Shown piece by piece: positions 1 to 64,000 of a stretch of DNA of 64,000 bases. Under the pieces are notes generated by a model. That model searched no databases and was not told the DNA's origin. It saw nothing but the letters and a program-made list of their open reading frames with translations. Source of the stretch: Alkaliphilus sp. B6464 (GTDB lineage: Bacteria; Bacillota; Clostridia; Peptostreptococcales; Natronincolaceae); contig NZ_CP058557.1 in NCBI RefSeq assembly GCF_018141165.1, positions 1,674,001 to 1,738,000 on the forward strand. The letters are read 5' to 3'. Numbering within the stretch: position 1 is the first letter of the stretch; each line of letters starts with the position of its first letter. The translations under genes and the position numbers were made by a program.

Positions 1-735
1 AATATGAATAATTTAGCTTCCATTCTACAAGAGAATAAAATAGAGAGAATGAACTTAGATCGTATGAGAGAAGAATGGTTTGCTAATATTTCTCACGATA
101 TAAAAACTCCTCTAGCTTCTATAAAAGGATATGCAGAGCTATTGAATGGTGAATATGATTTTACTAATGAAGAAATTAAGGAATATTCTGAAATAATTGA
201 ACAAAAGTCTATATACATAAAAGAGTTAGTTGATGATTTTAACCTGAGTGCTAGATTGCAAAACAGAAACATAATCCTCAACCTAGAAAAGTGTAATGTT
301 GTAAAAGTTTTAAAAGGAATAGTAATTGATATATTAAACATTCCTGAAAACAATAACAGGAATATTGAATTTATAAGCGATATAAAAAATATAGAGAAGA
401 AAATAGATTTAATTTTATTTAAAAGAGCAATAAATAACATAATACACAATGCTATTGTTCATAATGATGAAAATGTAAATGTACAAGTAAAGATTGAAAA
501 TAAAAATAATCAAGCCCATATAACTATAAAAGATAATGGAAAAGGGATTAGCGATGAAGAACTAAAATATATATTTACTAGATATTATAGAGGAACTAAT
601 ACTGGTAAGAAACATGAAGGCTCAGGATTAGGAATGGCTATAGCTAGAGATATAATAAAGGCCCATGGAGGAGATATTTTAGTAGAGAGTGAGCTAGGTA
701 AAGGAACTACTTTTAGAATTATAATCATCTGTTAA
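1..735 (+). CDS. Sensor histidine kinase, C-terminal part (5' end outside window)
   Basis: Catalytic half of a two-component sensor kinase. The H-box is visible as NISHDIKTPLASIKG (His near residue 31 from the first Met at 4), followed by an HATPase domain with N-box NNIIHNAIVHN, G1 DNGKGIS and G2 GSGLGMAIA. The frame is open to the window edge, so the sensor and membrane part is probably upstream; the Met at 4 is unlikely to be the true start. The partner regulator is not in view. The signal sensed cannot be inferred. Confidence 0.88.
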   Translation, partial: NMNNLASILQENKIERMNLDRMREEWFANISHDIKTPLASIKGYAELLNGEYDFTNEEIKEYSEIIEQKSIYIKELVDDFNLSARLQNRNIILNLEKCNVVKVLKGIVIDILNIPENNNRNIEFISDIKNIEKKIDLILFKRAINNIIHNAIVHNDENVNVQVKIENKNNQAHITIKDNGKGISDEELKYIFTRYYRGTNTGKKHEGSGLGMAIARDIIKAHGGDILVESELGKGTTFRIIIIC

Positions 736-840
736 ATCCTTAAGTTAATCATATGCGTTGCTTTTGTAGAAAATGTATAGTTTGTATAAAGTGTATAGTA
801 TGTGGTAGAATAACAAATAAAACTTAGCGAGGTGGAAAAA

Positions 841-1713
841 ATGAAAAATAGTAGATTAATAAAGTATACAACTATAATGACAGTTTTTGTTTTTATATTT
901 AATACTTTTGCCTATGCAGATAGTAGTAGAGTTGTAACATTAGGAAAAGATTTAAATGAGGCTCAAAGAAAACAAATATTAGATATTTTTAAGGTTTCTG
1001 AAAATGAAGCAACAATAATTGAAGTAAACAATCAAGAAGAAAGAGCATATTTAGAAGGCGTTGCTACGGAAGCACAGCTGGGTAAAATAACTATGTCATC
1101 AGCTTATGTTGAACTACTAGAAGCAGGATCTGGAATTGGAGTAGAGACTTATAATATATCATGGGTAACAAAAGAGATGTATCAGAGTGCATTAGTTACT
1201 GCTGGTGTAAAAGACGCTAAGATTATTGCGGCAGCACCATTTCCGGTTTCTGGTACAGGTGCTCTTACTGGAATATTAAAAGCATTTGAGCAAGCTACTG
1301 GAAAGAAAATCAGTGATGAACAGAAAAAAGTAGCCAACCAAGAAGTTATACAAACTGGAAAATTAGGTGAAGAAATTGGGAAAGAAAAGGCTACTGAATT
1401 AATAAGGGTAGTAAAAGAAGAAGTTATCGAAAAAAGAGTAAAAAATCCAGAAGAAATAAAGAGAATCGTTTTAGATATAGCTGCACGTTTAGATATAAAT
1501 TTGAATGCAAATCAAATTGAAGAAATTTCTAAGCTTATGGAGCGAATAAATAAATTAAATTTAAATACAGAAGAAATTAAAGAACAGCTTAAAGGCATTG
1601 GTAAAAAGATTGATCAAACTTTAAAGGATAACGAACAGGTAAAGTCTTTGCTTCAAAGGATTATAGATATGATAAAAAGTTTATTTAGTTCTTTGTTTAG
1701 TATGTTTAAATAA
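841..1713 (+). CDS. DUF1002 family secreted protein
   Basis: About 290 residues with an N-terminal signal peptide (hydrophobic stretch after MKNSRLIKY, likely cut after AYA). The central region resembles the DUF1002/YpuA family (TMSSAYVELLEAG, AAPFPVSGTGALTGI), followed by a charged, probably helical C-terminal half. ATG 841 is preferred over the in-frame GTG at 832 because the GAGGTGG ribosome-binding site covers 832. Molecular function is unknown in the family. It stands alone between the kinase and gltX. Confidence 0.75.
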   Translation: MKNSRLIKYTTIMTVFVFIFNTFAYADSSRVVTLGKDLNEAQRKQILDIFKVSENEATIIEVNNQEERAYLEGVATEAQLGKITMSSAYVELLEAGSGIGVETYNISWVTKEMYQSALVTAGVKDAKIIAAAPFPVSGTGALTGILKAFEQATGKKISDEQKKVANQEVIQTGKLGEEIGKEKATELIRVVKEEVIEKRVKNPEEIKRIVLDIAARLDINLNANQIEEISKLMERINKLNLNTEEIKEQLKGIGKKIDQTLKDNEQVKSLLQRIIDMIKSLFSSLFSMFK

Positions 1714-1727
1714 ACTTAACCTTTTCT

Positions 1728-1756
1728 TGATTGAAACTAAGGAATAGGTTATAATA
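1728..1756 (+). promoter_or_regulatory. Promoter of gltX
   Basis: TTGATT, 17-nt spacer, then a perfect TATAAT, 33 nt before the gltX start. It lies just after the stop of the DUF1002 gene. Confidence 0.6.
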
Positions 1757-1789
1757 ATATGATATTAGAGGGTAAACTGGAGGGATATC

Positions 1790-3268
1790 ATGTCTGTAAG
1801 AGTAAGATTTGCACCGAGTCCTACGGGATTCGTACATATAGGAAGTTTGAGAACAGCATTGTATAATTATTTATTTGCCAGAAAAAATAATGGTAAATAT
1901 ATTTTAAGAGTGGAAGATACAGATCAAAGTCGTTATGTTGAAGGAGCAATTGAAGGAATGCTTCGTTCTATGGAATGGGCAGGAGTTAACCATGATGAAG
2001 GCGTTATTCTAAACGGAGAACATTTAGGGCAAAGAGGAGAATTTGGACCTTATATCCAGTCACAGAGATTAGATATTTATAAACAATATATTAAGACACT
2101 ATTGGAAAATGGGTATGCTTATTATTGTTTCTGTTCTAAGGAAAGATTAGATGAGGTAAGAGAAAAACAAAAAGCTGAAGGCCTTACCGCTGGTTATGAT
2201 GGTCATTGTCGTAATCTTTCTAAAGAAGAGGTGGAGGAAAAAATAAAGGCTGGGCATCCTCATGTTATTAGATTAAGACTACCTGAAAACAAAGATATTA
2301 AGTTTACTGATATAGTACGTGGTGAAGTAGTTATGAACACTGTAGATTTAGATGATCAAGTATTAATGAAATCTGATGGTTTTCCAACCTATCATTTTGC
2401 TGTAGTAGTTGATGATCATTTAATGGGAATTACACATGTAATTCGGGGAGAAGAGTGGTTACCATCTACGCCAAAGCATGTTTATTTATATGAAGCATTT
2501 GGATGGGAAGCACCACAGTATGTACATTTACCTAATATCTTAAATGCAGATCGTAAAAAGCTTAGCAAACGTCAAGGAGATGTAGCTGTAGAGGACTTTT
2601 TAAATAAAGGATATTTACCAGAAGGTCTAGTAAACTATATTGCTTTAGTAGGTTGGAGTCCAGAAGATAACCAAGAAATTTTCTCTATGAAAGAGCTTGA
2701 GGAAAGCTTTTCATTAGAACGAGTTTCTAAAAGTGGTGGAGTTTTTGATGTTAATAAATTAAATTGGATAAATGGGCACTATATTAGAGAAAGTAGTGTA
2801 GAGCGTATTACGGATCTTGCTATACCTCATTTAATTGAAGTAGGTTATATTACTGAAGACGAGGCTAAAGAAAGATATGAATGGCTAAAGGACTTAGTAA
2901 GCGTACTTCAGGATAGAATATCCTATGTTGCAGAAATTAAGGATAAGTCAGATATTTTCTTTAAGACGGAAATTGAGCTAAAGGATGATGAGTCTAAGGA
3001 GCTTATTAAGGTAGAACACTTGCCGCAGTTATTAGATGTGTTTCAAAGTAAGGTAGAAGAAGCAGAGGTTATAGATGAGGATTTTGGTAAGAAGGTATTT
3101 AAAGAAATACAAAAGGAAACTGGTATTAAAGGACCGAATCTATTTAAGCCAATTCGTGTAGTGCTAACTGGAGAGGTACATGGGCCAGATTTACCTCTGG
3201 TTATGAAAGTTTTAGGTAGCGAAAACATACTTAAGCGCATACAATATGTAAAGGAACATTTAGTTTAA
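1790..3268 (+). CDS. gltX: Glutamate--tRNA ligase
   Basis: Class I aminoacyl-tRNA synthetase, 492 aa, charging tRNA-Glu; in Firmicutes it usually also charges tRNA-Gln for the GatCAB route. The HIGH-type motif is in [18 protein letters not shown] near residue 10 and the KMSKS-type motif is KKLSKRQG near residue 255. A cysteine cluster (YCFCSKE ... DGHCR) sits in the connective region. ATG 1790 follows GGAGG. It has its own promoter and is followed by the T-box of the cys operon, so it is probably monocistronic. Confidence 0.97.
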
Positions 3269-3283
3269 TAAAGTTAAAGGCAA

Positions 3284-3512
3284 AGAACAGAAGAAGTAAG
3301 TCTATACTCCTTGCAAGAGATAAGCTGTCATTGGCTGAAAGCAGCTTTCAAGAAAAGATAGACCCAAATGCATCTGGGAGCTATAGCTTGAAATTTTTAG
3401 TAGGGCTAGTCGGGTGGTTCCGTTAAAAACTTGGAGTGGGATGCTTTTTATGATCCAACCAGAGTGGAACCGCGGAATAAAAGCGCCTCTGAATTTTTCA
3501 GGGCGTTTTTTG
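3284..3512 (+). promoter_or_regulatory. T-box leader (probably tRNA-Cys responsive) with terminator
   Basis: The T-box core AGAGTGGAACCGCGG lies at 3461-3475. An intrinsic terminator follows: CGCCTCTGA pairs with TCAGGGCG at about 3484-3504, then a T-run. Upstream is a Stem I-like region with AGTAAG and AGAGATAAGC elements. A TGC triplet at 3369-3371 in CCCAAATGCATCTGGG is the best specifier candidate and matches cysteine, agreeing with the cysE and cysS genes downstream. The specifier assignment is inference; the T-box itself is clear. Confidence 0.93.
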
Positions 3513-3549
3513 TTTTTTGCAGATATATTTTATTGAAAGGGAGATATGT

Positions 3550-4215
3550 ATGCTTAGGTTTGTTAGAATGATTAAAGATGATGTTGATGCGATATTTGAA
3601 AGAGACCCTGCAGCTAAAAGTCTTATAGAGGTATTGTTGTGTTATCCAGGTCTCCATGCTGTTATGTTTCATCGTATTTCTCATGGTCTATATAAAAGAG
3701 GACTTATAGTTCTTCCAAGGATTATTTCCAATATAGCACGGTTTTTTACTGGAATTGAAATACATCCTGGAGCTAAAATTGGAAGAAGGGTTTTTATTGA
3801 TCATGGAATGGGGGTAGTAATAGGAGAAACAGCTGAGGTTGGTGATAATGTAACAATTTACCAAGGATCAACCTTAGGTGGTACTGGAAAGGAAAAGGGT
3901 AAGAGACATCCTACTATAGGAAATAATGTGGTTATTTCTTCAGGGGCAAAGGTTTTAGGACCTTTTACAGTAGGAGATAACTCGAAAATTGGTGCGGGAT
4001 CTGTTGTACTAAAGGAGGTACCGCCAAATTGTACGGTGGTTGGTGTGCCTGGAAGAATTGTAGTTAAAGACGATAAAAAAGTTAATAAGGAAGATACAAG
4101 TATAGACTTAGACCAAGTTAAACTGCCAGATCCGATTATGGAGGAACTGATTTATTTGAGAGATAAGGTTTTAGAACTTCAAAATAAAATTATTGAATTG
4201 GAGGAGAAAAAGTAA
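3550..4215 (+). CDS. cysE: Serine O-acetyltransferase
   Basis: Makes O-acetylserine from serine and acetyl-CoA, the first step of cysteine synthesis. The protein is 221 aa, the short Firmicute form, with the left-handed beta-helix hexapeptide region [18 protein letters not shown] and the conserved [22 protein letters not shown] 3550 is chosen after GGGAGA; the in-frame extension to 3517 runs into the terminator of the T-box. The stop overlaps the cysS start (TAATG). It is controlled by the upstream T-box. Confidence 0.95.
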
Positions 4216-5609
4216 TGAGGTTTTATAATACATTGACTAGAAAAAAAGAAGAATTTATTCCATTAATTGCTGGAGAGGTTAAGATGTATGCTTGCGGGCC
4301 TACTGTATATAACTACTTTCATATAGGGAATGCTAGAACATTTATGGTGTTTGATGCTCTAAGAAGATATTTAAAATATAGGGGATTTGATGTAACCTTT
4401 GTTCAAAACTTTACTGATGTTGATGATAAAATAATAAATAAGGCTAAGGAGGAAGGTGTATCTCCAGAGGAAATTAGCCAGCGATTTATTGATGCTTACT
4501 TTTATGATGCTGATACTCTAGGTATAGAGAAGGCCGATATTCATCCGAAGGTAACTGAAAATATGGTAGAAATTATTGAATTCGTTAAAGAACTAGTAGA
4601 TAAAGGCTATGCTTATCAGTCTGGTGGTGATGTATATTTTGATGTATCAAAATATAAGGAATATGGAAAGCTTTCAAAACAAAACTTAGAGGATTTACAG
4701 GCTGGAGCTAGGATAGAAATAAACGAACAAAAAAGAAATCCTTTAGATTTTGCACTTTGGAAGGAAGTAAAGCCGGGTGAACCTAGTTGGGAAAGTCCTT
4801 GGGGATTAGGTAGACCTGGCTGGCATATAGAGTGCTCTGCTATGTCTAAAAAATATCTGGGAGAAACTATTGATATCCATGGAGGTGGTGGAGATTTAGT
4901 ATTTCCACACCATGAAAATGAAATTGCGCAAAGTGAGGCTTGCTCAGGGAGACCATTTGCAAAATATTGGCTACATGTAGGTTATTTAAATGTGGATAAC
5001 AAAAAGATGTCTAAGTCATTAAATAATTTCTTTACTCCCCGTGAGATTGCTGAAGAATTTGACTTAGAGAACCTTAGATTTTTCATGCTTTCTGCTCATT
5101 ATAGAAACCCTATTAACTTTAGTAGAGAGTTATTAGAGTCAGCTAAAAATGGCTTAGATAGATTATATACTGGAAAAAATAATTTAGAATATCTATTAAA
5201 TAATTCAGAGGACTTATCTCCAGTTGCCGAGGAGATAAAATGGACTCAAAGTTTAGTTTCGTATAAAGAACGTTTCAATGAAGTAATGGATGACGATTTT
5301 AATACTGCTGATGGTATTGCGGTTATATTTGATTTAATAAGAGATATAAATACTAATATATCTGAGAAAACTGCAAAAACAGTATTACAAGAAGCTTATG
5401 ATCTATTTATGGAATTAACAGGAGTACTAGGACTATTAAATAAAGAAGGGGAAGTTTTAGAAGAAGAAATAGAAAGACTTATAGAACAAAGACAGAATGC
5501 TAGAAAAGAAAAAAACTTTGCTCTTTCTGATAAAATTAGAGATAATTTAAAGAAAAAAGGAATCGTATTAGAAGATACTCCACAAGGAGTTAAATGGAGA
5601 CGTATATAG
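4215..5609 (+). CDS. cysS: Cysteine--tRNA ligase
   Basis: Class I synthetase, 464 aa. The zinc-site cysteine is in [17 protein letters not shown], which also holds the HIGH-type motif; KKMSKSLNN is the KMSKS loop and [20 protein letters not shown] is the family signature. It overlaps the cysE stop by one base, so the T-box controls cysteine synthesis and charging together. Confidence 0.97.
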
Positions 5610-5627
5610 GAGTGAAAAAATTATAAT

Positions 5628-6068
5628 ATGGATGAATTTTTGAATAATATACAGGAAAATACGAAAATAAAAACCGAGTCAGAAGTTAGGATGATGGCTC
5701 CATTAGTACTTGCATATGTGGGGGATGCCATATTTGAAGTGTTTATTCGTAATTATTTAGTAAAGGAAATGAATGTATCCGTGAATCAATATCATAAAAA
5801 GGCTACCCGTTATGTACGGGCTAAGTCTCAGGCGGAAGTTGTACATGCTCTTGAGCCGGAACTAACGGAGGTAGAGTGGACAATAGTGAAAAGAGGGAGA
5901 AATCAAAAATCAGCAACTGTACCTAAAAATGCAAATTTAACTGACTATAGATATGCCACAGGATTTGAAGCATTACTAGGATATTTATTCTATATAGGAG
6001 AGTACAGTAGATTATCTCTATTAATGAATAGGGCTGTAGAGATTATTAATAATGGAATGGATGTGTAA
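5628..6068 (+). CDS. mrnC: Mini-ribonuclease 3
   Basis: An RNase III catalytic domain without a dsRNA-binding domain (146 aa), the enzyme that matures 23S rRNA ends in Firmicutes. Conserved acidic residues are in LAYVGDAIFE and in GFEALLGYL. Its place directly after cysS is the usual Firmicute order. The start follows AGGAGTG with a rather long spacer; the operon continues downstream with a 2-nt gap. Confidence 0.93.
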   Translation: MDEFLNNIQENTKIKTESEVRMMAPLVLAYVGDAIFEVFIRNYLVKEMNVSVNQYHKKATRYVRAKSQAEVVHALEPELTEVEWTIVKRGRNQKSATVPKNANLTDYRYATGFEALLGYLFYIGEYSRLSLLMNRAVEIINNGMDV

Positions 6069-6070
6069 GT

Positions 6071-6448
6071 ATGGACAAGCGTTCTAAAACTATGATTATA
6101 GTTACGATCTTTCTTTTATTTCTTCTTATAATTAAATCTACTGTAATTGATCCTGTAGGAGAGTTAGTAGGAGATTCAGAAAAATATAGACTATATACAC
6201 TTCAAACTTCTCCATTAAATGGAGGGCTTTTAGAAAAAGCAGGACTACTTACCTATAGGGTTGTTAAGGTTAAGCAAGATAGTATAGAGGGTAATACGGA
6301 AGTGTTACTAAAGATTGAAAATAGCGATGAATGGACTAGTGATATTTTAGAAGGGCAATACAGCGGAAAAGTACGTGCATATTTATTTTACTTTATTCCG
6401 GTTAAAGATATAAATTTTAGAGGGGGATTTGTAAAAGATGAAAAGTAA
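6071..6448 (+). CDS. Small membrane-anchored protein of unknown function
   Basis: 125 aa with one hydrophobic segment near the N-terminus (about residues 8-24) after a positively charged start, so it is likely a membrane-anchored or secreted protein with the C-terminus outside. I do not recognise a family. It sits between mrnC and thyX with a 2-nt gap on one side and an 11-nt overlap on the other, so it is cotranscribed with them. Confidence 0.6.
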   Translation: MDKRSKTMIIVTIFLLFLLIIKSTVIDPVGELVGDSEKYRLYTLQTSPLNGGLLEKAGLLTYRVVKVKQDSIEGNTEVLLKIENSDEWTSDILEGQYSGKVRAYLFYFIPVKDINFRGGFVKDEK

Positions 6449-7226
6449 GATGAAGGTTAGTCTAATTACCTATACACCTGAGCCAGAAAAGTTAGTTGCT
6501 GGAGCTGCTAAGCTCTGTTATTCCCATAGTGGAATAGATGAGTTAATGAGTAATTTGGAGCAAGGTAATATTGAAAAGTTTATTGCTATGCTCGCGATTA
6601 TGGGACATGAATCCCCTTTTGAGCATATTAACTTTACCTTTGGTATAGAAGGAGTATCTAGAAGTCTAACACACCAGTTAGTTCGACACCGTATTGGATC
6701 TAGCTATTCTCAAAAAAGTCAGAGATATGTTAAAGAAGGCAGTTTTGAATATGTAGTTCCTCCTCACATTGCAGATATACCTGAGGCAAAGGAAATGTAT
6801 ATTAAGACTATGGATGATATTCAAATAGCCTATGATAGTTTAACAAGTATTTTGTTTGAAAAACATTATGAGTATTATTTAAATAAAGGAAAATCAGAGA
6901 AGGCTGCAAAAAGTGCGGCCGAGAAGCAAGCTATTGAAGATGCGAGATATGTTTTACCTAATAGCTGTGAAACTAAAATAGTGGTAACGATGAATGCCAG
7001 GGCTCTATTTAATTTCTTTAAAAAGAGATGCTGCAATCGTGCTCAGTGGGAAATTAGAGAACTTGCTATAGAAATGTTAAAACTTGTACTAGAAGTTGCT
7101 CCTAATATATTTAAAATTGCAGGACCGGGCTGTTTAACTGGAAAATGTCCAGAAGGAAATATGAGCTGTGGGGAGAGCGTGGCAGTTAAGGATAGGTTTA
7201 GGAACCTATCTATTAGGGAAATATAG
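6438..7226 (+). CDS. thyX: FAD-dependent thymidylate synthase
   Basis: Converts dUMP to dTMP with methylene-tetrahydrofolate, FAD and NADPH. The ThyX motif region reads RHRIGSSYSQKSQRY, with ESPFEHINFTF before it and RALFNFFKKRCCNRAQWEIR after it. 262 aa is slightly above the usual length. The start overlaps the preceding gene by 11 nt; an in-frame ATG 12 nt downstream is also possible. Confidence 0.95.
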   Translation: MKSKMKVSLITYTPEPEKLVAGAAKLCYSHSGIDELMSNLEQGNIEKFIAMLAIMGHESPFEHINFTFGIEGVSRSLTHQLVRHRIGSSYSQKSQRYVKEGSFEYVVPPHIADIPEAKEMYIKTMDDIQIAYDSLTSILFEKHYEYYLNKGKSEKAAKSAAEKQAIEDARYVLPNSCETKIVVTMNARALFNFFKKRCCNRAQWEIRELAIEMLKLVLEVAPNIFKIAGPGCLTGKCPEGNMSCGESVAVKDRFRNLSIREI

Positions 7227-7255
7227 GGTAATGTATATGAGGAAGGAAGGATAAT

Positions 7256-8002
7256 ATGTCAACAGATAAAATAGTAGGACGAAATCCAGTAATGGAGGCA
7301 CTAAAATCTGGTAGAGAGATTGATAAAATTTTAATCGCTAAAGGAACTGAAGGTGGTTCCTTAATTAAAATAATTGGGAAAGCAAAAGATAGGGGCATAC
7401 CTATTCAATATGTTGAAAGACAAAAATTAAATGAAATATCGGAATCTAATGCACATCAAGGAATTATAGCAACTGTAGCTGCTTACGAATATAGCGACTT
7501 AGAGGATATTCTTGATAGAGCTAAACGAAGAGGTAAAGATCCTTTTATTCTAATTTTAGATGAAATTATGGATCCTCACAATTTAGGATCTATTATGAGA
7601 ACAGCTGATGCAGTAGGAGTAGATGGTATTATTATTCCTAAAAGGCGATCTGTAGGTTTAACAGCAACTGTTGCTAAGAGTTCTGCTGGGGCTATTGAAT
7701 ATGTTCCTGTAGCAAAGGTTTCTAATATTGCGCAGACAATTGATCGTATTAAAGAGAAGGGTATATGGGTTGCTGGAGCAGATATGAGTGGAGCTAAAGA
7801 ACATTATAATACTGACTTAAAAGGACCTCTTGCATTAGTTATAGGGAATGAAGGTCAGGGGATTTCAAGATTAATTAAAGAAAAATGTGATTTCTTAGTA
7901 AAACTTCCTATGGCTGGTCAAGTATCTTCATTAAATGCTTCAGTAGCAGCAGCTGTTTTAATGTATGAAGTCTTCAGACAAAGATCAACTGCTGATAATT
8001 AG
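7256..8002 (+). CDS. rlmB: 23S rRNA (guanosine-2'-O-)-methyltransferase RlmB family
   Basis: SpoU-type SPOUT methyltransferase, 248 aa. The N-terminal substrate-binding domain begins IVGRNPVMEALKSGREIDKI. The knot domain holds DPHNLGSIMRTADAVGVDG, IGNEGQGISRL and the C-terminal PMAGQVSSLNASVAAAVLMYE. The neighbourhood cysS-mrnC-rlmB-rae1 is typical of Firmicutes. Specificity for G2251 is inferred from family and context. Confidence 0.92.
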   Translation: MSTDKIVGRNPVMEALKSGREIDKILIAKGTEGGSLIKIIGKAKDRGIPIQYVERQKLNEISESNAHQGIIATVAAYEYSDLEDILDRAKRRGKDPFILILDEIMDPHNLGSIMRTADAVGVDGIIIPKRRSVGLTATVAKSSAGAIEYVPVAKVSNIAQTIDRIKEKGIWVAGADMSGAKEHYNTDLKGPLALVIGNEGQGISRLIKEKCDFLVKLPMAGQVSSLNASVAAAVLMYEVFRQRSTADN

Positions 8003-8017
8003 CTAGAGGAAATAGCT

Positions 8018-8530
8018 TTGAATGAATATTTAATTTTAGATGGTTATAATGTGATTAATTCTTGGCCTAAATTAAAGCTACTAATGAATGAAAGCTTAGA
8101 AATTGCGCGAGGTGAACTGATTGAAATAATGGCAGAATACAGGGCATTCAAGGGTGTTAATGTCATTATTGTATTCGATGCTTATTTAGTAAAAGGAAGC
8201 ACAAAGAAGAGTGAGAAATTAAGAGGAGTAGAGATTGTGTTTACTAAGGAGAGAGAAACAGCTGACTCTTATATAGAAAGACTTATTGTTGAACTATCTA
8301 AAAATAGGAGAAATAGAGTATCGGTTGTAACTAATGACTGGACAGAACAGCAGATGGTGTTAGGCGGAGGAGCTACAAGAGTCTCGGTTAGAGAAATGGT
8401 ATTGGATTTTGATCAAATAAAAAATAAAATAAATAAGAAGATTGAAACCCCTAGAAAGCAAAAAGATACATTATCCGACAGGATTGATCCGCTAATTTTG
8501 GAAAAACTTGAAAAATTCCGACGAGGATAA
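8018..8530 (+). CDS. NYN (PIN-like) ribonuclease, YacP/Rae1 family
   Basis: 170 aa with the N-terminal LILDGYNVINSW motif of NYN/PIN-like nucleases and acidic residues in VFDAY, ETADSYIE and VVTNDWTEQ. The B. subtilis relative Rae1 cleaves mRNA on the ribosome. The start is TTG at 8018 after AGAGGA; the nearby ATG is out of frame. It is followed by sigH as in other Firmicutes. Confidence 0.88.
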   Translation: MNEYLILDGYNVINSWPKLKLLMNESLEIARGELIEIMAEYRAFKGVNVIIVFDAYLVKGSTKKSEKLRGVEIVFTKERETADSYIERLIVELSKNRRNRVSVVTNDWTEQQMVLGGGATRVSVREMVLDFDQIKNKINKKIETPRKQKDTLSDRIDPLILEKLEKFRRG

Positions 8531-8539
8531 GGAAACTCC

Positions 8540-8569
8540 TTGACTTAACATAATCTGTTCAGTTATAAT
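8540..8569 (+). promoter_or_regulatory. Promoter of sigH
   Basis: TTGACT, 18-nt spacer and a perfect TATAAT (8564-8569). The predicted transcript start falls near 8576, the position of an upstream in-frame ATG, which argues that the real sigH start lies further downstream. Confidence 0.7.
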
Positions 8570-8617
8570 GAAATCATGAAAATTGCGGATTATACAAAAG
8601 TGTTGGAGGCGATGGGT

Positions 8618-9259
8618 ATGGGTGCTGGCATAGCAAAAGAAACTGTAGAAAATTATGAAATAGTAGATGAGGTTATGGTTGAAATTGCTAAAGATGGTGA
8701 TTTGGAAGCTTTAGAATATCTGATTAAAAAATATAAAAATTTTGTTCGTGCTAAAGCTAGATCTTATTTTTTAATTGGTGCCGATCGTGAAGATATTGTA
8801 CAAGAAGGCATGATTGGATTATATAAGGCAATTCGTGATTTTAAACCCGATAAACTGTCTTCATTTAGAGCTTTTGCTGAACTTTGTATTACACGCCAAA
8901 TAATAACTGCTATAAAAACAGCTACTAGGCAAAAACACATTCCTTTAAACTCATATGTATCGCTAAACAAACCAATATATGATGAGGAGTCTGATAGGAC
9001 ACTATTAGACGTGATTTCTGGCCAAAAGGTTACTGATCCTGAGGAGTTGGTAATCTGTAGAGAAGAGTTAGGTCACATAGAAGGAAAAATAGGCGAAATT
9101 TTGAGTGACTTGGAATGGAAGGTATTGGCTCTTTATTTAGAAGGAAGGTCTTATCAAGAAATTGCCTGTGATTTAGATAGACACGTAAAGTCTATAGACA
9201 ATGCCCTTCAAAGGGTGAAAAGAAAATTAGAGAAATATTTGGAGTCAAGAAATGGATAA
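8618..9259 (+). CDS. sigH: RNA polymerase sporulation sigma factor SigH
   Basis: Sigma-70 family, 213 aa from the chosen start. Region 2 is nearly diagnostic for SigH (NFVRAKARSYFLIGADREDI, then VQEGMIGLYKAIRDF); region 4 ends in a helix-turn-helix (YQEIACDLDRHVKSIDNALQ). ATG 8618 is chosen because GGAGG at 8605-8609 is 8 nt upstream. The in-frame ATG at 8576 has no binding site and coincides with the predicted transcript start. SigH directs early sporulation genes. Confidence 0.95.
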   Translation: MGAGIAKETVENYEIVDEVMVEIAKDGDLEALEYLIKKYKNFVRAKARSYFLIGADREDIVQEGMIGLYKAIRDFKPDKLSSFRAFAELCITRQIITAIKTATRQKHIPLNSYVSLNKPIYDEESDRTLLDVISGQKVTDPEELVICREELGHIEGKIGEILSDLEWKVLALYLEGRSYQEIACDLDRHVKSIDNALQRVKRKLEKYLESRNG

Positions 9260-9290
9260 GCCTATACTGTATTAACAATACATAACAATA

Positions 9291-9320
9291 TTGACAACAT
9301 CGCATTACAAATAGTAAAAT
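9291..9320 (+). promoter_or_regulatory. Promoter of first tuf
   Basis: TTGACA, 18-nt spacer, TAAAAT, about 115 nt upstream of the tuf start. Confidence 0.6.
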
Positions 9321-9416
9321 GATGTTGGGTACAAGTGATTATAGGACATAATTAGGTTTTTAAAAACACCCGGCATCGTTTAAATAAAAAGATGTAAAAA
9401 ATAAAATAAGGCTTTT

Positions 9417-10636
9417 TATTAAGGAGGAAAATAACAATGGCAAAGGCAAAATTTGATAGAAGTAAACCACATGTTAATATTGGAACAATTGGACACGTTG
9501 ACCATGGTAAAACAACATTAACAGCAGCGATCACAAATACATTAAATGTAAGATACGGAACAGGTGCAGCTGTAGCGTTTGATAAAATTGACAAGGCACC
9601 AGAAGAAAGAGAAAGAGGAATCACAATATCTACATCACACGTAGAGTACGAAACACCAAACAGACACTACGCACACGTAGACTGTCCAGGTCACGCTGAC
9701 TATGTAAAGAACATGATTACAGGAGCAGCACAAATGGATGGAGCGATCTTAGTATGTTCAGCAGCGGATGGTCCAATGCCACAAACAAGAGAGCACATTC
9801 TATTATCAAGACAGGTAGGGGTACCATACATCGTAGTATTCTTAAACAAATGTGATATGGTAGATGACGAAGAGTTATTAGAACTAGTAGAAATGGAAGT
9901 AAGAGACTTACTTAACGAATACGAATTCCCAGGAGATGATACACCAATCGTCAGAGGATCAGCACTACAAGCATTAAACAATCCAGAAGGACCATGGGGA
10001 GATAAGATCGTAGAATTATTCGAGCAAATCGACACATACGTTCCAGAACCAGTAAGAGCAACAGACAAAACATTCCTAATGCCAGTAGAGGACGTATTCT
10101 CAATTACAGGTAGAGGAACAGTAGCAACAGGAAGAGTAGAAAGAGGAGTAATAAAAGTACAAGACGAAGTAGAACTTGTGGGAATTGCAGAAGAATCAAG
10201 AAAAGTAGTAGTAACAGGAGTAGAGATGTTCAGAAAGTTATTAGACCAAGCACAAGCTGGAGATAACGTAGGATTACTATTAAGAGGAATCCAAAGAACA
10301 GAGATTCAAAGAGGACAAGTATTATGTAAACCAGGAACAATTAAGCCACACACAAAGTTCAAAGCAGAAGTATACGTATTAAAGAAAGAAGAAGGTGGAA
10401 GACATACACCATTCTTTGATGGATACAGACCACAATTCTACTTTAGAACAACAGACGTAACAGGATCAACAAAATTACCAGAAGGAATGGAAATGGTAAT
10501 GCCAGGAGATAACGTTACAATGGAAATTGAATTAATTCACCCAATCGCTATTGAAGAAGGACTAAGATTTGCTATTCGTGAAGGTGGAAGAACAGTTGGA
10601 TCTGGAGTAGTTGCTTCTATTATAGAATAATTAAAT
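9417..10636 (+). repeat. Long direct repeat, copy 1 (tuf gene with flanks)
   Basis: A 1220-bp direct repeat whose second copy is 25992-27211. It covers the ribosome-binding site, the whole gene and 6 nt past the stop. The copies appear identical by eye, and the proteins are identical; sequence diverges immediately on both sides. This is the mark of gene conversion between duplicated tuf genes. Confidence 0.9.
9437..10630 (+). CDS. tuf: Elongation factor Tu (copy 1)
   Basis: 397 aa GTPase that brings aminoacyl-tRNA to the ribosome. G motifs are [16 protein letters not shown] and NKCDMVDD, followed by beta-barrel domains 2 and 3. The start follows AAGGAGG. Codons are strongly biased to A-ending forms, as expected of a very highly expressed gene. 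Unlike copy 2 it sits alone between sigH and rpmG with its own promoter. Confidence 0.98.
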
Positions 10637-10653
10637 GCTATTAGAACGATAAT

Positions 10654-10683
10654 AAAGGGACTAGGTTAACCTAGTCCTTTAAA
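10654..10683 (+). terminator. Hairpin terminator after tuf copy 1
   Basis: AAAGGGACTAGG, loop TTAA, CCTAGTCCTTT. The stem is strong but the T-run is only three bases and is followed by A residues, so it may work better as a 3'-end stabilising hairpin or on the opposite strand. Confidence 0.55.
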
Positions 10684-10769
10684 AAAACAATAACCTACCT
10701 AGTAGCGAATGTTCTTATGGCTTAAGAATGCAAAAATATTTTTGTGATAGCATCAGTCTAATTTTTTTA

Positions 10770-10798
10770 TTGACATAAAATTAAAAATATGATAGATT
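10770..10798 (+). promoter_or_regulatory. Promoter of rpmG-secE-nusG
   Basis: TTGACA, 17-nt spacer, TAGATT. It is the only clear promoter between tuf and rpmG. Confidence 0.6.
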
Positions 10799-10888
10799 TT
10801 AAAAAGTAATCAATTATATAATAAGAGCTAACTATGTGCTTAAGCAATAGATATGTTCGTTAGGCAACTGTAATAGGAGGTGTAACTG

Positions 10889-11038
10889 GTGCGAGTGAAT
10901 ATTACATTAGCATGTACAGAGTGCAAGCAAAGAAATTACAACACAAGCAAAAATAAAAAAAGCAATCCAGATCGTATGGAGCTTAAAAAATATTGTAAGT
11001 TCTGCAAAACTCATACTGCCCACAGAGAAACAAAGTAG
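10889..11038 (+). CDS. rpmG: 50S ribosomal protein L33
   Basis: A 49-aa protein starting with GTG after AGGAGG. It carries two CxxC pairs (ACTEC and YCKFC), so it is the zinc-binding form, and ends HTAHRETK. Its place directly before secE is the usual one in Firmicutes. Confidence 0.95.
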
Positions 11039-11078
11039 GATAGCGCTAGAACTTCTTTAAAAGGATGTGAAGTAAACA

Positions 11079-11297
11079 ATGACTACCCAAGCAAATGCCA
11101 ACAATGGAGAAAAGGCAAGAAATCTTGGTAAGTTTTTAAAAGGTGTTCGATCAGAACTTAAGAAAGTAAATTGGCCTAACCGGAAAGAATTAACAAACAA
11201 CACTATTGTTGTAGTTGTTTCTGTTGCATTAGCCACACTTGCATTATGGGCGCTAGATTCAGCCTTTGGTTTTGGGTTAAATCTTATCATACGATAA
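11079..11297 (+). CDS. secE: Preprotein translocase subunit SecE
   Basis: A 72-aa single-span SecE: a charged N-terminal part with FLKGVRSELKKVNWPNRKEL, then one transmembrane helix. It forms the SecYEG channel with SecY encoded at 36828. Order rpmG-secE-nusG is standard. Confidence 0.95.
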   Translation: MTTQANANNGEKARNLGKFLKGVRSELKKVNWPNRKELTNNTIVVVVSVALATLALWALDSAFGFGLNLIIR

Positions 11298-11310
11298 TAT
11301 ATTATGCTTA

Positions 11311-11356
11311 AAAGGAGGGGAGAGTATCCGGTTATAAAGGTGGATGCTCCTGATAT
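11311..11356 (+). promoter_or_regulatory. Structured ribosome-binding region of nusG
   Basis: A strong AAAGGAGGGG at 11311-11320 lies 36 nt before the nusG ATG, too far for normal use. Between them GAGTATCC (11322-11329) can pair with GGATGCTC (11342-11349), leaving a 12-nt loop. Folding would place the strong site about 8 nt from the ATG. A weaker AAGGTGG lies in the loop. Confidence 0.55.
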
Positions 11357-11875
11357 ATGTCCGAAAAAGCAAGATGGTATGTTATGCATACCTATTCAGG
11401 TCATGAAAACAAAGTGAAAATGAATATTGAAAAAATGGTTGAAAACAGAGGGATGGAAGACATTATTTTGGAGGTAAAAGTACCTACAGAAGAAAAAGTC
11501 GAAATTAAAAATGGCAAAAAAAAGATAAAAGAGTCCAAATTGTTTCCGGGATATGTACTTGTTAAAATGCTTATGACTGATGAATCTTGGTATTTAGTAC
11601 GGAATACAAGAGGTGTTACAGGTTTTGTTGGTCCAAGTTCAAAACCAATACCACTAACAGACCAAGAGATAAAGTCTATGGGAGTAGAAGAGCCTAGAAT
11701 TGAAGTAGATGTTAAAGTTGGAGAAAGTATAAAAGTTACTTCAGGTCCTTTTGAAACCTTTATTGGAACTATTGAACATATCAACATGGAAAAACAAACC
11801 CTTAAAGTTCGCATTTCAATGTTCGGAAGAGAAACACCAGTTGAGCTAGGATTTGATCAAATTGAGAAAATTTAG
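11357..11875 (+). CDS. nusG: Transcription termination/antitermination protein NusG
   Basis: 172 aa with an NGN domain (ARWYVMHTYSGHENKVK) and a C-terminal KOW domain (KVTSGPFETFIGTIEHIN). It binds elongating RNA polymerase. ATG 11357 is the first possible start after an in-frame TGA at 11351, so the unusual leader is real. Confidence 0.96.
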   Translation: MSEKARWYVMHTYSGHENKVKMNIEKMVENRGMEDIILEVKVPTEEKVEIKNGKKKIKESKLFPGYVLVKMLMTDESWYLVRNTRGVTGFVGPSSKPIPLTDQEIKSMGVEEPRIEVDVKVGESIKVTSGPFETFIGTIEHINMEKQTLKVRISMFGRETPVELGFDQIEKI

Positions 11876-11954
11876 ATCAAATAATAGTTCAAGAGAATAG
11901 TTTTTTATGTAAATTTTTAAGTGTATTGCAATGATTAAGGAGGTGTAAAACAAT

Positions 11955-12380
11955 ATGGCAAAGAAAATAATAGGACAAATCAAATTACAAATTTCTGCAG
12001 GAAAAGCTACTCCAGCACCACCGGTTGGACCAGCACTTGGACAACATGGTGTAAATATAATGGGATTCTGTAAAGAATTTAATGCTAAAACTGCTGATCA
12101 AGCTGGTTTAATTATTCCAGTTGTTATTTCAGTTTACCAAGACAGATCATTTAGCTTCATTACAAAAACTCCACCTGCTGCAGTATTAATTAAAAAAGCT
12201 GCTGGTATTCAAAGTGGATCTGGTGAAGCAAATAAGAAAAAAGTTGCAAAAATCTCTAAAGATAAAATTAGAGAAATTGCTGAATTAAAAATGCCTGACC
12301 TAAATGCTGCATCTATAGAAGCTGCTATTAGCATGATTTCTGGAACAGCAAGAAGTATGGGTGTTGTAGTAGAAGACTAA
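11955..12380 (+). CDS. rplK: 50S ribosomal protein L11
   Basis: 141 aa, typical length; starts [20 protein letters not shown] and contains [20 protein letters not shown]. It forms the GTPase-associated centre with 23S rRNA. The start follows AAGGAGGTG; rplA follows after a 68-nt gap that carries a likely L1 site. Confidence 0.97.
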
Positions 12381-12400
12381 TTTATAAGTAGTTTATAGAA

Positions 12401-12434
12401 GTGGGAGGTTCTCACTAAAAACCGTTAATACCAC
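12401..12434 (+). promoter_or_regulatory. Likely L1-binding translational operator
   Basis: GTGGGAGG with CTCAC and ACCGTTAATACCAC, where outer GTGG pairs with CCAC and an inner hairpin forms. Similar GTGGGAGG...CCAC segments precede rplA in other Firmicutes, where L1 binds its own mRNA. The assignment rests on pattern memory, not an alignment. Confidence 0.5.
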
Positions 12435-12448
12435 AAGGAGGTAAAGAA

Positions 12449-13147
12449 ATGGCTAAACAAGGTAAGAAATATCAAGAAGCAGCAAAACAAATTGATAAAA
12501 TGCGATTATATGACCCAGCAGAAGCAATAGAACTTGCAAAAAAAGTTGCTACTGCTAAATTTGATGAAACTGTAGAAGCACACATAAAATTAGGTGTTGA
12601 CTCAAGACACGCTGATCAACAAGTAAGAGGTGCTGTTGTATTACCACATGGTACTGGTAAAACTGTTAAAATCCTTGTATTTGCAAAGGGTGAAAAGGCG
12701 ATTGAAGCTGAAAAGGCAGGAGCAGACTATGTAGGTGGAGACGAATTAGTAGCAAAGATTCAAGGTGAAAACTGGTTCGATTTTGACGTAGTAGTTGCAA
12801 CTCCTGATATGATGGGTGTTGTAGGTAAATTAGGTAGAGTATTAGGACCAAAAGGTTTAATGCCAAACCCTAAGTCAGGAACAGTAACGTTTGATTTAGT
12901 AAAAGCTGTTAATGAGATTAAAGCTGGTAAAGTTGAGTACAGGTTAGATAAAACAAATATTATCCATGTGCCAATTGGAAAAGCTTCATTCGAAAAAGAA
13001 AAATTAGTAGAGAACTTTAGAACATTATTAGATGCTATTGTAAAAGCAAAGCCAGCGGCTGCTAAAGGACAATACTTAAAGAGTATTACAGTAACAGCAA
13101 CAATGAGCCCTGGAATTAAAGTTAACCCAGTTAAGGTAATGGAATAA
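12449..13147 (+). CDS. rplA: 50S ribosomal protein L1
   Basis: 232 aa, full length. The signature region includes [20 protein letters not shown] and [19 protein letters not shown]. It binds 23S rRNA in the L1 stalk and often represses its own operon. The start follows AAGGAGGT. Confidence 0.97.
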
Positions 13148-13176
13148 TTTACTTGTTATAAAGCAAGAATTAACCG

Positions 13177-13205
13177 TTGACATATATCAAATTTATTGAT
13201 AAAAT
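13177..13205 (+). promoter_or_regulatory. Promoter of rplJ-rplL
   Basis: TTGACA, 17-nt spacer, TAAAAT, about 190 nt before rplJ. It starts the L10 leader transcript. Confidence 0.75.
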
Positions 13206-13209
13206 TATT

Positions 13210-13340
13210 TACGTTGTTAAATTTGAATATTTTGCCGTAGATAGTAGGTGCTAATGCTTAAACATCCTACCGAGGCTTTGAATAAATAAAATCAAAGGTC
13301 TCGTTATGTCTATGAAAAGACAAAATGAGGCCTTATTTTA
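13210..13340 (+). promoter_or_regulatory. L10 leader with transcription attenuator
   Basis: Two mutually exclusive hairpins are readable. GAGGCTTTGA (13272-13281) pairs with TCAAAGGTCTC (13292-13302), forming an antiterminator. AAGGTCTCGTT (13295-13305) instead pairs with AATGAGGCCTT (13324-13334), followed by ATTTTA, forming a terminator. The upstream part contains AGTAGGTGCTAATGC...CATCCTACC, fitting the known L10 leader layout in which L10/L12 binding favours termination. Confidence 0.85.
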
Positions 13341-13391
13341 ATAAAACGGCAAAGTACGGTGTAAATAATTAAAAAGGAGGTGGATCCCCTA

Positions 13392-13895
13392 ATGGCAAAA
13401 GCAATTGACATTAAAAAAGAGGTAGTAGCTGAAATTACTGATAAACTTCAAAGATCTGCTGCAACTGTAGTAGTAGATTATAGAGGCTTAAAGGTAGACG
13501 AAGTAACAGAGCTTAGAAAGCAATGTAGGGAAAAAGGTCTTGAGTATAAGGTGTATAAAAACACTTTAACTAGAATGGCTGCTGAAAATGCAGGTATGAA
13601 CGAACTTGTACAAGAGTTAGTAGGACCTAACGCAATTGTATTTAGCTATGATGATCCTGTAGCTGCTGCTAAAATTGCAAGTGAATTTGCAAAAACTCAT
13701 AAAAACTTAGAGTTAAAAGCCGGGATTGTAGAAGGCGTACTTTATAAAGAAGATAAGCTTACAGAGTTTGCTTCTATTCCATCAAGAGAAGAGCTTATTG
13801 CAAAACTTCTTGGAAGCTTCAAAGCTCCATTATCAAACTTTGCTTACTTAGTTAAAGCAATCATTGATAAAAAAGAGGCAGAAGGACAAGCGTAA
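13392..13895 (+). CDS. rplJ: 50S ribosomal protein L10
   Basis: 167 aa; AKAIDIKKEVVAEITDKLQ start, then TVVVDYRGLKVDEVTELRKQ and YKVYKNTLTRMAAE. It anchors L7/L12 dimers on the ribosome. ATG 13392 is chosen over the GTG at 13380, which lies in the AAGGAGGTGG binding site. Confidence 0.97.
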   Translation: MAKAIDIKKEVVAEITDKLQRSAATVVVDYRGLKVDEVTELRKQCREKGLEYKVYKNTLTRMAAENAGMNELVQELVGPNAIVFSYDDPVAAAKIASEFAKTHKNLELKAGIVEGVLYKEDKLTEFASIPSREELIAKLLGSFKAPLSNFAYLVKAIIDKKEAEGQA

Positions 13896-13956
13896 TAGGA
13901 TTAATTTAAAACAATAAAAATTATAAAAATGAAATGGAAAAGCGGAGGTGCTTGTA

Positions 13957-14322
13957 ATGACAATTGAACAAATTTTAGAAGCAATTGAGAATATGAAAGT
14001 ATTAGAATTAAACGAGTTAGTTAAAGCAGCTGAAGAAAAATTTGGAGTATCAGCATCAGCTCCAGTAGTAGTTGGAGGAGCAGTAGCTGGAGGAGCAGTA
14101 GCTGAAGAACAAACAGAATTTGAAGTAGTTCTTGAAAGTGCTGGTGCATCTAAAATCAACGTAATCAAAGTAGTAAGAGAATTAACAGGTCTTGGATTAA
14201 AAGAAGCTAAAGAAGTTGTAGATGGCGCTCCTAAGACATTAAAAGAAGGCGTAGCTAAAGAAGAAGCTGATCAAATTAAAGCTAAATTAGAAGAAGCAGG
14301 CGCAACTGTAACAGTTAAGTAA
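13957..14322 (+). CDS. rplL: 50S ribosomal protein L7/L12
   Basis: 121 aa: N-terminal dimerisation domain, Ala/Gly/Val hinge ([15 protein letters not shown]) and C-terminal factor-binding domain ([20 protein letters not shown]). ATG 13957 follows GCGGAGGTG; the in-frame GTG at 13948 is part of that site. Confidence 0.97.
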
Positions 14323-14341
14323 TTAATTTCTTATATTTAAA

Positions 14342-14373
14342 AAAGGGACTCCAGGAAACTGGAGTACCTTTTT
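14342..14373 (+). terminator. Terminator after rplL
   Basis: AAAGG-ACTCCAG, tetraloop GAAA, CTGGAGT-CCTTTTT. One G/A mismatch interrupts the stem. It ends the rplJ-rplL unit before the rpoB leader. Confidence 0.9.
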
Positions 14374-14383
14374 GTATTTTTTC

Positions 14384-14418
14384 AAAAAAAATAACCTCTT
14401 GCTTTCGCCAGAGGTTAT
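14384..14418 (-). terminator. Minus-strand terminator facing rplL
   Basis: ATAACCTCT pairs with AGAGGTTAT. Read on the minus strand the hairpin is followed by a run of T, so it would stop transcription coming leftward toward rplL. No minus-strand gene is seen nearby. Confidence 0.6.
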
Positions 14419-14872
14419 AATGAATAAATTTCGACAATAAATATTAATCTTTTCTAAATTATACTATAATTTTCAAAAAAACGCTAGTGTTATGTTAAAC
14501 AAATATTAAAAAGTATTTAAACCCATAGAAATAAAATATTGACAACTTGACAACCTTATGGTAGAATTATAAATTGCATACTAGTCTTTAATTTAGAGTT
14601 TTTTTATTGGCACTAGTATAAAAAAAAGCTAAAAGGCAATAGTATAGGAATAGTTATATATGGAAAAAACCATAAAGTATAAAAGCATTTGGATATTTTA
14701 AGGATAGAACTACATTTATGCAAATTTTCTAATAGTTGAGTGCTTTTAAAAGAAGCAGGAGGTTAGAAATATTTTGAGCTTTTGAGGTTTTTAACGAAAT
14801 TTAAAGAATTAAGTGCGACATTGAGCATTGCGAAAGCAATAGCGGAATTTTATATTACAAGGGGTGAATTGT
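14419..14872 (+). promoter_or_regulatory. rpoB promoter and long leader
   Basis: A 450-nt gene-free stretch. The promoter is TTGACA (14539-14544), 17-nt spacer, TAGAAT (14562-14567); a second TTGACA starts 9 nt later. The leader is then about 300 nt, AT-rich, with a small ATTGC-GAAA-GCAAT hairpin near 14826 just before the rpoB binding site. No known riboswitch is recognised. Confidence 0.65.
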
Positions 14873-17800
14873 ATGATGCCACATCCTGTCCAGCTCGGTA
14901 AGAAAACTAGAATGAGCTATGCACAAATTGATGAGGTTTTGGAAATGCCTAATCTTATCGAACTGCAGAAAGAATCCTATCAATGGTTTCTAGATGAAGG
15001 ATTAAAAGAGGTTTTCAATGATGTTTCACCAATTGAAGACTATACAGGTAATCTTATCTTAGAGTTTGTTGACTATTCACTTGATGAAAAACCAAAGTAC
15101 GATATCGAAGATTCAAAGGAACGAGACGTTACATACGCGGCACCATTAAAAGTAAAGGTTAGGCTAATCAATAAGGCAACTGGAGAAGTTAAGGAGCAAG
15201 AGGTCTTTATGGGAGATTTTCCTTTAATGACCGATACTGGAACCTTTATTATTAATGGAGCAGAAAGGGTAATCGTTAGTCAGCTAGTACGTTCTCCAGG
15301 AGTGTATTACAGTAGAGAGTTTGATAAAACCGGAAAACAACTTTTCTCTGCTACCGTTATTCCTAATAGGGGAGCATGGCTTGAATATGAAACAGATTCC
15401 AATGAAATAGTATCTGTAAGAATTGATCGTACTCGTAAACAACCTGTTACAGTACTACTTAGAGCATTAGGTTATGGATCAGATACTCAAATAAAGGAAT
15501 TGTTAGGTGAAGATGAACGTTTATTAACTACGCTTGAAAAGGATAGTACTAAAACTACAGATGAAGCATTATTAGAAATATATAAGAAATTACGTCCAGG
15601 CGAACCACCTACAGTTGAAAATGCCAAGTCTCTATTAAATACTTTATTTTTTGATCCTAAACGATATGACTTGGCTAAAGTAGGTAGATATAAGTTTAAT
15701 AAAAAGCTATCATTGGCTAATAGAATTCTGGGTAAACGTGCAGCTAGTAATATAGTAGATCCAAATACTGGAGAGATATTAGTAGAAGAAGGTACTAAGA
15801 TAGATCGTGATATGTCTATATTTATACAAGATTCTGGTATAAACGAAGTACTAGTCTATGTAGAAGATAATAAACAAATAAAGGTTTTAGGAAATCATTT
15901 TGTTAATATCAAGAAACATGTTCCATTTAATATAGACGAATTGAAAATTACTGGTAAGGTTTATTATCCAGTTCTTAAGGAAATTCTTGATACCTTTAAT
16001 ACAGAGAATGAAATTAAAGAAGCTATTAAAGAGAGAATGAGAGAACTTTCTCCAAGACATATTATTGTTGCAGATATTATAGCTTCTATAAGTTATGAAT
16101 TTAACTTAGCTCATGAAACTGGTAATGTGGATGACATCGACCATTTAGGAAACAGAAGATTACGTTCTGTTGGAGAACTTTTACAAAACCAATTTAGGAT
16201 TGGACTTTCTCGTATGGAAAGAGTTGTAAAAGAGCGTATGACTATACAAGATGTTGATCTTGCAACACCGCAGGCTCTTATTAATATTAGGCCAGTAGCG
16301 GCATCAATTAAGGAGTTTTTTGGAAGTTCACAATTATCACAGTTTATGGATCAAACTAATCCTTTAGCGGAATTAACCCATAAACGAAGATTATCAGCTT
16401 TAGGACCAGGAGGACTTTCAAGGGAAAGAGCCGGATTTGAGGTTCGTGACGTTCATCACTCTCATTATGGACGTATGTGTCCAATTGAAACCCCAGAGGG
16501 ACCTAATATAGGACTTATTAACTCATTAAGTACCTATGCAAGAGTCAACGAATATGGATTTATTGAATCACCTTATCGAAAACTAGATAAAAAGAGAAAT
16601 GTTGTAACTAATGACATTGAGTACTTAACTGCTGATGAAGAAGATCTACTAATTATAGCCCAAGCAAATGAACCTTTAGATGAAGAGGGTAGATTTGTAA
16701 ATAAGAGAGTAACTTGCAGAACCCATTTCGGTGGTATAGATGTTATGCCAGCTAATGAGGTAGACTATATGGATGTATCACCTAAACAGGTAGTGTCCGT
16801 TGCTACTGCTATGATTCCTTTCCTTGAAAATGACGATGCTAACCGTGCCTTAATGGGATCAAACATGCAACGTCAGGCAGTACCCCTTCTAATTACCGAT
16901 GCTCCAATTATCGGTACAGGAATGGAATATCAGTCTGCAAAGGATTCGGGAGTTGTTGTTGTAGCTAGACATAGTGGTATTGTAGATAAGGTAGCATCTA
17001 ATGAAATTGTAATTAAAAGAGATGATAATGGCCAGAAAGAACGCTATAAACTATTGAAATTTAAGCGGTCTAATCAGGGAACCTGCATCAATCAACGTCC
17101 TATTGTAAATAAAGGTGAAGTAGTTAAGGCTGGAGATGTAATAGCAGACGGTCCTTCTACAAATCAAGGAGAAATTGCCCTTGGTAGAAACTGTTTAATA
17201 GGATTTATGACTTGGGAAGGTTATAATTACGAAGATGCTATATTAATCAATGAAAAGTTAGTAAAAGAAGATGCTTTAACCTCTATACATATTGAGGAAT
17301 ATGAGGCGGAGGCAAGAGATACTAAATTAGGTCCTGAGGAAATAACAAGAGATATTCCTAATGTTGGAGAAGAAGCCCTAAAGGATCTAGATGAAAGAGG
17401 AATAATCCGAATTGGTGCTGAAGTTCAGTCTGGAGATATTTTGGTTGGTAAGGTTACGCCAAAAGGAGAGACCGAACTTACGGCTGAGGAAAGACTTCTA
17501 AGAGCAATCTTTGGAGAAAAGGCAAGAGAAGTAAGAGATACTTCTTTAAAAGTACCACACGGTGAATCTGGTATCATCGTAGATATTAAAGTGTTCTCTC
17601 GTGAAAATGGAGATGAATTACCTCCAGGAGTAAATGAGCTTGTAAGAGCATATATTGCTAAAAAGAGAAAAATCAATGTTGGGGATAAAATGGCTGGTCG
17701 CCATGGTAATAAAGGGGTTATATCTAGGGTACTTCCAGCAGAGGATATGCCATTCTTAGCTGATGGTACTCCACTAGAAATAGTTCTTAACCCATTAGGC

Positions 17801-18598
17801 GTACCATCTCGTATGAATATTGGTCAGGTACTTGAAGTGCATCTAGGGTTAGCTGCTAAAACCTTAGGTTGGCAAGTTGCTACACCAGTATTTGACGGTG
17901 CTAACGAGCATGATATTATGGATGCATTAGAAATAGCAGGTTATTCAAGAAGTGGAAAGGTGAAATTATACGATGGAAGAACAGGTGAGTCCTTCGATAA
18001 TGATGTAACCGTAGGATATATGTATATGCTTAAGTTACATCACCTTGTTGATGATAAGATTCATGCTAGAAGTACAGGTCCATACTCATTGGTTACACAA
18101 CAACCATTAGGCGGTAAAGCTCAATTTGGTGGTCAAAGATTTGGTGAGATGGAGGTATGGGCACTTGAAGCTTATGGTGCTGCCCACACACTTCAAGAAA
18201 TCTTGACTGTAAAATCTGACGACGTAATAGGCCGTGTTAAAACCTATGAATGCATTGTTAAAGGTGAAAATATACCTGAACCAGGAGTGCCGGAATCCTT
18301 TAAAGTATTAATTAAGGAATTACAAAGTTTATGTTTAGATGTAAAGGTATTAACAGAAGAAGATTCTGAAATTGAGATTAAAGAATCTGTAGAAGATGAT
18401 AGTAGTGAGCTTAATATGGAATATGCAGATTTTGGCTATGAAGCAGAAGAAGTTGCTGAGCAGCCAGACACAAATGAAGAGGAACAAGACTCTGACATCG
18501 ACTATATGACAGAAGAAGATTTTGAAAGCCAAGATCAAGATATAGAGTTTGATGAAAAGTACCTCGATGATGATTTTAATTCCTATGATGACTTTTAA
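14873..18598 (+). CDS. rpoB: DNA-directed RNA polymerase subunit beta
   Basis: 1241 aa from the chosen ATG after AAGGGGTGA; the in-frame GTG at 14864 is in that site. The rifampicin region is visible as [20 protein letters not shown] and [11 protein letters not shown]; near the C-terminus [20 protein letters not shown]. About the last 80 residues form a very acidic, low-complexity tail (runs of E and D ending NSYDDF) longer than in many relatives. The stop is inside a tandem duplication. Confidence 0.98.
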
Positions 18599-18645
18599 AT
18601 AGTCGGATGCGATTTTAATTCCTATGATGACTTTTAAATAGTCGG
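18572..18645 (+). repeat. 35-bp tandem duplication across the rpoB stop
   Basis: The 35 bp at 18572-18606, starting GATTTTAATTCC and ending AATAGTCGG and containing the rpoB stop, recur exactly at 18611-18645, separated by ATGC. The second copy encodes the same DFNSYDDF-stop remnant but lies outside the ORF. Confidence 0.95.
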
Positions 18646-18695
18646 TTAAGTTAATAAGGAAGCTTAGTAGACTATATAGAAGGGAGAGAAACTCC

Positions 18696-21600
18696 TTGTA
18701 CGAATTAAATAATTTTGAATCAATTAGAATAGCTTTGGCTTCTCCAGAAAAGATTAGACAGTGGTCTAAGGGAGAAGTAAAAAAACCTGAAACTATTAAT
18801 TATAGAACATTGAAGCCAGAAAAAGAAGGTCTGTTTTGCGAAAAAATATTTGGACCTACTAAAGACTGGGAATGTCATTGCGGAAAATATAAAAGGGTTA
18901 GATACAAAGGGGTTGTATGTGATCGTTGTGGCGTTGAAGTAACAAAATCTAAAGTAAGAAGAGAGAGAATGGGGCATATAGAGCTTGCTGCCCCTGTCTC
19001 ACATATTTGGTATTTTAAAGGAATACCAAGTAGGATGGGACTCTTATTAGATATGTCACCTAGATCTTTAGAAAAGGTATTGTACTTTGCGGCCTATATT
19101 GTAATCGATCCAGGTGAAACTGCCTTGACGGAAAAACAGGTTTTAACAGAGAAGGAATATAGCGAAGCTATTGAAAAATATGGCAGTAACAGCTTTAAAG
19201 CTGGAATGGGAGCAGAGGCAGTTAAGAAACTGCTAGAAAATATAGACCTTGAGGAACTATATAAAGACTTAAGACACAAGTTAAAGGAAAGTACGGGACA
19301 AAAAAGAGTACGTACTATTAGAAGATTAGAAGTAGTTGATGCATTTAAACATTCAGGAAATTTACCAGAATGGATGATATTAGATGTAGTCCCGGTTATA
19401 CCGCCAGATTTAAGACCAATGGTTCAATTAGACGGTGGACGTTTTGCTACTTCTGACTTAAATGACTTATATAGAAGAGTAATTAACCGTAATAATCGAC
19501 TAAAAAGATTATTAGATTTAGGAGCACCGGATATTATTGTACGAAATGAAAAAAGAATGCTTCAAGAAGCAGTGGATGCACTTATAGACAATGGTAGAAG
19601 AGGTAAACCTGTTACAGGTCCTGGAAATAGACCATTGAAATCACTCTCCGATATGTTGAAAGGAAAACAAGGTCGTTTCCGTCAAAACTTATTAGGTAAA
19701 CGTGTAGATTACTCTGGTCGTTCTGTTATTGTTGTTGGTCCTGACCTTAAGTTTTATCAATGTGGATTACCTAAAAAAATGGCATTAGAGTTATTTAAGC
19801 CATTTGTTATGAAAAAGCTAGTTGAAGAAAACCACGCTCACAATATAAAAAGTGCAAAAAGGATGGTAGAGAAGGTTAAGCCAGAAGTTTGGGATGTACT
19901 CGAAGAAGTAATTAGGGAGCATCCAGTACTTCTTAACCGTGCTCCTACGCTGCACAGACTTGGTATCCAAGCTTTTGAACCAGTACTAGTAGAAGGAAAG
20001 GCTATTAAACTTCATCCATTAGTATGTACTGCATATAATGCAGACTTTGATGGTGACCAGATGGCAGTTCACGTACCTTTATCTGTAGAAGCTCAGGCAG
20101 AAGCTAGATTCTTAATGCTTGCGCCTAATAATATTTTAGCACCTAAAGATGGCCAACCGATTACAACACCAACTCAGGATATGATACTTGGAAGCTACTA
20201 TTTAACTATAGAGCGAGAGGGTGCCAAAGGTGAAGGAATGGTGTTTAAAGACTTTGAAGAAATGCTAATGGCCTATGAAAATGATGCTGTTAGTTTACAT
20301 GCTAAAGTAAAGGTAAGGATGAAACTTCACAAGGATGACCCTGGTAAACTGGTTGAAAGCACTGTTGGAAGATTCATATTCAATGAAGAAATTCCTCAAA
20401 ACTTAGGTTTTGTTGATCGTAAGAAGGATTCATATGCACTAGAAGTTGATTTCCTATGTGATAAAAAGGCATTAGGAAAGGTTATAGATAAGTGCTTTAG
20501 GAAACATGGAAATACAATCACTTCTGTTATGCTTGACTATATTAAGCGAACAGGATTCAAATTTTCCACTCGAGGAGCTATTACAATAGCAGTAGGAGAT
20601 ATGGAAGTTCCAAAAGAGAAGACAGAACTTATATCTTTGGCAGAAGAAAAGGTTGATAAGTATGAGAAGGCCTTCAGGAGAGGGTTGATTTCTGACGAAG
20701 AAAGATATGAAAAGGTTATTGAAACTTGGAGTGAAACTACTGAAAAAGTAACAGAAGCCTTGATGGCGAACTTGGGCTCTATGAATAATATGTTTATTAT
20801 GGCACACTCTGGTGCTAGGGGTAGTAAAAATCAAATTCGTCAGCTTGGTGGTATGCGTGGTCTAATGGCCAACGCCACTGGTAAAACTGTGGAAATTCCA
20901 ATTAAAGCTAACTTCCGTGAAGGACTTACAGTACTTGAGTATTTCATTTCTACCCACGGTGCTAGAAAGGGTCTAGCGGATACTGCATTACGTACTGCCG
21001 ACTCTGGATACTTAACAAGACGTTTAGTTGATGTTAGTCAGGATGTTATAATAAGAGAAATAGACTGTGGTACTGAAGATGGAAGCTTAGTTAAGGCTTT
21101 TAAAGATGGAAATGAAGTAATTGAAGAGCTATACGATCGTATAGTAGGAAGATATGCACTAGAAGATATAATTAATCCTCAAACAGGAGAGGTTATTGTT
21201 CCAAAGAATGAAATGATACTAGAGGATGAAGCAGAGGAAATATGCTCTCTTGGCATTGAAGCTGTTAAGATTCGATCAACTTTAAAATGTAATACAAGAC
21301 ATGGAGTTTGTGCAAATTGTTATGGTAGAAACTTGGCAACTGGAGAGCCTGTTAAAGTGGGTGAGGCAGTAGGTATTATTGCTGCACAGTCCATCGGTGA
21401 ACCTGGTACTCAGCTTACAATGCGTACATTCCATACCGGTGGGGTTGCAGGTGCAGATATTACCCAAGGTCTTCCAAGGGTTGAAGAACTTTTTGAAGCT
21501 AGAAAGCCAAAAGGACTTGCAATTATCAGTGAAACCGGAGGAACTGTTAAGATTGTTGAAACTAAGAAAAAACGTGAAGTTGTAATCACTGATGAACACG

Positions 21601-22232
21601 GGGAAAGTATAAACTACACTATTCCTTATGGATCAAGACTAAATGTAAGAGATGGAGCAGTTTTAGAGCCTGGAGATGAAATTACAGATGGTTCAGTCAA
21701 TCCACATGATATTTTAAGAATTAAGGGTGTGGCTGGTGTACAAAACTATATTATTAAAGAAGTGCAAAGAGTATATCGTCTACAGGGTGTTGATATTAAT
21801 GATAAACATATCGAAGTAATTGTACGTCAAATGTTAAACAAGGTAAAAGTTGAAGAGGCAGGGGATTCAAATCTATTGCCAGGAAGTTTAGAGACAATAT
21901 TTGCATTTGAAGAGGAAAATGCTAAAGTAGTTACCAAAGGTGGAGAGCCAGCTGAAGGTAAACCAGTGTTATTAGGAATTACAAAAGCATCTCTTGCTAC
22001 AGAATCATTCCTATCTGCCGCTTCTTTCCAAGAAACTACTAGAGTATTAACGGAAGCTGCAATTAAAGGGAAAGAAGATCACCTAATTGGTCTTAAGGAA
22101 AATGTAATTATTGGTAAACTTATTCCAGCAGGAACTGGAATGAAGCGATATAAAAATATTGCCCTAAATACCGAGAAAACAGAAGTTGAAGTAATCAATG
22201 AAATTGATGATACAATAAATGAATGCTTATAG
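18696..22232 (+). CDS. rpoC: DNA-directed RNA polymerase subunit beta'
   Basis: 1178 aa. It has the N-terminal zinc site ([20 protein letters not shown]), the catalytic [12 protein letters not shown], and the second zinc site [13 protein letters not shown]. The bridge/trigger region includes [20 protein letters not shown]. The start is TTG at 18696 after AAGGGAGAG. It is cotranscribed with rpoB (97-nt gap). Confidence 0.98.
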
Positions 22233-22247
22233 TTTAAAAATAAATAG

Positions 22248-22276
22248 TTGACACATATTTTAACAAGTGTTAAAAT
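22248..22276 (+). promoter_or_regulatory. Promoter of the str operon
   Basis: TTGACA, 17-nt spacer, TAAAAT, then AGTGTGTTAA starting 5 nt later. The same GTGTGT follows the rpsJ and rplM promoters. Confidence 0.75.
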
Positions 22277-22314
22277 ATTAAAGTGTGTTAATTAAAAGTT
22301 GACTTTTTTATGGT

Positions 22315-22338
22315 CTGGGAGATGATATCATCTCCCAG
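22315..22338. other. 24-nt perfect palindrome in the 5' leader
   Basis: CTGGGAGATGAT and ATCATCTCCCAG, a perfect 24-nt palindrome 26 nt before the L7Ae-like gene. There is no T-run, so it is not a plain terminator. It could be a leader hairpin or an operator. Confidence 0.7.
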
Positions 22339-22364
22339 GTATTTAAAAAGGGAGGAAACTTTTC

Positions 22365-22607
22365 ATGTTAGAAAATTTAGAAGTCCAAAACAAGATTGTT
22401 GGAATTAAACAATCCACTAAAGCATTAAACCAAGATAAAGTAAAAGTTTTATTTGTTGCAGAGGATGCAGATAATCATTTACTACAACATATGAAGCAGA
22501 TTGCAAAGGAAAAAAATGTCGAAGTGGTTCATGTTGATTCTATGAAAAAACTAGGGAAAGCCTGCGGTATTGATGTAGGTGCAGCTGTTGCTGCAATTTT
22601 AAAGTAA
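22365..22607 (+). CDS. L7Ae-family ribosomal protein
   Basis: 80 aa of the L7Ae/L30e/S12e family, comparable to B. subtilis YbxF/RplGB, which binds kink-turn RNA. Visible features are GIKQSTKALNQDKVKVLFVA and the C-terminal KLGKACGIDVGAAVAAIL. It leads the str operon, the usual place in Firmicutes. The start follows GGGAGGAAAC. Confidence 0.9.
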   Translation: MLENLEVQNKIVGIKQSTKALNQDKVKVLFVAEDADNHLLQHMKQIAKEKNVEVVHVDSMKKLGKACGIDVGAAVAAILK

Positions 22608-22639
22608 CTGATTACACAATACAACTTAGGTAAAGACAG

Positions 22640-22682
22640 TTTATCTGTAGCATGTCTATCAGATAAATCTTTTATTTTATTT
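22640..22682 (+). terminator. Possible attenuator between L7Ae-like gene and rpsL
   Basis: TTTATCTG pairs with CAGATAAA across a 12-nt loop and is followed by TCTTTTATTTTATTT. The stem is weak. It may tune the ratio of the first gene to rpsL. Confidence 0.4.
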
Positions 22683-22713
22683 AAACCTTTACTATTGGAA
22701 GGAGGTGCAATAG

Positions 22714-23136
22714 ATGCCAACAATTAGCCAGTTAGTACGTAAGGGAAGAAAGCAAGAAGAGTACAAATCAACAGCCCCAGCGCTGCAAAAAGGAATGAAC
22801 TCCTTAAGAAAAAGAACAACTGACTTAAGTTCACCACAAAAAAGAGGAGTTTGTACTGCTGTTAAAACTGTTACTCCTAAAAAACCTAACTCAGCCCTAA
22901 GAAAGGTAGCGAGGGTTAGATTAACAAATGGTATTGAAGTAACAGCTTACATCCCGGGTATTGGTCATAACCTACAAGAACACAGTGTTGTTCTAATTAG
23001 AGGTGGAAGAGTAAAAGACTTACCAGGGGTTAGATACCATATTGTTAGAGGTGCATTAGATACAGCAGGAGTTGCTAACAGAATGCAATCAAGATCTAAA
23101 TATGGTGCTAAGAAACCTAAAGCAGCTAAGAAGTAA
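22714..23136 (+). CDS. rpsL: 30S ribosomal protein S12
   Basis: 140 aa; the decoding-site region reads [20 protein letters not shown] and includes the conserved [19 protein letters not shown]. The start follows GGAAGGAGGTG. First classical gene of the str operon. Confidence 0.97.
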
Positions 23137-23279
23137 TTGATATCGGAGCGGTTATTAATATAGACTTCACCTATTTAGTTTATAAATAAGTGATACAATA
23201 TAAAAACAGCGCACTACGGCAATAGTTAATTGTCGAGTACCGATGAACAACTCTATTTATTATTGAGGAGGGAAGAAAA

Positions 23280-23750
23280 GTGCCAAGAAAAGGAAATGTA
23301 CCTAAAAGAGAAGTATTACCTGATCCATTATACGGTAGCAAGGTGATATCAAAATTAATCAATGCTATTATGCTAGATGGTAAAAAGGGTATTGCACAAA
23401 AAATCGTTTACGATGCTCTAGAGCTAGTACACGAAAGAACAGGTGAAGATGCACTGGAAGTATTTGAAAAGGCTATGAACAACATTATGCCTGTACTAGA
23501 AGTTAAGGCTAGACGTGTTGGAGGATCCAACTATCAAGTACCAATAGAAGTAAGACCTGAGAGAAGACAAACATTAGGACTTAGATGGTTAGTAAACTAT
23601 ACTAGAGCTAGAGGCGAAAAAGGTATGGTTGAGAGACTAGCTAAGGAAATTATAGATGCATCTAATAGTACTGGTGCAACTGTTAAAAAGAAAGAAGATA
23701 CACACAAAATGGCAGAAGCTAACAAGGCCTTTGCACACTACAGATGGTAA
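23280..23750 (+). CDS. rpsG: 30S ribosomal protein S7
   Basis: 156 aa; GTG start after GAGGAGGGA. It begins [20 protein letters not shown] and ends [14 protein letters not shown]7 organises the 3' domain of 16S rRNA. It is preceded by a 143-nt gap in which I see no clear signal. Confidence 0.97.
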
Positions 23751-23831
23751 AAAAATGCTTATAAAGGCATTTTGCATATGCTATCTGTAGAAGGGTCACA
23801 AGCTACAGATTTGCATGAGAGGAGGATTACT

Positions 23832-25904
23832 GTGCCAAGGCAAACTTCACTTGAGAATACAAGAAATATTGGCATAATGGCGCATATTGACGCCGGGAAA
23901 ACAACAACAACCGAAAGAATTTTGTTCTATGCCGGAAAAATCCGTAAAGTTGCTGAAACTCATGAGGGTGGAGCACAAATGGACTGGATGGAACAAGAAA
24001 AAGAAAGAGGTATCACTATTACTTCAGCGGCTACAACATGTCACTGGAAAGATCATAAAATAAATGTTATTGACACACCAGGTCACGTGGACTTTACTGT
24101 AGAAGTAGAACGTTCACTAAGAGTGCTTGATGGATCTGTAGCAGTATTTTGTGCTAAAGGTGGAGTAGAACCTCAATCTGAAACTGTTTGGAGACAAGCA
24201 GACAAATATAGAGTACCAAGAATGGCATTTATTAATAAAATGGATATTTTAGGTGCTGACTTCTTCCAAGCTGTAGGCATGATGAAGGATAGATTAGGGA
24301 CTAATGCAGTTCCTTGTCAATTACCTATAGGTAAAGAAGATACTTTTAAAGGAATAGTTGACTTAGTTAAAATGAATGCAGTAATGTATTTAGATGATTT
24401 AGGACAACAAATGGAAATTGTAGAGATTCCTGAAGATATGAAGGAATTAGCTGCTGAATATAGAGAAAAATTAGTTGAGGCAGTATCTGAAACTGACGAA
24501 GAACTGATGATGAAATATTTAGAAGGTGAAGAGTTAACTGAAGAAGAAATCGTTAATGGACTAAGAAGAGGTACAATTAACGTTCAATTTACTCCGGTTT
24601 TCTGTGGATCATCCTATAAAAACAAAGGTGTACAATTACTTCTTGATGCTGTAGTAGCATATATGCCATCACCATTAGATATTCCAGCAATTAAAGGTAT
24701 TTGTGGAGATACAGAAGAAGAAGTTGAAAGACATTCAGACGATAGCGAACCATTCTCAGCTTTAGCATTTAAAATTATGGCTGACCCTTATGTAGGAAAA
24801 CTAGCTTTCTTCAGAGTTTACTCTGGAACAATTGAATCTGGTTCCTATGTTTTAAACTCAACAAAGGGTAAGAAAGAGAGAATTGGACGTATTCTTCAAA
24901 TGCATGCTAATACAAGAGAAGAAATATCAACTGTTTATGCTGGAGATATTGCAGCTGCTGTAGGTCTTAAAGATACAACTACAGGAGATACACTATGTGA
25001 TCCTGATAGTGTTGTTATTCTAGAATCTATGGTTTTCCCAGAACCAGTTATCCATGTTGCTGTTGAACCAAAAACAAAAGCTGGCCAAGAAAAAATGGGT
25101 GTTGCTCTACAAAAGCTTGCAGAAGAGGACCCAACATTTAAAACTTATACAGATGAAGAAACAGGTCAAACAATTATTGCAGGTATGGGTGAACTTCACT
25201 TAGAAATCATCGTAGATAGAATGCTAAGAGAGTTTAAAGTTGAAGCAAATGTTGGTAAACCACAAGTTGCATACAAGGAAACAATTACACAGGCTGTTGA
25301 AGTTGACTCTAAGTACTCTCGTCAATCTGGTGGTCGTGGACAATATGGTCACGTTAAACTAAGAGTAACACCTCAAGAACCTGGTGTAGGATATGAATTT
25401 GTTAACAGTGTTGTTGGTGGATCTATTCCAAGAGAATATATCCCAGCTGTTGATGCTGGTATTCAAGGAGCTATGAAGAGTGGTGTTCTTGGAGGATATG
25501 AAGTTGTTGACGTTAAGGTTGAACTTTATGATGGTTCTTACCATGAAGTTGACTCTTCTGAAATGGCCTTTAAAATTGCAGGTTCTATGGGCTTTAAAGA
25601 TGCTATGAGAAAAGGAAAAGCAGTGCTTCTTGAACCATATATGAAGGTTGAAGTTACAACACCTGAAGATTATATGGGAGAAGTTATTGGTGACCTTAAC
25701 TCAAGACGTGGTAAGATTGAAGGTATGGATGCAAGATCAAATGGTACTCAAGTTATTAGATCATATGTACCTCTATCAGAAATGTTTGGTTATGCAACTG
25801 ATCTTCGTTCTAAAACACAAGGACGTGCAACTTATTCAATGCACTTTGATCATTACGAAGCAGTACCAGCAAGTATTGCTGAAAAAGTTACTGCTAGTAA
25901 GTAG
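23832..25904 (+). CDS. fusA: Elongation factor G
   Basis: 690 aa translocase GTPase. G motifs are [24 protein letters not shown] and NKMD. GTG 23832 is chosen because AGAGGAGG lies 6 nt upstream and the protein then starts [15 protein letters not shown]; the in-frame ATG at 23772 gives an unrelated 20-aa extension. A small AAAATGC/GCATTTT hairpin is at 23752-23773. Confidence 0.97.
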
Positions 25905-25921
25905 TATAAAATTTTTAATAA

Positions 25922-25958
25922 TAGAATAGCAGATAAGATATTTTGTTCTGCTATTCTA
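25922..25958. other. Hairpin between fusA and tuf copy 2
   Basis: TAGAATAGCAGA pairs perfectly with TCTGCTATTCTA across a 13-nt loop. No T-run follows, so it may be a processing or stability element rather than a terminator. Confidence 0.5.
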
Positions 25959-25991
25959 ACATATATAATAAATTAATAAATTTAAATTGTA

Positions 25992-27211
25992 TATTAAGGA
26001 GGAAAATAACAATGGCAAAGGCAAAATTTGATAGAAGTAAACCACATGTTAATATTGGAACAATTGGACACGTTGACCATGGTAAAACAACATTAACAGC
26101 AGCGATCACAAATACATTAAATGTAAGATACGGAACAGGTGCAGCTGTAGCGTTTGATAAAATTGACAAGGCACCAGAAGAAAGAGAAAGAGGAATCACA
26201 ATATCTACATCACACGTAGAGTACGAAACACCAAACAGACACTACGCACACGTAGACTGTCCAGGTCACGCTGACTATGTAAAGAACATGATTACAGGAG
26301 CAGCACAAATGGATGGAGCGATCTTAGTATGTTCAGCAGCGGATGGTCCAATGCCACAAACAAGAGAGCACATTCTATTATCAAGACAGGTAGGGGTACC
26401 ATACATCGTAGTATTCTTAAACAAATGTGATATGGTAGATGACGAAGAGTTATTAGAACTAGTAGAAATGGAAGTAAGAGACTTACTTAACGAATACGAA
26501 TTCCCAGGAGATGATACACCAATCGTCAGAGGATCAGCACTACAAGCATTAAACAATCCAGAAGGACCATGGGGAGATAAGATCGTAGAATTATTCGAGC
26601 AAATCGACACATACGTTCCAGAACCAGTAAGAGCAACAGACAAAACATTCCTAATGCCAGTAGAGGACGTATTCTCAATTACAGGTAGAGGAACAGTAGC
26701 AACAGGAAGAGTAGAAAGAGGAGTAATAAAAGTACAAGACGAAGTAGAACTTGTGGGAATTGCAGAAGAATCAAGAAAAGTAGTAGTAACAGGAGTAGAG
26801 ATGTTCAGAAAGTTATTAGACCAAGCACAAGCTGGAGATAACGTAGGATTACTATTAAGAGGAATCCAAAGAACAGAGATTCAAAGAGGACAAGTATTAT
26901 GTAAACCAGGAACAATTAAGCCACACACAAAGTTCAAAGCAGAAGTATACGTATTAAAGAAAGAAGAAGGTGGAAGACATACACCATTCTTTGATGGATA
27001 CAGACCACAATTCTACTTTAGAACAACAGACGTAACAGGATCAACAAAATTACCAGAAGGAATGGAAATGGTAATGCCAGGAGATAACGTTACAATGGAA
27101 ATTGAATTAATTCACCCAATCGCTATTGAAGAAGGACTAAGATTTGCTATTCGTGAAGGTGGAAGAACAGTTGGATCTGGAGTAGTTGCTTCTATTATAG
27201 AATAATTAAAT
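25992..27211 (+). repeat. Long direct repeat, copy 2 (tuf gene with flanks)
   Basis: Partner of 9417-10636. Identity begins 20 nt before the ATG and ends 6 nt after the stop. Confidence 0.9.
26012..27205 (+). CDS. tuf: Elongation factor Tu (copy 2)
   Basis: 397 aa, identical protein to copy 1. ATG 26012 follows AAGGAGG; an in-frame extension to 25943 is not supported because it reads through the intergenic hairpin. This copy stands in the ancestral str order rpsL-rpsG-fusA-tuf. Confidence 0.98.
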
Positions 27212-27226
27212 AACTAATAATATATA

Positions 27227-27264
27227 CAAATTTAGAAGAAGGGTTAGCTCTTCTTCTAAATTTG
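27227..27264. terminator. Strong hairpin after tuf copy 2
   Basis: CAAATTTAGAAGAA pairs perfectly with TTCTTCTAAATTTG around GGGTTAGCTC. Only CATTATG follows, so it lacks a classical T-run, yet it is the only stop candidate before the S10 promoter. Confidence 0.6.
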
Positions 27265-27305
27265 CATTATGTGAAATAAAAATAAAAAAAGAGTTGAAAA
27301 AAGAC

Positions 27306-27334
27306 TTGAAATTTACAACAGTATATTATAAAAT
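27306..27334 (+). promoter_or_regulatory. Promoter of the S10 operon
   Basis: TTGAAA, 17-nt spacer, TAAAAT, followed by GTGTGTTAAG at 27341. Confidence 0.7.
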
Positions 27335-27340
27335 ATATTA

Positions 27341-27533
27341 GTGTGTTAAGAGGCGATGATGTGAAAGGTTGCCCAAAGGGGAAATTTTCACTGAGCATGT
27401 CTTGATCAAAGAATCGGGCGACAAGGCCTAATTGTCCTGTTTTTTAAAAACATATCAACACACCCGGGACAGTGTATCATGGCCTGAGTCGTACGTAAAG
27501 GAAATCACGTGCGATGAGAAGGAGGGAAATTAA
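27341..27533 (+). promoter_or_regulatory. S10 operon leader RNA with probable attenuator
   Basis: A 190-nt leader, noticeably more GC-rich than its surroundings. A hairpin GACAA-GGCCTAA-TTGTC near 27420-27436 is followed by six T. The leader's 5' GTGTGTT (27341-27347) can pair with AACACAC (27457-27463) beyond that terminator. GTGAAA/TTTCAC pairing is also visible near 27361-27390. This suggests transcription control of the operon; the ligand is unknown. Confidence 0.65.
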
Positions 27534-27848
27534 ATGGCTAAAGGCAATCAGAAAATCAGAATCAGATTAAAAGCATATGATCACAAAGCATTAGATCAAT
27601 CTGCTGAAAAAATTGTTGAAACAGCTAAAAGAAGTGGAGCAGAGGTATCCGGTCCAGTACCATTACCAACTGAAAAACAAGTTATCACTATTCTAAGAGC
27701 TGTTCACAAGTACAAAGATTCTAGAGAACAGTTTGAAATGAGAACACATAAGAGATTAATTGATATCTTAAACCCAACTCCAAAAACTGTTGATTCATTA
27801 ATGAGATTAGATTTACCAGCAGGAGTTGACATTGAAATTAAGTTATAA
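27534..27848 (+). CDS. rpsJ: 30S ribosomal protein S10
   Basis: 104 aa; [20 protein letters not shown] and the C-terminal [15 protein letters not shown] are typical. S10 also works with NusB in antitermination. First gene of the S10-spc-alpha block; start after AGAAGGAGGG. Confidence 0.97.
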
Positions 27849-27943
27849 ACTCAATAGAGCTAAGATAAAGAGATGGATATTCATCCTATCTTAGAATGAT
27901 TAGCAAAAGCTAATCCTCTGTAAGATTAATAGGAGGTGTAGAT

Positions 27944-28576
27944 ATGAAAGGTTTAATAGGAAGAAAAATTGGGATGACACAAATATTTGATGAAATCGGT
28001 CTTGTTATTCCAGTAACAGTAATTGAAATTGAATCAAACGTTGTAACACAAGTAAAAACTATTGAAAAAGATGGCTACAATGCTCTTCAAGTTGGACATG
28101 GGGATGTTAGAGAAAAAAATATTAACAAACCACAAAAAGGTCATCTTGATAAAGCAGGGGTAGGTCCAAAGAGAACTCTACAAGAATTTAGAGTAGAAAG
28201 TACTGAAGGATTTACTGCTGGTCAAGAGTTAAAAGCGGATCTTTTTAAGGTAGGAGATAAGGTTGATGTTTCTGGAGTATCTAAAGGTAAAGGATTCCAA
28301 GGTACTATTAAGAGACATAACCAAAGTAGAGGACCTATGAGTCATGGTTCTAGATACCATAGAGGACCAGGATCAATGGGAGCAGCATCATACCCAGCAA
28401 GAGTATTTAAAGGTAAAAAACTTCCAGGGCATATGGGTAGTGAAAATGTAACAATTCAAAATCTTGAAGTTGTTAAAGTAGATGTTGAGAGAAATCTGTT
28501 AATTGTAAAAGGTGCGGTGCCAGGTCCAAAGAAAGGCCTAATAACAATTAACGAAAGTATAAAGCAAGGTAAATAA
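27944..28576 (+). CDS. rplC: 50S ribosomal protein L3
   Basis: 210 aa; starts [17 protein letters not shown] and contains the peptidyl-transferase-proximal loop [19 protein letters not shown]. The 95-nt gap before it contains a small CTAAGATA/TATCTTAG hairpin region. The start follows AGGAGGTG. Confidence 0.97.
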
Positions 28577-28602
28577 TCTGGCAAGAGGAAGGAGGATGTA
28601 AA

Positions 28603-29226
28603 ATGCCTAAAGTAGCTATATATAACATTTCAGGACAACAAGTTAGCGAAATTGAATTAAATGACAGTGTGTTCGGAGTAGAAGTAAATGAACATGCAAT
28701 GTACGAGGTTGTAAAAAACCAACTAGCAAATAAAAGACAAGGAACACAATCAGCAAAGACAAGAGCTGAGGTAAGAGGTGGCGGTAGAAAACCTTGGAAA
28801 CAAAAAGGAACAGGTAGAGCTCGTGTAGGAAGTATCCGTTCACCATTATGGGTTGGCGGAGGTACTGTATTTGCACCAAAGCCAAGAGATTACAGCTACA
28901 CAATACCAAAGAAAGTAAGAAGATTAGCAATGAAATCTGCACTTACTTCAAAGGTAAACAGCAATGAATTAATAGTATTAGATGAATTAAGCTTAAAGAC
29001 TCCAAAAACAAAGGAAATGGTAAACATCCTTAAAAACTTAAATGTGGATAAGAAAGCTCTTATCGTAATGAGCGAAAAGAGTGAGGCTGTTATCAAATCG
29101 GCTCAAAATATTCCTGGAGTACAAACAGCATTAGTTAACACAATAAACGTGTATGATATCTTAAAATATGACAAGTTCATTATTACAAAGGATGCTGTTC
29201 AAAAAGTGGAGGAGGTGTACGCATAA
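28603..29226 (+). CDS. rplD: 50S ribosomal protein L4
   Basis: 207 aa; the extended loop reaching the exit tunnel reads [20 protein letters not shown]. In some bacteria L4 represses its own operon. The stop overlaps the rplW start by one base (TAATG). Confidence 0.97.
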
Positions 29227-29516
29227 TGACAAATCCACATGATATTATTTTAAAGCCTGTAATTACTGAAAACAGTATGGACGATATGGCTAATAAAAAG
29301 TATACATTTGTTGTTAGCAAAAAAGCTAATAAAATCGAAGTTAAACAAGCAGTTGAAAAAATCTTCGGTGTAAAAGTGGAAAAAGTAAACACCATGAATA
29401 TGATTGGTAAAGTAAAAAGAATGGGCGCGAAAGAAGGAAAACGTGCTGACTGGAAAAAGGCTATTGTAACATTAACACCAGAGAGTAAAGAAATTGAATT
29501 CTTCGAAGGTATGTAA
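29226..29516 (+). CDS. rplW: 50S ribosomal protein L23
   Basis: 96 aa; [20 protein letters not shown] and the [20 protein letters not shown] region. L23 lies at the tunnel exit and docks trigger factor and SRP. The start overlaps the rplD stop; GGAGGTG lies in the end of rplD. Confidence 0.97.
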
Positions 29517-29551
29517 TTAGCCGATCTGGAATAAGAAGGAGGGAAACCGAA

Positions 29552-30382
29552 ATGTCTATTAAGAAGTTAAAACCTACTTCACCTGCGAGAAGACAAATGA
29601 CTGTTTCTACTTTTGAAGAAATAACTAGAGTTGAACCAGAAAAGTCATTATTAGAACCTATTAAAAAAAGCGGTGGTAGAAACTCATACGGTAGAATTAC
29701 TGTGCGTCATAGAGGTGGCGGAGCAAGAAGACATTATAGAATTATTGACTTTAAGAGAAATAAAGATGGTATACCTGCAAAGGTTGCAACAATTGAGTAT
29801 GACCCAAATAGAAGTGCCAATATAGCATTATTACACTATGTTGATGGTGAGAAAAGATATATTATAGCTCCACAAGGATTAAAAGTTGGGGATATGTTAG
29901 AATCTGGACCAAACGCAGATATTAAGATTGGTAATGCACTACCACTTCAAAATATGCCTGTTGGTACAGTTATACACAATATCGAAATGAAGCCTGGAAA
30001 AGGTGGTCAGCTTGTTAGATCAGCTGGAAACTCAGCGCAGCTAATGGCTAAAGAAGGCAAACATGCTCTAGTAAGACTACCATCTAGTGAAGTAAGATAT
30101 CTTCCAGTAAATTGTAAAGCAACAATTGGTCAAGTTGGTAACCAAGAGCATGAAAATATTACAATCGGAAAAGCAGGTAGAAAAAGAAATATGGGTATTA
30201 GACCTACAGTTAGAGGATCTGCAATGAACCCTAATGACCATCCACACGGTGGTGGAGAAGGTAGATCACCTATTGGACGACCAGCTCCTGTTACACCATG
30301 GGGTAAACCTGCACTTGGATACAAAACTCGTGATAAGAAAAAAGCTTCAGATAAGATGATTGTATCAAGAAGAAAGAAATAG
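29552..30382 (+). CDS. rplB: 50S ribosomal protein L2
   Basis: 276 aa; contains [20 protein letters not shown] and the C-terminal [20 protein letters not shown] with the conserved histidine near the peptidyl-transferase centre. The start follows AAGGAGGG. Confidence 0.97.
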
Positions 30383-30425
30383 GATAAAATCCTAGAATGG
30401 TAAGCAACTGAAGGGAGGAAAAGTA

Positions 30426-30707
30426 ATGAGCAGATCGCTTAAAAAAGGACCTTTTGTTCACCAAGGACTTCTTAAGAAAATAGAAGAGATGAACGATAAG
30501 AGCGAAAAAAAGGTAATTAAGACATGGTCTAGGGCGTCCACAATTTTCCCACAAATGATCGGTCATACAATTGCTGTTCATGACGGAAGAAAACACGTTC
30601 CAGTATATGTTACTGAAGATATGGTAGGTCATAAGCTTGGAGAGTTCGCTCTAACAAGAACTTATAGAGGCCATGATGATAACGAAAAAACAACTAAGAG
30701 AAAATAA
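30426..30707 (+). CDS. rpsS: 30S ribosomal protein S19
   Basis: 93 aa; [20 protein letters not shown] start and [16 protein letters not shown] near the end. It pairs with S13 in the head of the 30S subunit. Start after AGGGAGG. Confidence 0.97.
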
Positions 30708-30740
30708 TTAAGATTTTCTATAAGGAAGGAGGTAGTTGTT

Positions 30741-31073
30741 GTGGAAGCAAGAGCAATCGTTAGATACGTAAGAATCGCTCCTAGAAAGGCACAACAAGTA
30801 GTTGACCTTGTAAGAGGTAAAAAGGTTGATGAAGCATTAGCAATTTTGAAGTATACTCCAAAGGCAGCAGCTCCAATCGTTGAGAAGTTAGTAAAGTCTG
30901 CTATCGCCAATGCTGAAAACAATAATAACATGGACATAGATCGTTTGTATATTTCTGAGATATATGCAAATCAAGGACCGACAATGAAGAGATTCAGACC
31001 AAGAGCTATGGGTCGTGCAACAACTATTAGAAAAAGAACTAGTCACATCGAGGTTGTATTGAAGGAAAAATAA
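30741..31073 (+). CDS. rplV: 50S ribosomal protein L22
   Basis: 110 aa with a GTG start after GGAAGGAGG. Typical segments are [20 protein letters not shown] and the tunnel hairpin [20 protein letters not shown]. Confidence 0.97.
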
Positions 31074-31092
31074 GGCTTAAGGAGGGAAAAGA

Positions 31093-31815
31093 ATGGGTCA
31101 AAAAGTAAATCCACATGGATTGCGTGTTGGTGTCATTAAGGACTGGGATACAAAATGGTATGCCAACAAAAGAGACTTCGGAGATCTTCTTGTAGAAGAT
31201 AATAACATTCGTAAATTTGTTAAGAAAAAGCTTTTCTTATCTGGAATTGCTAAGATTGAAATAGAAAGAGCAGCTAATAATAGAGTTAAAATAAACGTTC
31301 ACACAGCTAAACCAGGAATGGTTATAGGTAAGGGTGGCCAAGGCGTTGAAGATTTAAGAAAAGATATCGAAAAATTAACTAAAAAGAGCGTTGCTGTAAA
31401 CGTGGTAGAAGTAAAACGCCCAGAAACAGATGCACAATTAGTGGCAGAAAACATTGCTTTCCAACTTGAAAGAAGGGTTTCATTTAGAAGAGCAATGAAG
31501 CAAGCTATGCAAAGAGCAATTAAATCTGGTGCAAAAGGTATTAAAGTATCCACATCAGGTAGACTTGGTGGAGCTGAGATGGCGCGTACAGAAGGATATA
31601 ATCAAGGAAATGTACCACTACACACATTAAGAGCAGATATCGATTATGGATTTGCAGAAGCCGATACTACTTATGGTAAATTAGGAGTAAAGGTTTGGAT
31701 ATACAAAGGAGAAGTACTTCCTACTAAAGGAAAAGTAGCTTCTATGGATAATAATCAAGAAAAACAAGAGAATAATGATAAAAATACAAGAGGTAGAAGA
31801 AGAGAAGCGAAATAA
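31093..31815 (+). CDS. rpsC: 30S ribosomal protein S3
   Basis: 240 aa; N-terminal [22 protein letters not shown] domain motif [20 protein letters not shown], and C-terminal half with [18 protein letters not shown]. The last 25 residues are charged and poorly conserved. Start after AAGGAGGG. Confidence 0.97.
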
Positions 31816-31847
31816 GTGTAATGCCTTTCGGGAAGGAGGAATAGTTC

Positions 31848-32291
31848 ATGTTAATGCCTAAAAGAGTTAAACGTAGAAGAGTGCATAGAGGAAAAATGAG
31901 AGGTCAAGCCCACAAAGGGAACACTGTTTCCTATGGTGACTTCGGCTTAATGGCAATGGAGCCTGCATGGATTACTTCAAATCAAATTGAAGCAGCGCGT
32001 ATTGCGATGACAAGATATATTAAAAGAGGGGGTAAAGTTTGGATTAAAATTTTCCCTCACAAACCTGTTACTAAGAAACCAGCTGAAACTCGTATGGGTG
32101 CCGGAAAAGGTTCACCAGAATATTGGGTAGCAGTTGTAAAACCGGGAAGAATTATGTTCGAACTTTCAGGTGTTTCTGAAGAAAGAGCGAGAGAAGCTAT
32201 GAGACTTGCTGCACATAAGCTCCCAATTAAATGTAAGTTTGTAACACGTGAAGATCAAGAAGTAAAGGGTGGTGAAGCTAATGAAAACTAA
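31848..32291 (+). CDS. rplP: 50S ribosomal protein L16
   Basis: 147 aa starting [39 protein letters not shown] and [18 protein letters not shown] are family landmarks. ATG 31848 lies 8 nt from AGGAGG. Its last codons overlap the rpmC start by 11 nt. Confidence 0.97.
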
Positions 32292-32484
32292 AGAAATGAG
32301 AGATATGACTAATGTTGAATTAGATCAAAGGCTGACAGAATTAAAAGGTGAATTATTTAATTTACGTTTTCAATTAGCAACAGGCCAGCTTGAAAACCCT
32401 TTGAGAATTAGAAATGTTCGTAAGGATATTGCTAGAATTAAAACAATCATTAGGGAAAATGAATTAAAGCAGGCAAGAGCGTAA
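32281..32484 (+). CDS. rpmC: 50S ribosomal protein L29
   Basis: 67 aa, helical hairpin with [23 protein letters not shown] 32281 is chosen with GGTGGTGAA upstream inside rplP; the in-frame GTG at 32269 is in that site. It is translationally coupled to rplP. Confidence 0.95.
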
Positions 32485-32518
32485 TATATAAAGTTCACAA
32501 GGAAGGGAGGCCAATCTC

Positions 32519-32773
32519 GTGGAAAGAAATTTAAGAAAAACAAGAGTAGGTCGAGTTGTAAGCGACAAAATGGAAAAAACAATTGTTGTTTTAGTTGAAG
32601 ATTTTGTTCGACATCCATTGTACGGAAAAGCCGTTAAAAGAACAAAAAAGTTCAAGGCTCATGATGAAATGAATGAGTGTGGAATTGGTGATCGTGTAAG
32701 AATTATGGAAACTAAGCCATTATCTAAGGATAAAAGATGGAGATTAGTTAAAATTGTAGAAAAAGCTAAGTAG
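32519..32773 (+). CDS. rpsQ: 30S ribosomal protein S17
   Basis: 84 aa, GTG start after GGAAGGGAGG. OB fold with [20 protein letters not shown] and [20 protein letters not shown]. Confidence 0.97.
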
Positions 32774-32799
32774 GATAAGTAGCGAAGGGAGGTATTGTC

Positions 32800-33168
32800 A
32801 TGATACAACAAGAATCACGTCTTAAAGTTGCTGATAACTCTGGAGCAAAGGAATTACTTTGTATTCGTGTATTAGGTGGAACAAGAAGAAGATACGCTAA
32901 TATTGGTGATGTAATCGTTTGTTCGGTTAAAAGTGCAACACCAGGCGGAGTTGTTAAAAAAGGACAAGTCGTTAAAGCTGTAGTAGTAAGAACTAAGAGC
33001 ACTACAAGAAGAAAAGATGGAAGCTATATTAAGTTCGATGAAAATGCTGCGGTTGTAATCAAAGATGATAAACAACCTACAGGAACACGTATATTTGGAC
33101 CAGTAGCAAGAGAACTTAGAGATAAAAACTTTATGAAAATAGTATCATTAGCTCCGGAAGTACTATAG
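32800..33168 (+). CDS. rplN: 50S ribosomal protein L14
   Basis: 122 aa; [20 protein letters not shown] start and the end [20 protein letters not shown]. It contacts 16S rRNA at a subunit bridge. Start after GGGAGGT. Confidence 0.97.
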
Positions 33169-33185
33169 TCGAGGAGGTGTTTTAA

Positions 33186-33497
33186 GTGCACGTTAAGAAG
33201 GGCGATACAGTAGTAGTTATAACTGGAAAAGATAAAGGCAAAAAAGGAAAAGTACTTCAAGTACTACCAAAGAAAAATAGAGTAATTGTTGAAGGGGTAA
33301 ATATGGTAACTAAGCACCAAAAACCAAATCAACAAATGCAACAAGGTGGAATAATCCATCAAGAAGCAGCAGTTAATGCATCAAATGTAATGCTTTGGGA
33401 TAAAAAAGCTAACCAAGGTGTTAGAGTAGGATATAAATTTTTAGCTAACGGTGAGAAAGTAAGAGTAAGTAAAAAGACCGGCGAAGTAATCGACTAA
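33186..33497 (+). CDS. rplX: 50S ribosomal protein L24
   Basis: 103 aa, GTG start after GAGGAGGTG. KOW domain [20 protein letters not shown], then [20 protein letters not shown]. An initiator of 50S assembly. Confidence 0.97.
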
Positions 33498-33525
33498 GGA
33501 TATATGAAAGGAGGTCCGCTTGAGC

Positions 33526-34065
33526 ATGGCTAGACTTAAAGATATGTATAAAAGTGAAATTGCTCCTAGTATGATGGAGAAGTTCGGATATAAAAGTGTA
33601 ATGGAAATTCCAAAACTAGAAAAAATAGTAGTAAACATGGGTCTTGGTAGTGAAAAAGATAACCCAAAGGCGCTTGAAGCAGCAGTTAAAGAATTAGGAA
33701 TAATTGCAGGACAAAAGCCTGTAGTTACAAGAGCTAAGAAATCAGTTGCTAACTTTAAACTTCGTCAAGGAATGCCAATCGGCGCTAAAGTAACTCTAAG
33801 AGGAGAAAAAATGTATGAGTTTGCTGACAGACTATTAAACATTGCTCTTCCAAGGGTAAGAGACTTTAGAGGTGTTAATCCTAATGCTTTTGATGGTAGA
33901 GGAAATTATGCATTAGGTATTAAAGAGCAATTAATTTTCCCGGAAATTGAATATGATAAAGTAGAAAAAGTGCATGGAATGGACATCATCTTTGTAACAA
34001 CAGCAAAAACTGATGAAGAATGTCGTGAATTACTAAGATTAATGGGAATGCCTTTTGCAAAGTAA
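33526..34065 (+). CDS. rplE: 50S ribosomal protein L5
   Basis: 179 aa; [40 protein letters not shown] and [19 protein letters not shown]. It carries 5S rRNA contacts. ATG 33526 is 11 nt from GGAGG; an in-frame TTG at 33520 is 5 nt from it, so a start two codons earlier is possible. Confidence 0.95.
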
Positions 34066-34082
34066 TGTAAGGAGGGAAAAAC

Positions 34083-34268
34083 GTGGCAAAAACGTCTCTT
34101 AAAGTAAAACAACAAAGAACACAAAAATACCAAACAAGAGAATATAGTAGATGTAAAATTTGTGGTAGACCACATGCTTATTTAAGAAAATTTGGTATCT
34201 GCCGTATTTGTTTTAGAGAATTAGCCTATAAAGGCCAAATACCAGGTGTTAGAAAAGCAAGCTGGTAA
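34083..34268 (+). CDS. rpsZ: 30S ribosomal protein S14 type Z
   Basis: 61 aa, the short zinc-binding form: [20 protein letters not shown] with two CxxC pairs and the end [14 protein letters not shown] start after AAGGAGGG. Confidence 0.97.
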
Positions 34269-34291
34269 AGTAGAGGAAGGAGGGTTACGAT

Positions 34292-34690
34292 ATGACAATG
34301 ACAGATCCAATTGCGGATATGCTGACTCGTATAAGAAATGCTAATATGGTAAAACATGAAACAGTTGATGTTCCAGCTTCAAACCTGAAGAAAGAAATTG
34401 CAAACATCCTTCTTGAAGAAGGTTTCATAAAAGGGTTCGATGTTATTGAAGACGGGAAACAAGGTCTTATTAGAATGCAATTAAAGTACGGAAAAAACAA
34501 AGAAAAAGTAATTACAGGTATTAAGAAAATATCTAAGCCTGGATTAAGAGTATATGCGAAGAAGGATGAAATTCCTAGAGTATTAGGTGGATTAGGAATT
34601 GCAATCATCTCCACTTCAAAAGGAATTATTACTGATAAGGTAGCTAGAAAAGAAGGCGTTGGCGGAGAGGTTATTGCTTACATCTGGTAA
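34292..34690 (+). CDS. rpsH: 30S ribosomal protein S8
   Basis: 132 aa; [20 protein letters not shown] and the C-terminal [21 protein letters not shown]8 is the classical repressor of the spc operon in E. coli; whether it acts here cannot be seen. Start after GGAAGGAGG. Confidence 0.97.
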
Positions 34691-34719
34691 TAGCAATCAA
34701 CTTACAAGGAGGTGCGAAT

Positions 34720-35259
34720 ATGTCAAGAATAGGTTTAAAGCCAATTGAAATACCACAAGGTGTGGAAGTTAAAATAGATGAAAAAAACTTTGCTGTTGTA
34801 AAAGGCCCAAAAGGACAACTTGAGCAACAATTAAGCAAAGATATGGAAATAAAGATTGAAGAAAATATAATTAATGTTGTAAGACCTACTGATAATAAAA
34901 AACATAAATCATTACATGGTTTAACAAGAACACTTCTTTCTAACATGGTAGAAGGAGTAACTAAGGGATACGAAAAGAAACTTGAATTAGTAGGTGTTGG
35001 ATATAGAGCAAATAAGCAAGGAGATAAACTTGTACTAAGTCTTGGTTTCTCTCATCCAGTAGAAATGGTGGACCCAGAAGGTATCACTGTTGAAGTTCCT
35101 TCCCAAACTGAAATCTTCGTTAAGGGAATTAATAAACAATTAGTAGGAAACTATGCTGCTAAAATTAGAGAATTAAGAAAACCTGAGCCATATAAAGGTA
35201 AGGGAGTAAAATACGCTGGTGAAGTAATAAGACGTAAAGTAGGTAAGACAGGTAAGTAA
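34720..35259 (+). CDS. rplF: 50S ribosomal protein L6
   Basis: 179 aa with two related domains; [20 protein letters not shown] start and the signature [19 protein letters not shown]. Start after AAGGAGGTG. Confidence 0.97.
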
Positions 35260-35278
35260 GGGAAAGGAGTGAAATAAG

Positions 35279-35647
35279 GTGTTTAAAAAAGTGAGCAAAA
35301 ACGCTAACAGATTATCTAGACATCAAAGAGTTCGTAACAAAATTACTGGAACTCAAGAACGTCCAAGATTAAACGTATATAGAAGCTTAACAAACATCTA
35401 TGCTCAATTAATTGATGACGTAGCTGGAGTAACATTAGTTGCGGCTTCATCTTTAGATAAAGAAATTAAAGATCAAGTTAAGTCAACTGGAAATGCAGAA
35501 GCTGCTAAATTGGTTGGTCAATTAGTTGGAAAGAGAGCCGTAGAAAAAGGAATAGATAATGTAACATTTGACCGTGGTGGAAATATTTATCATGGTAGAG
35601 TCAAGGCTTTAGCAGAAGGTGCTAGAGAAGCTGGACTTAAGTTTTAA
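35279..35647 (+). CDS. rplR: 50S ribosomal protein L18
   Basis: 122 aa with a GTG start after [29 protein letters not shown] and [20 protein letters not shown] are diagnostic. Binds 5S rRNA. Confidence 0.97.
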
Positions 35648-35665
35648 TAAGAAGGAGGGAAAGTA

Positions 35666-36172
35666 ATGCACAACAAGCGAATCGATGCTAGCCAACTTGA
35701 TTTAAAAGAGCAAGTTGTTGATATAAAACGTGTTACAAAGGTTGTAAAAGGCGGTAGAAACTTTAGATTTGCGGCCCTAGTGATCGTTGGAGATGAAAAT
35801 GGTCATGTTGGAGTTGGTTCAGGTAAGGCAATGGAAATTCCAGATGCTATTAAAAAAGGAATTGAAGATGCTAAGAAAAACCTTATCCATGTACCAATAG
35901 TTGGAACTACAGTTCCTCATGAAACTATTGGACATTTTGGAGCCGGAAACGTTTTAATTATGCCAGCTAAAGAAGGTACAGGAATTATCGCTGGTGGACC
36001 AGTGCGTACTGTATTAGAATTAGCAGGTGTTAAAGATGTTAGAGCTAAATCTCTAGGAACAAACAACTCCAAAAACATGGTAAGTGCTGCAATAGATGGA
36101 TTAAGCCAGTTAAAGAGAGCTGAAGAAGTAGCAAAACTAAGAGGTAAGTCCGTAGAAGAACTCTTAGGTTAG
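35666..36172 (+). CDS. rpsE: 30S ribosomal protein S5
   Basis: 168 aa; [20 protein letters not shown] and [20 protein letters not shown]. Functions in translational accuracy and mRNA unwinding. Start after GAAGGAGGG. Confidence 0.97.
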
Positions 36173-36185
36173 GAGGGAAGATACG

Positions 36186-36365
36186 ATGGCAAAGGTAAGT
36201 ATAAAACTAATAAGAAGTGTGATTGGTACAAAGCCTAATCAAAGAAAAACAGTTGAAGCTTTAGGACTTAACAAAATTGGGCAAACAACTGAAAAAGAAG
36301 TTACTCCTCAAATAAGAGGTATGATTGAAACAGTAAAACATTTAGTAGAAGTAAAGGAAATATAA
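36186..36365 (+). CDS. rpmD: 50S ribosomal protein L30
   Basis: 59 aa; [20 protein letters not shown] then [16 protein letters not shown] and a C-terminal helix ending LVEVKEI. Start after GGAGGGAAG that follows the rpsE stop. Gene order S5-L30-L15 is standard. Confidence 0.96.
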
Positions 36366-36382
36366 ACTGAGGAGGTGTAGAC

Positions 36383-36826
36383 ATGAAACTACATGAACTT
36401 AGACCTGCAGAAGGTGCCGTTAGAGATAGAAAAAGAAAAGGTAGAGGTACTGCAAGTGGTCTTGGAAAGACTGCTGGTCGTGGATCAAACGGTCAAAAAG
36501 CTCGTAGTGGTGGAGGAGTAAGACCAGGATTTGAAGGGGGTCAAATGCCTCTATACAGAAGATTACCAAAACGTGGATTTACAAATATATTTGCAAAGGT
36601 TTACAACGAAATTAGTATTGAAAGATTAAATGCTTTTGAAAATGGTACAGTAGTTACACCAGAGCTTTTAAAAGAAACAGGTGTTATTAAAAAGATAGAA
36701 AAAGACGGAATCAAGATTCTAGGCAATGGCAACTTAGAGAAAAGCTTAACAGTACAAGCGCAAAGATTCACTAAGTCAGCTGCTGAGAAAATTGAAGCTG
36801 CTGGAGGAAAGGCAGAGGTGATGTAA
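36383..36826 (+). CDS. rplO: 50S ribosomal protein L15
   Basis: 147 aa; [20 protein letters not shown] then the glycine-rich [20 protein letters not shown], a long RNA-binding extension. Start after GAGGAGGTG; secY follows 1 nt after its stop. Confidence 0.97.
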
Positions 36827-36827
36827 G

Positions 36828-38102
36828 GTGATACAAACTCTAAAAAATGCTTGGAAAATCCCAGATTTACGTAGGCGGATTTTATACACCTTTATGATGC
36901 TTGCTATTTTCAGACTAGGTTCTGTTATTCCAGTACCTGGCATCAATATTGAGTATGTAAAGAACATAGTAGATAATGCCGGATTACTTTCATTCTTCAA
37001 CTTAGTATCCGGAGGGGCCTTTGGTAATATGACGATTTTTGCACTAAGCATTACACCTTACATCACAGCATCTATTATTATGCAACTACTAACTATAGCA
37101 ATTCCCAGTCTTGAAGAAATGGCGAAGGAAGGCGAGGAAGGTAGTAAAAAAATTGCTCAATATCAAAGATATGCAACTATCGTATTAGCTTTAATACAAG
37201 CAACAGGTATTAGTATAGGTTTATTTAGAGGAGCATTAATCAATCAAGATACTTTTAGTATTATAGTAGTTATTCTTACTTTAACTGCTGGTACTTCATT
37301 TTTAATGTGGTTAGGAGAAGAAATAACAGAAAAAGGAATTGGAAATGGTATTTCACTTTTAATCTTTGCTGGTATTGTATCAGGACTACCTAATGGTATC
37401 TACAGTACCTTTGCTTTAGCAAAACAAGGAGAATTAAATCCTATAGCTATTGTAGTATTTATAGTTTTAGTGCTACTAATCGTAGTTGGTGTTGTTGCTA
37501 TTCAAGAAGGAACAAGAAAAATTCCTGTACAATATGCTAAAAGAGTTGTTGGAAGAAAAATGTATGGTGGACAAAGTTCTCATATTCCACTAAAAGTAAA
37601 TCAATCAGGTGTTATTCCAGTGATCTTTGCTATGTCACTTCTTCAGTTCCCTCATACAATTGCCTACTTTATTGGGCAAGATAATGGGTTCTCTAGATTT
37701 TTAGCAACATGGTTATCACCTAATGCTATGCCAGGAGTGTTTATTTATAACCTTTTAAGTGCAGTATTAATTATATTCTTTACCTATTTCTATACTGCGG
37801 TAACATTTAATCCTGTAGAAGTATCTACCAATATGAAAAAGAATGGTGGATTTATACCAGGTATTAGACCAGGAAAGCCTACAGCGGATTATTTAAATAA
37901 GGTTCTTACAAGAATTACATTAGCAGGAGCAATATTCTTAGCAGTAATTACAATTGTTCCTACAGTTATTCTTAGTGCAACAAGAATACCAATTGCTTTT
38001 GGCGGTACGACAATTTTAATTGTTGTAGGTGTTGCATTAGAAACAATGAAGCAAATTGAAGCACAACTTTTAATGAGACATTACCAAGGATTCTTGAAGT
38101 AA
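36828..38102 (+). CDS. secY: Protein translocase subunit SecY
   Basis: 424-aa integral membrane protein with ten predicted spans, the channel of the Sec system. Signatures include FRLGSVIPVPGINIEY near the start and FGGTTILIVVGVALETMKQI at the end. GTG 36828 uses GGCAGAGGTGATG at the end of rplO, so it is translationally coupled. Confidence 0.97.
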   Translation: MIQTLKNAWKIPDLRRRILYTFMMLAIFRLGSVIPVPGINIEYVKNIVDNAGLLSFFNLVSGGAFGNMTIFALSITPYITASIIMQLLTIAIPSLEEMAKEGEEGSKKIAQYQRYATIVLALIQATGISIGLFRGALINQDTFSIIVVILTLTAGTSFLMWLGEEITEKGIGNGISLLIFAGIVSGLPNGIYSTFALAKQGELNPIAIVVFIVLVLLIVVGVVAIQEGTRKIPVQYAKRVVGRKMYGGQSSHIPLKVNQSGVIPVIFAMSLLQFPHTIAYFIGQDNGFSRFLATWLSPNAMPGVFIYNLLSAVLIIFFTYFYTAVTFNPVEVSTNMKKNGGFIPGIRPGKPTADYLNKVLTRITLAGAIFLAVITIVPTVILSATRIPIAFGGTTILIVVGVALETMKQIEAQLLMRHYQGFLK

Positions 38103-38111
38103 GAATAAGAA

Positions 38112-38150
38112 AAGGACTCATGGGGCGTTTACCCCATGAATCTAATCCTT
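38112..38150 (+). other. Hairpin between secY and adk
   Basis: Nested pairs ATGGGG/CCCCAT (38120-38137) inside AAGGA/TCCTT. No strong T-run follows (ATAATTT), so it may partly terminate, or protect the 3' end of the upstream mRNA. Confidence 0.5.
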
Positions 38151-38174
38151 ATAATTTAACCAGGAGATGGTATA

Positions 38175-38825
38175 ATGAGATTAATTTTACTTGGTCCCCC
38201 AGGGGCGGGGAAAGGAACACAGGCTGCAGCTATTGTTGAAAAATACAACATTCCTCATATTTCCACTGGAGACATTTTTAGATATAACATTAAACAAGGT
38301 ACTGAACTTGGCAAAAAAGCTAAAGGTTACATGGATCAAGGTCTTTTAGTTCCAGATGAAGTTGTAGTGGAAATTGTGGAAGATCGTTTAAAGCAAGAAG
38401 ACTGTACAGGTGGATTTCTATTAGATGGATTTCCAAGAACGGTAGTGCAGGCTGAAGCTTTAGATAAAGTGTTAGCAAATATGGATGGCGCCTTAGATAG
38501 AGTAATAAATATAGAGGTTGATAAAGGCATTTTAGTGGAAAGAGCCGTTGGAAGAAGAATATGTAGAGAATGTGGTGCTACATTCCACGTAAAATATAAT
38601 CCATCAATAAAGGGAGAAAATTGCGACCAATGCGGTGGTAATCTTTATCAACGAGATGATGACAACGAAGAAACAGTAACAAAACGTATCGAAGTTTATT
38701 TGAAGGAAACAACTCCATTAATAGAGTACTACAATAAACAAGATAAGCTAGTTACTATAGATGGCGACAGAAAAATAAGTGTAGTGTTTGAAGATATTGT
38801 GACCTCTTTAGGGAGCGAGCTATAA
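38175..38825 (+). CDS. adk: Adenylate kinase
   Basis: 216 aa, long-lid form. P-loop [14 protein letters not shown], then [11 protein letters not shown], and a zinc-type lid with [10 protein letters not shown] and [11 protein letters not shown]. Interconverts AMP, ADP and ATP. Start after CAGGAGATGG; stop overlaps map (TAATG). Confidence 0.97.
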
Positions 38826-39571
38826 TGATATATATAAAATCGCGTAAAGAAATTGAATTAATGCGAGAAGCTGGAAAAATTGTTGCTGAAGCCCATGAAC
38901 TTGTTAGAGAGGCAATAAAACCGGGAATTACGACAAAGGAACTAGATGCGATAGCTGAAAAACATATTCTTAAAAAAGGAGCAATTCCTGCATTTAAAGG
39001 ATATGGAGGTTTTCCAGCTAGCATATGTGCCTCCGTTAATCACGAAGTAGTCCATGGTGTACCTGGATTAAAAACACTAGAAGATGGCGATATTATCAGT
39101 ATAGATATCGGGGCACTCTACAAAGGTTATTATGGTGACTCTGCAAAAACTCATGCCATAGGAAAGATTAGTCAGAGAGCACAGGAGCTTATAGAAGTAA
39201 CTAGGCAAAGCTTTTATGAGGGAATTAAGTTTGCAAAGTTAGGCTATCGGTTATCAGATATATCCTATGCTATTCAAGCCCATGTTGAAGACAGGGGTTT
39301 TTCAGTGGTTAGAAACTACGTAGGCCATGGAATCGGTACAAGTATGCATGAAGAACCACAAATTCCTAACTATGGTCCTCCAGGAAAAGGACCAAGATTA
39401 AAAGAAGGAATGGTCTTAGCTATAGAACCAATGATTAACATAGGAACCTACGAAGTTAAAGTACTTTCAGATGGTTGGACAGTAGTAACCTTAGATGGTG
39501 AATACTCAGCTCATTACGAGCATACCGTAGCAATTACGGATGGGGAACCTGAGATTCTTACAAAGCTATAA
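38825..39571 (+). CDS. map: Methionine aminopeptidase, type I
   Basis: 248 aa; removes initiator Met. Metal ligands are visible: D in [20 protein letters not shown] (two Asp), H in [14 protein letters not shown] in AIEPM and the last E in EYSAHYEHT. Overlaps the adk stop by one base. Confidence 0.96.
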
Positions 39572-39593
39572 TCCAGACAAATGAGGTGACTAT

Positions 39594-39872
39594 ATGGAAC
39601 GAACTGATTTAGACATAGGACAAATAGTTAAGTCAAAAACTGGACGCGATCAGGGAAGAGTTTTCGTCGTGTTTGGTAAGGCGGATAACAATCATGTCTT
39701 AATTGTTGATGGATCATTAAGAAGGATAGATAGACCTAAGAAAAAAAAGATTAAACACTTGGCAAAGTTGAATATTGTATCTAAAGAAATTAAAGATGCA
39801 ATTTTAAACAATGAGAAAATAAATAATGCCTTTATACGTAGAGAGCTTGAAAGACTAGGTGTGAAATCCTAG
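39594..39872 (+). CDS. KOW-domain RNA-binding protein (L14e-like)
   Basis: 92 aa with an N-terminal KOW motif (IGQIVKSKTGRDQGRVFVVF) and a basic stretch RRIDRPKKKKIKHLAK. Homologues sit between map and infA in many Firmicutes (YbzG in B. subtilis). Role probably ribosome-linked but not defined. Start after TGAGGTGAC. Confidence 0.85.
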   Translation: MERTDLDIGQIVKSKTGRDQGRVFVVFGKADNNHVLIVDGSLRRIDRPKKKKIKHLAKLNIVSKEIKDAILNNEKINNAFIRRELERLGVKS

Positions 39873-39899
39873 GGTTAGAAATGGAGGTTTGATTGCTCA

Positions 39900-40118
39900 A
39901 TGTCGAAGCAAGATGTAATTGAATTAGAAGGTACAGTAAAAGAAGCATTACCAAATGCGATGTTTATTGTAGAACTTGAAAATGGTCATGAGGTTTTAGG
40001 ACACATATCAGGAAAATTAAGAATGAACTTTATTAGGATTCTGCCTGGGGATAAGGTTACGGTAGAGTTATCTCCATATGATTTGACTCGTGGTAGAATA
40101 ACATGGCGAAAGAAGTAG
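39900..40118 (+). CDS. infA: Translation initiation factor IF-1
   Basis: 72 aa OB fold: [40 protein letters not shown] and the end [13 protein letters not shown]. Start ATG after GGAGGTTTGATTGCTCA, a rather long spacer. Confidence 0.97.
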
Positions 40119-40134
40119 TCAAGGAGGGATAACA

Positions 40135-40248
40135 ATGAAGGTTAGACCATCGGTTAAACCAATTTGTGAAAAGTGTAAAATAATCAAAAGGAATGGCAGA
40201 GTTATGGTTATCTGCGAAAATCCTAAACACAAACAAAAACAAGGTTAA
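40135..40248 (+). CDS. rpmJ: 50S ribosomal protein L36
   Basis: 37 aa, zinc-binding form: [20 protein letters not shown], then [15 protein letters not shown], giving the C-x2-C-x12-C-x4-H pattern. Start after AAGGAGGG. Sits between infA and rpsM as usual. Confidence 0.96.
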
Positions 40249-40265
40249 ACTAGTTTAAATACTAC

Positions 40266-40294
40266 TGGAACTTTCAGTTGTTTTATAGTATAAT
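40266..40294 (+). promoter_or_regulatory. Possible promoter of rpsM operon
   Basis: Perfect TATAAT at 40289-40294 with a weak TGGAAC -35 at 17-nt spacing. It lies just before the structured leader. Confidence 0.45.
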
Positions 40295-40311
40295 ACAGTA
40301 TTGTAGTTATA

Positions 40312-40359
40312 AGCTTTCGGGAGCGGCTGCGTCAGTTTCTAACTGATTCCCCAAAAGCT
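40312..40359 (+). promoter_or_regulatory. Structured leader RNA upstream of rpsM
   Basis: Outer stem AGCTTT with AAAGCT and GGGA with TCCC, inner hairpin TCAGTT-TCT-AACTGA, and an unpaired GCGGCTGCG on one side. The gap from rpmJ to rpsM is 219 nt, the longest inside the block. A ribosomal-protein leader, possibly bound by S4 or another product of this operon, is an inference. Confidence 0.6.
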
Positions 40360-40467
40360 ATTGCGATACAAAATATTCATTTTAAATCTAAATTTACATT
40401 AGAAAAAGACTAGTAATACAAAGAATATAAGATGGTGGAACAATAGAATTAGGAGGTGTAAATCAAT

Positions 40468-40839
40468 ATGGCTAGAATAGCTGGTGTTGACTTGCCAAGG
40501 GATAAAAGAGTTGAAGTTGGCTTAACATATATATTTGGTATCGGTAGAAAAACATCAAATGGTATATTAGCTGCTGCAGGTATTAATCCTGATACAAGAG
40601 TAAAGGATTTAACAGAGGAAGAAGTAAATAACTTAAGAAAAATTATCGACTCAGATCATCATGTTGAAGGGGATTTAAGAAGAGAAATCGCTTTAAACAT
40701 TAAAAGATTAAAAGAGATCAGATGTTATAGAGGATTAAGACATATTAAAGGATTGCCAGTAAGAGGACAAAAGACAAAAACTAATGCTCGTACAAGAAAA
40801 GGTCCTAAGAAAACTGTTGGTCGTAAGAAGAAAAAATAG
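40468..40839 (+). CDS. rpsM: 30S ribosomal protein S13
   Basis: 123 aa; [20 protein letters not shown], the helix-two-turn-helix region, [20 protein letters not shown] and the basic tail. Start after TTAGGAGGTG. Confidence 0.97.
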
Positions 40840-40861
40840 TAGGTAAGGAGGTACAGCGAGA

Positions 40862-41263
40862 ATGGCAAAGGTAGCTAAGAAAAAAGGCGTTCGTACTCGA
40901 AGAAGAGAACGTAAAAATATAGAACGTGGTCAAGCACATATTCAATCAACATTTAACAATTCAATTATTACTTTAACTGACATGCAAGGAAATGTAATTT
41001 CTTGGGCTAGTGCAGGTCAATTAGGATTTAAAGGATCAAGAAAATCAACTCCTTTCGCTGCTCAAATGGCTGCAGAAACTGCTGCTAAGGCTGCTATGGA
41101 GCATGGATTAAAAACTGTAGAAGTTTATGTTAAGGGACCAGGTGCAGGAAGAGAAGCTGCAATTCGTTCACTACAAGCTGCAGGACTTGAAGTTAACCTT
41201 ATTAAAGATGTAACTCCAATTCCACATAACGGTTGTAGACCGCCAAAACGTAGAAGAGTTTAA
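40862..41263 (+). CDS. rpsK: 30S ribosomal protein S11
   Basis: 133 aa; [40 protein letters not shown] and the end [13 protein letters not shown]. Start after AAGGAGGTAC. Confidence 0.97.
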
Positions 41264-41286
41264 TGAAGATCGGGAGGTGTAAGTAA

Positions 41287-41910
41287 ATGGCAAGATATAC
41301 AGAAGCGGTATGTAGATTATGTCGTAGAGAGGGTATGAAATTATACCTAAAAGGCGATAGATGCTACACAGATAAATGTGCAATTTCCAAAAGAGCTTAT
41401 GCTCCAGGACAGCACGGTAACAGTAGAAAAAAACTATCAAACTATGGAATTCAATTAAGAGAAAAACAAAAAGCAAAAAGATTCTATGGTGTATTAGAGT
41501 CTCAATTTAGAAAATACTTTGAGATGGCTGATAAGCAAGCTGGTATTACAGGTGAAAACCTTTTAAGAATATTAGAAACTCGTCTAGATAACGTTGTTTA
41601 TAGATTAGGTTTTGGAGCTTCTAGAGCAGAAGCTAGACAATTAGTTGTTCATGGACACTTTTTAGTAAATGGTAAAAAAGTAGATATCCCTTCATATTTA
41701 GTTAGTGCAGGAGATACTATTGTTGTTGCTGAAAAGTCTAAGTCATCAAATAAATTTAAAGCTTTAGCTGAAAACTTTAAAGGAAATGTTCCAAATTGGT
41801 TAACAGCTGATGCAGAAAAATTAGAGGGAAAAATAGTTTCATTACCTTCAAGAGAAGATATAGATTTACCAATCGCAGAAAACTTAATCGTAGAGCTATA
41901 CTCTAAATAA
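41287..41910 (+). CDS. rpsD: 30S ribosomal protein S4
   Basis: 207 aa. N-terminal zinc-type cysteines are present (CRLCRREG ... [13 protein letters not shown]), then [20 protein letters not shown] and the S4 domain [20 protein letters not shown]. In Bacillus rpsD is a separate gene; here it is in the alpha operon. Start after GGGAGGTG. Confidence 0.97.
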
Positions 41911-41972
41911 TAATTTTTAGAATCAGTTGCCCTCAATATAATAGAGAAAATGCTAAAGGAGGGTTCAAATCA

Positions 41973-42920
41973 ATGATAGAAATGGAAAAGCCAAAGGTAG
42001 AAGTAGTAGAGATTAATGAGGAAAATACCTATGGAAAGTTTACAGTGGAGCCGCTAGAGAGAGGTTATGGAACCACATTAGGGAATTCCCTAAGAAGAAT
42101 TATGCTATCTTCATTACCTGGGGCGGCGGTAACGTCTGTAAAAATTGATGGTGTCTTACATGAATTTTCTACAATCCCAGGTGTAAAAGAAGATGTTTCA
42201 GAGATTATAATTAACTTAAAAGGCTTGTCTATTCGTATGCACGGAAATGAGCCTAAAACGGTTCGTATTGAAGCAAAAGGCGAAGGAACTATAACTGCAG
42301 GTGACATTATTGCAGATGCAGACATTGAAATCCTTAGTCCAGAAATGCATATTGCTACCTTAGATAGTGATGGAACTCTAACAATGGAATTAACCATTGC
42401 TAAAGGGAGAGGATATGTACCATCAGAAAACAACAAAACCCCAGGAATGCCTATCGGTGTACTACCTATAGACTCAATATTTACTCCTGTAACAAAGGTT
42501 AGTTATTATGTTGAGAACACAAGGGTAGGTCAAGTTACTGACTATGATCGACTGATCATTGAAGTGTTTACCGATGGAAGTATTATGCCTGATGAAGCTA
42601 TATCTTTAGCAGCAAAGATAATGAATGAGCACTTAAATCTATTCATTACATTAACAGAGCATGTTAATGATGTAGAGATCATGGTACAGAAAGAAGAGGA
42701 TAAAAAGGAAAAGGTTCTTGAAATGACTATAGAAGAACTTGACCTTTCAGTAAGATCCTATAACTGTCTGAAACGTGCAGGCATTAATACAGTAGATGAA
42801 CTTGCTCAAAAGTCTGAAGAGGATATGATGAAGGTAAGAAACCTTGGAAGAAAATCTCTTGAAGAAGTTCAGAAAAAGCTTGACGAGTTAGGTCTTGGAT
42901 TAAAACCTAGCGATGAATAG
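41973..42920 (+). CDS. rpoA: DNA-directed RNA polymerase subunit alpha
   Basis: 315 aa. N-terminal assembly domain with [20 protein letters not shown] and C-terminal DNA-binding domain with [20 protein letters not shown] and [16 protein letters not shown]. Start after AAAGGAGGG. Confidence 0.98.
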
Positions 42921-42942
42921 GATGTAGTAAGGAGGGATAGAC

Positions 42943-43284
42943 ATGGCACATTATCGTAAATTAGGACGTGTAAGCGCTCATAGAAATTTAATGCTTAGAA
43001 ACCTAGTAACTAGTTTATTAAAAAGCGGTAGAATTGAAACAACAGAAACAAGAGCTAAAGAAACAAGAAGACTAGCTGAAAAAATGATTACTCTTGCAAA
43101 AAGAGGAGATCTACATGCTAGAAGACAAGTTCTTAGCTTTATAACAGAAGAAACTGTAGTTAAGAATTTATTTGATGAAATTGCGCCAAAATATCAAGAG
43201 CGTAATGGTGGATATACACGTATTATGAAGCTTGGACCAAGAAGAGGCGACGCTGCAGAGATGGTAATCATCGAATTAGTATAA
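42943..43284 (+). CDS. rplQ: 50S ribosomal protein L17
   Basis: 113 aa; [20 protein letters not shown] and the end [20 protein letters not shown]. Last gene of the S10-spc-alpha block; a terminator follows directly. Confidence 0.97.
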
Positions 43285-43292
43285 TAGATAGG

Positions 43293-43330
43293 AGGGATTA
43301 AGTTAATAGGCTTAGTCCCTGTTTTTTTTT
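43293..43330 (+). terminator. Terminator after rplQ
   Basis: AGGGATTAAG pairs with CTTAGTCCCT (one G-T) and is followed by G and nine T. It closes the ribosomal block. Confidence 0.92.
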
Positions 43331-43670
43331 AAGCACTTGAAATCTTTAGCATAGCTAAAGATTGAGTGCGCCATAAAGTTTGTGAGTGAAAACGAACAAA
43401 TTTTATTTTATGACCTAACCCGATTTGCAAAATTACGCAACTAAAGTTGCTTCATGGCGCACTCAATTTTTAATGGTAATTAAAAATTTCAAGTGCTTAA
43501 AGGCAAATCGATGGTAGGTCAAACGCAACATTCGCGTAGCTCATTTCTACGCTCGCGTTGCTCACTCCGCTGTCCGTTTTGTCAACAACTCACAGAGTTC
43601 GTTGGACAAAAAGGCAATGAGCACCAAATTTATGCGACCGAAGGAAGCAAATAAATTTGAGTTGCGAAAC
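43331..43670. repeat. Multi-hairpin inverted-repeat element of unknown type
   Basis: No ORF. AAGCACTTGAAAT (43331-43343) pairs with ATTTCAAGTGCTT (43486-43498). TTGAGTGCGCCAT (43362-43374) pairs with ATGGCGCACTCAA (43454-43466). Each arm contains its own hairpin: ATCTTTAGC/GCTAAAGAT and AATTTTTAAT/ATTAAAAATT. Inside are ATAAAGTTTGT/ACAAATTTTAT and GCAACT/AGTTGC. TGACCTA...CGATTTGC (43411-43428) matches GCAAATCG...TAGGTCA (43503-43521), crossing the main stem. More hairpins follow: CGCGTAG/CTACGC, AACTC/GAGTT and CAAATTTAT/ATAAATTTG. Confidence 0.85.
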
Positions 43671-43712
43671 TGCGTAAAACTCTAGTTATTTAATTATCTT
43701 ACTCATAAATCA

Positions 43713-43741
43713 TAGTCAACAAGTAGAAAATAAGTTATAAT
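43713..43741 (+). promoter_or_regulatory. Possible promoter of ecfA1-ecfA2-ecfT
   Basis: TAGTCA, 17-nt spacer, TATAAT, ending 56 nt before ecfA1. Confidence 0.5.
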
Positions 43742-43797
43742 ATAAGATGTTTAGATTTTGACGTATGATTATATGAAAATAAAGAAGGGACTATAGG

Positions 43798-44637
43798 ATG
43801 AGTAAAATGATAGAGGTTAATAATATACAATTTCAGTATAAAAATAATGATGATGAAGGTATGCTAGCCCTAAACGATGTTACAGTTACGGTTGAGTCCG
43901 GCGAATTTGTTGTAGTAATTGGACACAATGGTTCAGGAAAGTCAACTTTGGCCAAACATATGAATGCTCTTTTATTACCTACAAAGGGAGACGTACTTGT
44001 TAAAGGGCTAAATACAAAAGAGGAAGAAAACATATGGAATATTAGGCAGACAGCTGGAATGGTATTCCAAAATCCTGACAACCAAATTGTAGCTACAATT
44101 GTAGAAGAAGATGTTGCATTTGGGCCTGAAAACTTAGGTGTTCCTCCGGTGGAGATTGTAAGAAGAGTGGAAGAAGCTCTTAATATTGTAGATATGCTAG
44201 AATATAGAGGTAAAGCTCCACATTTATTATCTGGTGGACAAAAACAAAGAATTGCTATTGCAGGAGTCATTGCTATGAGACCCAATTGTATAATCTTTGA
44301 TGAGCCAACTGCGATGTTAGATCCATCGGGCCGTAAAGAAGTAATTAATACTATAAAAAAGCTTAATAAAGAAGAAAATATTACAATAGTTCATATTACC
44401 CACTTTATGGAAGAGGCTGTAGATGCAGATAGGGTTATAGTAATGGAAAATGGGCAAATCGTTTTGGAAGGTAAACCCAAAGAAGTGTTCTCTAAAGTTG
44501 AGCAGTTAAAAGAGTTAGGATTAGATGTACCTCAAATAACAGACTTAACTAATGAATTGATAAAAGAGGGAATTGATTTACCTCAAGATATATTAACTGT
44601 TGATGAAATGGTGATGAGATTATGTCAATTAAAATAG
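43798..44637 (+). CDS. ecfA1: Energy-coupling factor transporter ATPase EcfA1
   Basis: 279-aa ABC ATPase. Walker [16 protein letters not shown]-loop [20 protein letters not shown], signature [14 protein letters not shown], Walker [14 protein letters not shown]-switch [11 protein letters not shown]. The NPDNQ and AFGPENLG segments are typical of EcfA1. It overlaps ecfA2 by 16 nt. The S component (substrate-binding) is not nearby, so this is a shared vitamin/cofactor uptake module. Confidence 0.95.
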
Positions 44638-45485
44638 AAAATTTAACATATGTATATAACCCAGGTAGTCCATTTAAAACTAAGGCATTAGATGATGTTA
44701 ATGTTGAGATTAAATCTGGAGAATTTATAGGTCTTATAGGTCATACTGGATCAGGTAAGTCTACTTTAACTCAGCATTTAAATGGATTGATAAAACCCAC
44801 TTCTGGTAAAATTATTATTAGTGGTACTGATATTACGGACAAATCAGTTAAGTTAAGAGATGTAAGAAAAAAGGTTGGTTTAGTTTTTCAATATCCAGAA
44901 CATCAACTATTTGAAGAGACAATATATAAGGATATTGCCTTTGGACCCCTGAACTTAGGGTTATCAGAATCTGAAGTAGAAGAAAGGATTAAGGAGGCTA
45001 TGGAATTTGTAAAGCTTCCATTTGAAGAATTAAAAGACAGATCTCCATTTGAATTAAGTGGGGGTCAAAGAAGAAGGGTAGCTATTGCTGGAGTATTCGC
45101 CATGAAACCAGAAGTGTTAATATTAGACGAACCTACGGCAGGCTTAGATCCTAGAACAAGGGATGAAATTTTAGAAGAAATAAAAATGCTGCATAGCCAA
45201 TATAAAAATACGGTTATTTTAGTATCTCATAGTATGGAGGATATTGCAAAGCTAGTAGACCGTATTATTGTTATGCATAGAGGAAAGGTTGCACTTATTG
45301 GGAATCCTAGAGAAGTATTCCAACAGGTAGAAACCTTAGAATCTATAGGACTTGGAGTTCCACAAATAAGCTATTTAGTTAGAGCATTAAAGGCAAAGGG
45401 TATTGAGATAAGGGAAGATATATTTACAGTGGAAGAAGCTAAGGAAGAAATTTTAAAATGGATAAGGAGTAATAAAAATGCTTAA
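44622..45485 (+). CDS. ecfA2: Energy-coupling factor transporter ATPase EcfA2
   Basis: 287-aa ABC ATPase. Walker [37 protein letters not shown], signature [14 protein letters not shown], Walker [12 protein letters not shown]. The EHQLFEETI stretch marks EcfA2. Overlaps its neighbours on both sides, indicating coupled translation. Confidence 0.95.
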
Positions 45486-46278
45486 AGATATTACAATTGG
45501 CCAATATTATCCAACAGGATCCTATGTTCATAAATTAGACCCGAGGACTAAGATACTAATTACCTTTGCATTAATAATAGGATTATTTATTATTAATACC
45601 TTTATTCCTTATGCTTATATTATTGCTTTTATATTTGTTTCTGTATATATATCTAAAATACCTATAAAGTACATTCTTAAAGGATTAAAGCCTTTAAGAA
45701 TAATAATAATAATTACATTTATAATTAATATATTTATGACACAAGGAGAACCTATTCTCAATCTAGGCCCTTTAGTTATGACAAGAGAAGGCTTATATCA
45801 GGCGTTTTTTATGGCTATTAGACTAGTATTATTAGTTATGGGAACTTCATTATTAACATTAACTACTTCACCAATAGCGCTAACAGATGGGATAGAACAT
45901 TTATTAAATCCATTTAAAAAAATAGGTGTACCAGCTCATGAGTTAGCTATGATGATGACAATTGCTCTTAGGTTTATCCCTACTTTACTTGAAGAGACTG
46001 ATAAGATTATGAAAGCACAAATGGCTCGTGGAGCTGATTTCGAAAGTGGGAATATTATTAGTAGAGCAAAAAGCTTAGTGCCTTTATTAGTTCCCTTGTT
46101 TATTAGTGCATTTAGAAGAGCTGATGAATTAGCCATGGCTATGGAAGCAAGATGCTATCGTGGTGGCGAAAATCGTACTAGAATGAAGGAATTAAAAATG
46201 ACAGGGAAAGATACAGTAGCTCTAGTAGTAACCACATTTCTATTAGCAGTTTTAATTTTTCATAGAGTTGCATTATAA
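45478..46278 (+). CDS. ecfT: Energy-coupling factor transporter transmembrane protein EcfT
   Basis: 266-aa membrane protein with about five to six spans. Family motifs include [13 protein letters not shown] at the start and the two coupling helices seen as [10 protein letters not shown] and [18 protein letters not shown] (Ala-Arg-Gly and related). Starts inside the end of ecfA2. Confidence 0.94.
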
Positions 46279-46303
46279 CATGTTAGGTGTTAGGAATGAT
46301 ACA

Positions 46304-47050
46304 ATGAAAAATATTATGATCGAAATTCAATATGATGGAACAAACTATAGTGGATGGCAAATTCAACCTAATAGTAGGACAATACAGGAAGAAATAATGA
46401 GAGCTCTAAAAAAACTTACAGGTAAAGAAATTAGTATTAATGGGTCTGGAAGAACAGATGCTGGTGTTCATGCCTATGGTCAAGTGGCAAGTTTTATACT
46501 TGAAAGCAATATTCCAGTAGATAGGCTTCCATTAGCTTTTAATAGCAACCTACCAAATGATATTTCTATTATTAATGCAATGGAGGTTCCTATGGATTTT
46601 CATGCTCGATATAGTGCTATTGGCAAACGATATATTTATCATATTTATGAAGGTAGATATAGAAACCCCTTACTTAGAAACTATAGCTATCATGTCCATT
46701 ATAAGTTAGACCATAAGAAAATGAGAGATGGAGCAAAACTTTTACTAGGAACCCATGACTTTAGAGGTTTTATGTCCAGTGGCAGTAGTGTTGAAAATAC
46801 AGTAAGAACTATCCGAAATTTAGATATCATAATTAAAGATAATAGCCTATATGTTTATATAGAGGGCGATGGTTTTCTATACAATATGGTTAGAATTATT
46901 ACAGGGACTTTAGTGGAAGTTGGTATGGGAAAAATATCGATAGAGCATATTAATAGGGCGCTTGAAACCAAGGATAGAACAATGGCAGGTCATACAGCGC
47001 CACCTCAAGGATTATTTTTAGATAAGGTATTTTACCCCTTGACACACTAG
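46304..47050 (+). CDS. truA: tRNA pseudouridine(38-40) synthase TruA
   Basis: 248 aa from ATG 46304. The catalytic Asp is in SGRTDAGVHAYGQVA. Other landmarks are YDGTNYSGWQIQPNSRTIQE and GDGFLYNMVRIITGTLVEVG. Starts at 46280 or 46268 are possible but add non-conserved residues. The final codons TTG ACA CAC TAG contain the -35 box of the rplM promoter. Confidence 0.95.
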   Translation: MKNIMIEIQYDGTNYSGWQIQPNSRTIQEEIMRALKKLTGKEISINGSGRTDAGVHAYGQVASFILESNIPVDRLPLAFNSNLPNDISIINAMEVPMDFHARYSAIGKRYIYHIYEGRYRNPLLRNYSYHVHYKLDHKKMRDGAKLLLGTHDFRGFMSSGSSVENTVRTIRNLDIIIKDNSLYVYIEGDGFLYNMVRIITGTLVEVGMGKISIEHINRALETKDRTMAGHTAPPQGLFLDKVFYPLTH

Positions 47051-47067
47051 GCTCATTGTATTAAAAT
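47039..47067 (+). promoter_or_regulatory. Promoter of rplM-rpsI inside the truA end
   Basis: TTGACA (within truA), 17-nt spacer, TAAAAT, then GAGAGTGTGTAAAT. Confidence 0.75.
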
Positions 47068-47071
47068 ATAC

Positions 47072-47177
47072 GAGAGTGTGTAAATATGATCCACTGCCCC
47101 GGATCTTGACACATATATAGAACGTGACAAAAACAAGATAACATTTAAAAATCGATGATTTACAAGGAGGGAAAACA
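47072..47177 (+). promoter_or_regulatory. L13 operon leader RNA
   Basis: GTGTGT (47076-47081) can pair with ACACAT (47109-47114), enclosing GATCC-ACTGCCCC-GGATC. This layout and position fit the L13 leader class of Firmicutes, thought to bind L13. The family match is from memory. Confidence 0.6.
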
Positions 47178-47606
47178 ATGAAATCATATATGGCAAAACC
47201 GAATGAAGTTGAAAGAAAGTGGTATATTGTCGATGCTGAAGGAAAAACTTTAGGTAGACTTTCAACAGAAATCGCTACAATTTTAAGAGGAAAAAACAAG
47301 CCAGAATTTACACCTTATGTAGACACTGGTGATTTTGTAATCGTTGTTAATGCAGAGAAGGTAGTTTTAACTGGTAAGAAATTAGATCAATCTTTCTATA
47401 CTTATCATACAGGACATCCAGGTGGATTAAGACAAGTTTCTTTTAGAAGACTTCTTGCTGAAAAACCTGAAAAGCTTGTTTACAATGCGGTAAAAGGTAT
47501 GCTTCCAAAAAATAGACTTGGAAGACAAATGCTTACAAAATTAAAAGTATATGCTGGACCAAACCACAATCACGAAGCTCAAAAACCAGAAGCATTAGAT
47601 ATATAA
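47178..47606 (+). CDS. rplM: 50S ribosomal protein L13
   Basis: 142 aa; [40 protein letters not shown] and [20 protein letters not shown]. Start after AAGGAGGG. Cotranscribed with rpsI. Confidence 0.97.
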
Positions 47607-47636
47607 AAGTAGGAAATTTGAAAGGAGGAGTTATGG

Positions 47637-48029
47637 ATGGCAAGAGTAGCTTATTACGGAACAGGTAGAAGAAAGCAATCTATCGCTAGAGTAAGATTAG
47701 TTCCTGGTGAAGGAAATGTTAAAGTAAACAACAGAGATATTGAAGAATATTTTAAATATGAAACTTTAAAGAGAGATGTTAGAATGCCTCTAACAATTAC
47801 AGAAACATTAGGCAGATTCGATGTAATCGCAACAGTGGCAGGTGGAGGATACACTGGACAAGCTGGAGCTTTAAGACACGGAATCGCTAGAGCATTAGTA
47901 AAGTCTGATGAAGAATTAAGAGGAACTCTTAAAAAAGCTGGTTTCCTAACTAGAGATGCAAGAGCTAAAGAAAGAAAGAAATACGGTTTAAAAGCAGCAA
48001 GACGTGCACCACAATTCTCAAAGAGATAA
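47637..48029 (+). CDS. rpsI: 30S ribosomal protein S9
   Basis: 130 aa; [20 protein letters not shown] and the end [17 protein letters not shown] whose tail reaches the P site. Start ATG 47637 after AAAGGAGGAG. The last codons and following terminator are duplicated twice downstream. Confidence 0.97.
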
Positions 48030-48080
48030 TATTTATAAAATACAAAGCCCCTCAAATGCTGAATTTGAGGGGTTTCTTTA
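48014..48080 (+). repeat. rpsI-tail repeat, copy 1 (original)
   Basis: The end of rpsI and its terminator (TCTCAAAGAGATAATATTTA onward). Related copies lie at 50459-50522 and 52782-52846. Confidence 0.85.
48047..48076 (+). terminator. Terminator after rpsI
   Basis: CCCCTCAAAT, loop, ATTTGAGGGG, then TTTCTTT. Closes the rplM-rpsI operon. Confidence 0.93.
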
Positions 48081-48144
48081 TGCCCAAAACCATATTGAAA
48101 TACATGAAATTTTACTTACAACTAACACACAACTAACAAAATTT

Positions 48145-48221
48145 TTATAGGAACACTTTTTCAAGCTCGTAATATACTTGTATTGGGAAAGAAGCAAAGC
48201 AGTAAGCAACTTTTCTAATAT
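48145..48221 (+). repeat. Conserved leader segment, copy 1
   Basis: Segment with TATACTTGTATTGGGAAAGA then AGCAAAGCAGTAAGCAAC, repeated with few changes at 51150-51226. GAAAG-AAGC can pair with GC-AACTTTTC, so it may be a leader hairpin of the gene that follows. Confidence 0.75.
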
Positions 48222-48243
48222 AAAAAAAGGGAAGGCGAAAATA

Positions 48244-48603
48244 ATGGATTATAGTCAAGAAATTAATACACAAAGATGCAACAAGCCATGCAAAGATCCA
48301 ATTTTCACAATAACATCATGTGTAGCTCAAATAGATGGGAGATTTTTCCTGCTCGTGGAAATAGAGATTGAGGGTACAGAGATTGAACAATTTACTATAA
48401 GGGAGATAACAGCAGCTGAAGCAGCAATACTAATAGCAGCGGGAGTTATGCGTTGTCAAATAGTTACCACAATTCCTACAGGAAGAGAAGTAGAGATTAT
48501 TTGCGCATTCGTAGTAGGTGCAAATGTATTCGTAGTATTTAGTGTGGAAAATGCAACTGACCGTCTTGTTTTAGTTAGAGTACCTTTATGTACTATTGTT
48601 TAA
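48244..48603 (+). CDS. Hypothetical protein (119 aa)
   Basis: I do not recognise a family. It starts MDYSQEINTQRCNKPCKDPI with two Cys, then a beta-rich, hydrophobic body (FFLLVEIEIEG, EIICAFVVGANVFVVF) and ends RLVLVRVPLCTIV. ATG 48244 follows GGGAAGGCG; the in-frame extension to 48178 covers the repeated leader and is not favoured. Surroundings are spore-related. A decayed, internally deleted copy is at 51144-51290. Confidence 0.65.
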   Translation: MDYSQEINTQRCNKPCKDPIFTITSCVAQIDGRFFLLVEIEIEGTEIEQFTIREITAAEAAILIAAGVMRCQIVTTIPTGREVEIICAFVVGANVFVVFSVENATDRLVLVRVPLCTIV

Positions 48604-48655
48604 TCAAATTGTGTTAGAGTGAGAGTTTCTGAATGTAAGGATGAAAGAAATTATG

Positions 48656-48680
48656 GGGTAGCTTAGGCTACCCTGTTTTT
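48656..48680 (+). terminator. Terminator after the 119-aa gene
   Basis: GGGTAGC, loop TTAG, GCTACCC, then TGTTTTT. Confidence 0.9.
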
Positions 48681-48714
48681 AAAATTTTGTGTAAAGATAT
48701 CACAATATAATAGC

Positions 48715-48752
48715 GCAACTAGGCTAACTTTTAGTTAGCTTAGTTGCTTTTT
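48715..48752 (+). terminator. Second terminator-like hairpin
   Basis: GCAACTAGGCTAAC pairs with GTTAGCTTAGTTGC (one mismatch), then TTTTT. It could act as a backup for the preceding gene or be left by rearrangement. Confidence 0.75.
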
Positions 48753-48849
48753 AGCTTTGGAAATATTTTCATCGTATAAATTATGTGTTATATAGCAAAA
48801 TATTAACGTATTAGTAATGTTATTTATAAGATATGAAAGGAGAATACAT

Positions 48850-49389
48850 ATGAAATCATGGAAAAAGCCACTCAAGTTTATTACTATTTTGCTAGTGATT
48901 ATTATTGGATTAGTGGGCTGTCGTACTGCCAAAAGACCAATAAATGAAAGAACTAAAACTACTACTGAAAAAGCAACAGAAAGAACAACCGAAGAAACAG
49001 CTCCAGCAAAATCTAAGACACCACCTTCCAAGACGCAAACTGCTGTGAATGAAGAAGGAAAAATTCAGAAAGATATAGCTGAAGAAGTAAAAAAAGTAAA
49101 AGATGTAAAAGAAGCTACTGTATTGATTCATGATAAAACTGCTTATGTTGGAGTAGAATTAGTTGCCAGTCTTAAAGGAAATGAAAAAGAAATAACTAGG
49201 ATAAAAGATGAAATAATTGAAAAGGTTAAGAAAAGAGACACTAATATTACTACTGTTCATGTATCAGAGGAGGAACATGTATCTAACAGATTGAGAGATT
49301 ATGTAAGAGATGTAGAACAAGGAAAACCAATAACAGGATTTATTACTGAGCTAGAAGAAATGTTTAGAAAACCGGTTCCTAGAACCTAA
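48850..49389 (+). CDS. YhcN/YlaJ family sporulation lipoprotein
   Basis: 179 aa from ATG 48850 after AAAGGAGAA. Signal peptide with lipobox LVGC (Cys about residue 21), then a Thr/Lys/Glu-rich linker and the YhcN/YlaJ domain (VKEATVLIHDKTAYVGVELV ... VHVSEEEHVSNRLRDY). Family members are forespore or spore membrane lipoproteins; exact role unclear. Confidence 0.85.
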   Translation: MKSWKKPLKFITILLVIIIGLVGCRTAKRPINERTKTTTEKATERTTEETAPAKSKTPPSKTQTAVNEEGKIQKDIAEEVKKVKDVKEATVLIHDKTAYVGVELVASLKGNEKEITRIKDEIIEKVKKRDTNITTVHVSEEEHVSNRLRDYVRDVEQGKPITGFITELEEMFRKPVPRT

Positions 49390-49432
49390 GATTTAAGAGT
49401 AAAAAGCATAAAATGTATAGAAAATAATAATA

Positions 49433-49484
49433 AAACACTCCTTTCTGATAAGATCTATATAATTCAAAAAAGAGTGTTTTGTTA
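49433..49484. terminator. Bidirectional terminator between convergent genes
   Basis: AAAACACTC and GAGTGTTTTG flank a 31-nt middle; each direction ends in a T-rich run. It separates the YhcN/YlaJ gene from the minus-strand amidase. Confidence 0.75.
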
Positions 49485-49501
49485 TATATTATTTTAAAGT
49501 T

Positions 49502-50242
49502 TTAATTTCTATTTGCTATATATTCAATAATTCCTTGAGCAATAGCTGTAACCATTTTATATTGATAATCTTCATTTTGAATAAGTTCTCTATCTTCAGG
49601 GGTTGTTATAAATCCTATTTCTACTATAACACCTGGAGACTTAGATTCTCTTAGTACATAGAAATTTCCAGTCAATACTTCTGCCTTAATTTGTTCTGTT
49701 TTTAAAAATTCATTAAAAACTATCTTATTGATTGAATCGGAAATTTCCTTAGCCAAATGCTCACTATCTCTTGATTCGGGATAGTGAATTACCTGAACCC
49801 CTTGGGCTTTAGTATTTTTAGGATGGGCATTTACATGAATACTGACGAATAACTCAGCATTGTTTTTATCAATAATACTCTTCCTAGCATTCAAGTCTCT
49901 TCTATATCTTGATGACTTTAGATCACTCTTAGATTCAAGAGATATATCTTTATCCCTTGTCATAACAACTCTTATATTTTTATCAGATAGAATTTTTTTT
50001 AATTTTAATGATACTTCTAGATTAATATTCTTCTCTAATAAATCATTATGACTAGATCCACCATCTATTCCACCATGGCCAGGGTCTATGACAATGGGTT
50101 TTGAAGAAGTGTTATTAAAAACAGGATGAGAAATATTAAAAATAAACATAGAAAGAATTAGTAGAGATATAAGTAGAATGCAAAAAAGGATAGCTCTTTT
50201 TTTATAAGACCCAATAATTATTATGATAGGCTTTTTATGCAT
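49502..50242 (-). CDS. cwlD: N-acetylmuramoyl-L-alanine amidase, CwlD type (copy 1)
   Basis: 246 aa with one N-terminal membrane anchor (about residues 15-35) and an Amidase_3 domain. Zinc ligands are visible in VIDPGHGGIDGG (His), EKNINLEVSL (Glu) and FVSIHVNAH (His); the catalytic Glu is in VIVEIGF. CwlD helps make muramic-lactam in spore cortex. Start on the minus strand after AAGGAGTGA. A second CwlD-like gene lies at 53381; which one carries the role is unknown. Confidence 0.88.
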   Translation of the reverse strand: MHKKPIIIIIGSYKKRAILFCILLISLLILSMFIFNISHPVFNNTSSKPIVIDPGHGGIDGGSSHNDLLEKNINLEVSLKLKKILSDKNIRVVMTRDKDISLESKSDLKSSRYRRDLNARKSIIDKNNAELFVSIHVNAHPKNTKAQGVQVIHYPESRDSEHLAKEISDSINKIVFNEFLKTEQIKAEVLTGNFYVLRESKSPGVIVEIGFITTPEDRELIQNEDYQYKMVTAIAQGIIEYIANRN

Positions 50243-50297
50243 GTACTCACTCCTTATAAAATCATATAATCTATTATATGCTCATATAATTTATATA

Positions 50298-50537
50298 GAA
50301 TTGGAGGGATATAAGAAATGAAATCTAACAAAAGTGAAAAACTGATTACAATCATGTAATTACGCAAGGGGTAAGAGAAGAAAAGGTTATAGCTCTAACA
50401 TTTGATGATGGGCCATATTCTGAATTCACACCACAAATTATAAATACAATATATAAAATTATCAAAGAGATAATATTTATAAAATACAAAATCCCTCAAA
50501 TATTGATTTTTAGGGTATTTATTAATGTTGGGGTACC
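50298..50537 (+). pseudogene. Broken polysaccharide deacetylase fragment joined to an rpsI-tail copy
   Basis: A ribosome-binding GGAGGGA and ATG at 50318 give only 13 codons before a stop. In another frame from about 50369 follows EEKVIALTFDDGPYSEFTPQ, the first catalytic motif of NodB-type deacetylases. After a few more codons it runs into the rpsI-tail repeat and stops at 50537. Most of the catalytic domain is missing. Confidence 0.75.
50459..50522 (+). repeat. rpsI-tail repeat, copy 2 (decayed)
   Basis: ATCAAAGAGATAATATTTAT and the following bases match the rpsI end; the terminator stem has decayed (CCCTCAAATATTGATTTTTA). Confidence 0.8.
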
Positions 50538-50560
50538 TTAGCCTTCCCCTTTTTATTTTT
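50525..50560 (+). terminator. Terminator-like hairpin
   Basis: GGGG-TACCTTAGCCTT-CCCC followed by TTTTTATTTTT. It resembles a decayed form of the hairpin at 48656. Confidence 0.55.
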
Positions 50561-50688
50561 ATAGAAAAATATAGAACAACTTATAGATAATTTCATAATA
50601 TATTACAACTATAGATAGCCTTAGGGCTGAAAGAGAAAAAAATTGTATATTTAGCACTACTTAAAATTTGAAAAGGTGGGCGCAATAT

Positions 50689-50763
50689 ATGCGAGAAAGT
50701 ATGCTGTTCTTCTTCTTATTGATTATTGTGCTATTTTGCGGATGTGGGTTTTTCTTCTGCTAA
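50689..50763 (+). CDS. Tiny hydrophobic peptide (24 aa)
   Basis: ATG 50689 after AAAGGTGGG encodes MRESMLFFFLLIIVLF then CGCGFFFC and stop, one probable membrane span with four Cys near the end. An intrinsic terminator follows 20 nt later, giving it the outline of a real gene. Tiny hydrophobic proteins are common among sporulation genes, but no family is claimed. Confidence 0.55.
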   Translation: MRESMLFFFLLIIVLFCGCGFFFC

Positions 50764-50783
50764 AAAGATGAATTAACCGAAAT

Positions 50784-50815
50784 AGGGTAGAGCTTAGGCT
50801 TTACCCTGTTTTTTA
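50784..50815 (+). terminator. Terminator after the 24-aa ORF
   Basis: AGGGTAGAGC, loop TTAG, GCTTTACCCT, then GTTTTTT. Confidence 0.9.
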
Positions 50816-50938
50816 ATGTGTATAAATAAAAAAATAATATGCTATAATACATGCTTATTTGATCAATAAAACTCTACCCATTTTCTTATGAAACAACTGA
50901 TAATTTTCATATATAACAGATTAAAAGACTGGTTTAGA

Positions 50939-50981
50939 TTATTTAGGCAATTTGTCTAGTAACGACAAATTGCCTAAATAA
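50939..50981. other. Perfect 18-bp hairpin in a gene-free stretch
   Basis: TTATTTAGGCAATTTGTC and GACAAATTGCCTAAATAA with a 7-nt loop TAGTAAC. No T-run follows in either direction, so a terminator is unlikely. The stretch 50816-51454 otherwise holds only a decayed repeat and no supported gene. Confidence 0.85.
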
Positions 50982-51143
50982 CCTCTTACACTAAAGGTGA
51001 TAAAGTATCTTAAATTAAAGTAGTAAAGGTGGTTTTGTGGCAATGAACATCATCTAATGTGTATTATAGAACAAAATCATATTAATACCTTGATTTGTAC
51101 AAATATTTTTAAATATGGTCGAGCTAGAGATTCACATTTTTTA

Positions 51144-51290
51144 AAATCTTTATATGAACATTTTTTCAAGTCTACAATATACTTGTATTGGGAAAGAAGC
51201 AAAGCGGTAAGCAACTTTTCTAATAAAAAACTGGTTCTAGCTAGAATACCTTCATGTCCAGTCATTTAATATAATCAAATATTGCTGTAC
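51144..51290 (+). pseudogene. Internally deleted remnant of the 119-aa gene
   Basis: The leader segment (51150-51226) is nearly the same as 48145-48221. It joins directly to a piece encoding KLVLARIPSCPVI-stop, matching RLVLVRVPLCTIV of the intact gene. About 340 bp, most of the coding region, are missing. Downstream bases to about 51350 also resemble, weakly, the region after the intact gene. Confidence 0.8.
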
Positions 51291-51454
51291 CATGGTTTTA
51301 AAATGAATGATTGTAAAGAAATGCTGTGTAAACTCAGGTAACCTAAAAAGTTTTAAAATAAAATTCACCAAAATATAATGACAGAATACTATGTACTAGG
51401 TAAAAGGACAATAGGATTTTAGACATCATAAAAGACTGATAGGAGGAAATTAAA

Positions 51455-52384
51455 TTGAATAATAGAGAAGTTTTCGTAAATAAAAGAGATGTAGATTGTC
51501 ATAATAATAGATTTGAAAATGCTATAGTACACAAAAAAACTGAATGTGAGACATCTTGCGTTGAAGTTAAAGCTGAAACTCTAGGAGATTGCGACAGTAA
51601 TCCAGTAAGATTAAACCCAATTAGAGCAGGTGTTGTAGCGAAAATACCAGTAGTTTTAGCTGAGTTAACAGTTCGGTTCAATGTTAATGCAAAAATTGAT
51701 CTACCTGAGCCGGCTATTGAAATTAAAAGGATTAAGAAAAAGATAAAAATAGTTCAATGTATGCTTATACAAGGTACTGACATTTTATTTATTAAAGGAT
51801 TTGTTCGTAAAAACATTGAATTCGCAACAAGAGAATGCTCAAGTCGTCATGGAATGTGTGGAGACATTCGTCACTGCACAGTAGATGTTCCATTTGAATG
51901 TACAACAGTAGTTAGATTTAATGGTACTTGTCCAGCACCTATTGTTACTAATACATCAAATGAATTTGAATTCTTTACATCAAAAGAATTATCAAATGAT
52001 TTTGCTGAAAAAGATAGACTATTATCAGGAGATTTATCAGAATTTAATCAAGTCAGCACAGAATTTTTTAATGAACTAGTATTTTGTGAATTAATAAGTG
52101 CTAAAATTGTTGAGTTCGACGAGTTTATACATCGTGAACATCCACATCATATGCACCTACCTGTAGGCGAAAAAGTATTCACAAAAATTGAGGAAAAAAT
52201 GGTTATAGCTATTACACTTAAACTTTTACAAAATAGACAGGTTGCAATTGGTCGAACCAGTAGTATAGAATGTCCAAGGGAAGAAGAATGCCCAAGAGAG
52301 CGAGAACATCATAGAGAATGCCCGAGAGAACGAGAACGTCATAGAGAATGTCTAAGAGAGCAAGAAGACTGTAGAGTTTACTAA
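51455..52384 (+). CDS. CsxC-like spore exosporium/coat protein
   Basis: 309 aa, TTG start 8 nt after AGGAGG. The core PVVLAELTVRFNVNAKIDLP, IEIKRIKKKIKIVQCMLI, LFIKGFVRKNIEFATR and GDIRHCTVDVPFECTTVV resembles the CsxC/SPOCS-type proteins of clostridial spores. The C-terminal 35 residues are three 10-aa repeats (ECPREREHHR type) rich in Cys, Arg and Glu, encoded by 30-bp repeats at 52286-52375. Cys-rich repeats fit disulfide cross-linking of a spore layer. Family naming is from memory. Confidence 0.72.
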   Translation: MNNREVFVNKRDVDCHNNRFENAIVHKKTECETSCVEVKAETLGDCDSNPVRLNPIRAGVVAKIPVVLAELTVRFNVNAKIDLPEPAIEIKRIKKKIKIVQCMLIQGTDILFIKGFVRKNIEFATRECSSRHGMCGDIRHCTVDVPFECTTVVRFNGTCPAPIVTNTSNEFEFFTSKELSNDFAEKDRLLSGDLSEFNQVSTEFFNELVFCELISAKIVEFDEFIHREHPHHMHLPVGEKVFTKIEEKMVIAITLKLLQNRQVAIGRTSSIECPREEECPREREHHRECPRERERHRECLREQEDCRVY

Positions 52385-52408
52385 ACATATCAAGAATAAT
52401 ATTTTACT

Positions 52409-52440
52409 AATAGGGTATGTAAAGCTACATACCCTATTTT
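52409..52440 (+). terminator. Terminator after the CsxC-like gene
   Basis: AATAGGGTATGTA, short loop, TACATACCCTATTTT. Ends the transcript. The following 52441-52780 is AT-rich with no gene or clear signal. Confidence 0.92.
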
Positions 52441-52781
52441 ATTTCTTAGATAAAAAAGAACACTGGAGAAAAATATATTATACTTCCATACTATGTTGCG
52501 TATAAAAATGTGTGAAGGATTTGTTGAAAATATATTAAAAAACAAAAAAATAGAAAATTACAAATAAGATTTAATGTATTAATTAAACAACGCATCAGAT
52601 TAGTTTGTATTAAATTATTTTATAGGTGCTTATAAATTACACCATTTCGAGGATGAAACTACTTAGAATTGAATTTAGAGTTTTATAAAACTTTACAAAA
52701 AATTTATCAAAATTAACTTACAACTAACAACTAACAAATAAGGTTGAAGGATTTGCAAATGTAAAATTCAACACATAAAAT

Positions 52782-52846
52782 TCTCAAGGAGATAGTATTT
52801 TTAAAATACAAAATCCCCCAAATACTGATGCTTGGGGGACTTCTTT
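52782..52846 (+). repeat. rpsI-tail repeat, copy 3
   Basis: TCTCAAGGAGATAGTATTTT and following bases match the rpsI end. Its terminator hairpin is still strong: CCCCCAA pairs with TTGGGGG, then ACTTCTTTG. Upstream, CTTACAACTAACAACTAAC at 52708-52737 also matches the region after rpsI (48114-48137). Confidence 0.82.
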
Positions 52847-52988
52847 GTTTCTATATTTTATTCCAGAGTATTAGACAACTGTCGATTAATAATATGCAAA
52901 CTTTCTCATTGCAAGCTGTAATTTTTGAATGAAAAAATAAAAATTTCCCAGGAAATAATCATATTATAAATAAATATGTCGAAATATA

Positions 52989-53213
52989 TTAGCTTAAACT
53001 TCTTTCAATAGTATTAATTGATGTAGATATAGAATTTATTTGTTTTGATAAATTATCAAGTTCATTTGTTACAGATTCATCTTTAATGCGACTATTATTG
53101 TTATCTACCATTAACAATTGTATTGCTGACAAGCACTCTTTAATCTTATCATTGTGCATCTTTAATTGATTCATTTGATCTATTACATGTTTTTTATCTT
53201 TATTATTTTCCAT
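52989..53213 (-). CDS. Small coiled-coil-like protein (74 aa)
   Basis: Minus-strand gene starting MENNKDKKHVIDQMNQLKMH after AGGAGGATA; an upstream Met is possible but the binding site favours this one. Highly charged, predicted helical, no Cys, no membrane span. Unknown family; size and setting suggest a sporulation-associated protein, which is inference. Confidence 0.6.
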   Translation of the reverse strand: MENNKDKKHVIDQMNQLKMHNDKIKECLSAIQLLMVDNNNSRIKDESVTNELDNLSKQINSISTSINTIERSLS

Positions 53214-53380
53214 TTGTATCCTCCTAACGTATATTTTCAAATATATTTTCCCCTTAAACTACTAAATTATTAATCAATTATATATGGATGAATAATTAAT
53301 TAATTATGTAGTGAAACAACCTATACAATTCATATAATAATAAGCAATAAAGATAAAGCAAAGGAAGGAGGAATTAGAAG

Positions 53381-54100
53381 TTGAGATTAATTATTGTACG
53401 TAAGTATTGGATAATTAGAATTTGTCTATTATTGATTTCAATCACAGTATTAATTGCGTCATTTAATTATTATAAATCTATAGAGACGTATAGTATTCCT
53501 ACTACAGCTAAAGTAATAGTTATAGACCCTGGGCATGGTGGGTTCGACCCTGGCAAATTAGGACATAATGGTAAGCATGAAAAGGAAATTAATTTAGCAA
53601 TATCATTATATCTACGTGAATATTTAGAACAAAGTGGTTCTATTGTAATTATGACTAGGGAAGAGGATATTGATTTATATATAGATGATGGTAGCAATAG
53701 AAAGATGAAAAGCGTAGACTTAACAAATAGGAAAAATATTGTAATAGAAAATGCACCACATGTTTTTTTATCTATTCACGTAAATAGTTTTACACAATCT
53801 AAGTACTATGGTGCTCAAACCTTCTATCCAAAGAATAATGAGAGTGGAAAGCAATTGGCTAATATGATTCAGGAAGAATTGGTTAGAGTATTAGACAACG
53901 ATAATAGAAGGGTACCTTTAGAAAATGATTCTGTTTATATAATAAAAGAGTTAGACATCCCCACAGTTCTAATAGAATGTGGTTTTTTGTCTAACCCTCA
54001 GGAGGAGCAAAAACTAAATGACCCACATTACCAGCAAAAAATTGCATGGTCTATTTATGTAGGACTTCAAAGATATTTTAAAATGTCTGTCCAGGGATAA
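53381..54100 (+). CDS. cwlD: N-acetylmuramoyl-L-alanine amidase, CwlD type (copy 2)
   Basis: 239 aa; TTG start after AAGGAGG. One N-terminal membrane anchor and an Amidase_3 domain with VIDPGHGGFDPGK (His), EKEINLAISL (Glu), FLSIHVNSF (His) and VLIECGF (Glu). Downstream of the rpsI-tail repeat, as cwlD often follows rpsI in Clostridia. Its last 23 bp overlap the convergent holin-family gene. Confidence 0.9.
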   Translation: MRLIIVRKYWIIRICLLLISITVLIASFNYYKSIETYSIPTTAKVIVIDPGHGGFDPGKLGHNGKHEKEINLAISLYLREYLEQSGSIVIMTREEDIDLYIDDGSNRKMKSVDLTNRKNIVIENAPHVFLSIHVNSFTQSKYYGAQTFYPKNNESGKQLANMIQEELVRVLDNDNRRVPLENDSVYIIKELDIPTVLIECGFLSNPQEEQKLNDPHYQQKIAWSIYVGLQRYFKMSVQG

Positions 54101-54470
54101 TCATATCTATTATACCTATTGCAAGTGCACCCAAAATAGCTCCCCACATTGTGACTCTCATAGTAGGTATCAAAAATTGGGTTCCATAAAGCACAATTGC
54201 GGATATAATAAAACCAGAAAATCCTCTACCAAAAGGTGAAGCATGTAGGCCTGTCATTCTTTGAATTAAATAATCAACAACTGAAATAACTACAGCTGCT
54301 AGCAATACTGCCCAAATGCCGCGAATAGTAAAACCTGGAGTAAGGAATGCGGCAACTGATAGGACTATGGCGGAAAGTATAACTCTTAATATTAAACTCC
54401 CCCAACCATCAGCATGTTGTGTTCTGTTATCAGTACGTTCTGTTCTATTGTTGTCTCGTTCTTCAGACAT
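54078..54470 (-). CDS. Phage-holin-4-2 superfamily membrane protein
   Basis: 130 aa: a charged, Asp/Arg/Thr-rich N-terminal 25 residues, then four hydrophobic segments (e.g. LILRVILSAIVLSVAAFLTP; ILGALAIGIIDMIIPG). The family is widespread in chromosomes and its role is not settled; there are no phage genes here. Converges on cwlD with a 23-bp antisense overlap. Confidence 0.75.
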   Translation of the reverse strand: MSEERDNNRTERTDNRTQHADGWGSLILRVILSAIVLSVAAFLTPGFTIRGIWAVLLAAVVISVVDYLIQRMTGLHASPFGRGFSGFIISAIVLYGTQFLIPTMRVTMWGAILGALAIGIIDMIIPGQTF

Positions 54471-54659
54471 ATAAACACTCCTTTACAAAATAATTATAGT
54501 TAGCTTGTAGCCTAATATAATTATCTGTAGAATTGATTAAATTTATTCTTATAATAGAATATCTTCTTATTTAAATCATTAATATTGTGATGGATTAACT
54601 TGTTTATTAGGGGTATACTGAAATTATAGTAAAATTTAGCTGTATTGGAGGAACTAAAG

Positions 54660-55487
54660 ATGAGTGATAAATGTAATGGATGCTCATATAGTGTTGAAGG
54701 CAAATGTACTTCTAATAGTTGTATTGTGCCAGAAAAAGAAAATAAATTTAGTAGCATAAAAAATGTTATTGGTATTATGAGTGGTAAAGGAGGTGTTGGT
54801 AAATCATCAGTTACATCAATGCTGGCATCGGCCTTAGCTAAAAAAGGATATTTAGTAGGTATTTTAGATGGTGACATAACAGGACCTAGTATTCCAAAGT
54901 TATTTGGTCTAAAAGGACCCGCTAGACAATTGGATCAGAGCATTGTGCCTATTATAGCAGAAAATGGTGTAAAGGTAATGTCGATGAATTTGTTGCTACC
55001 AAATGAAACAGAACCTGTAATTTGGAGAGGTCCTGTAGTTGGTGGTGTAGTAAAACAATTTTGGACAGATGTTGCATGGGGAGAACTGGACTATTTGCTA
55101 ATTGATTTCCCACCAGGTACAGGAGATGTGGCTCTTACAGTAATGCAGTCTATTCCTATAGAGGGTATTGTAATGGTAACATCACCTCAAAGTCTTGTTT
55201 CTATGATTGTAACTAAGGGTATTAATATGGCAGAAAAAATGAATATACCGGTTATAGGTTTAATAGAAAACATGAGCTATGTACAGCCACCATCATATCC
55301 AGAACCGTACTATTTATTTGGAGAAGGAAAAACAGAAGAAGTAGCAAATGAGCTTGGAATTGATTTTTTAGGGAATATTGCAATTGAAAAAGAGTTTGTA
55401 GAACTATCAGACCGTGGTAGGGTGTTTGAATATAAGAGCACTATTTTTGATGAAATAGCAGATAAATTAGTTAAAAAATTAAAATAA
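54660..55487 (+). CDS. Mrp/NBP35-family Fe-S cluster carrier ATPase
   Basis: 275 aa from ATG 54660 after GGAGG. N-terminal Cys motif CNGCSYSVEGKCTSNSC, deviant Walker A IMSGKGGVGKSSVTSM, then LDGDITGPSIPKLFG, DFPPGTGDV and NMSY, with no C-terminal CxxC seen. Such proteins carry or insert Fe-S clusters, fitting the Fe-S enzymes downstream. Confidence 0.88.
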   Translation: MSDKCNGCSYSVEGKCTSNSCIVPEKENKFSSIKNVIGIMSGKGGVGKSSVTSMLASALAKKGYLVGILDGDITGPSIPKLFGLKGPARQLDQSIVPIIAENGVKVMSMNLLLPNETEPVIWRGPVVGGVVKQFWTDVAWGELDYLLIDFPPGTGDVALTVMQSIPIEGIVMVTSPQSLVSMIVTKGINMAEKMNIPVIGLIENMSYVQPPSYPEPYYLFGEGKTEEVANELGIDFLGNIAIEKEFVELSDRGRVFEYKSTIFDEIADKLVKKLK

Positions 55488-55502
55488 AGATATTGTACAA
55501 AT

Positions 55503-55555
55503 AAAATGCCTAGATGGTTTAATTAGATGATAAACCCTAGGTATTTTATTTTTAA
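55503..55555 (+). terminator. Terminator after the Mrp gene
   Basis: AAAATGCCTAG with inner GGTTTA/TAAACC, closing as CTAGGTATTTTATTTTT. Confidence 0.88.
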
Positions 55556-55589
55556 TATAAAAGCCAATTTAAAATTTAGGAATATGAAA

Positions 55590-56071
55590 TATGAAATTTA
55601 AAAGATATTTACAAAAAATAAAGAAGTTTAGTACATTCAGTACTATGAAGATGCAAAATTACTTTGTTAAAGAACTTTCAATTCTATTAAACCCGCCAAC
55701 TGCCTTTAAAGCAGTATATACAAGAATAGCTTCTATAAAAAACATAGGCATACCTTGTATTAAAGATGTCCACATTACGGAACAAAGACCGCCTGTTGCA
55801 CAATAGAAAGCTATTATTACTGAGAAGATAAAAATACCAGTATTAAATGGAATATTTGTAAAAGATTATAGAAGTATAGCAGCACCTTTAAATTGAGCTA
55901 CTAAAGGAGAGATATGGTATTCCTATAGTTCATATGTCTACAATAACAACTATTTCTCAATCTGTAGGGGCCAATAGAATAGTTCCAACTATAGCTATAC
56001 CTTATCCTGTAGGTAAGCCTAATATGCCGAAGAATAAAGAGTTAGATTTAAGAAGTAATCTATATAAGTAA
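55590..56071 (+). pseudogene. Remnant resembling the C-terminus of a GrdB-type reductase selenoprotein
   Basis: An open frame at 55895-56071 reads YGIPIVHMSTITTISQSVGA then NRIVPTIAIPYPVGKPNMP, resembling the C-terminus of glycine/sarcosine/betaine reductase component B. Upstream frames (55591-55894) encode PPTAFKAVYTRIASIKNIGI and KIKIPVLNGIFVKDYR, broken by several stops. No start with binding site and no selenocysteine motif are present, so it is non-functional. Confidence 0.65.
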
Positions 56072-56224
56072 TATTGACATTAATATGATATCCTGTAAAA
56101 TGTAAAATGAGGTAGATAAAATTGTTTTAATGCATATAAGTCTGATTAGATAAATAAAAGTAGTTATTTAATGAATAAAGCTGTATAAGTAGTTTTAGAA
56201 ATATTGAACTGATTATATGGCTTT

Positions 56225-57400
56225 ATGTCATTTGAAATAAGGGTAAATTTTTTAAAAATAGAAGGGGTGAGGATAATTAATTTAGAAAAAATTATAAACT
56301 CTGTAACAGCTCGCATAGCCCCATTGTCTGTAGATGCTAATAGATGCTGCAAAATAAATTCCCCCCAAAGTAAATGCACTATATGTGAAACCAACTGTCC
56401 ACAAGGTGCAATTAAGATTAATAGAAAGCAAAAACAAATTCTCTTTGATGATAATTGCTTAGAATGTGGTTTATGCGCATCTAACTGTCCTTTAGGAGCT
56501 ATTGAGTTACAGGAACCAACAGAAATAGGTTTACTAAATAAAATAAAAAGTATAGGTGAGGGTGGGGGAACGGTTGTTTTGAGCTGTCACTTAAACAAGG
56601 AAGTGTCTTCAAAAGCTATTAAAGTACCATGCTTAGGCAGTTTGTCTCTAGAATTTCTCTTAGCGGTGAGCTTGTTAGAATTTCCAGTTTATATTATTTA
56701 TAGAGAAGAAAAATGCAATGCTTGCACTGTAAGGAGTGGAATAAAGACTTATTTAGGTCAATTAGAAAAAGTAATGACATTAAGGGAAGCACTGTCAGTA
56801 TCAGAAAATGCTATAAAACATAACCACACATCGCCTAAAATAGTACCACCTAAAAAAGGGGATAAAGAAAATAAAGTAGACTTAGAGCGTAGACAATTTT
56901 TTGGCTTTATGGCAGCTGAAGTTAAAAATGCACCCAAAACAATCTTAGATAATCTTATAGGTGTTTCTGTAAAGAATAATAATAGAGGATTAGATTCATC
57001 TCAAATATTAACAAATCGTTTAAGATTGTTACAGCTAGTACTAGAAAAGAAGATGGATAAGGAAGTATTAGAAGTATCAAGTAGTTTTCATTTAAGTCCT
57101 ATTTTGAAAGACGATTGTTATTTTTGCAAAGCATGTATTAAGCTTTGTCCTGTAGGAGCTTTACAATATATTGAAGGACAAGGAATATTTATGGATAATG
57201 GATACTGTACAGGCTGTGGACTTTGTGTAGATGCATGTTATTATAAAGGATTAGTATTAGAGCCAAGCAGTCTAGTATCAATAAGAAATAAAGATAAGGC
57301 AATTTTAGCAAAAGAAGAAAAAAAGCATTGCAAAAGCTGTGGTAAAAGTATTGTAGTTAATGAAGAAGCAGAGATATGTTTTTCCTGCAAAAACAAGTAA
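56225..57400 (+). CDS. Multi-cluster 4Fe-4S protein of the DmsAB-like locus
   Basis: 391 aa by the longest frame. N-terminal cysteines CTICETNCPQGAI and CLECGLCASNCPLGAI bind two [4Fe-4S]. A middle domain has SCHLNKE, PCLGS and KCNACTVRSGIK. An internal RRQFFGFM stretch precedes a second ferredoxin pair (CYFCKACIKLCPVGAL, CTGCGLCVDACYYKG) and a C-terminal CKSC...CFSC zinc-ribbon-like end. Probably an electron carrier for the reductase. The start is uncertain: ATG 56225 lacks a binding site and GTG 56267 lies in GAAGGGGTGAGG. Confidence 0.75.
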   Translation: MSFEIRVNFLKIEGVRIINLEKIINSVTARIAPLSVDANRCCKINSPQSKCTICETNCPQGAIKINRKQKQILFDDNCLECGLCASNCPLGAIELQEPTEIGLLNKIKSIGEGGGTVVLSCHLNKEVSSKAIKVPCLGSLSLEFLLAVSLLEFPVYIIYREEKCNACTVRSGIKTYLGQLEKVMTLREALSVSENAIKHNHTSPKIVPPKKGDKENKVDLERRQFFGFMAAEVKNAPKTILDNLIGVSVKNNNRGLDSSQILTNRLRLLQLVLEKKMDKEVLEVSSSFHLSPILKDDCYFCKACIKLCPVGALQYIEGQGIFMDNGYCTGCGLCVDACYYKGLVLEPSSLVSIRNKDKAILAKEEKKHCKSCGKSIVVNEEAEICFSCKNK

Positions 57401-57431
57401 GTAATATTTTTTTATGGAGAATAGATAGAAA

Positions 57432-57482
57432 AAAAGCACATAAAGTTTTGAGTAAAATACTCAAAACTTTATGTGCTTTTAT
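57432..57482. terminator. Perfect 23-bp hairpin, bidirectional terminator
   Basis: AAAAGCACATAAAGTTTTGA... pairs perfectly over 23 bp around AAA, ending in GTGCTTTTAT. It separates the Fe-S gene from the dmsA-like gene. Confidence 0.88.
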
Positions 57483-57486
57483 CGAA

Positions 57487-57546
57487 ATGATAAAAAATGT
57501 CGAATTTTACCACATTATGATAAAAAATATCAAATTTTGTCACATT
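57487..57546 (+). repeat. Two adjacent 30-bp direct repeats upstream of dmsA-like gene
   Basis: Unit 1 57487-57516 and unit 2 57517-57546 share ATGATAAAAAAT, then AATTTT and CACATT, with four differences. Located 126-185 nt before the gene start, they could be operator sites; no known box is matched. Confidence 0.8.
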
Positions 57547-57671
57547 AAAGCTTTAATCTTATCACAGAAAATGTTAAAATTAAAACGTAGTTGGTTTATA
57601 AAATAACAAATGCTTTGCAGATAGTTCCTAAATGGAAAGTATTTCAAGAAACACAGAAGGAGGAATGAAGA

Positions 57672-60041
57672 GTGAATAAAATTAAAAACAAATTTGACTT
57701 ATCAAGAAGATCTTTTTTAAAGATGTGTGGAATTGTTGGAGGATCTGTTGTATTAGGAGGGTGTGGTAATGAAGGGCTAGAAGAAGATACTGCTACAGAT
57801 TCTATAATTAACGTAGATGAAGGAATAGAAATAATTCCTACAGCTGGAACTAACAACTGTGGTGGTAGATGTGTTATTAAGGCACATGTAAAAGACGGTG
57901 TAGTTGTAAGGTTAAGCACTGACGACGAACCAGATGATCCTAAATCTCCTCAAGTTAGAGCTTGTGTCAGAGGAAGAAGCTATCGTAAAACAGTTTTCCA
58001 TCCAGATAGATTAAAATATCCTATGAAAAGAGTAGGAAAAAGAGGAGAGGGAGAATTTGAACGAATTACTTGGGAAGAAGCTATAGATATTATTGCTTCC
58101 GAAACTAAGCGTATCAAAGAAGAATATGGTCCAGCTTCTCGTTTTGTACATTATGCCTCCGGTGTCAGTGCAACTATTAGAGGAAACACCTTATGTCAAA
58201 GACTATTAGCTTTAGATGGAGGGCACTTGGGATACTATAATAGCTATAGTACTGCTTGTACTGCACAAGCAACGCCTTATACGTATGGTACTAGTTCAAC
58301 TGGAAATACTCCTGACGACTGGGTAAATTCTAAATTAATTATACTTTGGGGACATAACCCAGCAGAAAGTATTTTTGGTACAACGTTATATCATTTAAGA
58401 AGAGCTAAGGAAGCAGGAGTAAAAATTATAGTTGTAGATCCTAGATATAGCGATACTGCTATTGCTTTTGCGGATGAATGGGTTCCGATTTTACCAGGCA
58501 CAGATAACGCTGTTATGGATGCTATGGCTTATGTGATGATTACAGAAAATTTACATGATGAAGACTTTTTAAATAAATATACAGTAGGTTTCGATGGTGA
58601 ACATATGCCTGAAGGGATTGACGGTAAGGAATCTTACAAGTCCTATGTTTTAGGAGAAGCAGACGGTATACCTAAGACACCTGAGTGGGCAGAAAAAATT
58701 TCTAAAACCCCAGCAGAAACTATAATAAAGTTAGCTAGAGAATATGCTACTACAAAACCAGCGGCACTAATACAAGGATGGGGACCACAAAGAAATGCTC
58801 ATGGAGAACAAATTGTTAGGGGAGCTACAGTATTAGCTACTATGACAGGAAATGTAGGAATTAATGGGGGATGGGCATCTGGCGCTGGAAATGCTGGAAG
58901 ACAAAGCATACCAAGTGTACCAATCCCAGAAAATCCTTTCCCAGGAAAAATTCCAGTGTTTTTATGGACAGATGCCATTGTTCGAGGAACAGAAATGGGA
59001 GCAAAAGATGGAGTAACTGGTGTAGATAAGCTACCTAGCAACATTAAGCTTATTTATAACTTAGCTGGAAACACTTTGCTTAATCAGCATTCTGATTGTA
59101 ATAAAACAGCAGAAATTTTAAAGGATGAGAGCAAAGTAGAATTTATTGTAGTAAGCGATATATTTATGACACCTAGTGCAAAATTTGCTGATATATTACT
59201 TCCTGCTAACTCTATGTTTGAAAGAAATAATATCACTACTCCTTGGAATTCAGGGGATTTTGTAGTGTATGCCAATAAAGTAGTAGATCCTCCTTTTGAG
59301 TGTAAGTTTGAATATGAATGGCTAATTGAAGTAGCTGATAGATTAGGAATAAGAGAAGAGTTTACTGAAGGTAAGGAAACAATAGAAGATTGGTGTAAAT
59401 GGATAGTAGAGGGAATTAAGAATAATCATCCAGAATTCCCAAGCTATGAAGAATTTAAAGCTCGCGGTATTTATAAATGGACATATGACGAGCCACTGGT
59501 AGCGTTTAAAGCTCAAATTGAAGATCCAGAAAATAATCCATTCCCAACACCATCTGGAAAAATAGAAATATTCTCTAAGCGTCTTTATGATATGAAGAAT
59601 CCTGCAGAAATTCCAGCAGTACCTAAGTACATTTCTTCATGGGAAGGACCAGAAGATCCATTAACTAAGAAATATCCTCTACAATGTATTGGACATCATA
59701 CTAAGAGACGTTGTCACTCTACTCATGATAACAATCCATGGGCTGAGGAAGTAGAAGCTCAATCTATTTGGATTAATACACAAGATGCAGAGGCGAGAGG
59801 TATACAGAATGGACAGATGGTTAAGGTTTTTAATGATCGTGGAGTGGTGATTCTACCTGCAAAAGTAACGACTAGAATCATGCCAGGTGTAACTAGCATG
59901 CCTCAAGGTGCTTGGTACGATCCAGATAAAGATGGTATCGATCGTAGAGGAAATATTAATACCCTTACCAGTCATAAGCCGACACCACTAGCTAAGGGTA
60001 ATCCGCAGCATACTAATTTAGTAGAAATTGAAAGTATATAA
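57672..60041 (+). CDS. DmsA-like molybdopterin oxidoreductase, catalytic subunit
   Basis: 789 aa, GTG start 8 nt after GGAGG. Twin-arginine signal SRRSFLKMCGIVGGS followed by a possible lipobox LGGC. Then the FS0 region NNCGGRCVIK...RACVRGRS, the DMSO-reductase-type segment YYNSYSTACTAQATPYTYGT, NVGINGGWASG and the C-terminal GHHTKRRCHSTHDNNPW. Bis-MGD enzyme of the DMSO/selenate reductase group; the substrate cannot be told. FS0 has three Cys; the first usual Cys is Gly. Works with the two genes after it. Confidence 0.9.
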   Translation: MNKIKNKFDLSRRSFLKMCGIVGGSVVLGGCGNEGLEEDTATDSIINVDEGIEIIPTAGTNNCGGRCVIKAHVKDGVVVRLSTDDEPDDPKSPQVRACVRGRSYRKTVFHPDRLKYPMKRVGKRGEGEFERITWEEAIDIIASETKRIKEEYGPASRFVHYASGVSATIRGNTLCQRLLALDGGHLGYYNSYSTACTAQATPYTYGTSSTGNTPDDWVNSKLIILWGHNPAESIFGTTLYHLRRAKEAGVKIIVVDPRYSDTAIAFADEWVPILPGTDNAVMDAMAYVMITENLHDEDFLNKYTVGFDGEHMPEGIDGKESYKSYVLGEADGIPKTPEWAEKISKTPAETIIKLAREYATTKPAALIQGWGPQRNAHGEQIVRGATVLATMTGNVGINGGWASGAGNAGRQSIPSVPIPENPFPGKIPVFLWTDAIVRGTEMGAKDGVTGVDKLPSNIKLIYNLAGNTLLNQHSDCNKTAEILKDESKVEFIVVSDIFMTPSAKFADILLPANSMFERNNITTPWNSGDFVVYANKVVDPPFECKFEYEWLIEVADRLGIREEFTEGKETIEDWCKWIVEGIKNNHPEFPSYEEFKARGIYKWTYDEPLVAFKAQIEDPENNPFPTPSGKIEIFSKRLYDMKNPAEIPAVPKYISSWEGPEDPLTKKYPLQCIGHHTKRRCHSTHDNNPWAEEVEAQSIWINTQDAEARGIQNGQMVKVFNDRGVVILPAKVTTRIMPGVTSMPQGAWYDPDKDGIDRRGNINTLTSHKPTPLAKGNPQHTNLVEIESI

Positions 60042-60068
60042 ATAGCTTAGTATAAGGAGGTATGAGTT

Positions 60069-60641
60069 ATGTCAGAACAATTAGGATTTTGTATAGAGCA
60101 ACATCTATGTACTGGTTGTAAAGCGTGTCAAGTCGCTTGTAAAGATAAAAATAATTTGGAATTAGGACAGCTATGGAGGAAGGTTACTGAAAGTGAAGGA
60201 GGTAATTATACACGTGAAGGTAATGGATTAAAACAAAATGTTTATGCATACTGGACAAGTATGTCTTGTAACCATTGTGTTAATCCTTCCTGCGTGGAAG
60301 CCTGTCCTACAGGAGCTATGTATAAAAGAGAACAAGATGGTATTGTATTAATTGATCAAGAAAAATGTATTGGCTGTGGTGTGTGTAAACAAAACTGCCC
60401 GTATGATGCACCACAATTAATAGAAGAAGGCAAAATGGGAAAATGCAACTATTGTATTGATTTAATACAGCAAGGAAAAGAACCACAATGCGTAGCTGCT
60501 TGCCCGCTACGAGCACTTCACAGTGGTCCTATTGAGGAGCTAAAAAATAAATACAAAGGAACTAATAAAACTCAAGATTTTGCTGAAACAAGTACAGAAC
60601 CATCAATAGTTATTGTGCCACATAAGAATGCGGTAAGATAA
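60069..60641 (+). CDS. DmsB-like 4x[4Fe-4S] ferredoxin subunit
   Basis: 190 aa. Cysteine groups CTGCKACQVACKDKN, CNHCVNPSCVEACPTGAM, CIGCGVCKQNCPYDAP and CNYCIDLIQQGKEPQCVAAC provide four clusters as in DmsB. Start after AAGGAGGTATGAGTT. No signal peptide, so it would be exported bound to the Tat-tagged catalytic subunit. Confidence 0.93.
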   Translation: MSEQLGFCIEQHLCTGCKACQVACKDKNNLELGQLWRKVTESEGGNYTREGNGLKQNVYAYWTSMSCNHCVNPSCVEACPTGAMYKREQDGIVLIDQEKCIGCGVCKQNCPYDAPQLIEEGKMGKCNYCIDLIQQGKEPQCVAACPLRALHSGPIEELKNKYKGTNKTQDFAETSTEPSIVIVPHKNAVR

Positions 60642-60653
60642 GAAACCCTACGT

Positions 60654-60690
60654 AAATAGAGGTGTTAAACTATAACACCTCTATTTATAT
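60654..60690 (+). terminator. Terminator between the dmsB-like gene and torD-like gene
   Basis: AAATAGAGGTGTT pairs perfectly with AACACCTCTATTT. The tail is TATATAG, T-poor, so read-through is likely. Confidence 0.7.
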
Positions 60691-60790
60691 AGAACTATGA
60701 AATTAAATCTAAAGATGTTAGGGTATACTAGTGAATACATACCTAGTAAATACCTATATGGAAGTTTATGCAATTAAAAGGAGGTTTTTT

Positions 60791-61513
60791 ATGACTGCAG
60801 ATATTAAAGCTAAATCAGAAATGCTTAACTTTGAGACACTACCATTAGATCATATATTAAAATCTAGAGGTTGGATGTATAATTTTTTAGCAAAATATTT
60901 TTACAAAGAACCTGATTTTAAAGCATTGGAAAAATTAATGGAAAATAACTTATTTCAAACCCTAAAGGAATTAGGAGAAGATCATGAAGGCATAAAAATT
61001 TTAGCAGATTTTATCCATAAGTCCCCTAAGTTAAGTGATGAAGAAAAATTGAGCATAAAGAGACAGTATGAAACATTATTTTATGGACCAGGTCACCTAC
61101 CGGCACCTCCTTGGGAATCAGTGTATAGGAGTGACGAAAGAATTATTTTGGATGAACATACCTTAGCTGTAAGAGAATTTTATAGAAAATGGGGCGTAAA
61201 GCTAAGTGAAGAAGACAAGCAACCAGATGATCATATTGGCTTAGAATTAGAATTTATATCTATATTAAACAAAAGAACAATAGAAGCTCTAGAAGAGAGT
61301 GATATAGAAAAAGCAAAAGAAATTTTGAATGGACAAAAAACTTTTTTAGAAAAGCATCTATTAATCTGGATAGATGAATTTTGTGGAATGCTAAAGGATA
61401 ATGTTAACATAGATCTTTATAAAGGAATGGCACTTTTTACTCCTTATTATTTAAAAATGGATAGACACATATTAGAAGAACTTATTACGCAAATAGATGA
61501 ATTTCAGAAATAA
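60791..61513 (+). CDS. TorD/DmsD-type molybdoenzyme chaperone
   Basis: 240 aa from ATG 60791 after AAAGGAGG; the in-frame ATG at 60731 has no binding site. Helical protein with YETLFYGPGHLPAPPWESVY, DHIGLELEFIS and a late KGMALFTPYYLKMD, matching the TorD fold family. It would hold the dmsA-like precursor until cofactor insertion and Tat export. Confidence 0.88.
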   Translation: MTADIKAKSEMLNFETLPLDHILKSRGWMYNFLAKYFYKEPDFKALEKLMENNLFQTLKELGEDHEGIKILADFIHKSPKLSDEEKLSIKRQYETLFYGPGHLPAPPWESVYRSDERIILDEHTLAVREFYRKWGVKLSEEDKQPDDHIGLELEFISILNKRTIEALEESDIEKAKEILNGQKTFLEKHLLIWIDEFCGMLKDNVNIDLYKGMALFTPYYLKMDRHILEELITQIDEFQK

Positions 61514-61594
61514 AGGGTGTTAGAATAATAAAATATTAAAGCAGTTAAAAGGAAAGACAAAGAAGCAAACTAAGATAAAGAAGTATTTTAAAGA

Positions 61595-61630
61595 AATAGA
61601 GACCTTACACTAGGGGGTTTCTATTTTTTG
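61595..61630 (+). terminator. Terminator after torD-like gene
   Basis: TAGAGACC pairs with GGGTTTCTA, then TTTTTTG. Confidence 0.85.
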
Positions 61631-61866
61631 TTGAAGAAATGATAGTTTTATAAAAATATTTCTCTTTGATTTGATAAATGTACTAAAGTTGCCATAATTT
61701 TTCAAAAGAAAAATGACTTCAACAGATACTAAATCCGTCAAATACAGAATTATTACTGTCATATTTTTCTTGTCTATCTTTAAATTCATTTGGTATAAAA
61801 TAGTTGTGGCGATTATATTATACCAAAGAGATAGATTCTTCGGAGTTTGTCTTTTTTACTTTTTGC
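61631..61866. other. Gene-free AT-rich spacer
   Basis: About 240 bp between two terminators. No supported ORF, RNA or repeat seen. Confidence 0.6.
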
Positions 61867-61925
61867 AGAAAAAAAGGGCGTCTCAGCCCTAGGTTAATTA
61901 TCTATTTTGAGACAGCCCTTTTTAA
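61867..61925. terminator. Bidirectional terminator after the minus-strand coat genes
   Basis: AAAAAGGGC-TCTCA and TGAGA-GCCCTTTTT flank a 28-nt middle. On the minus strand it ends transcription after the CotF-like gene. Confidence 0.85.
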
Positions 61926-61927
61926 TA

Positions 61928-62209
61928 TTATTGCAGTTCGCTTTTCATTTGGTTATATTTTGTTTTTGCGCTTTGAACATCTTGACTTTGAGCTGGCTTA
62001 GTTTGATACCATCCTCTTTGCTTCATTGCATTAAATATTTGATATTGAATTTCTTGTGTATCTGTTAAGCATTTAGTTAAATGCTGTCTTAAATTAGTGC
62101 AAGATGCTTCGGTTATTCCTACGTTATATGCAGAAGTTACTTGTTTTTCGGAAGTTAACAAGTCATTCATCAATTCCTTTTCTGTAAATGTTGGATGATT
62201 CATTTGCAT
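61928..62209 (-). CDS. CotF-family spore coat protein
   Basis: 93 aa; FTEKELMNDLLTSEKQVTSA, ASCTNLRQHLTKCL and MKQRGWYQTKPA are typical of CotF-domain coat proteins. Start on the minus strand after AGGGAGGT. It lies 46 bp after a second small coat-like gene, likely one operon. Confidence 0.85.
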   Translation of the reverse strand: MQMNHPTFTEKELMNDLLTSEKQVTSAYNVGITEASCTNLRQHLTKCLTDTQEIQYQIFNAMKQRGWYQTKPAQSQDVQSAKTKYNQMKSELQ

Positions 62210-62255
62210 AAAAAAACCTCCCTAATATATTATATAATTCATATTGCCATACTAA

Positions 62256-62498
62256 TTATTGGTGAGAATTCAAATAGTTTAATAGCTCATTATAGTGCTG
62301 CTTATGCTTTTGAGACGCTTGTTGACAAAGGTTTTTCAGTTCAGTATCAGTACAATAGCTAGCATAGTTGCTAAATTTTTTTGTCATTAGAGATTCATGA
62401 TTTAACTGATCCTCCAGTACTTTTAAATTATTAGAATCAAGTTTTTTGCTTCCTTGCCCTACTGGAGTATTCATTTGATCTTGCATAGTATTTGTCAT
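62256..62498 (-). CDS. Small spore coat-like protein (80 aa)
   Basis: Helical 80-aa protein starting MTNTMQDQMNTPVGQGSKKL and ending HKQHYNELLNYLNSHQ, similar in style to ferritin-like CotF relatives. Start after AAGGAGG. Pairs with the CotF gene. Confidence 0.7.
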   Translation of the reverse strand: MTNTMQDQMNTPVGQGSKKLDSNNLKVLEDQLNHESLMTKKFSNYASYCTDTELKNLCQQASQKHKQHYNELLNYLNSHQ

Positions 62499-62686
62499 TT
62501 TATCAATTACCTCCTTATCAAGTAAGTTTATTGTATTCCAATATTATTATTTGAAAAAATTAAAAACATATAGCTGGAAAACAATACAGTTGTGGTAAAT
62601 TATTATTTGCATTACAAAAAATAGAAAAATAATTTGAAATATTGTATAATATTATTTATGTAGTAAATAAATAAGGGGGAGATTTA

Positions 62687-63781
62687 ATGATTTATCGCGA
62701 ATATGGTAAGACAAGGAAAAAGGTCTCGGTTATTGGATTTGGCGGAATGCGTTTTGGGGAAGATAATGACTATAGCGCAGAGGTAGTTAGAAGGGCTAAC
62801 GCCCTAGGGATTAACTATTTTGATACTGCTCCAGGCTATTGCGACGATAGAAGCGAAGCAATATTCGGACAAGCATTTAAAAATATGCCTGGACAATACT
62901 TTGTATCTACAAAAAGTAGCATAAATAAGGAAAAAACTGCGGATCAAGTTCGCTGGAGAATAGAAAACTCACTTAAAGTCATGGGTATAGAAAAAATTAA
63001 TTTCTTTCATATGTGGTGCGTTATGGATTTAGATCAATACCATAATATAATGGCTCCGGGAGGACCATACGAAGGTGCTCTAAAGGCCAAGGAAGAGGGA
63101 CTAATTGAGCATTTGGTATTTTCGACCCACTGTAAGGGTGAGGATATACGTAAGATTATTGAGGATAATGTGTTTGAAGGTGTACTTTTAGGTTATAATT
63201 TAGTAAACCATCCCTATAGGCAGGAAGGGGTAGAAGCTGCATTTGAACATAACTTAGGTGTAGTTACAATGAATCCTCAAGGTGGAGGATTAATTCCTCA
63301 ACATAGGGATTATTTCGATTTTATTAGAGAGAGAGAAGATGAAACAGTGTCTCAAGCAGCACTAAGATTTAATGCAGCACAGAAAGGAATTACAGTAGTG
63401 TTAGCTGGTATGAAAACTATTGAAGAGGTAGAGGAAAATGTAAATGTAGCAGACTACCCACTTATAGTTTCAGATGAAAAACTAAAAGAAATTAAAAGTC
63501 GAATTACAGACAGTATGAACTTACTATGTACTACCTGTGGCTATTGTAGTAAATGCCCTCAAAAGATAAAAATACCTTCCTACATGGAAGCCTACAATCT
63601 TTCTTTATTAAAGGATGAAAACGAAACTAAGAAACGTATTAATTGGTTTAAGGATCAAGGTGTTTTAAAAGATGGAGCCAGTACAGCTGCCGATTGTATA
63701 GCGTGTGGCCTTTGCGAGACTCTTTGTACACAAAAACTTCCTATTATTGAGAGATTGAAGGAGATAGCTTTAAAATATTAA
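62687..63781 (+). CDS. Aldo/keto reductase with C-terminal 4Fe-4S domain
   Basis: 364 aa. The TIM-barrel has Asp and Tyr of the AKR tetrad in NYFDTAPGYCDDRSEAIFG, Lys in VSTKSS and His in FFHMW. The C-terminus has CTTCGYCSKCPQKIKIP and CIACGLCETLCTQKLP. Such ferredoxin-fused reductases are common in anaerobes; substrate unknown. Start after GGGGGAG. Confidence 0.92.
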   Translation: MIYREYGKTRKKVSVIGFGGMRFGEDNDYSAEVVRRANALGINYFDTAPGYCDDRSEAIFGQAFKNMPGQYFVSTKSSINKEKTADQVRWRIENSLKVMGIEKINFFHMWCVMDLDQYHNIMAPGGPYEGALKAKEEGLIEHLVFSTHCKGEDIRKIIEDNVFEGVLLGYNLVNHPYRQEGVEAAFEHNLGVVTMNPQGGGLIPQHRDYFDFIREREDETVSQAALRFNAAQKGITVVLAGMKTIEEVEENVNVADYPLIVSDEKLKEIKSRITDSMNLLCTTCGYCSKCPQKIKIPSYMEAYNLSLLKDENETKKRINWFKDQGVLKDGASTAADCIACGLCETLCTQKLPIIERLKEIALKY

Positions 63782-63832
63782 GATTACAATGAAGATTGAA
63801 TACTCAGAAAATACAATCATAAAACAAAGCAC

Positions 63833-63861
63833 TTGACAAGATAATTATAATTTGATATTTT
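63833..63861 (+). promoter_or_regulatory. Promoter before the riboswitch
   Basis: TTGACA, 17-nt spacer, TATTTT. Confidence 0.6.
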
Positions 63862-63928
63862 ATTATGAAACAATCTTATTAGACAGTAGAAAACTTTATA
63901 TTTTGTAGAATATTTTTAAAAAAAATAT

Positions 63929-64000
63929 CACTCATATAATACCGATAATATGGTTCGGAAGTATCTACCGGATGACCGATAATCATTCGACTATGAGTGG
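63929..64000 (+). promoter_or_regulatory. Purine riboswitch aptamer, guanine type (cut by window end)
   Basis: P1 CACTCAT/ATGAGTG, the conserved ATAAT, P2 CCGA/TCGG with ATATGG loop, TATCTACC and P3 CGGATGA/TCATTCG. The pyrimidine that reads the ligand is C (TTCGACTATG), as in guanine/hypoxanthine switches. The regulated gene is beyond the window. Confidence 0.95.

Follow-up and report, generated by a model that had tools for sequence, protein, structure and literature searches.

Nested repeats at the foot of the rplQ terminator in Alkaliphilus sp. B6464 belong to dispersed palindromic families

The DNA analysed here, called the window, is a stretch of 64,000 nucleotides from the chromosome of Alkaliphilus sp. 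B6464 (NZ_CP058557.1, positions 1,674,001 to 1,738,000, forward strand), and coordinates refer to it unless stated otherwise. Between rplQ and ecfA1 lies an interval that a first-pass annotation had described as a compact multi-hairpin element, either a non-autonomous mobile palindrome or a structured RNA. The features of the locus are as follows:

42943..43284, plus strand: rplQ (context), an ORF of 113 aa; the name comes from the first-pass annotation and fits the sequence
43294..43330, plus strand: rplQ intrinsic terminator, stem 43294-43302/43311-43319 and T-run 43322-43330, read from the sequence
43331..43409, plus strand: A' element, two hairpins and a T-rich right end TTTTATTTT; seven other copies in the host
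43412..43428, plus strand: 5' arm of the first hairpin of B (43411-43428 pairs with 43503-43521)
43429..43498, minus strand: A2, an inverted A-family element that occupies the loop of the first hairpin of B
43499..43528, plus strand: 3' arm of the first hairpin of B and start of its second domain
43529..43609, plus strand: module C inside B, with edges AAACGCAA and AAAGGCAA
43610..43674, plus strand: remainder of B, its second domain with a tip hairpin at 43625-43659, ending in ACTGCG
43798..44637, plus strand: ecfA1 (context), an ORF of 279 aa

Orthologues of ecfA1 (74-100% identity) are present in 11 of 11 genomes. Elsewhere the window holds ordinary regulatory RNAs, namely a T-box (3274-3493), an L10 leader (13217-13347), an S10-Clostridia leader (27348-27424) and a purine riboswitch cut by the window end (63912-64000).

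The stretch 43331-43674 is a nested pile of the dispersed repeats A', B, A2 and C, and not one RNA. It begins directly 3' of the rplQ terminator, as first proposed: the T-run ends at 43330, A' begins at 43331, and the T-run 43322-43330 is the insertion target of A'. In genome G002 the rplQ terminator stands without an A' element. No gene-like frame was found within the stretch, in line with the first reading, and the open-frame list gives one 53-aa GTG frame (43493-43654). The claim of a locally raised GC content applies to the right half (0.395-0.425 in windows over 43400-43699) but not to 43300-43499 (0.32).

Both parts of the outer stem recorded in the first-pass annotation are present as complementary sequences (43356-43378 with 43450-43472, 23 nt, 91% complementary; 43328-43348 with 43481-43501, 21 nt, 95% complementary), as are the additional small hairpins (I10, I11, I15, I18). 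The fold energy of the stretch is -113.3 kcal/mol against a shuffle mean of -73.57 kcal/mol (z -8.44; equalled by 0 of 100 shuffles). The outer stem is nevertheless absent as a formed structure from the minimum-free-energy fold, where each element folds separately; nothing crosses in that fold, although the program cannot show pseudoknots and the fold alone is thus no ground for excluding one. The long complementarity said to cross the outer stem (43411-43428/43503-43521) is real, with a core at 43421-43428/43503-43510, and a model of B aligns to 43408-43536 with 46.1 bits. A further match of the model, at 43577-43674 (62.9 bits), uses part of C in place of the first hairpin. The crossing helix exists because the inverted A2 splits B's own stem beside another A element (A'), and the outer stem because A' complements the inverted A2. 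Two nested insertions, one of the options originally raised, therefore describe the arrangement, with A2 seated in the loop of the first B hairpin. The pseudoknot or two-state RNA is dropped, since the nesting accounts for the crossing without it.

Parts of the stretch recur at 25 places besides the window in the 3.86 Mb host genome (two contigs); the blastn check recommended at the outset gave 42 matches at 26 places, window included and places counted by hand. Every match outside the window is incomplete, and the longest of them runs from query position 2 to 198 at 94%. A syntenic single copy, the outcome that was to have favoured an RNA, is contradicted by the rplQ-ecfA1 gap itself, which by the same measure spans 516 nt in the window versus 173 nt without elements in G002; it is occupied in G001 by a different relic of the A type and in G012 by a B that points the other way. 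Among host-filled sites, 7 of the 7 compared are empty in G001, and an eighth (L013) is filled in both genomes; at all three B sites of G001 or G002 compared the host lacks the element, and at one of these (L043) G001 lacks it as well. This shows that A and B are gained or lost at given sites between sister genomes. Together with the dispersed host copies, it bears out the suggestion of a non-autonomous mobile palindromic element, and we regard the composite mobile nature of the stretch as close to certain.

Element B extends well beyond the host. An exact-anchor scan found it in 60 stretches, and carriers include Tissierella pigra, T. simiarum, Tissierella sp. P1, Sedimentibacter saalensis, [Clostridium] ultunense, Miniphocaeibacter massiliensis, Caproiciproducens sp. 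MSJ-32 and an Alkaliphilus MAG. Of 393 genomes in the window's order, 53 contain matches to the B model, and in seven of these the score is 80 bits or more; at most nine candidates were scored per genome, so that copy numbers are lower bounds. Among the weaker matches, L207-L211 were read: L207-L209 contain the first hairpin of B, and in L210 and L211 the match lay beyond the stretch read or was truncated. No match was found in phages for the window stretch, nor in plasmids for the one B copy used as query. Viral contigs yielded one B (L291), on a contig whose frames look phage-like by eye. Both there and at L122 in Miniphocaeibacter, B lies among frames resembling phage head genes. In the literature listings searched, none gives a name to these repeats.

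Element B measures 107-122 nt in 36 aligned uninterrupted copies, and TTAT precedes it in 84 of 90 copies, a set that comes from mixed search sources and whose members are not independent. Of these 90 copies, taken with 80 nt of left flank, 38 lie 3' of a terminator-like hairpin and a T-rich stretch within 16 nt, and five follow a tRNA gene by 4-5 nt. The corresponding hairpin was found in 25 of 2000 random positions in the same loci and at 319 of 11190 other TTAT sites, and in the mirror orientation of B it was found in 0 of 69. Within the host, B occupies six 16S-23S spacers, follows three 23S genes and stands behind T-box leaders at L012 and L019; by our own reading of the sequence, B at L082 begins directly after the 23S 3' end. 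The right flanks of B are too diverged to show or exclude a target duplication. In one host 16S-23S spacer (L178, G000:C1:1119300-1120500) B is absent, and its position is taken by another short hairpin insert. The B copies L047, L052, L054, L063 and L067 (G012 and G019) are often found amid loose AACAATGGTTT-type repeats.

The fold of B is maintained through extensive sequence change. For 36 of 38 copies (L083 and L133 were omitted as too different and L052 was re-cut), drawn from a set from which copies more than 93% alike had been removed, standard pairing holds in 95.8% of 1318 pair cells, and double-sided change is seen at 20 of 37 pairs; the anchor letters of copies from the exact-anchor scan were fixed by the search. 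None of 500 shuffles reaches the observed covariation in four of five measures, and 8 of 500 do so for further pair types, while sliding the pairing partners lowers pairing to 38.9% or less. Six single copies fold with z from -3.7 to -7.1, L043 being matched by 1 of 200 shuffles. This covariation shows selection on a folded strand, be it RNA or single-stranded DNA.

The tip of B contains two GA steps, each present in 33 of 36 copies and both in 30 of 36, and the pairs that flank them vary. By eye, the tip of the right A' hairpin appears to be laid out in the same way, with two GA steps, and C appears to have one on its minus strand. Scanning the window for a tandem-GA tip gave 16 matches on the plus strand and 4 on the minus strand; the scan is unspecific, since five mononucleotide shuffles also gave 4-9 matches. 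Its longest stem (11 pairs) is the A' tip and one minus-strand match falls in C, and the window's own B tip was missed because its second step reads AA.

Annotators should take note that B, judged only by its covariation, would be classed as a conserved non-coding RNA. B, and perhaps A, might instead be functional as a structured RNA, one that spread somehow and was kept for its RNA function, such as processing or stabilising RNAs at their 3' ends. This reading draws further on the placement of B, which is found within six 16S-23S spacers and behind three 23S genes, terminators and tRNAs and is always sense-oriented where a terminator is recognised; the double-sided changes in 20 of 37 pairs extend across several genera. 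Covariation, however, is equally expected for a hairpin that is read as single-stranded DNA. Moreover, the sites appear and vanish between sister genomes, and the tips are repeatedly broken by other inserts. The earlier structured-RNA idea holds in part: the folded strand under selection may be RNA or single-stranded DNA. Known RNA families were also considered: at gathering score Rfam gave no match on A or B in the window and five loci with B or A. We consider a functional RNA improbable, if the best placed of the three rival explanations.

Insertions into B recur in other genomes. For module C, the copy in the window is the only one matched in the host, and C is absent from the B copies of L009 and L037; G002, G012, G019 and G024 have long B copies that include it. 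That distribution weakens the view that C was freshly inserted with a duplication of 8 nt, and C may instead have been lost from L009. In G012 and G019 there are B hairpin tips that contain a further insert, about 100 nt long, whose inverted ends read CCGACACTCAG...CTGAGTGTCGG or variants of these, which indicates that these tips are repeatedly hit. It lies in the first B hairpin in L046, L048, L050, L058, L066, L069 and L140, and in the second-domain tip in L071.

A' is a 79-nt unit with two hairpins, the left one GCACTT...GAGTGC (43333-43369) and the right one with the tandem-GA tip (43373-43406), and its region folds strongly (43328-43411, z -7.62). In the host it is solitary at L010, L011, L013, L014, L016 and L017, and precedes B at L009. 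Relatives of A2 stand alone or in tandem at L015 (two), L018, L023, L024, L025 and L026, and A2 is inserted in B at L009 and L037 as well. A core pattern of the A family is found in 4 of 98 genomes, from two genera, with 0 of 98 for the reversed control pattern. Its arms pair in 32 of 33 copies from the host's own and related genomes; in viral contigs, a collection for which the pattern is too short (85 stretches reported, 80 of them listed), the arms pair in 5 of 63 distinct matches among those listed. Six A copies (L246, L252, L256, L258, L262 and L263) have left flanks that are alike around AAAGAAGTAGAAAGTTGGTAATATTTT, and this similarity suggests another repeat family or a common composite. 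By eye, A elements also stand directly before 5S rRNA (L241, L245, L261) and before 16S rRNA (L255) in G005 and G002.

At all five A' sites compared, the T-rich stretch on the left is that of the empty allele and the right end is the element's own, reading TTTTATTTT in four sites and TTTTATT in L017. TTT stands at the left of 30 of 33 A-family copies. The exact match between left and right, read by eye, ranges from about 2 to 9 nt across the five sites. Because its length varies in this way, a fixed-length target duplication is absent at 5 of 5 sites, although a duplication of a few T would stay hidden. A' thus lies 3' of T-rich DNA, as B lies 3' of TTAT in one orientation and often at the 3' foot of a terminator or tRNA.

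These junctions bear on the possibility that the elements are ordinary MITEs, mobilised by a DDE transposase and marked by terminal inverted repeats and target duplication. Short, palindromic, non-coding and dispersed, they resemble MITEs in general form, and the T-rich DNA on both sides of A' could pass as a duplication, exact over 9 nt at L014. Against this, the length of the left/right match varies, the right end stays constant while the left follows the empty allele, and the two ends of A' carry different hairpins; we therefore hold this explanation to be very improbable. Group IIC introns target terminators, and a similar kind of RNA-templated insertion, at terminator hairpins or the 3' ends of RNAs, would agree with the oriented placement after terminators, tRNAs and the 23S 3' end at L082, yet about 110 nt is short for a ribozyme, Rfam gave no intron match in the window and five loci with B or A, and A' in L013 and L014 stands, by our own reading, in the T-rich antisense of a ribosome-binding site and not at an RNA 3' end, which leaves it the faintest of the three.

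Two other loci, L009 in the host and L037 in G001, carry A', B and A2 in the same way 3' of a terminator. Between the window and L009, B5+A2 is identical at 89 of 90 positions and A' at 67 of 79; both arms of the left A' hairpin have changed together, and C is missing in L009. In the history that we propose, A' would have entered at the rplQ terminator, and its right hairpin with the T-rich tail would then have acted as a terminator-like target for B. The incoming B would already have borne A2, coming from the locus at G000:C1:1834134 or from a common source. Gene conversion is an alternative source of B+A2 at the window locus. Movement of the whole composite as one unit is possible, and is less likely than B+A2 landing beside two copies of A', because A' differs more than B5+A2.

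With the class of enzyme left aside, we consider it very probable that the stretch consists of nested short non-autonomous mobile elements with these placement rules and this inferred history. How they move is a matter for more caution. Oriented insertion 3' of a T-rich site, hairpins at the ends and the absence of a fixed-length duplication fit single-strand (HUH/Y1) transposition, whose features are taken from passages of PMC7290912 and PMC6006769. By analogy with HUH (Y1) transposases, an enzyme acting in trans would read the hairpins in their folded, single-stranded form, and the ends would be joined 3' of the T-rich target. We offer this single-strand route as a guess, possible but short of an even chance.

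Three tests returned no support for the HUH-like route, and no enzyme that mobilises the elements was found. No B copy was found near Y1 genes in 33 Y1 loci (with flanks of about 1.5 kb, or shorter at contig ends), and no A-pattern copy was seen by eye near Y1 places in the host and G005. No gene was seen inside B in 94 rows of a mechanical list, which has some artefacts (a single palindrome entered on both strands, for example) and in which 160 letters were read where the end motif was missed. An autonomous parent was accordingly found neither in the 94 B rows nor in the 33 Y1 loci. Counts of Y1 genes do not track the elements: G003, with no BLAST match, has 25, the host 2 and G002 1. In Miniphocaeibacter (G397), B is present and no Y1 match was obtained, genome completeness not being given. 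Replication-strand bias was also considered, and none was seen: 3 of 8 A' copies are co-oriented with the leading strand, by hand count in a small sample.

Among known systems, the closest likeness in form is to PATEs, which the relevant passages of PMC7290912 present as ends-only derivatives of IS200/IS605 elements. Like PATEs as described there, the elements are short and non-coding, carry a hairpin at each end (seen in folds of two A' and six B copies), stand 3' of a short specific sequence, and at A' lack a fixed-length target duplication. They differ from PATEs as so described in that no parent with the same ends was found in the B rows and Y1 loci, no strand bias was seen among 8 A' copies, and the left hairpins of A and B are long. 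They also leave no room for a left guide: IS200/IS605 end hairpins have a guide tetranucleotide at the 5' foot, according to the part of PMC6006769 that deals with them, and the distance from the junction to the left hairpin is 2 nt in A' and 0 nt in B, which leaves no space for such a tetranucleotide.

Repeats of the REP/REPIN type (TnpA-REP/RAYT) share dispersed hairpins with conserved mismatched stem steps, and clustering and interleaving with other repeats, as far as they are covered in the excerpts of PMC8266576, PMC6006769 and PMC3733652. In contrast to the elements treated in those excerpts, the only GTAG in B lies in the first hairpin, within its paired 3' arm, and not at a 5' foot, the A' and B units comprise 79-122 nt and two hairpin domains rather than one palindrome of 20-40 nt, and no Y1 gene is flanked by B in the loci examined; a second REP superfamily carries CGTC, according to the same part of PMC3733652. 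With pneumococcal BOX, RUP and SPRITE, as outlined in sections of PMC3049150, the elements have in common a modular composite make-up, strong folds and a Firmicute host, and in this comparison several B copies follow T-box leaders; by that outline they are set apart, by description and not by sequence, in that elements here nest in hairpin tips and stand in one orientation behind terminators. We therefore do not file the elements as IS200/IS605 derivatives or as REP elements; at most they work alike.

A broader proposal is that one mobility system moves several unlike families (A', B and perhaps C) by reading a shared two-GA tip, NNN-GA-SS-loop-SS-GA-NNN, and by inserting them, oriented, at the 3' foot of folded sequences such as terminators, tRNAs, 23S rRNA and their own hairpins. 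We think this unlikely, though less so than any of the three rival explanations above. If it were true, each element would offer new hairpins, so that nesting would feed itself.

In summary, the data provide good support for a set of mobile palindromic repeat families that is unusual in its nesting, its orientation and the depth of its covariation. Short bacterial repeats are mostly observed long after they have moved; here, sister genomes still differ in which sites are filled and which are empty. The junctions give the insertion rule, and with 20 of 37 pairings covarying the recognised structure is known in some detail. The testable question is which enzyme reads the hairpins, and why these hairpins are placed at the 3' feet of terminators and tRNAs.
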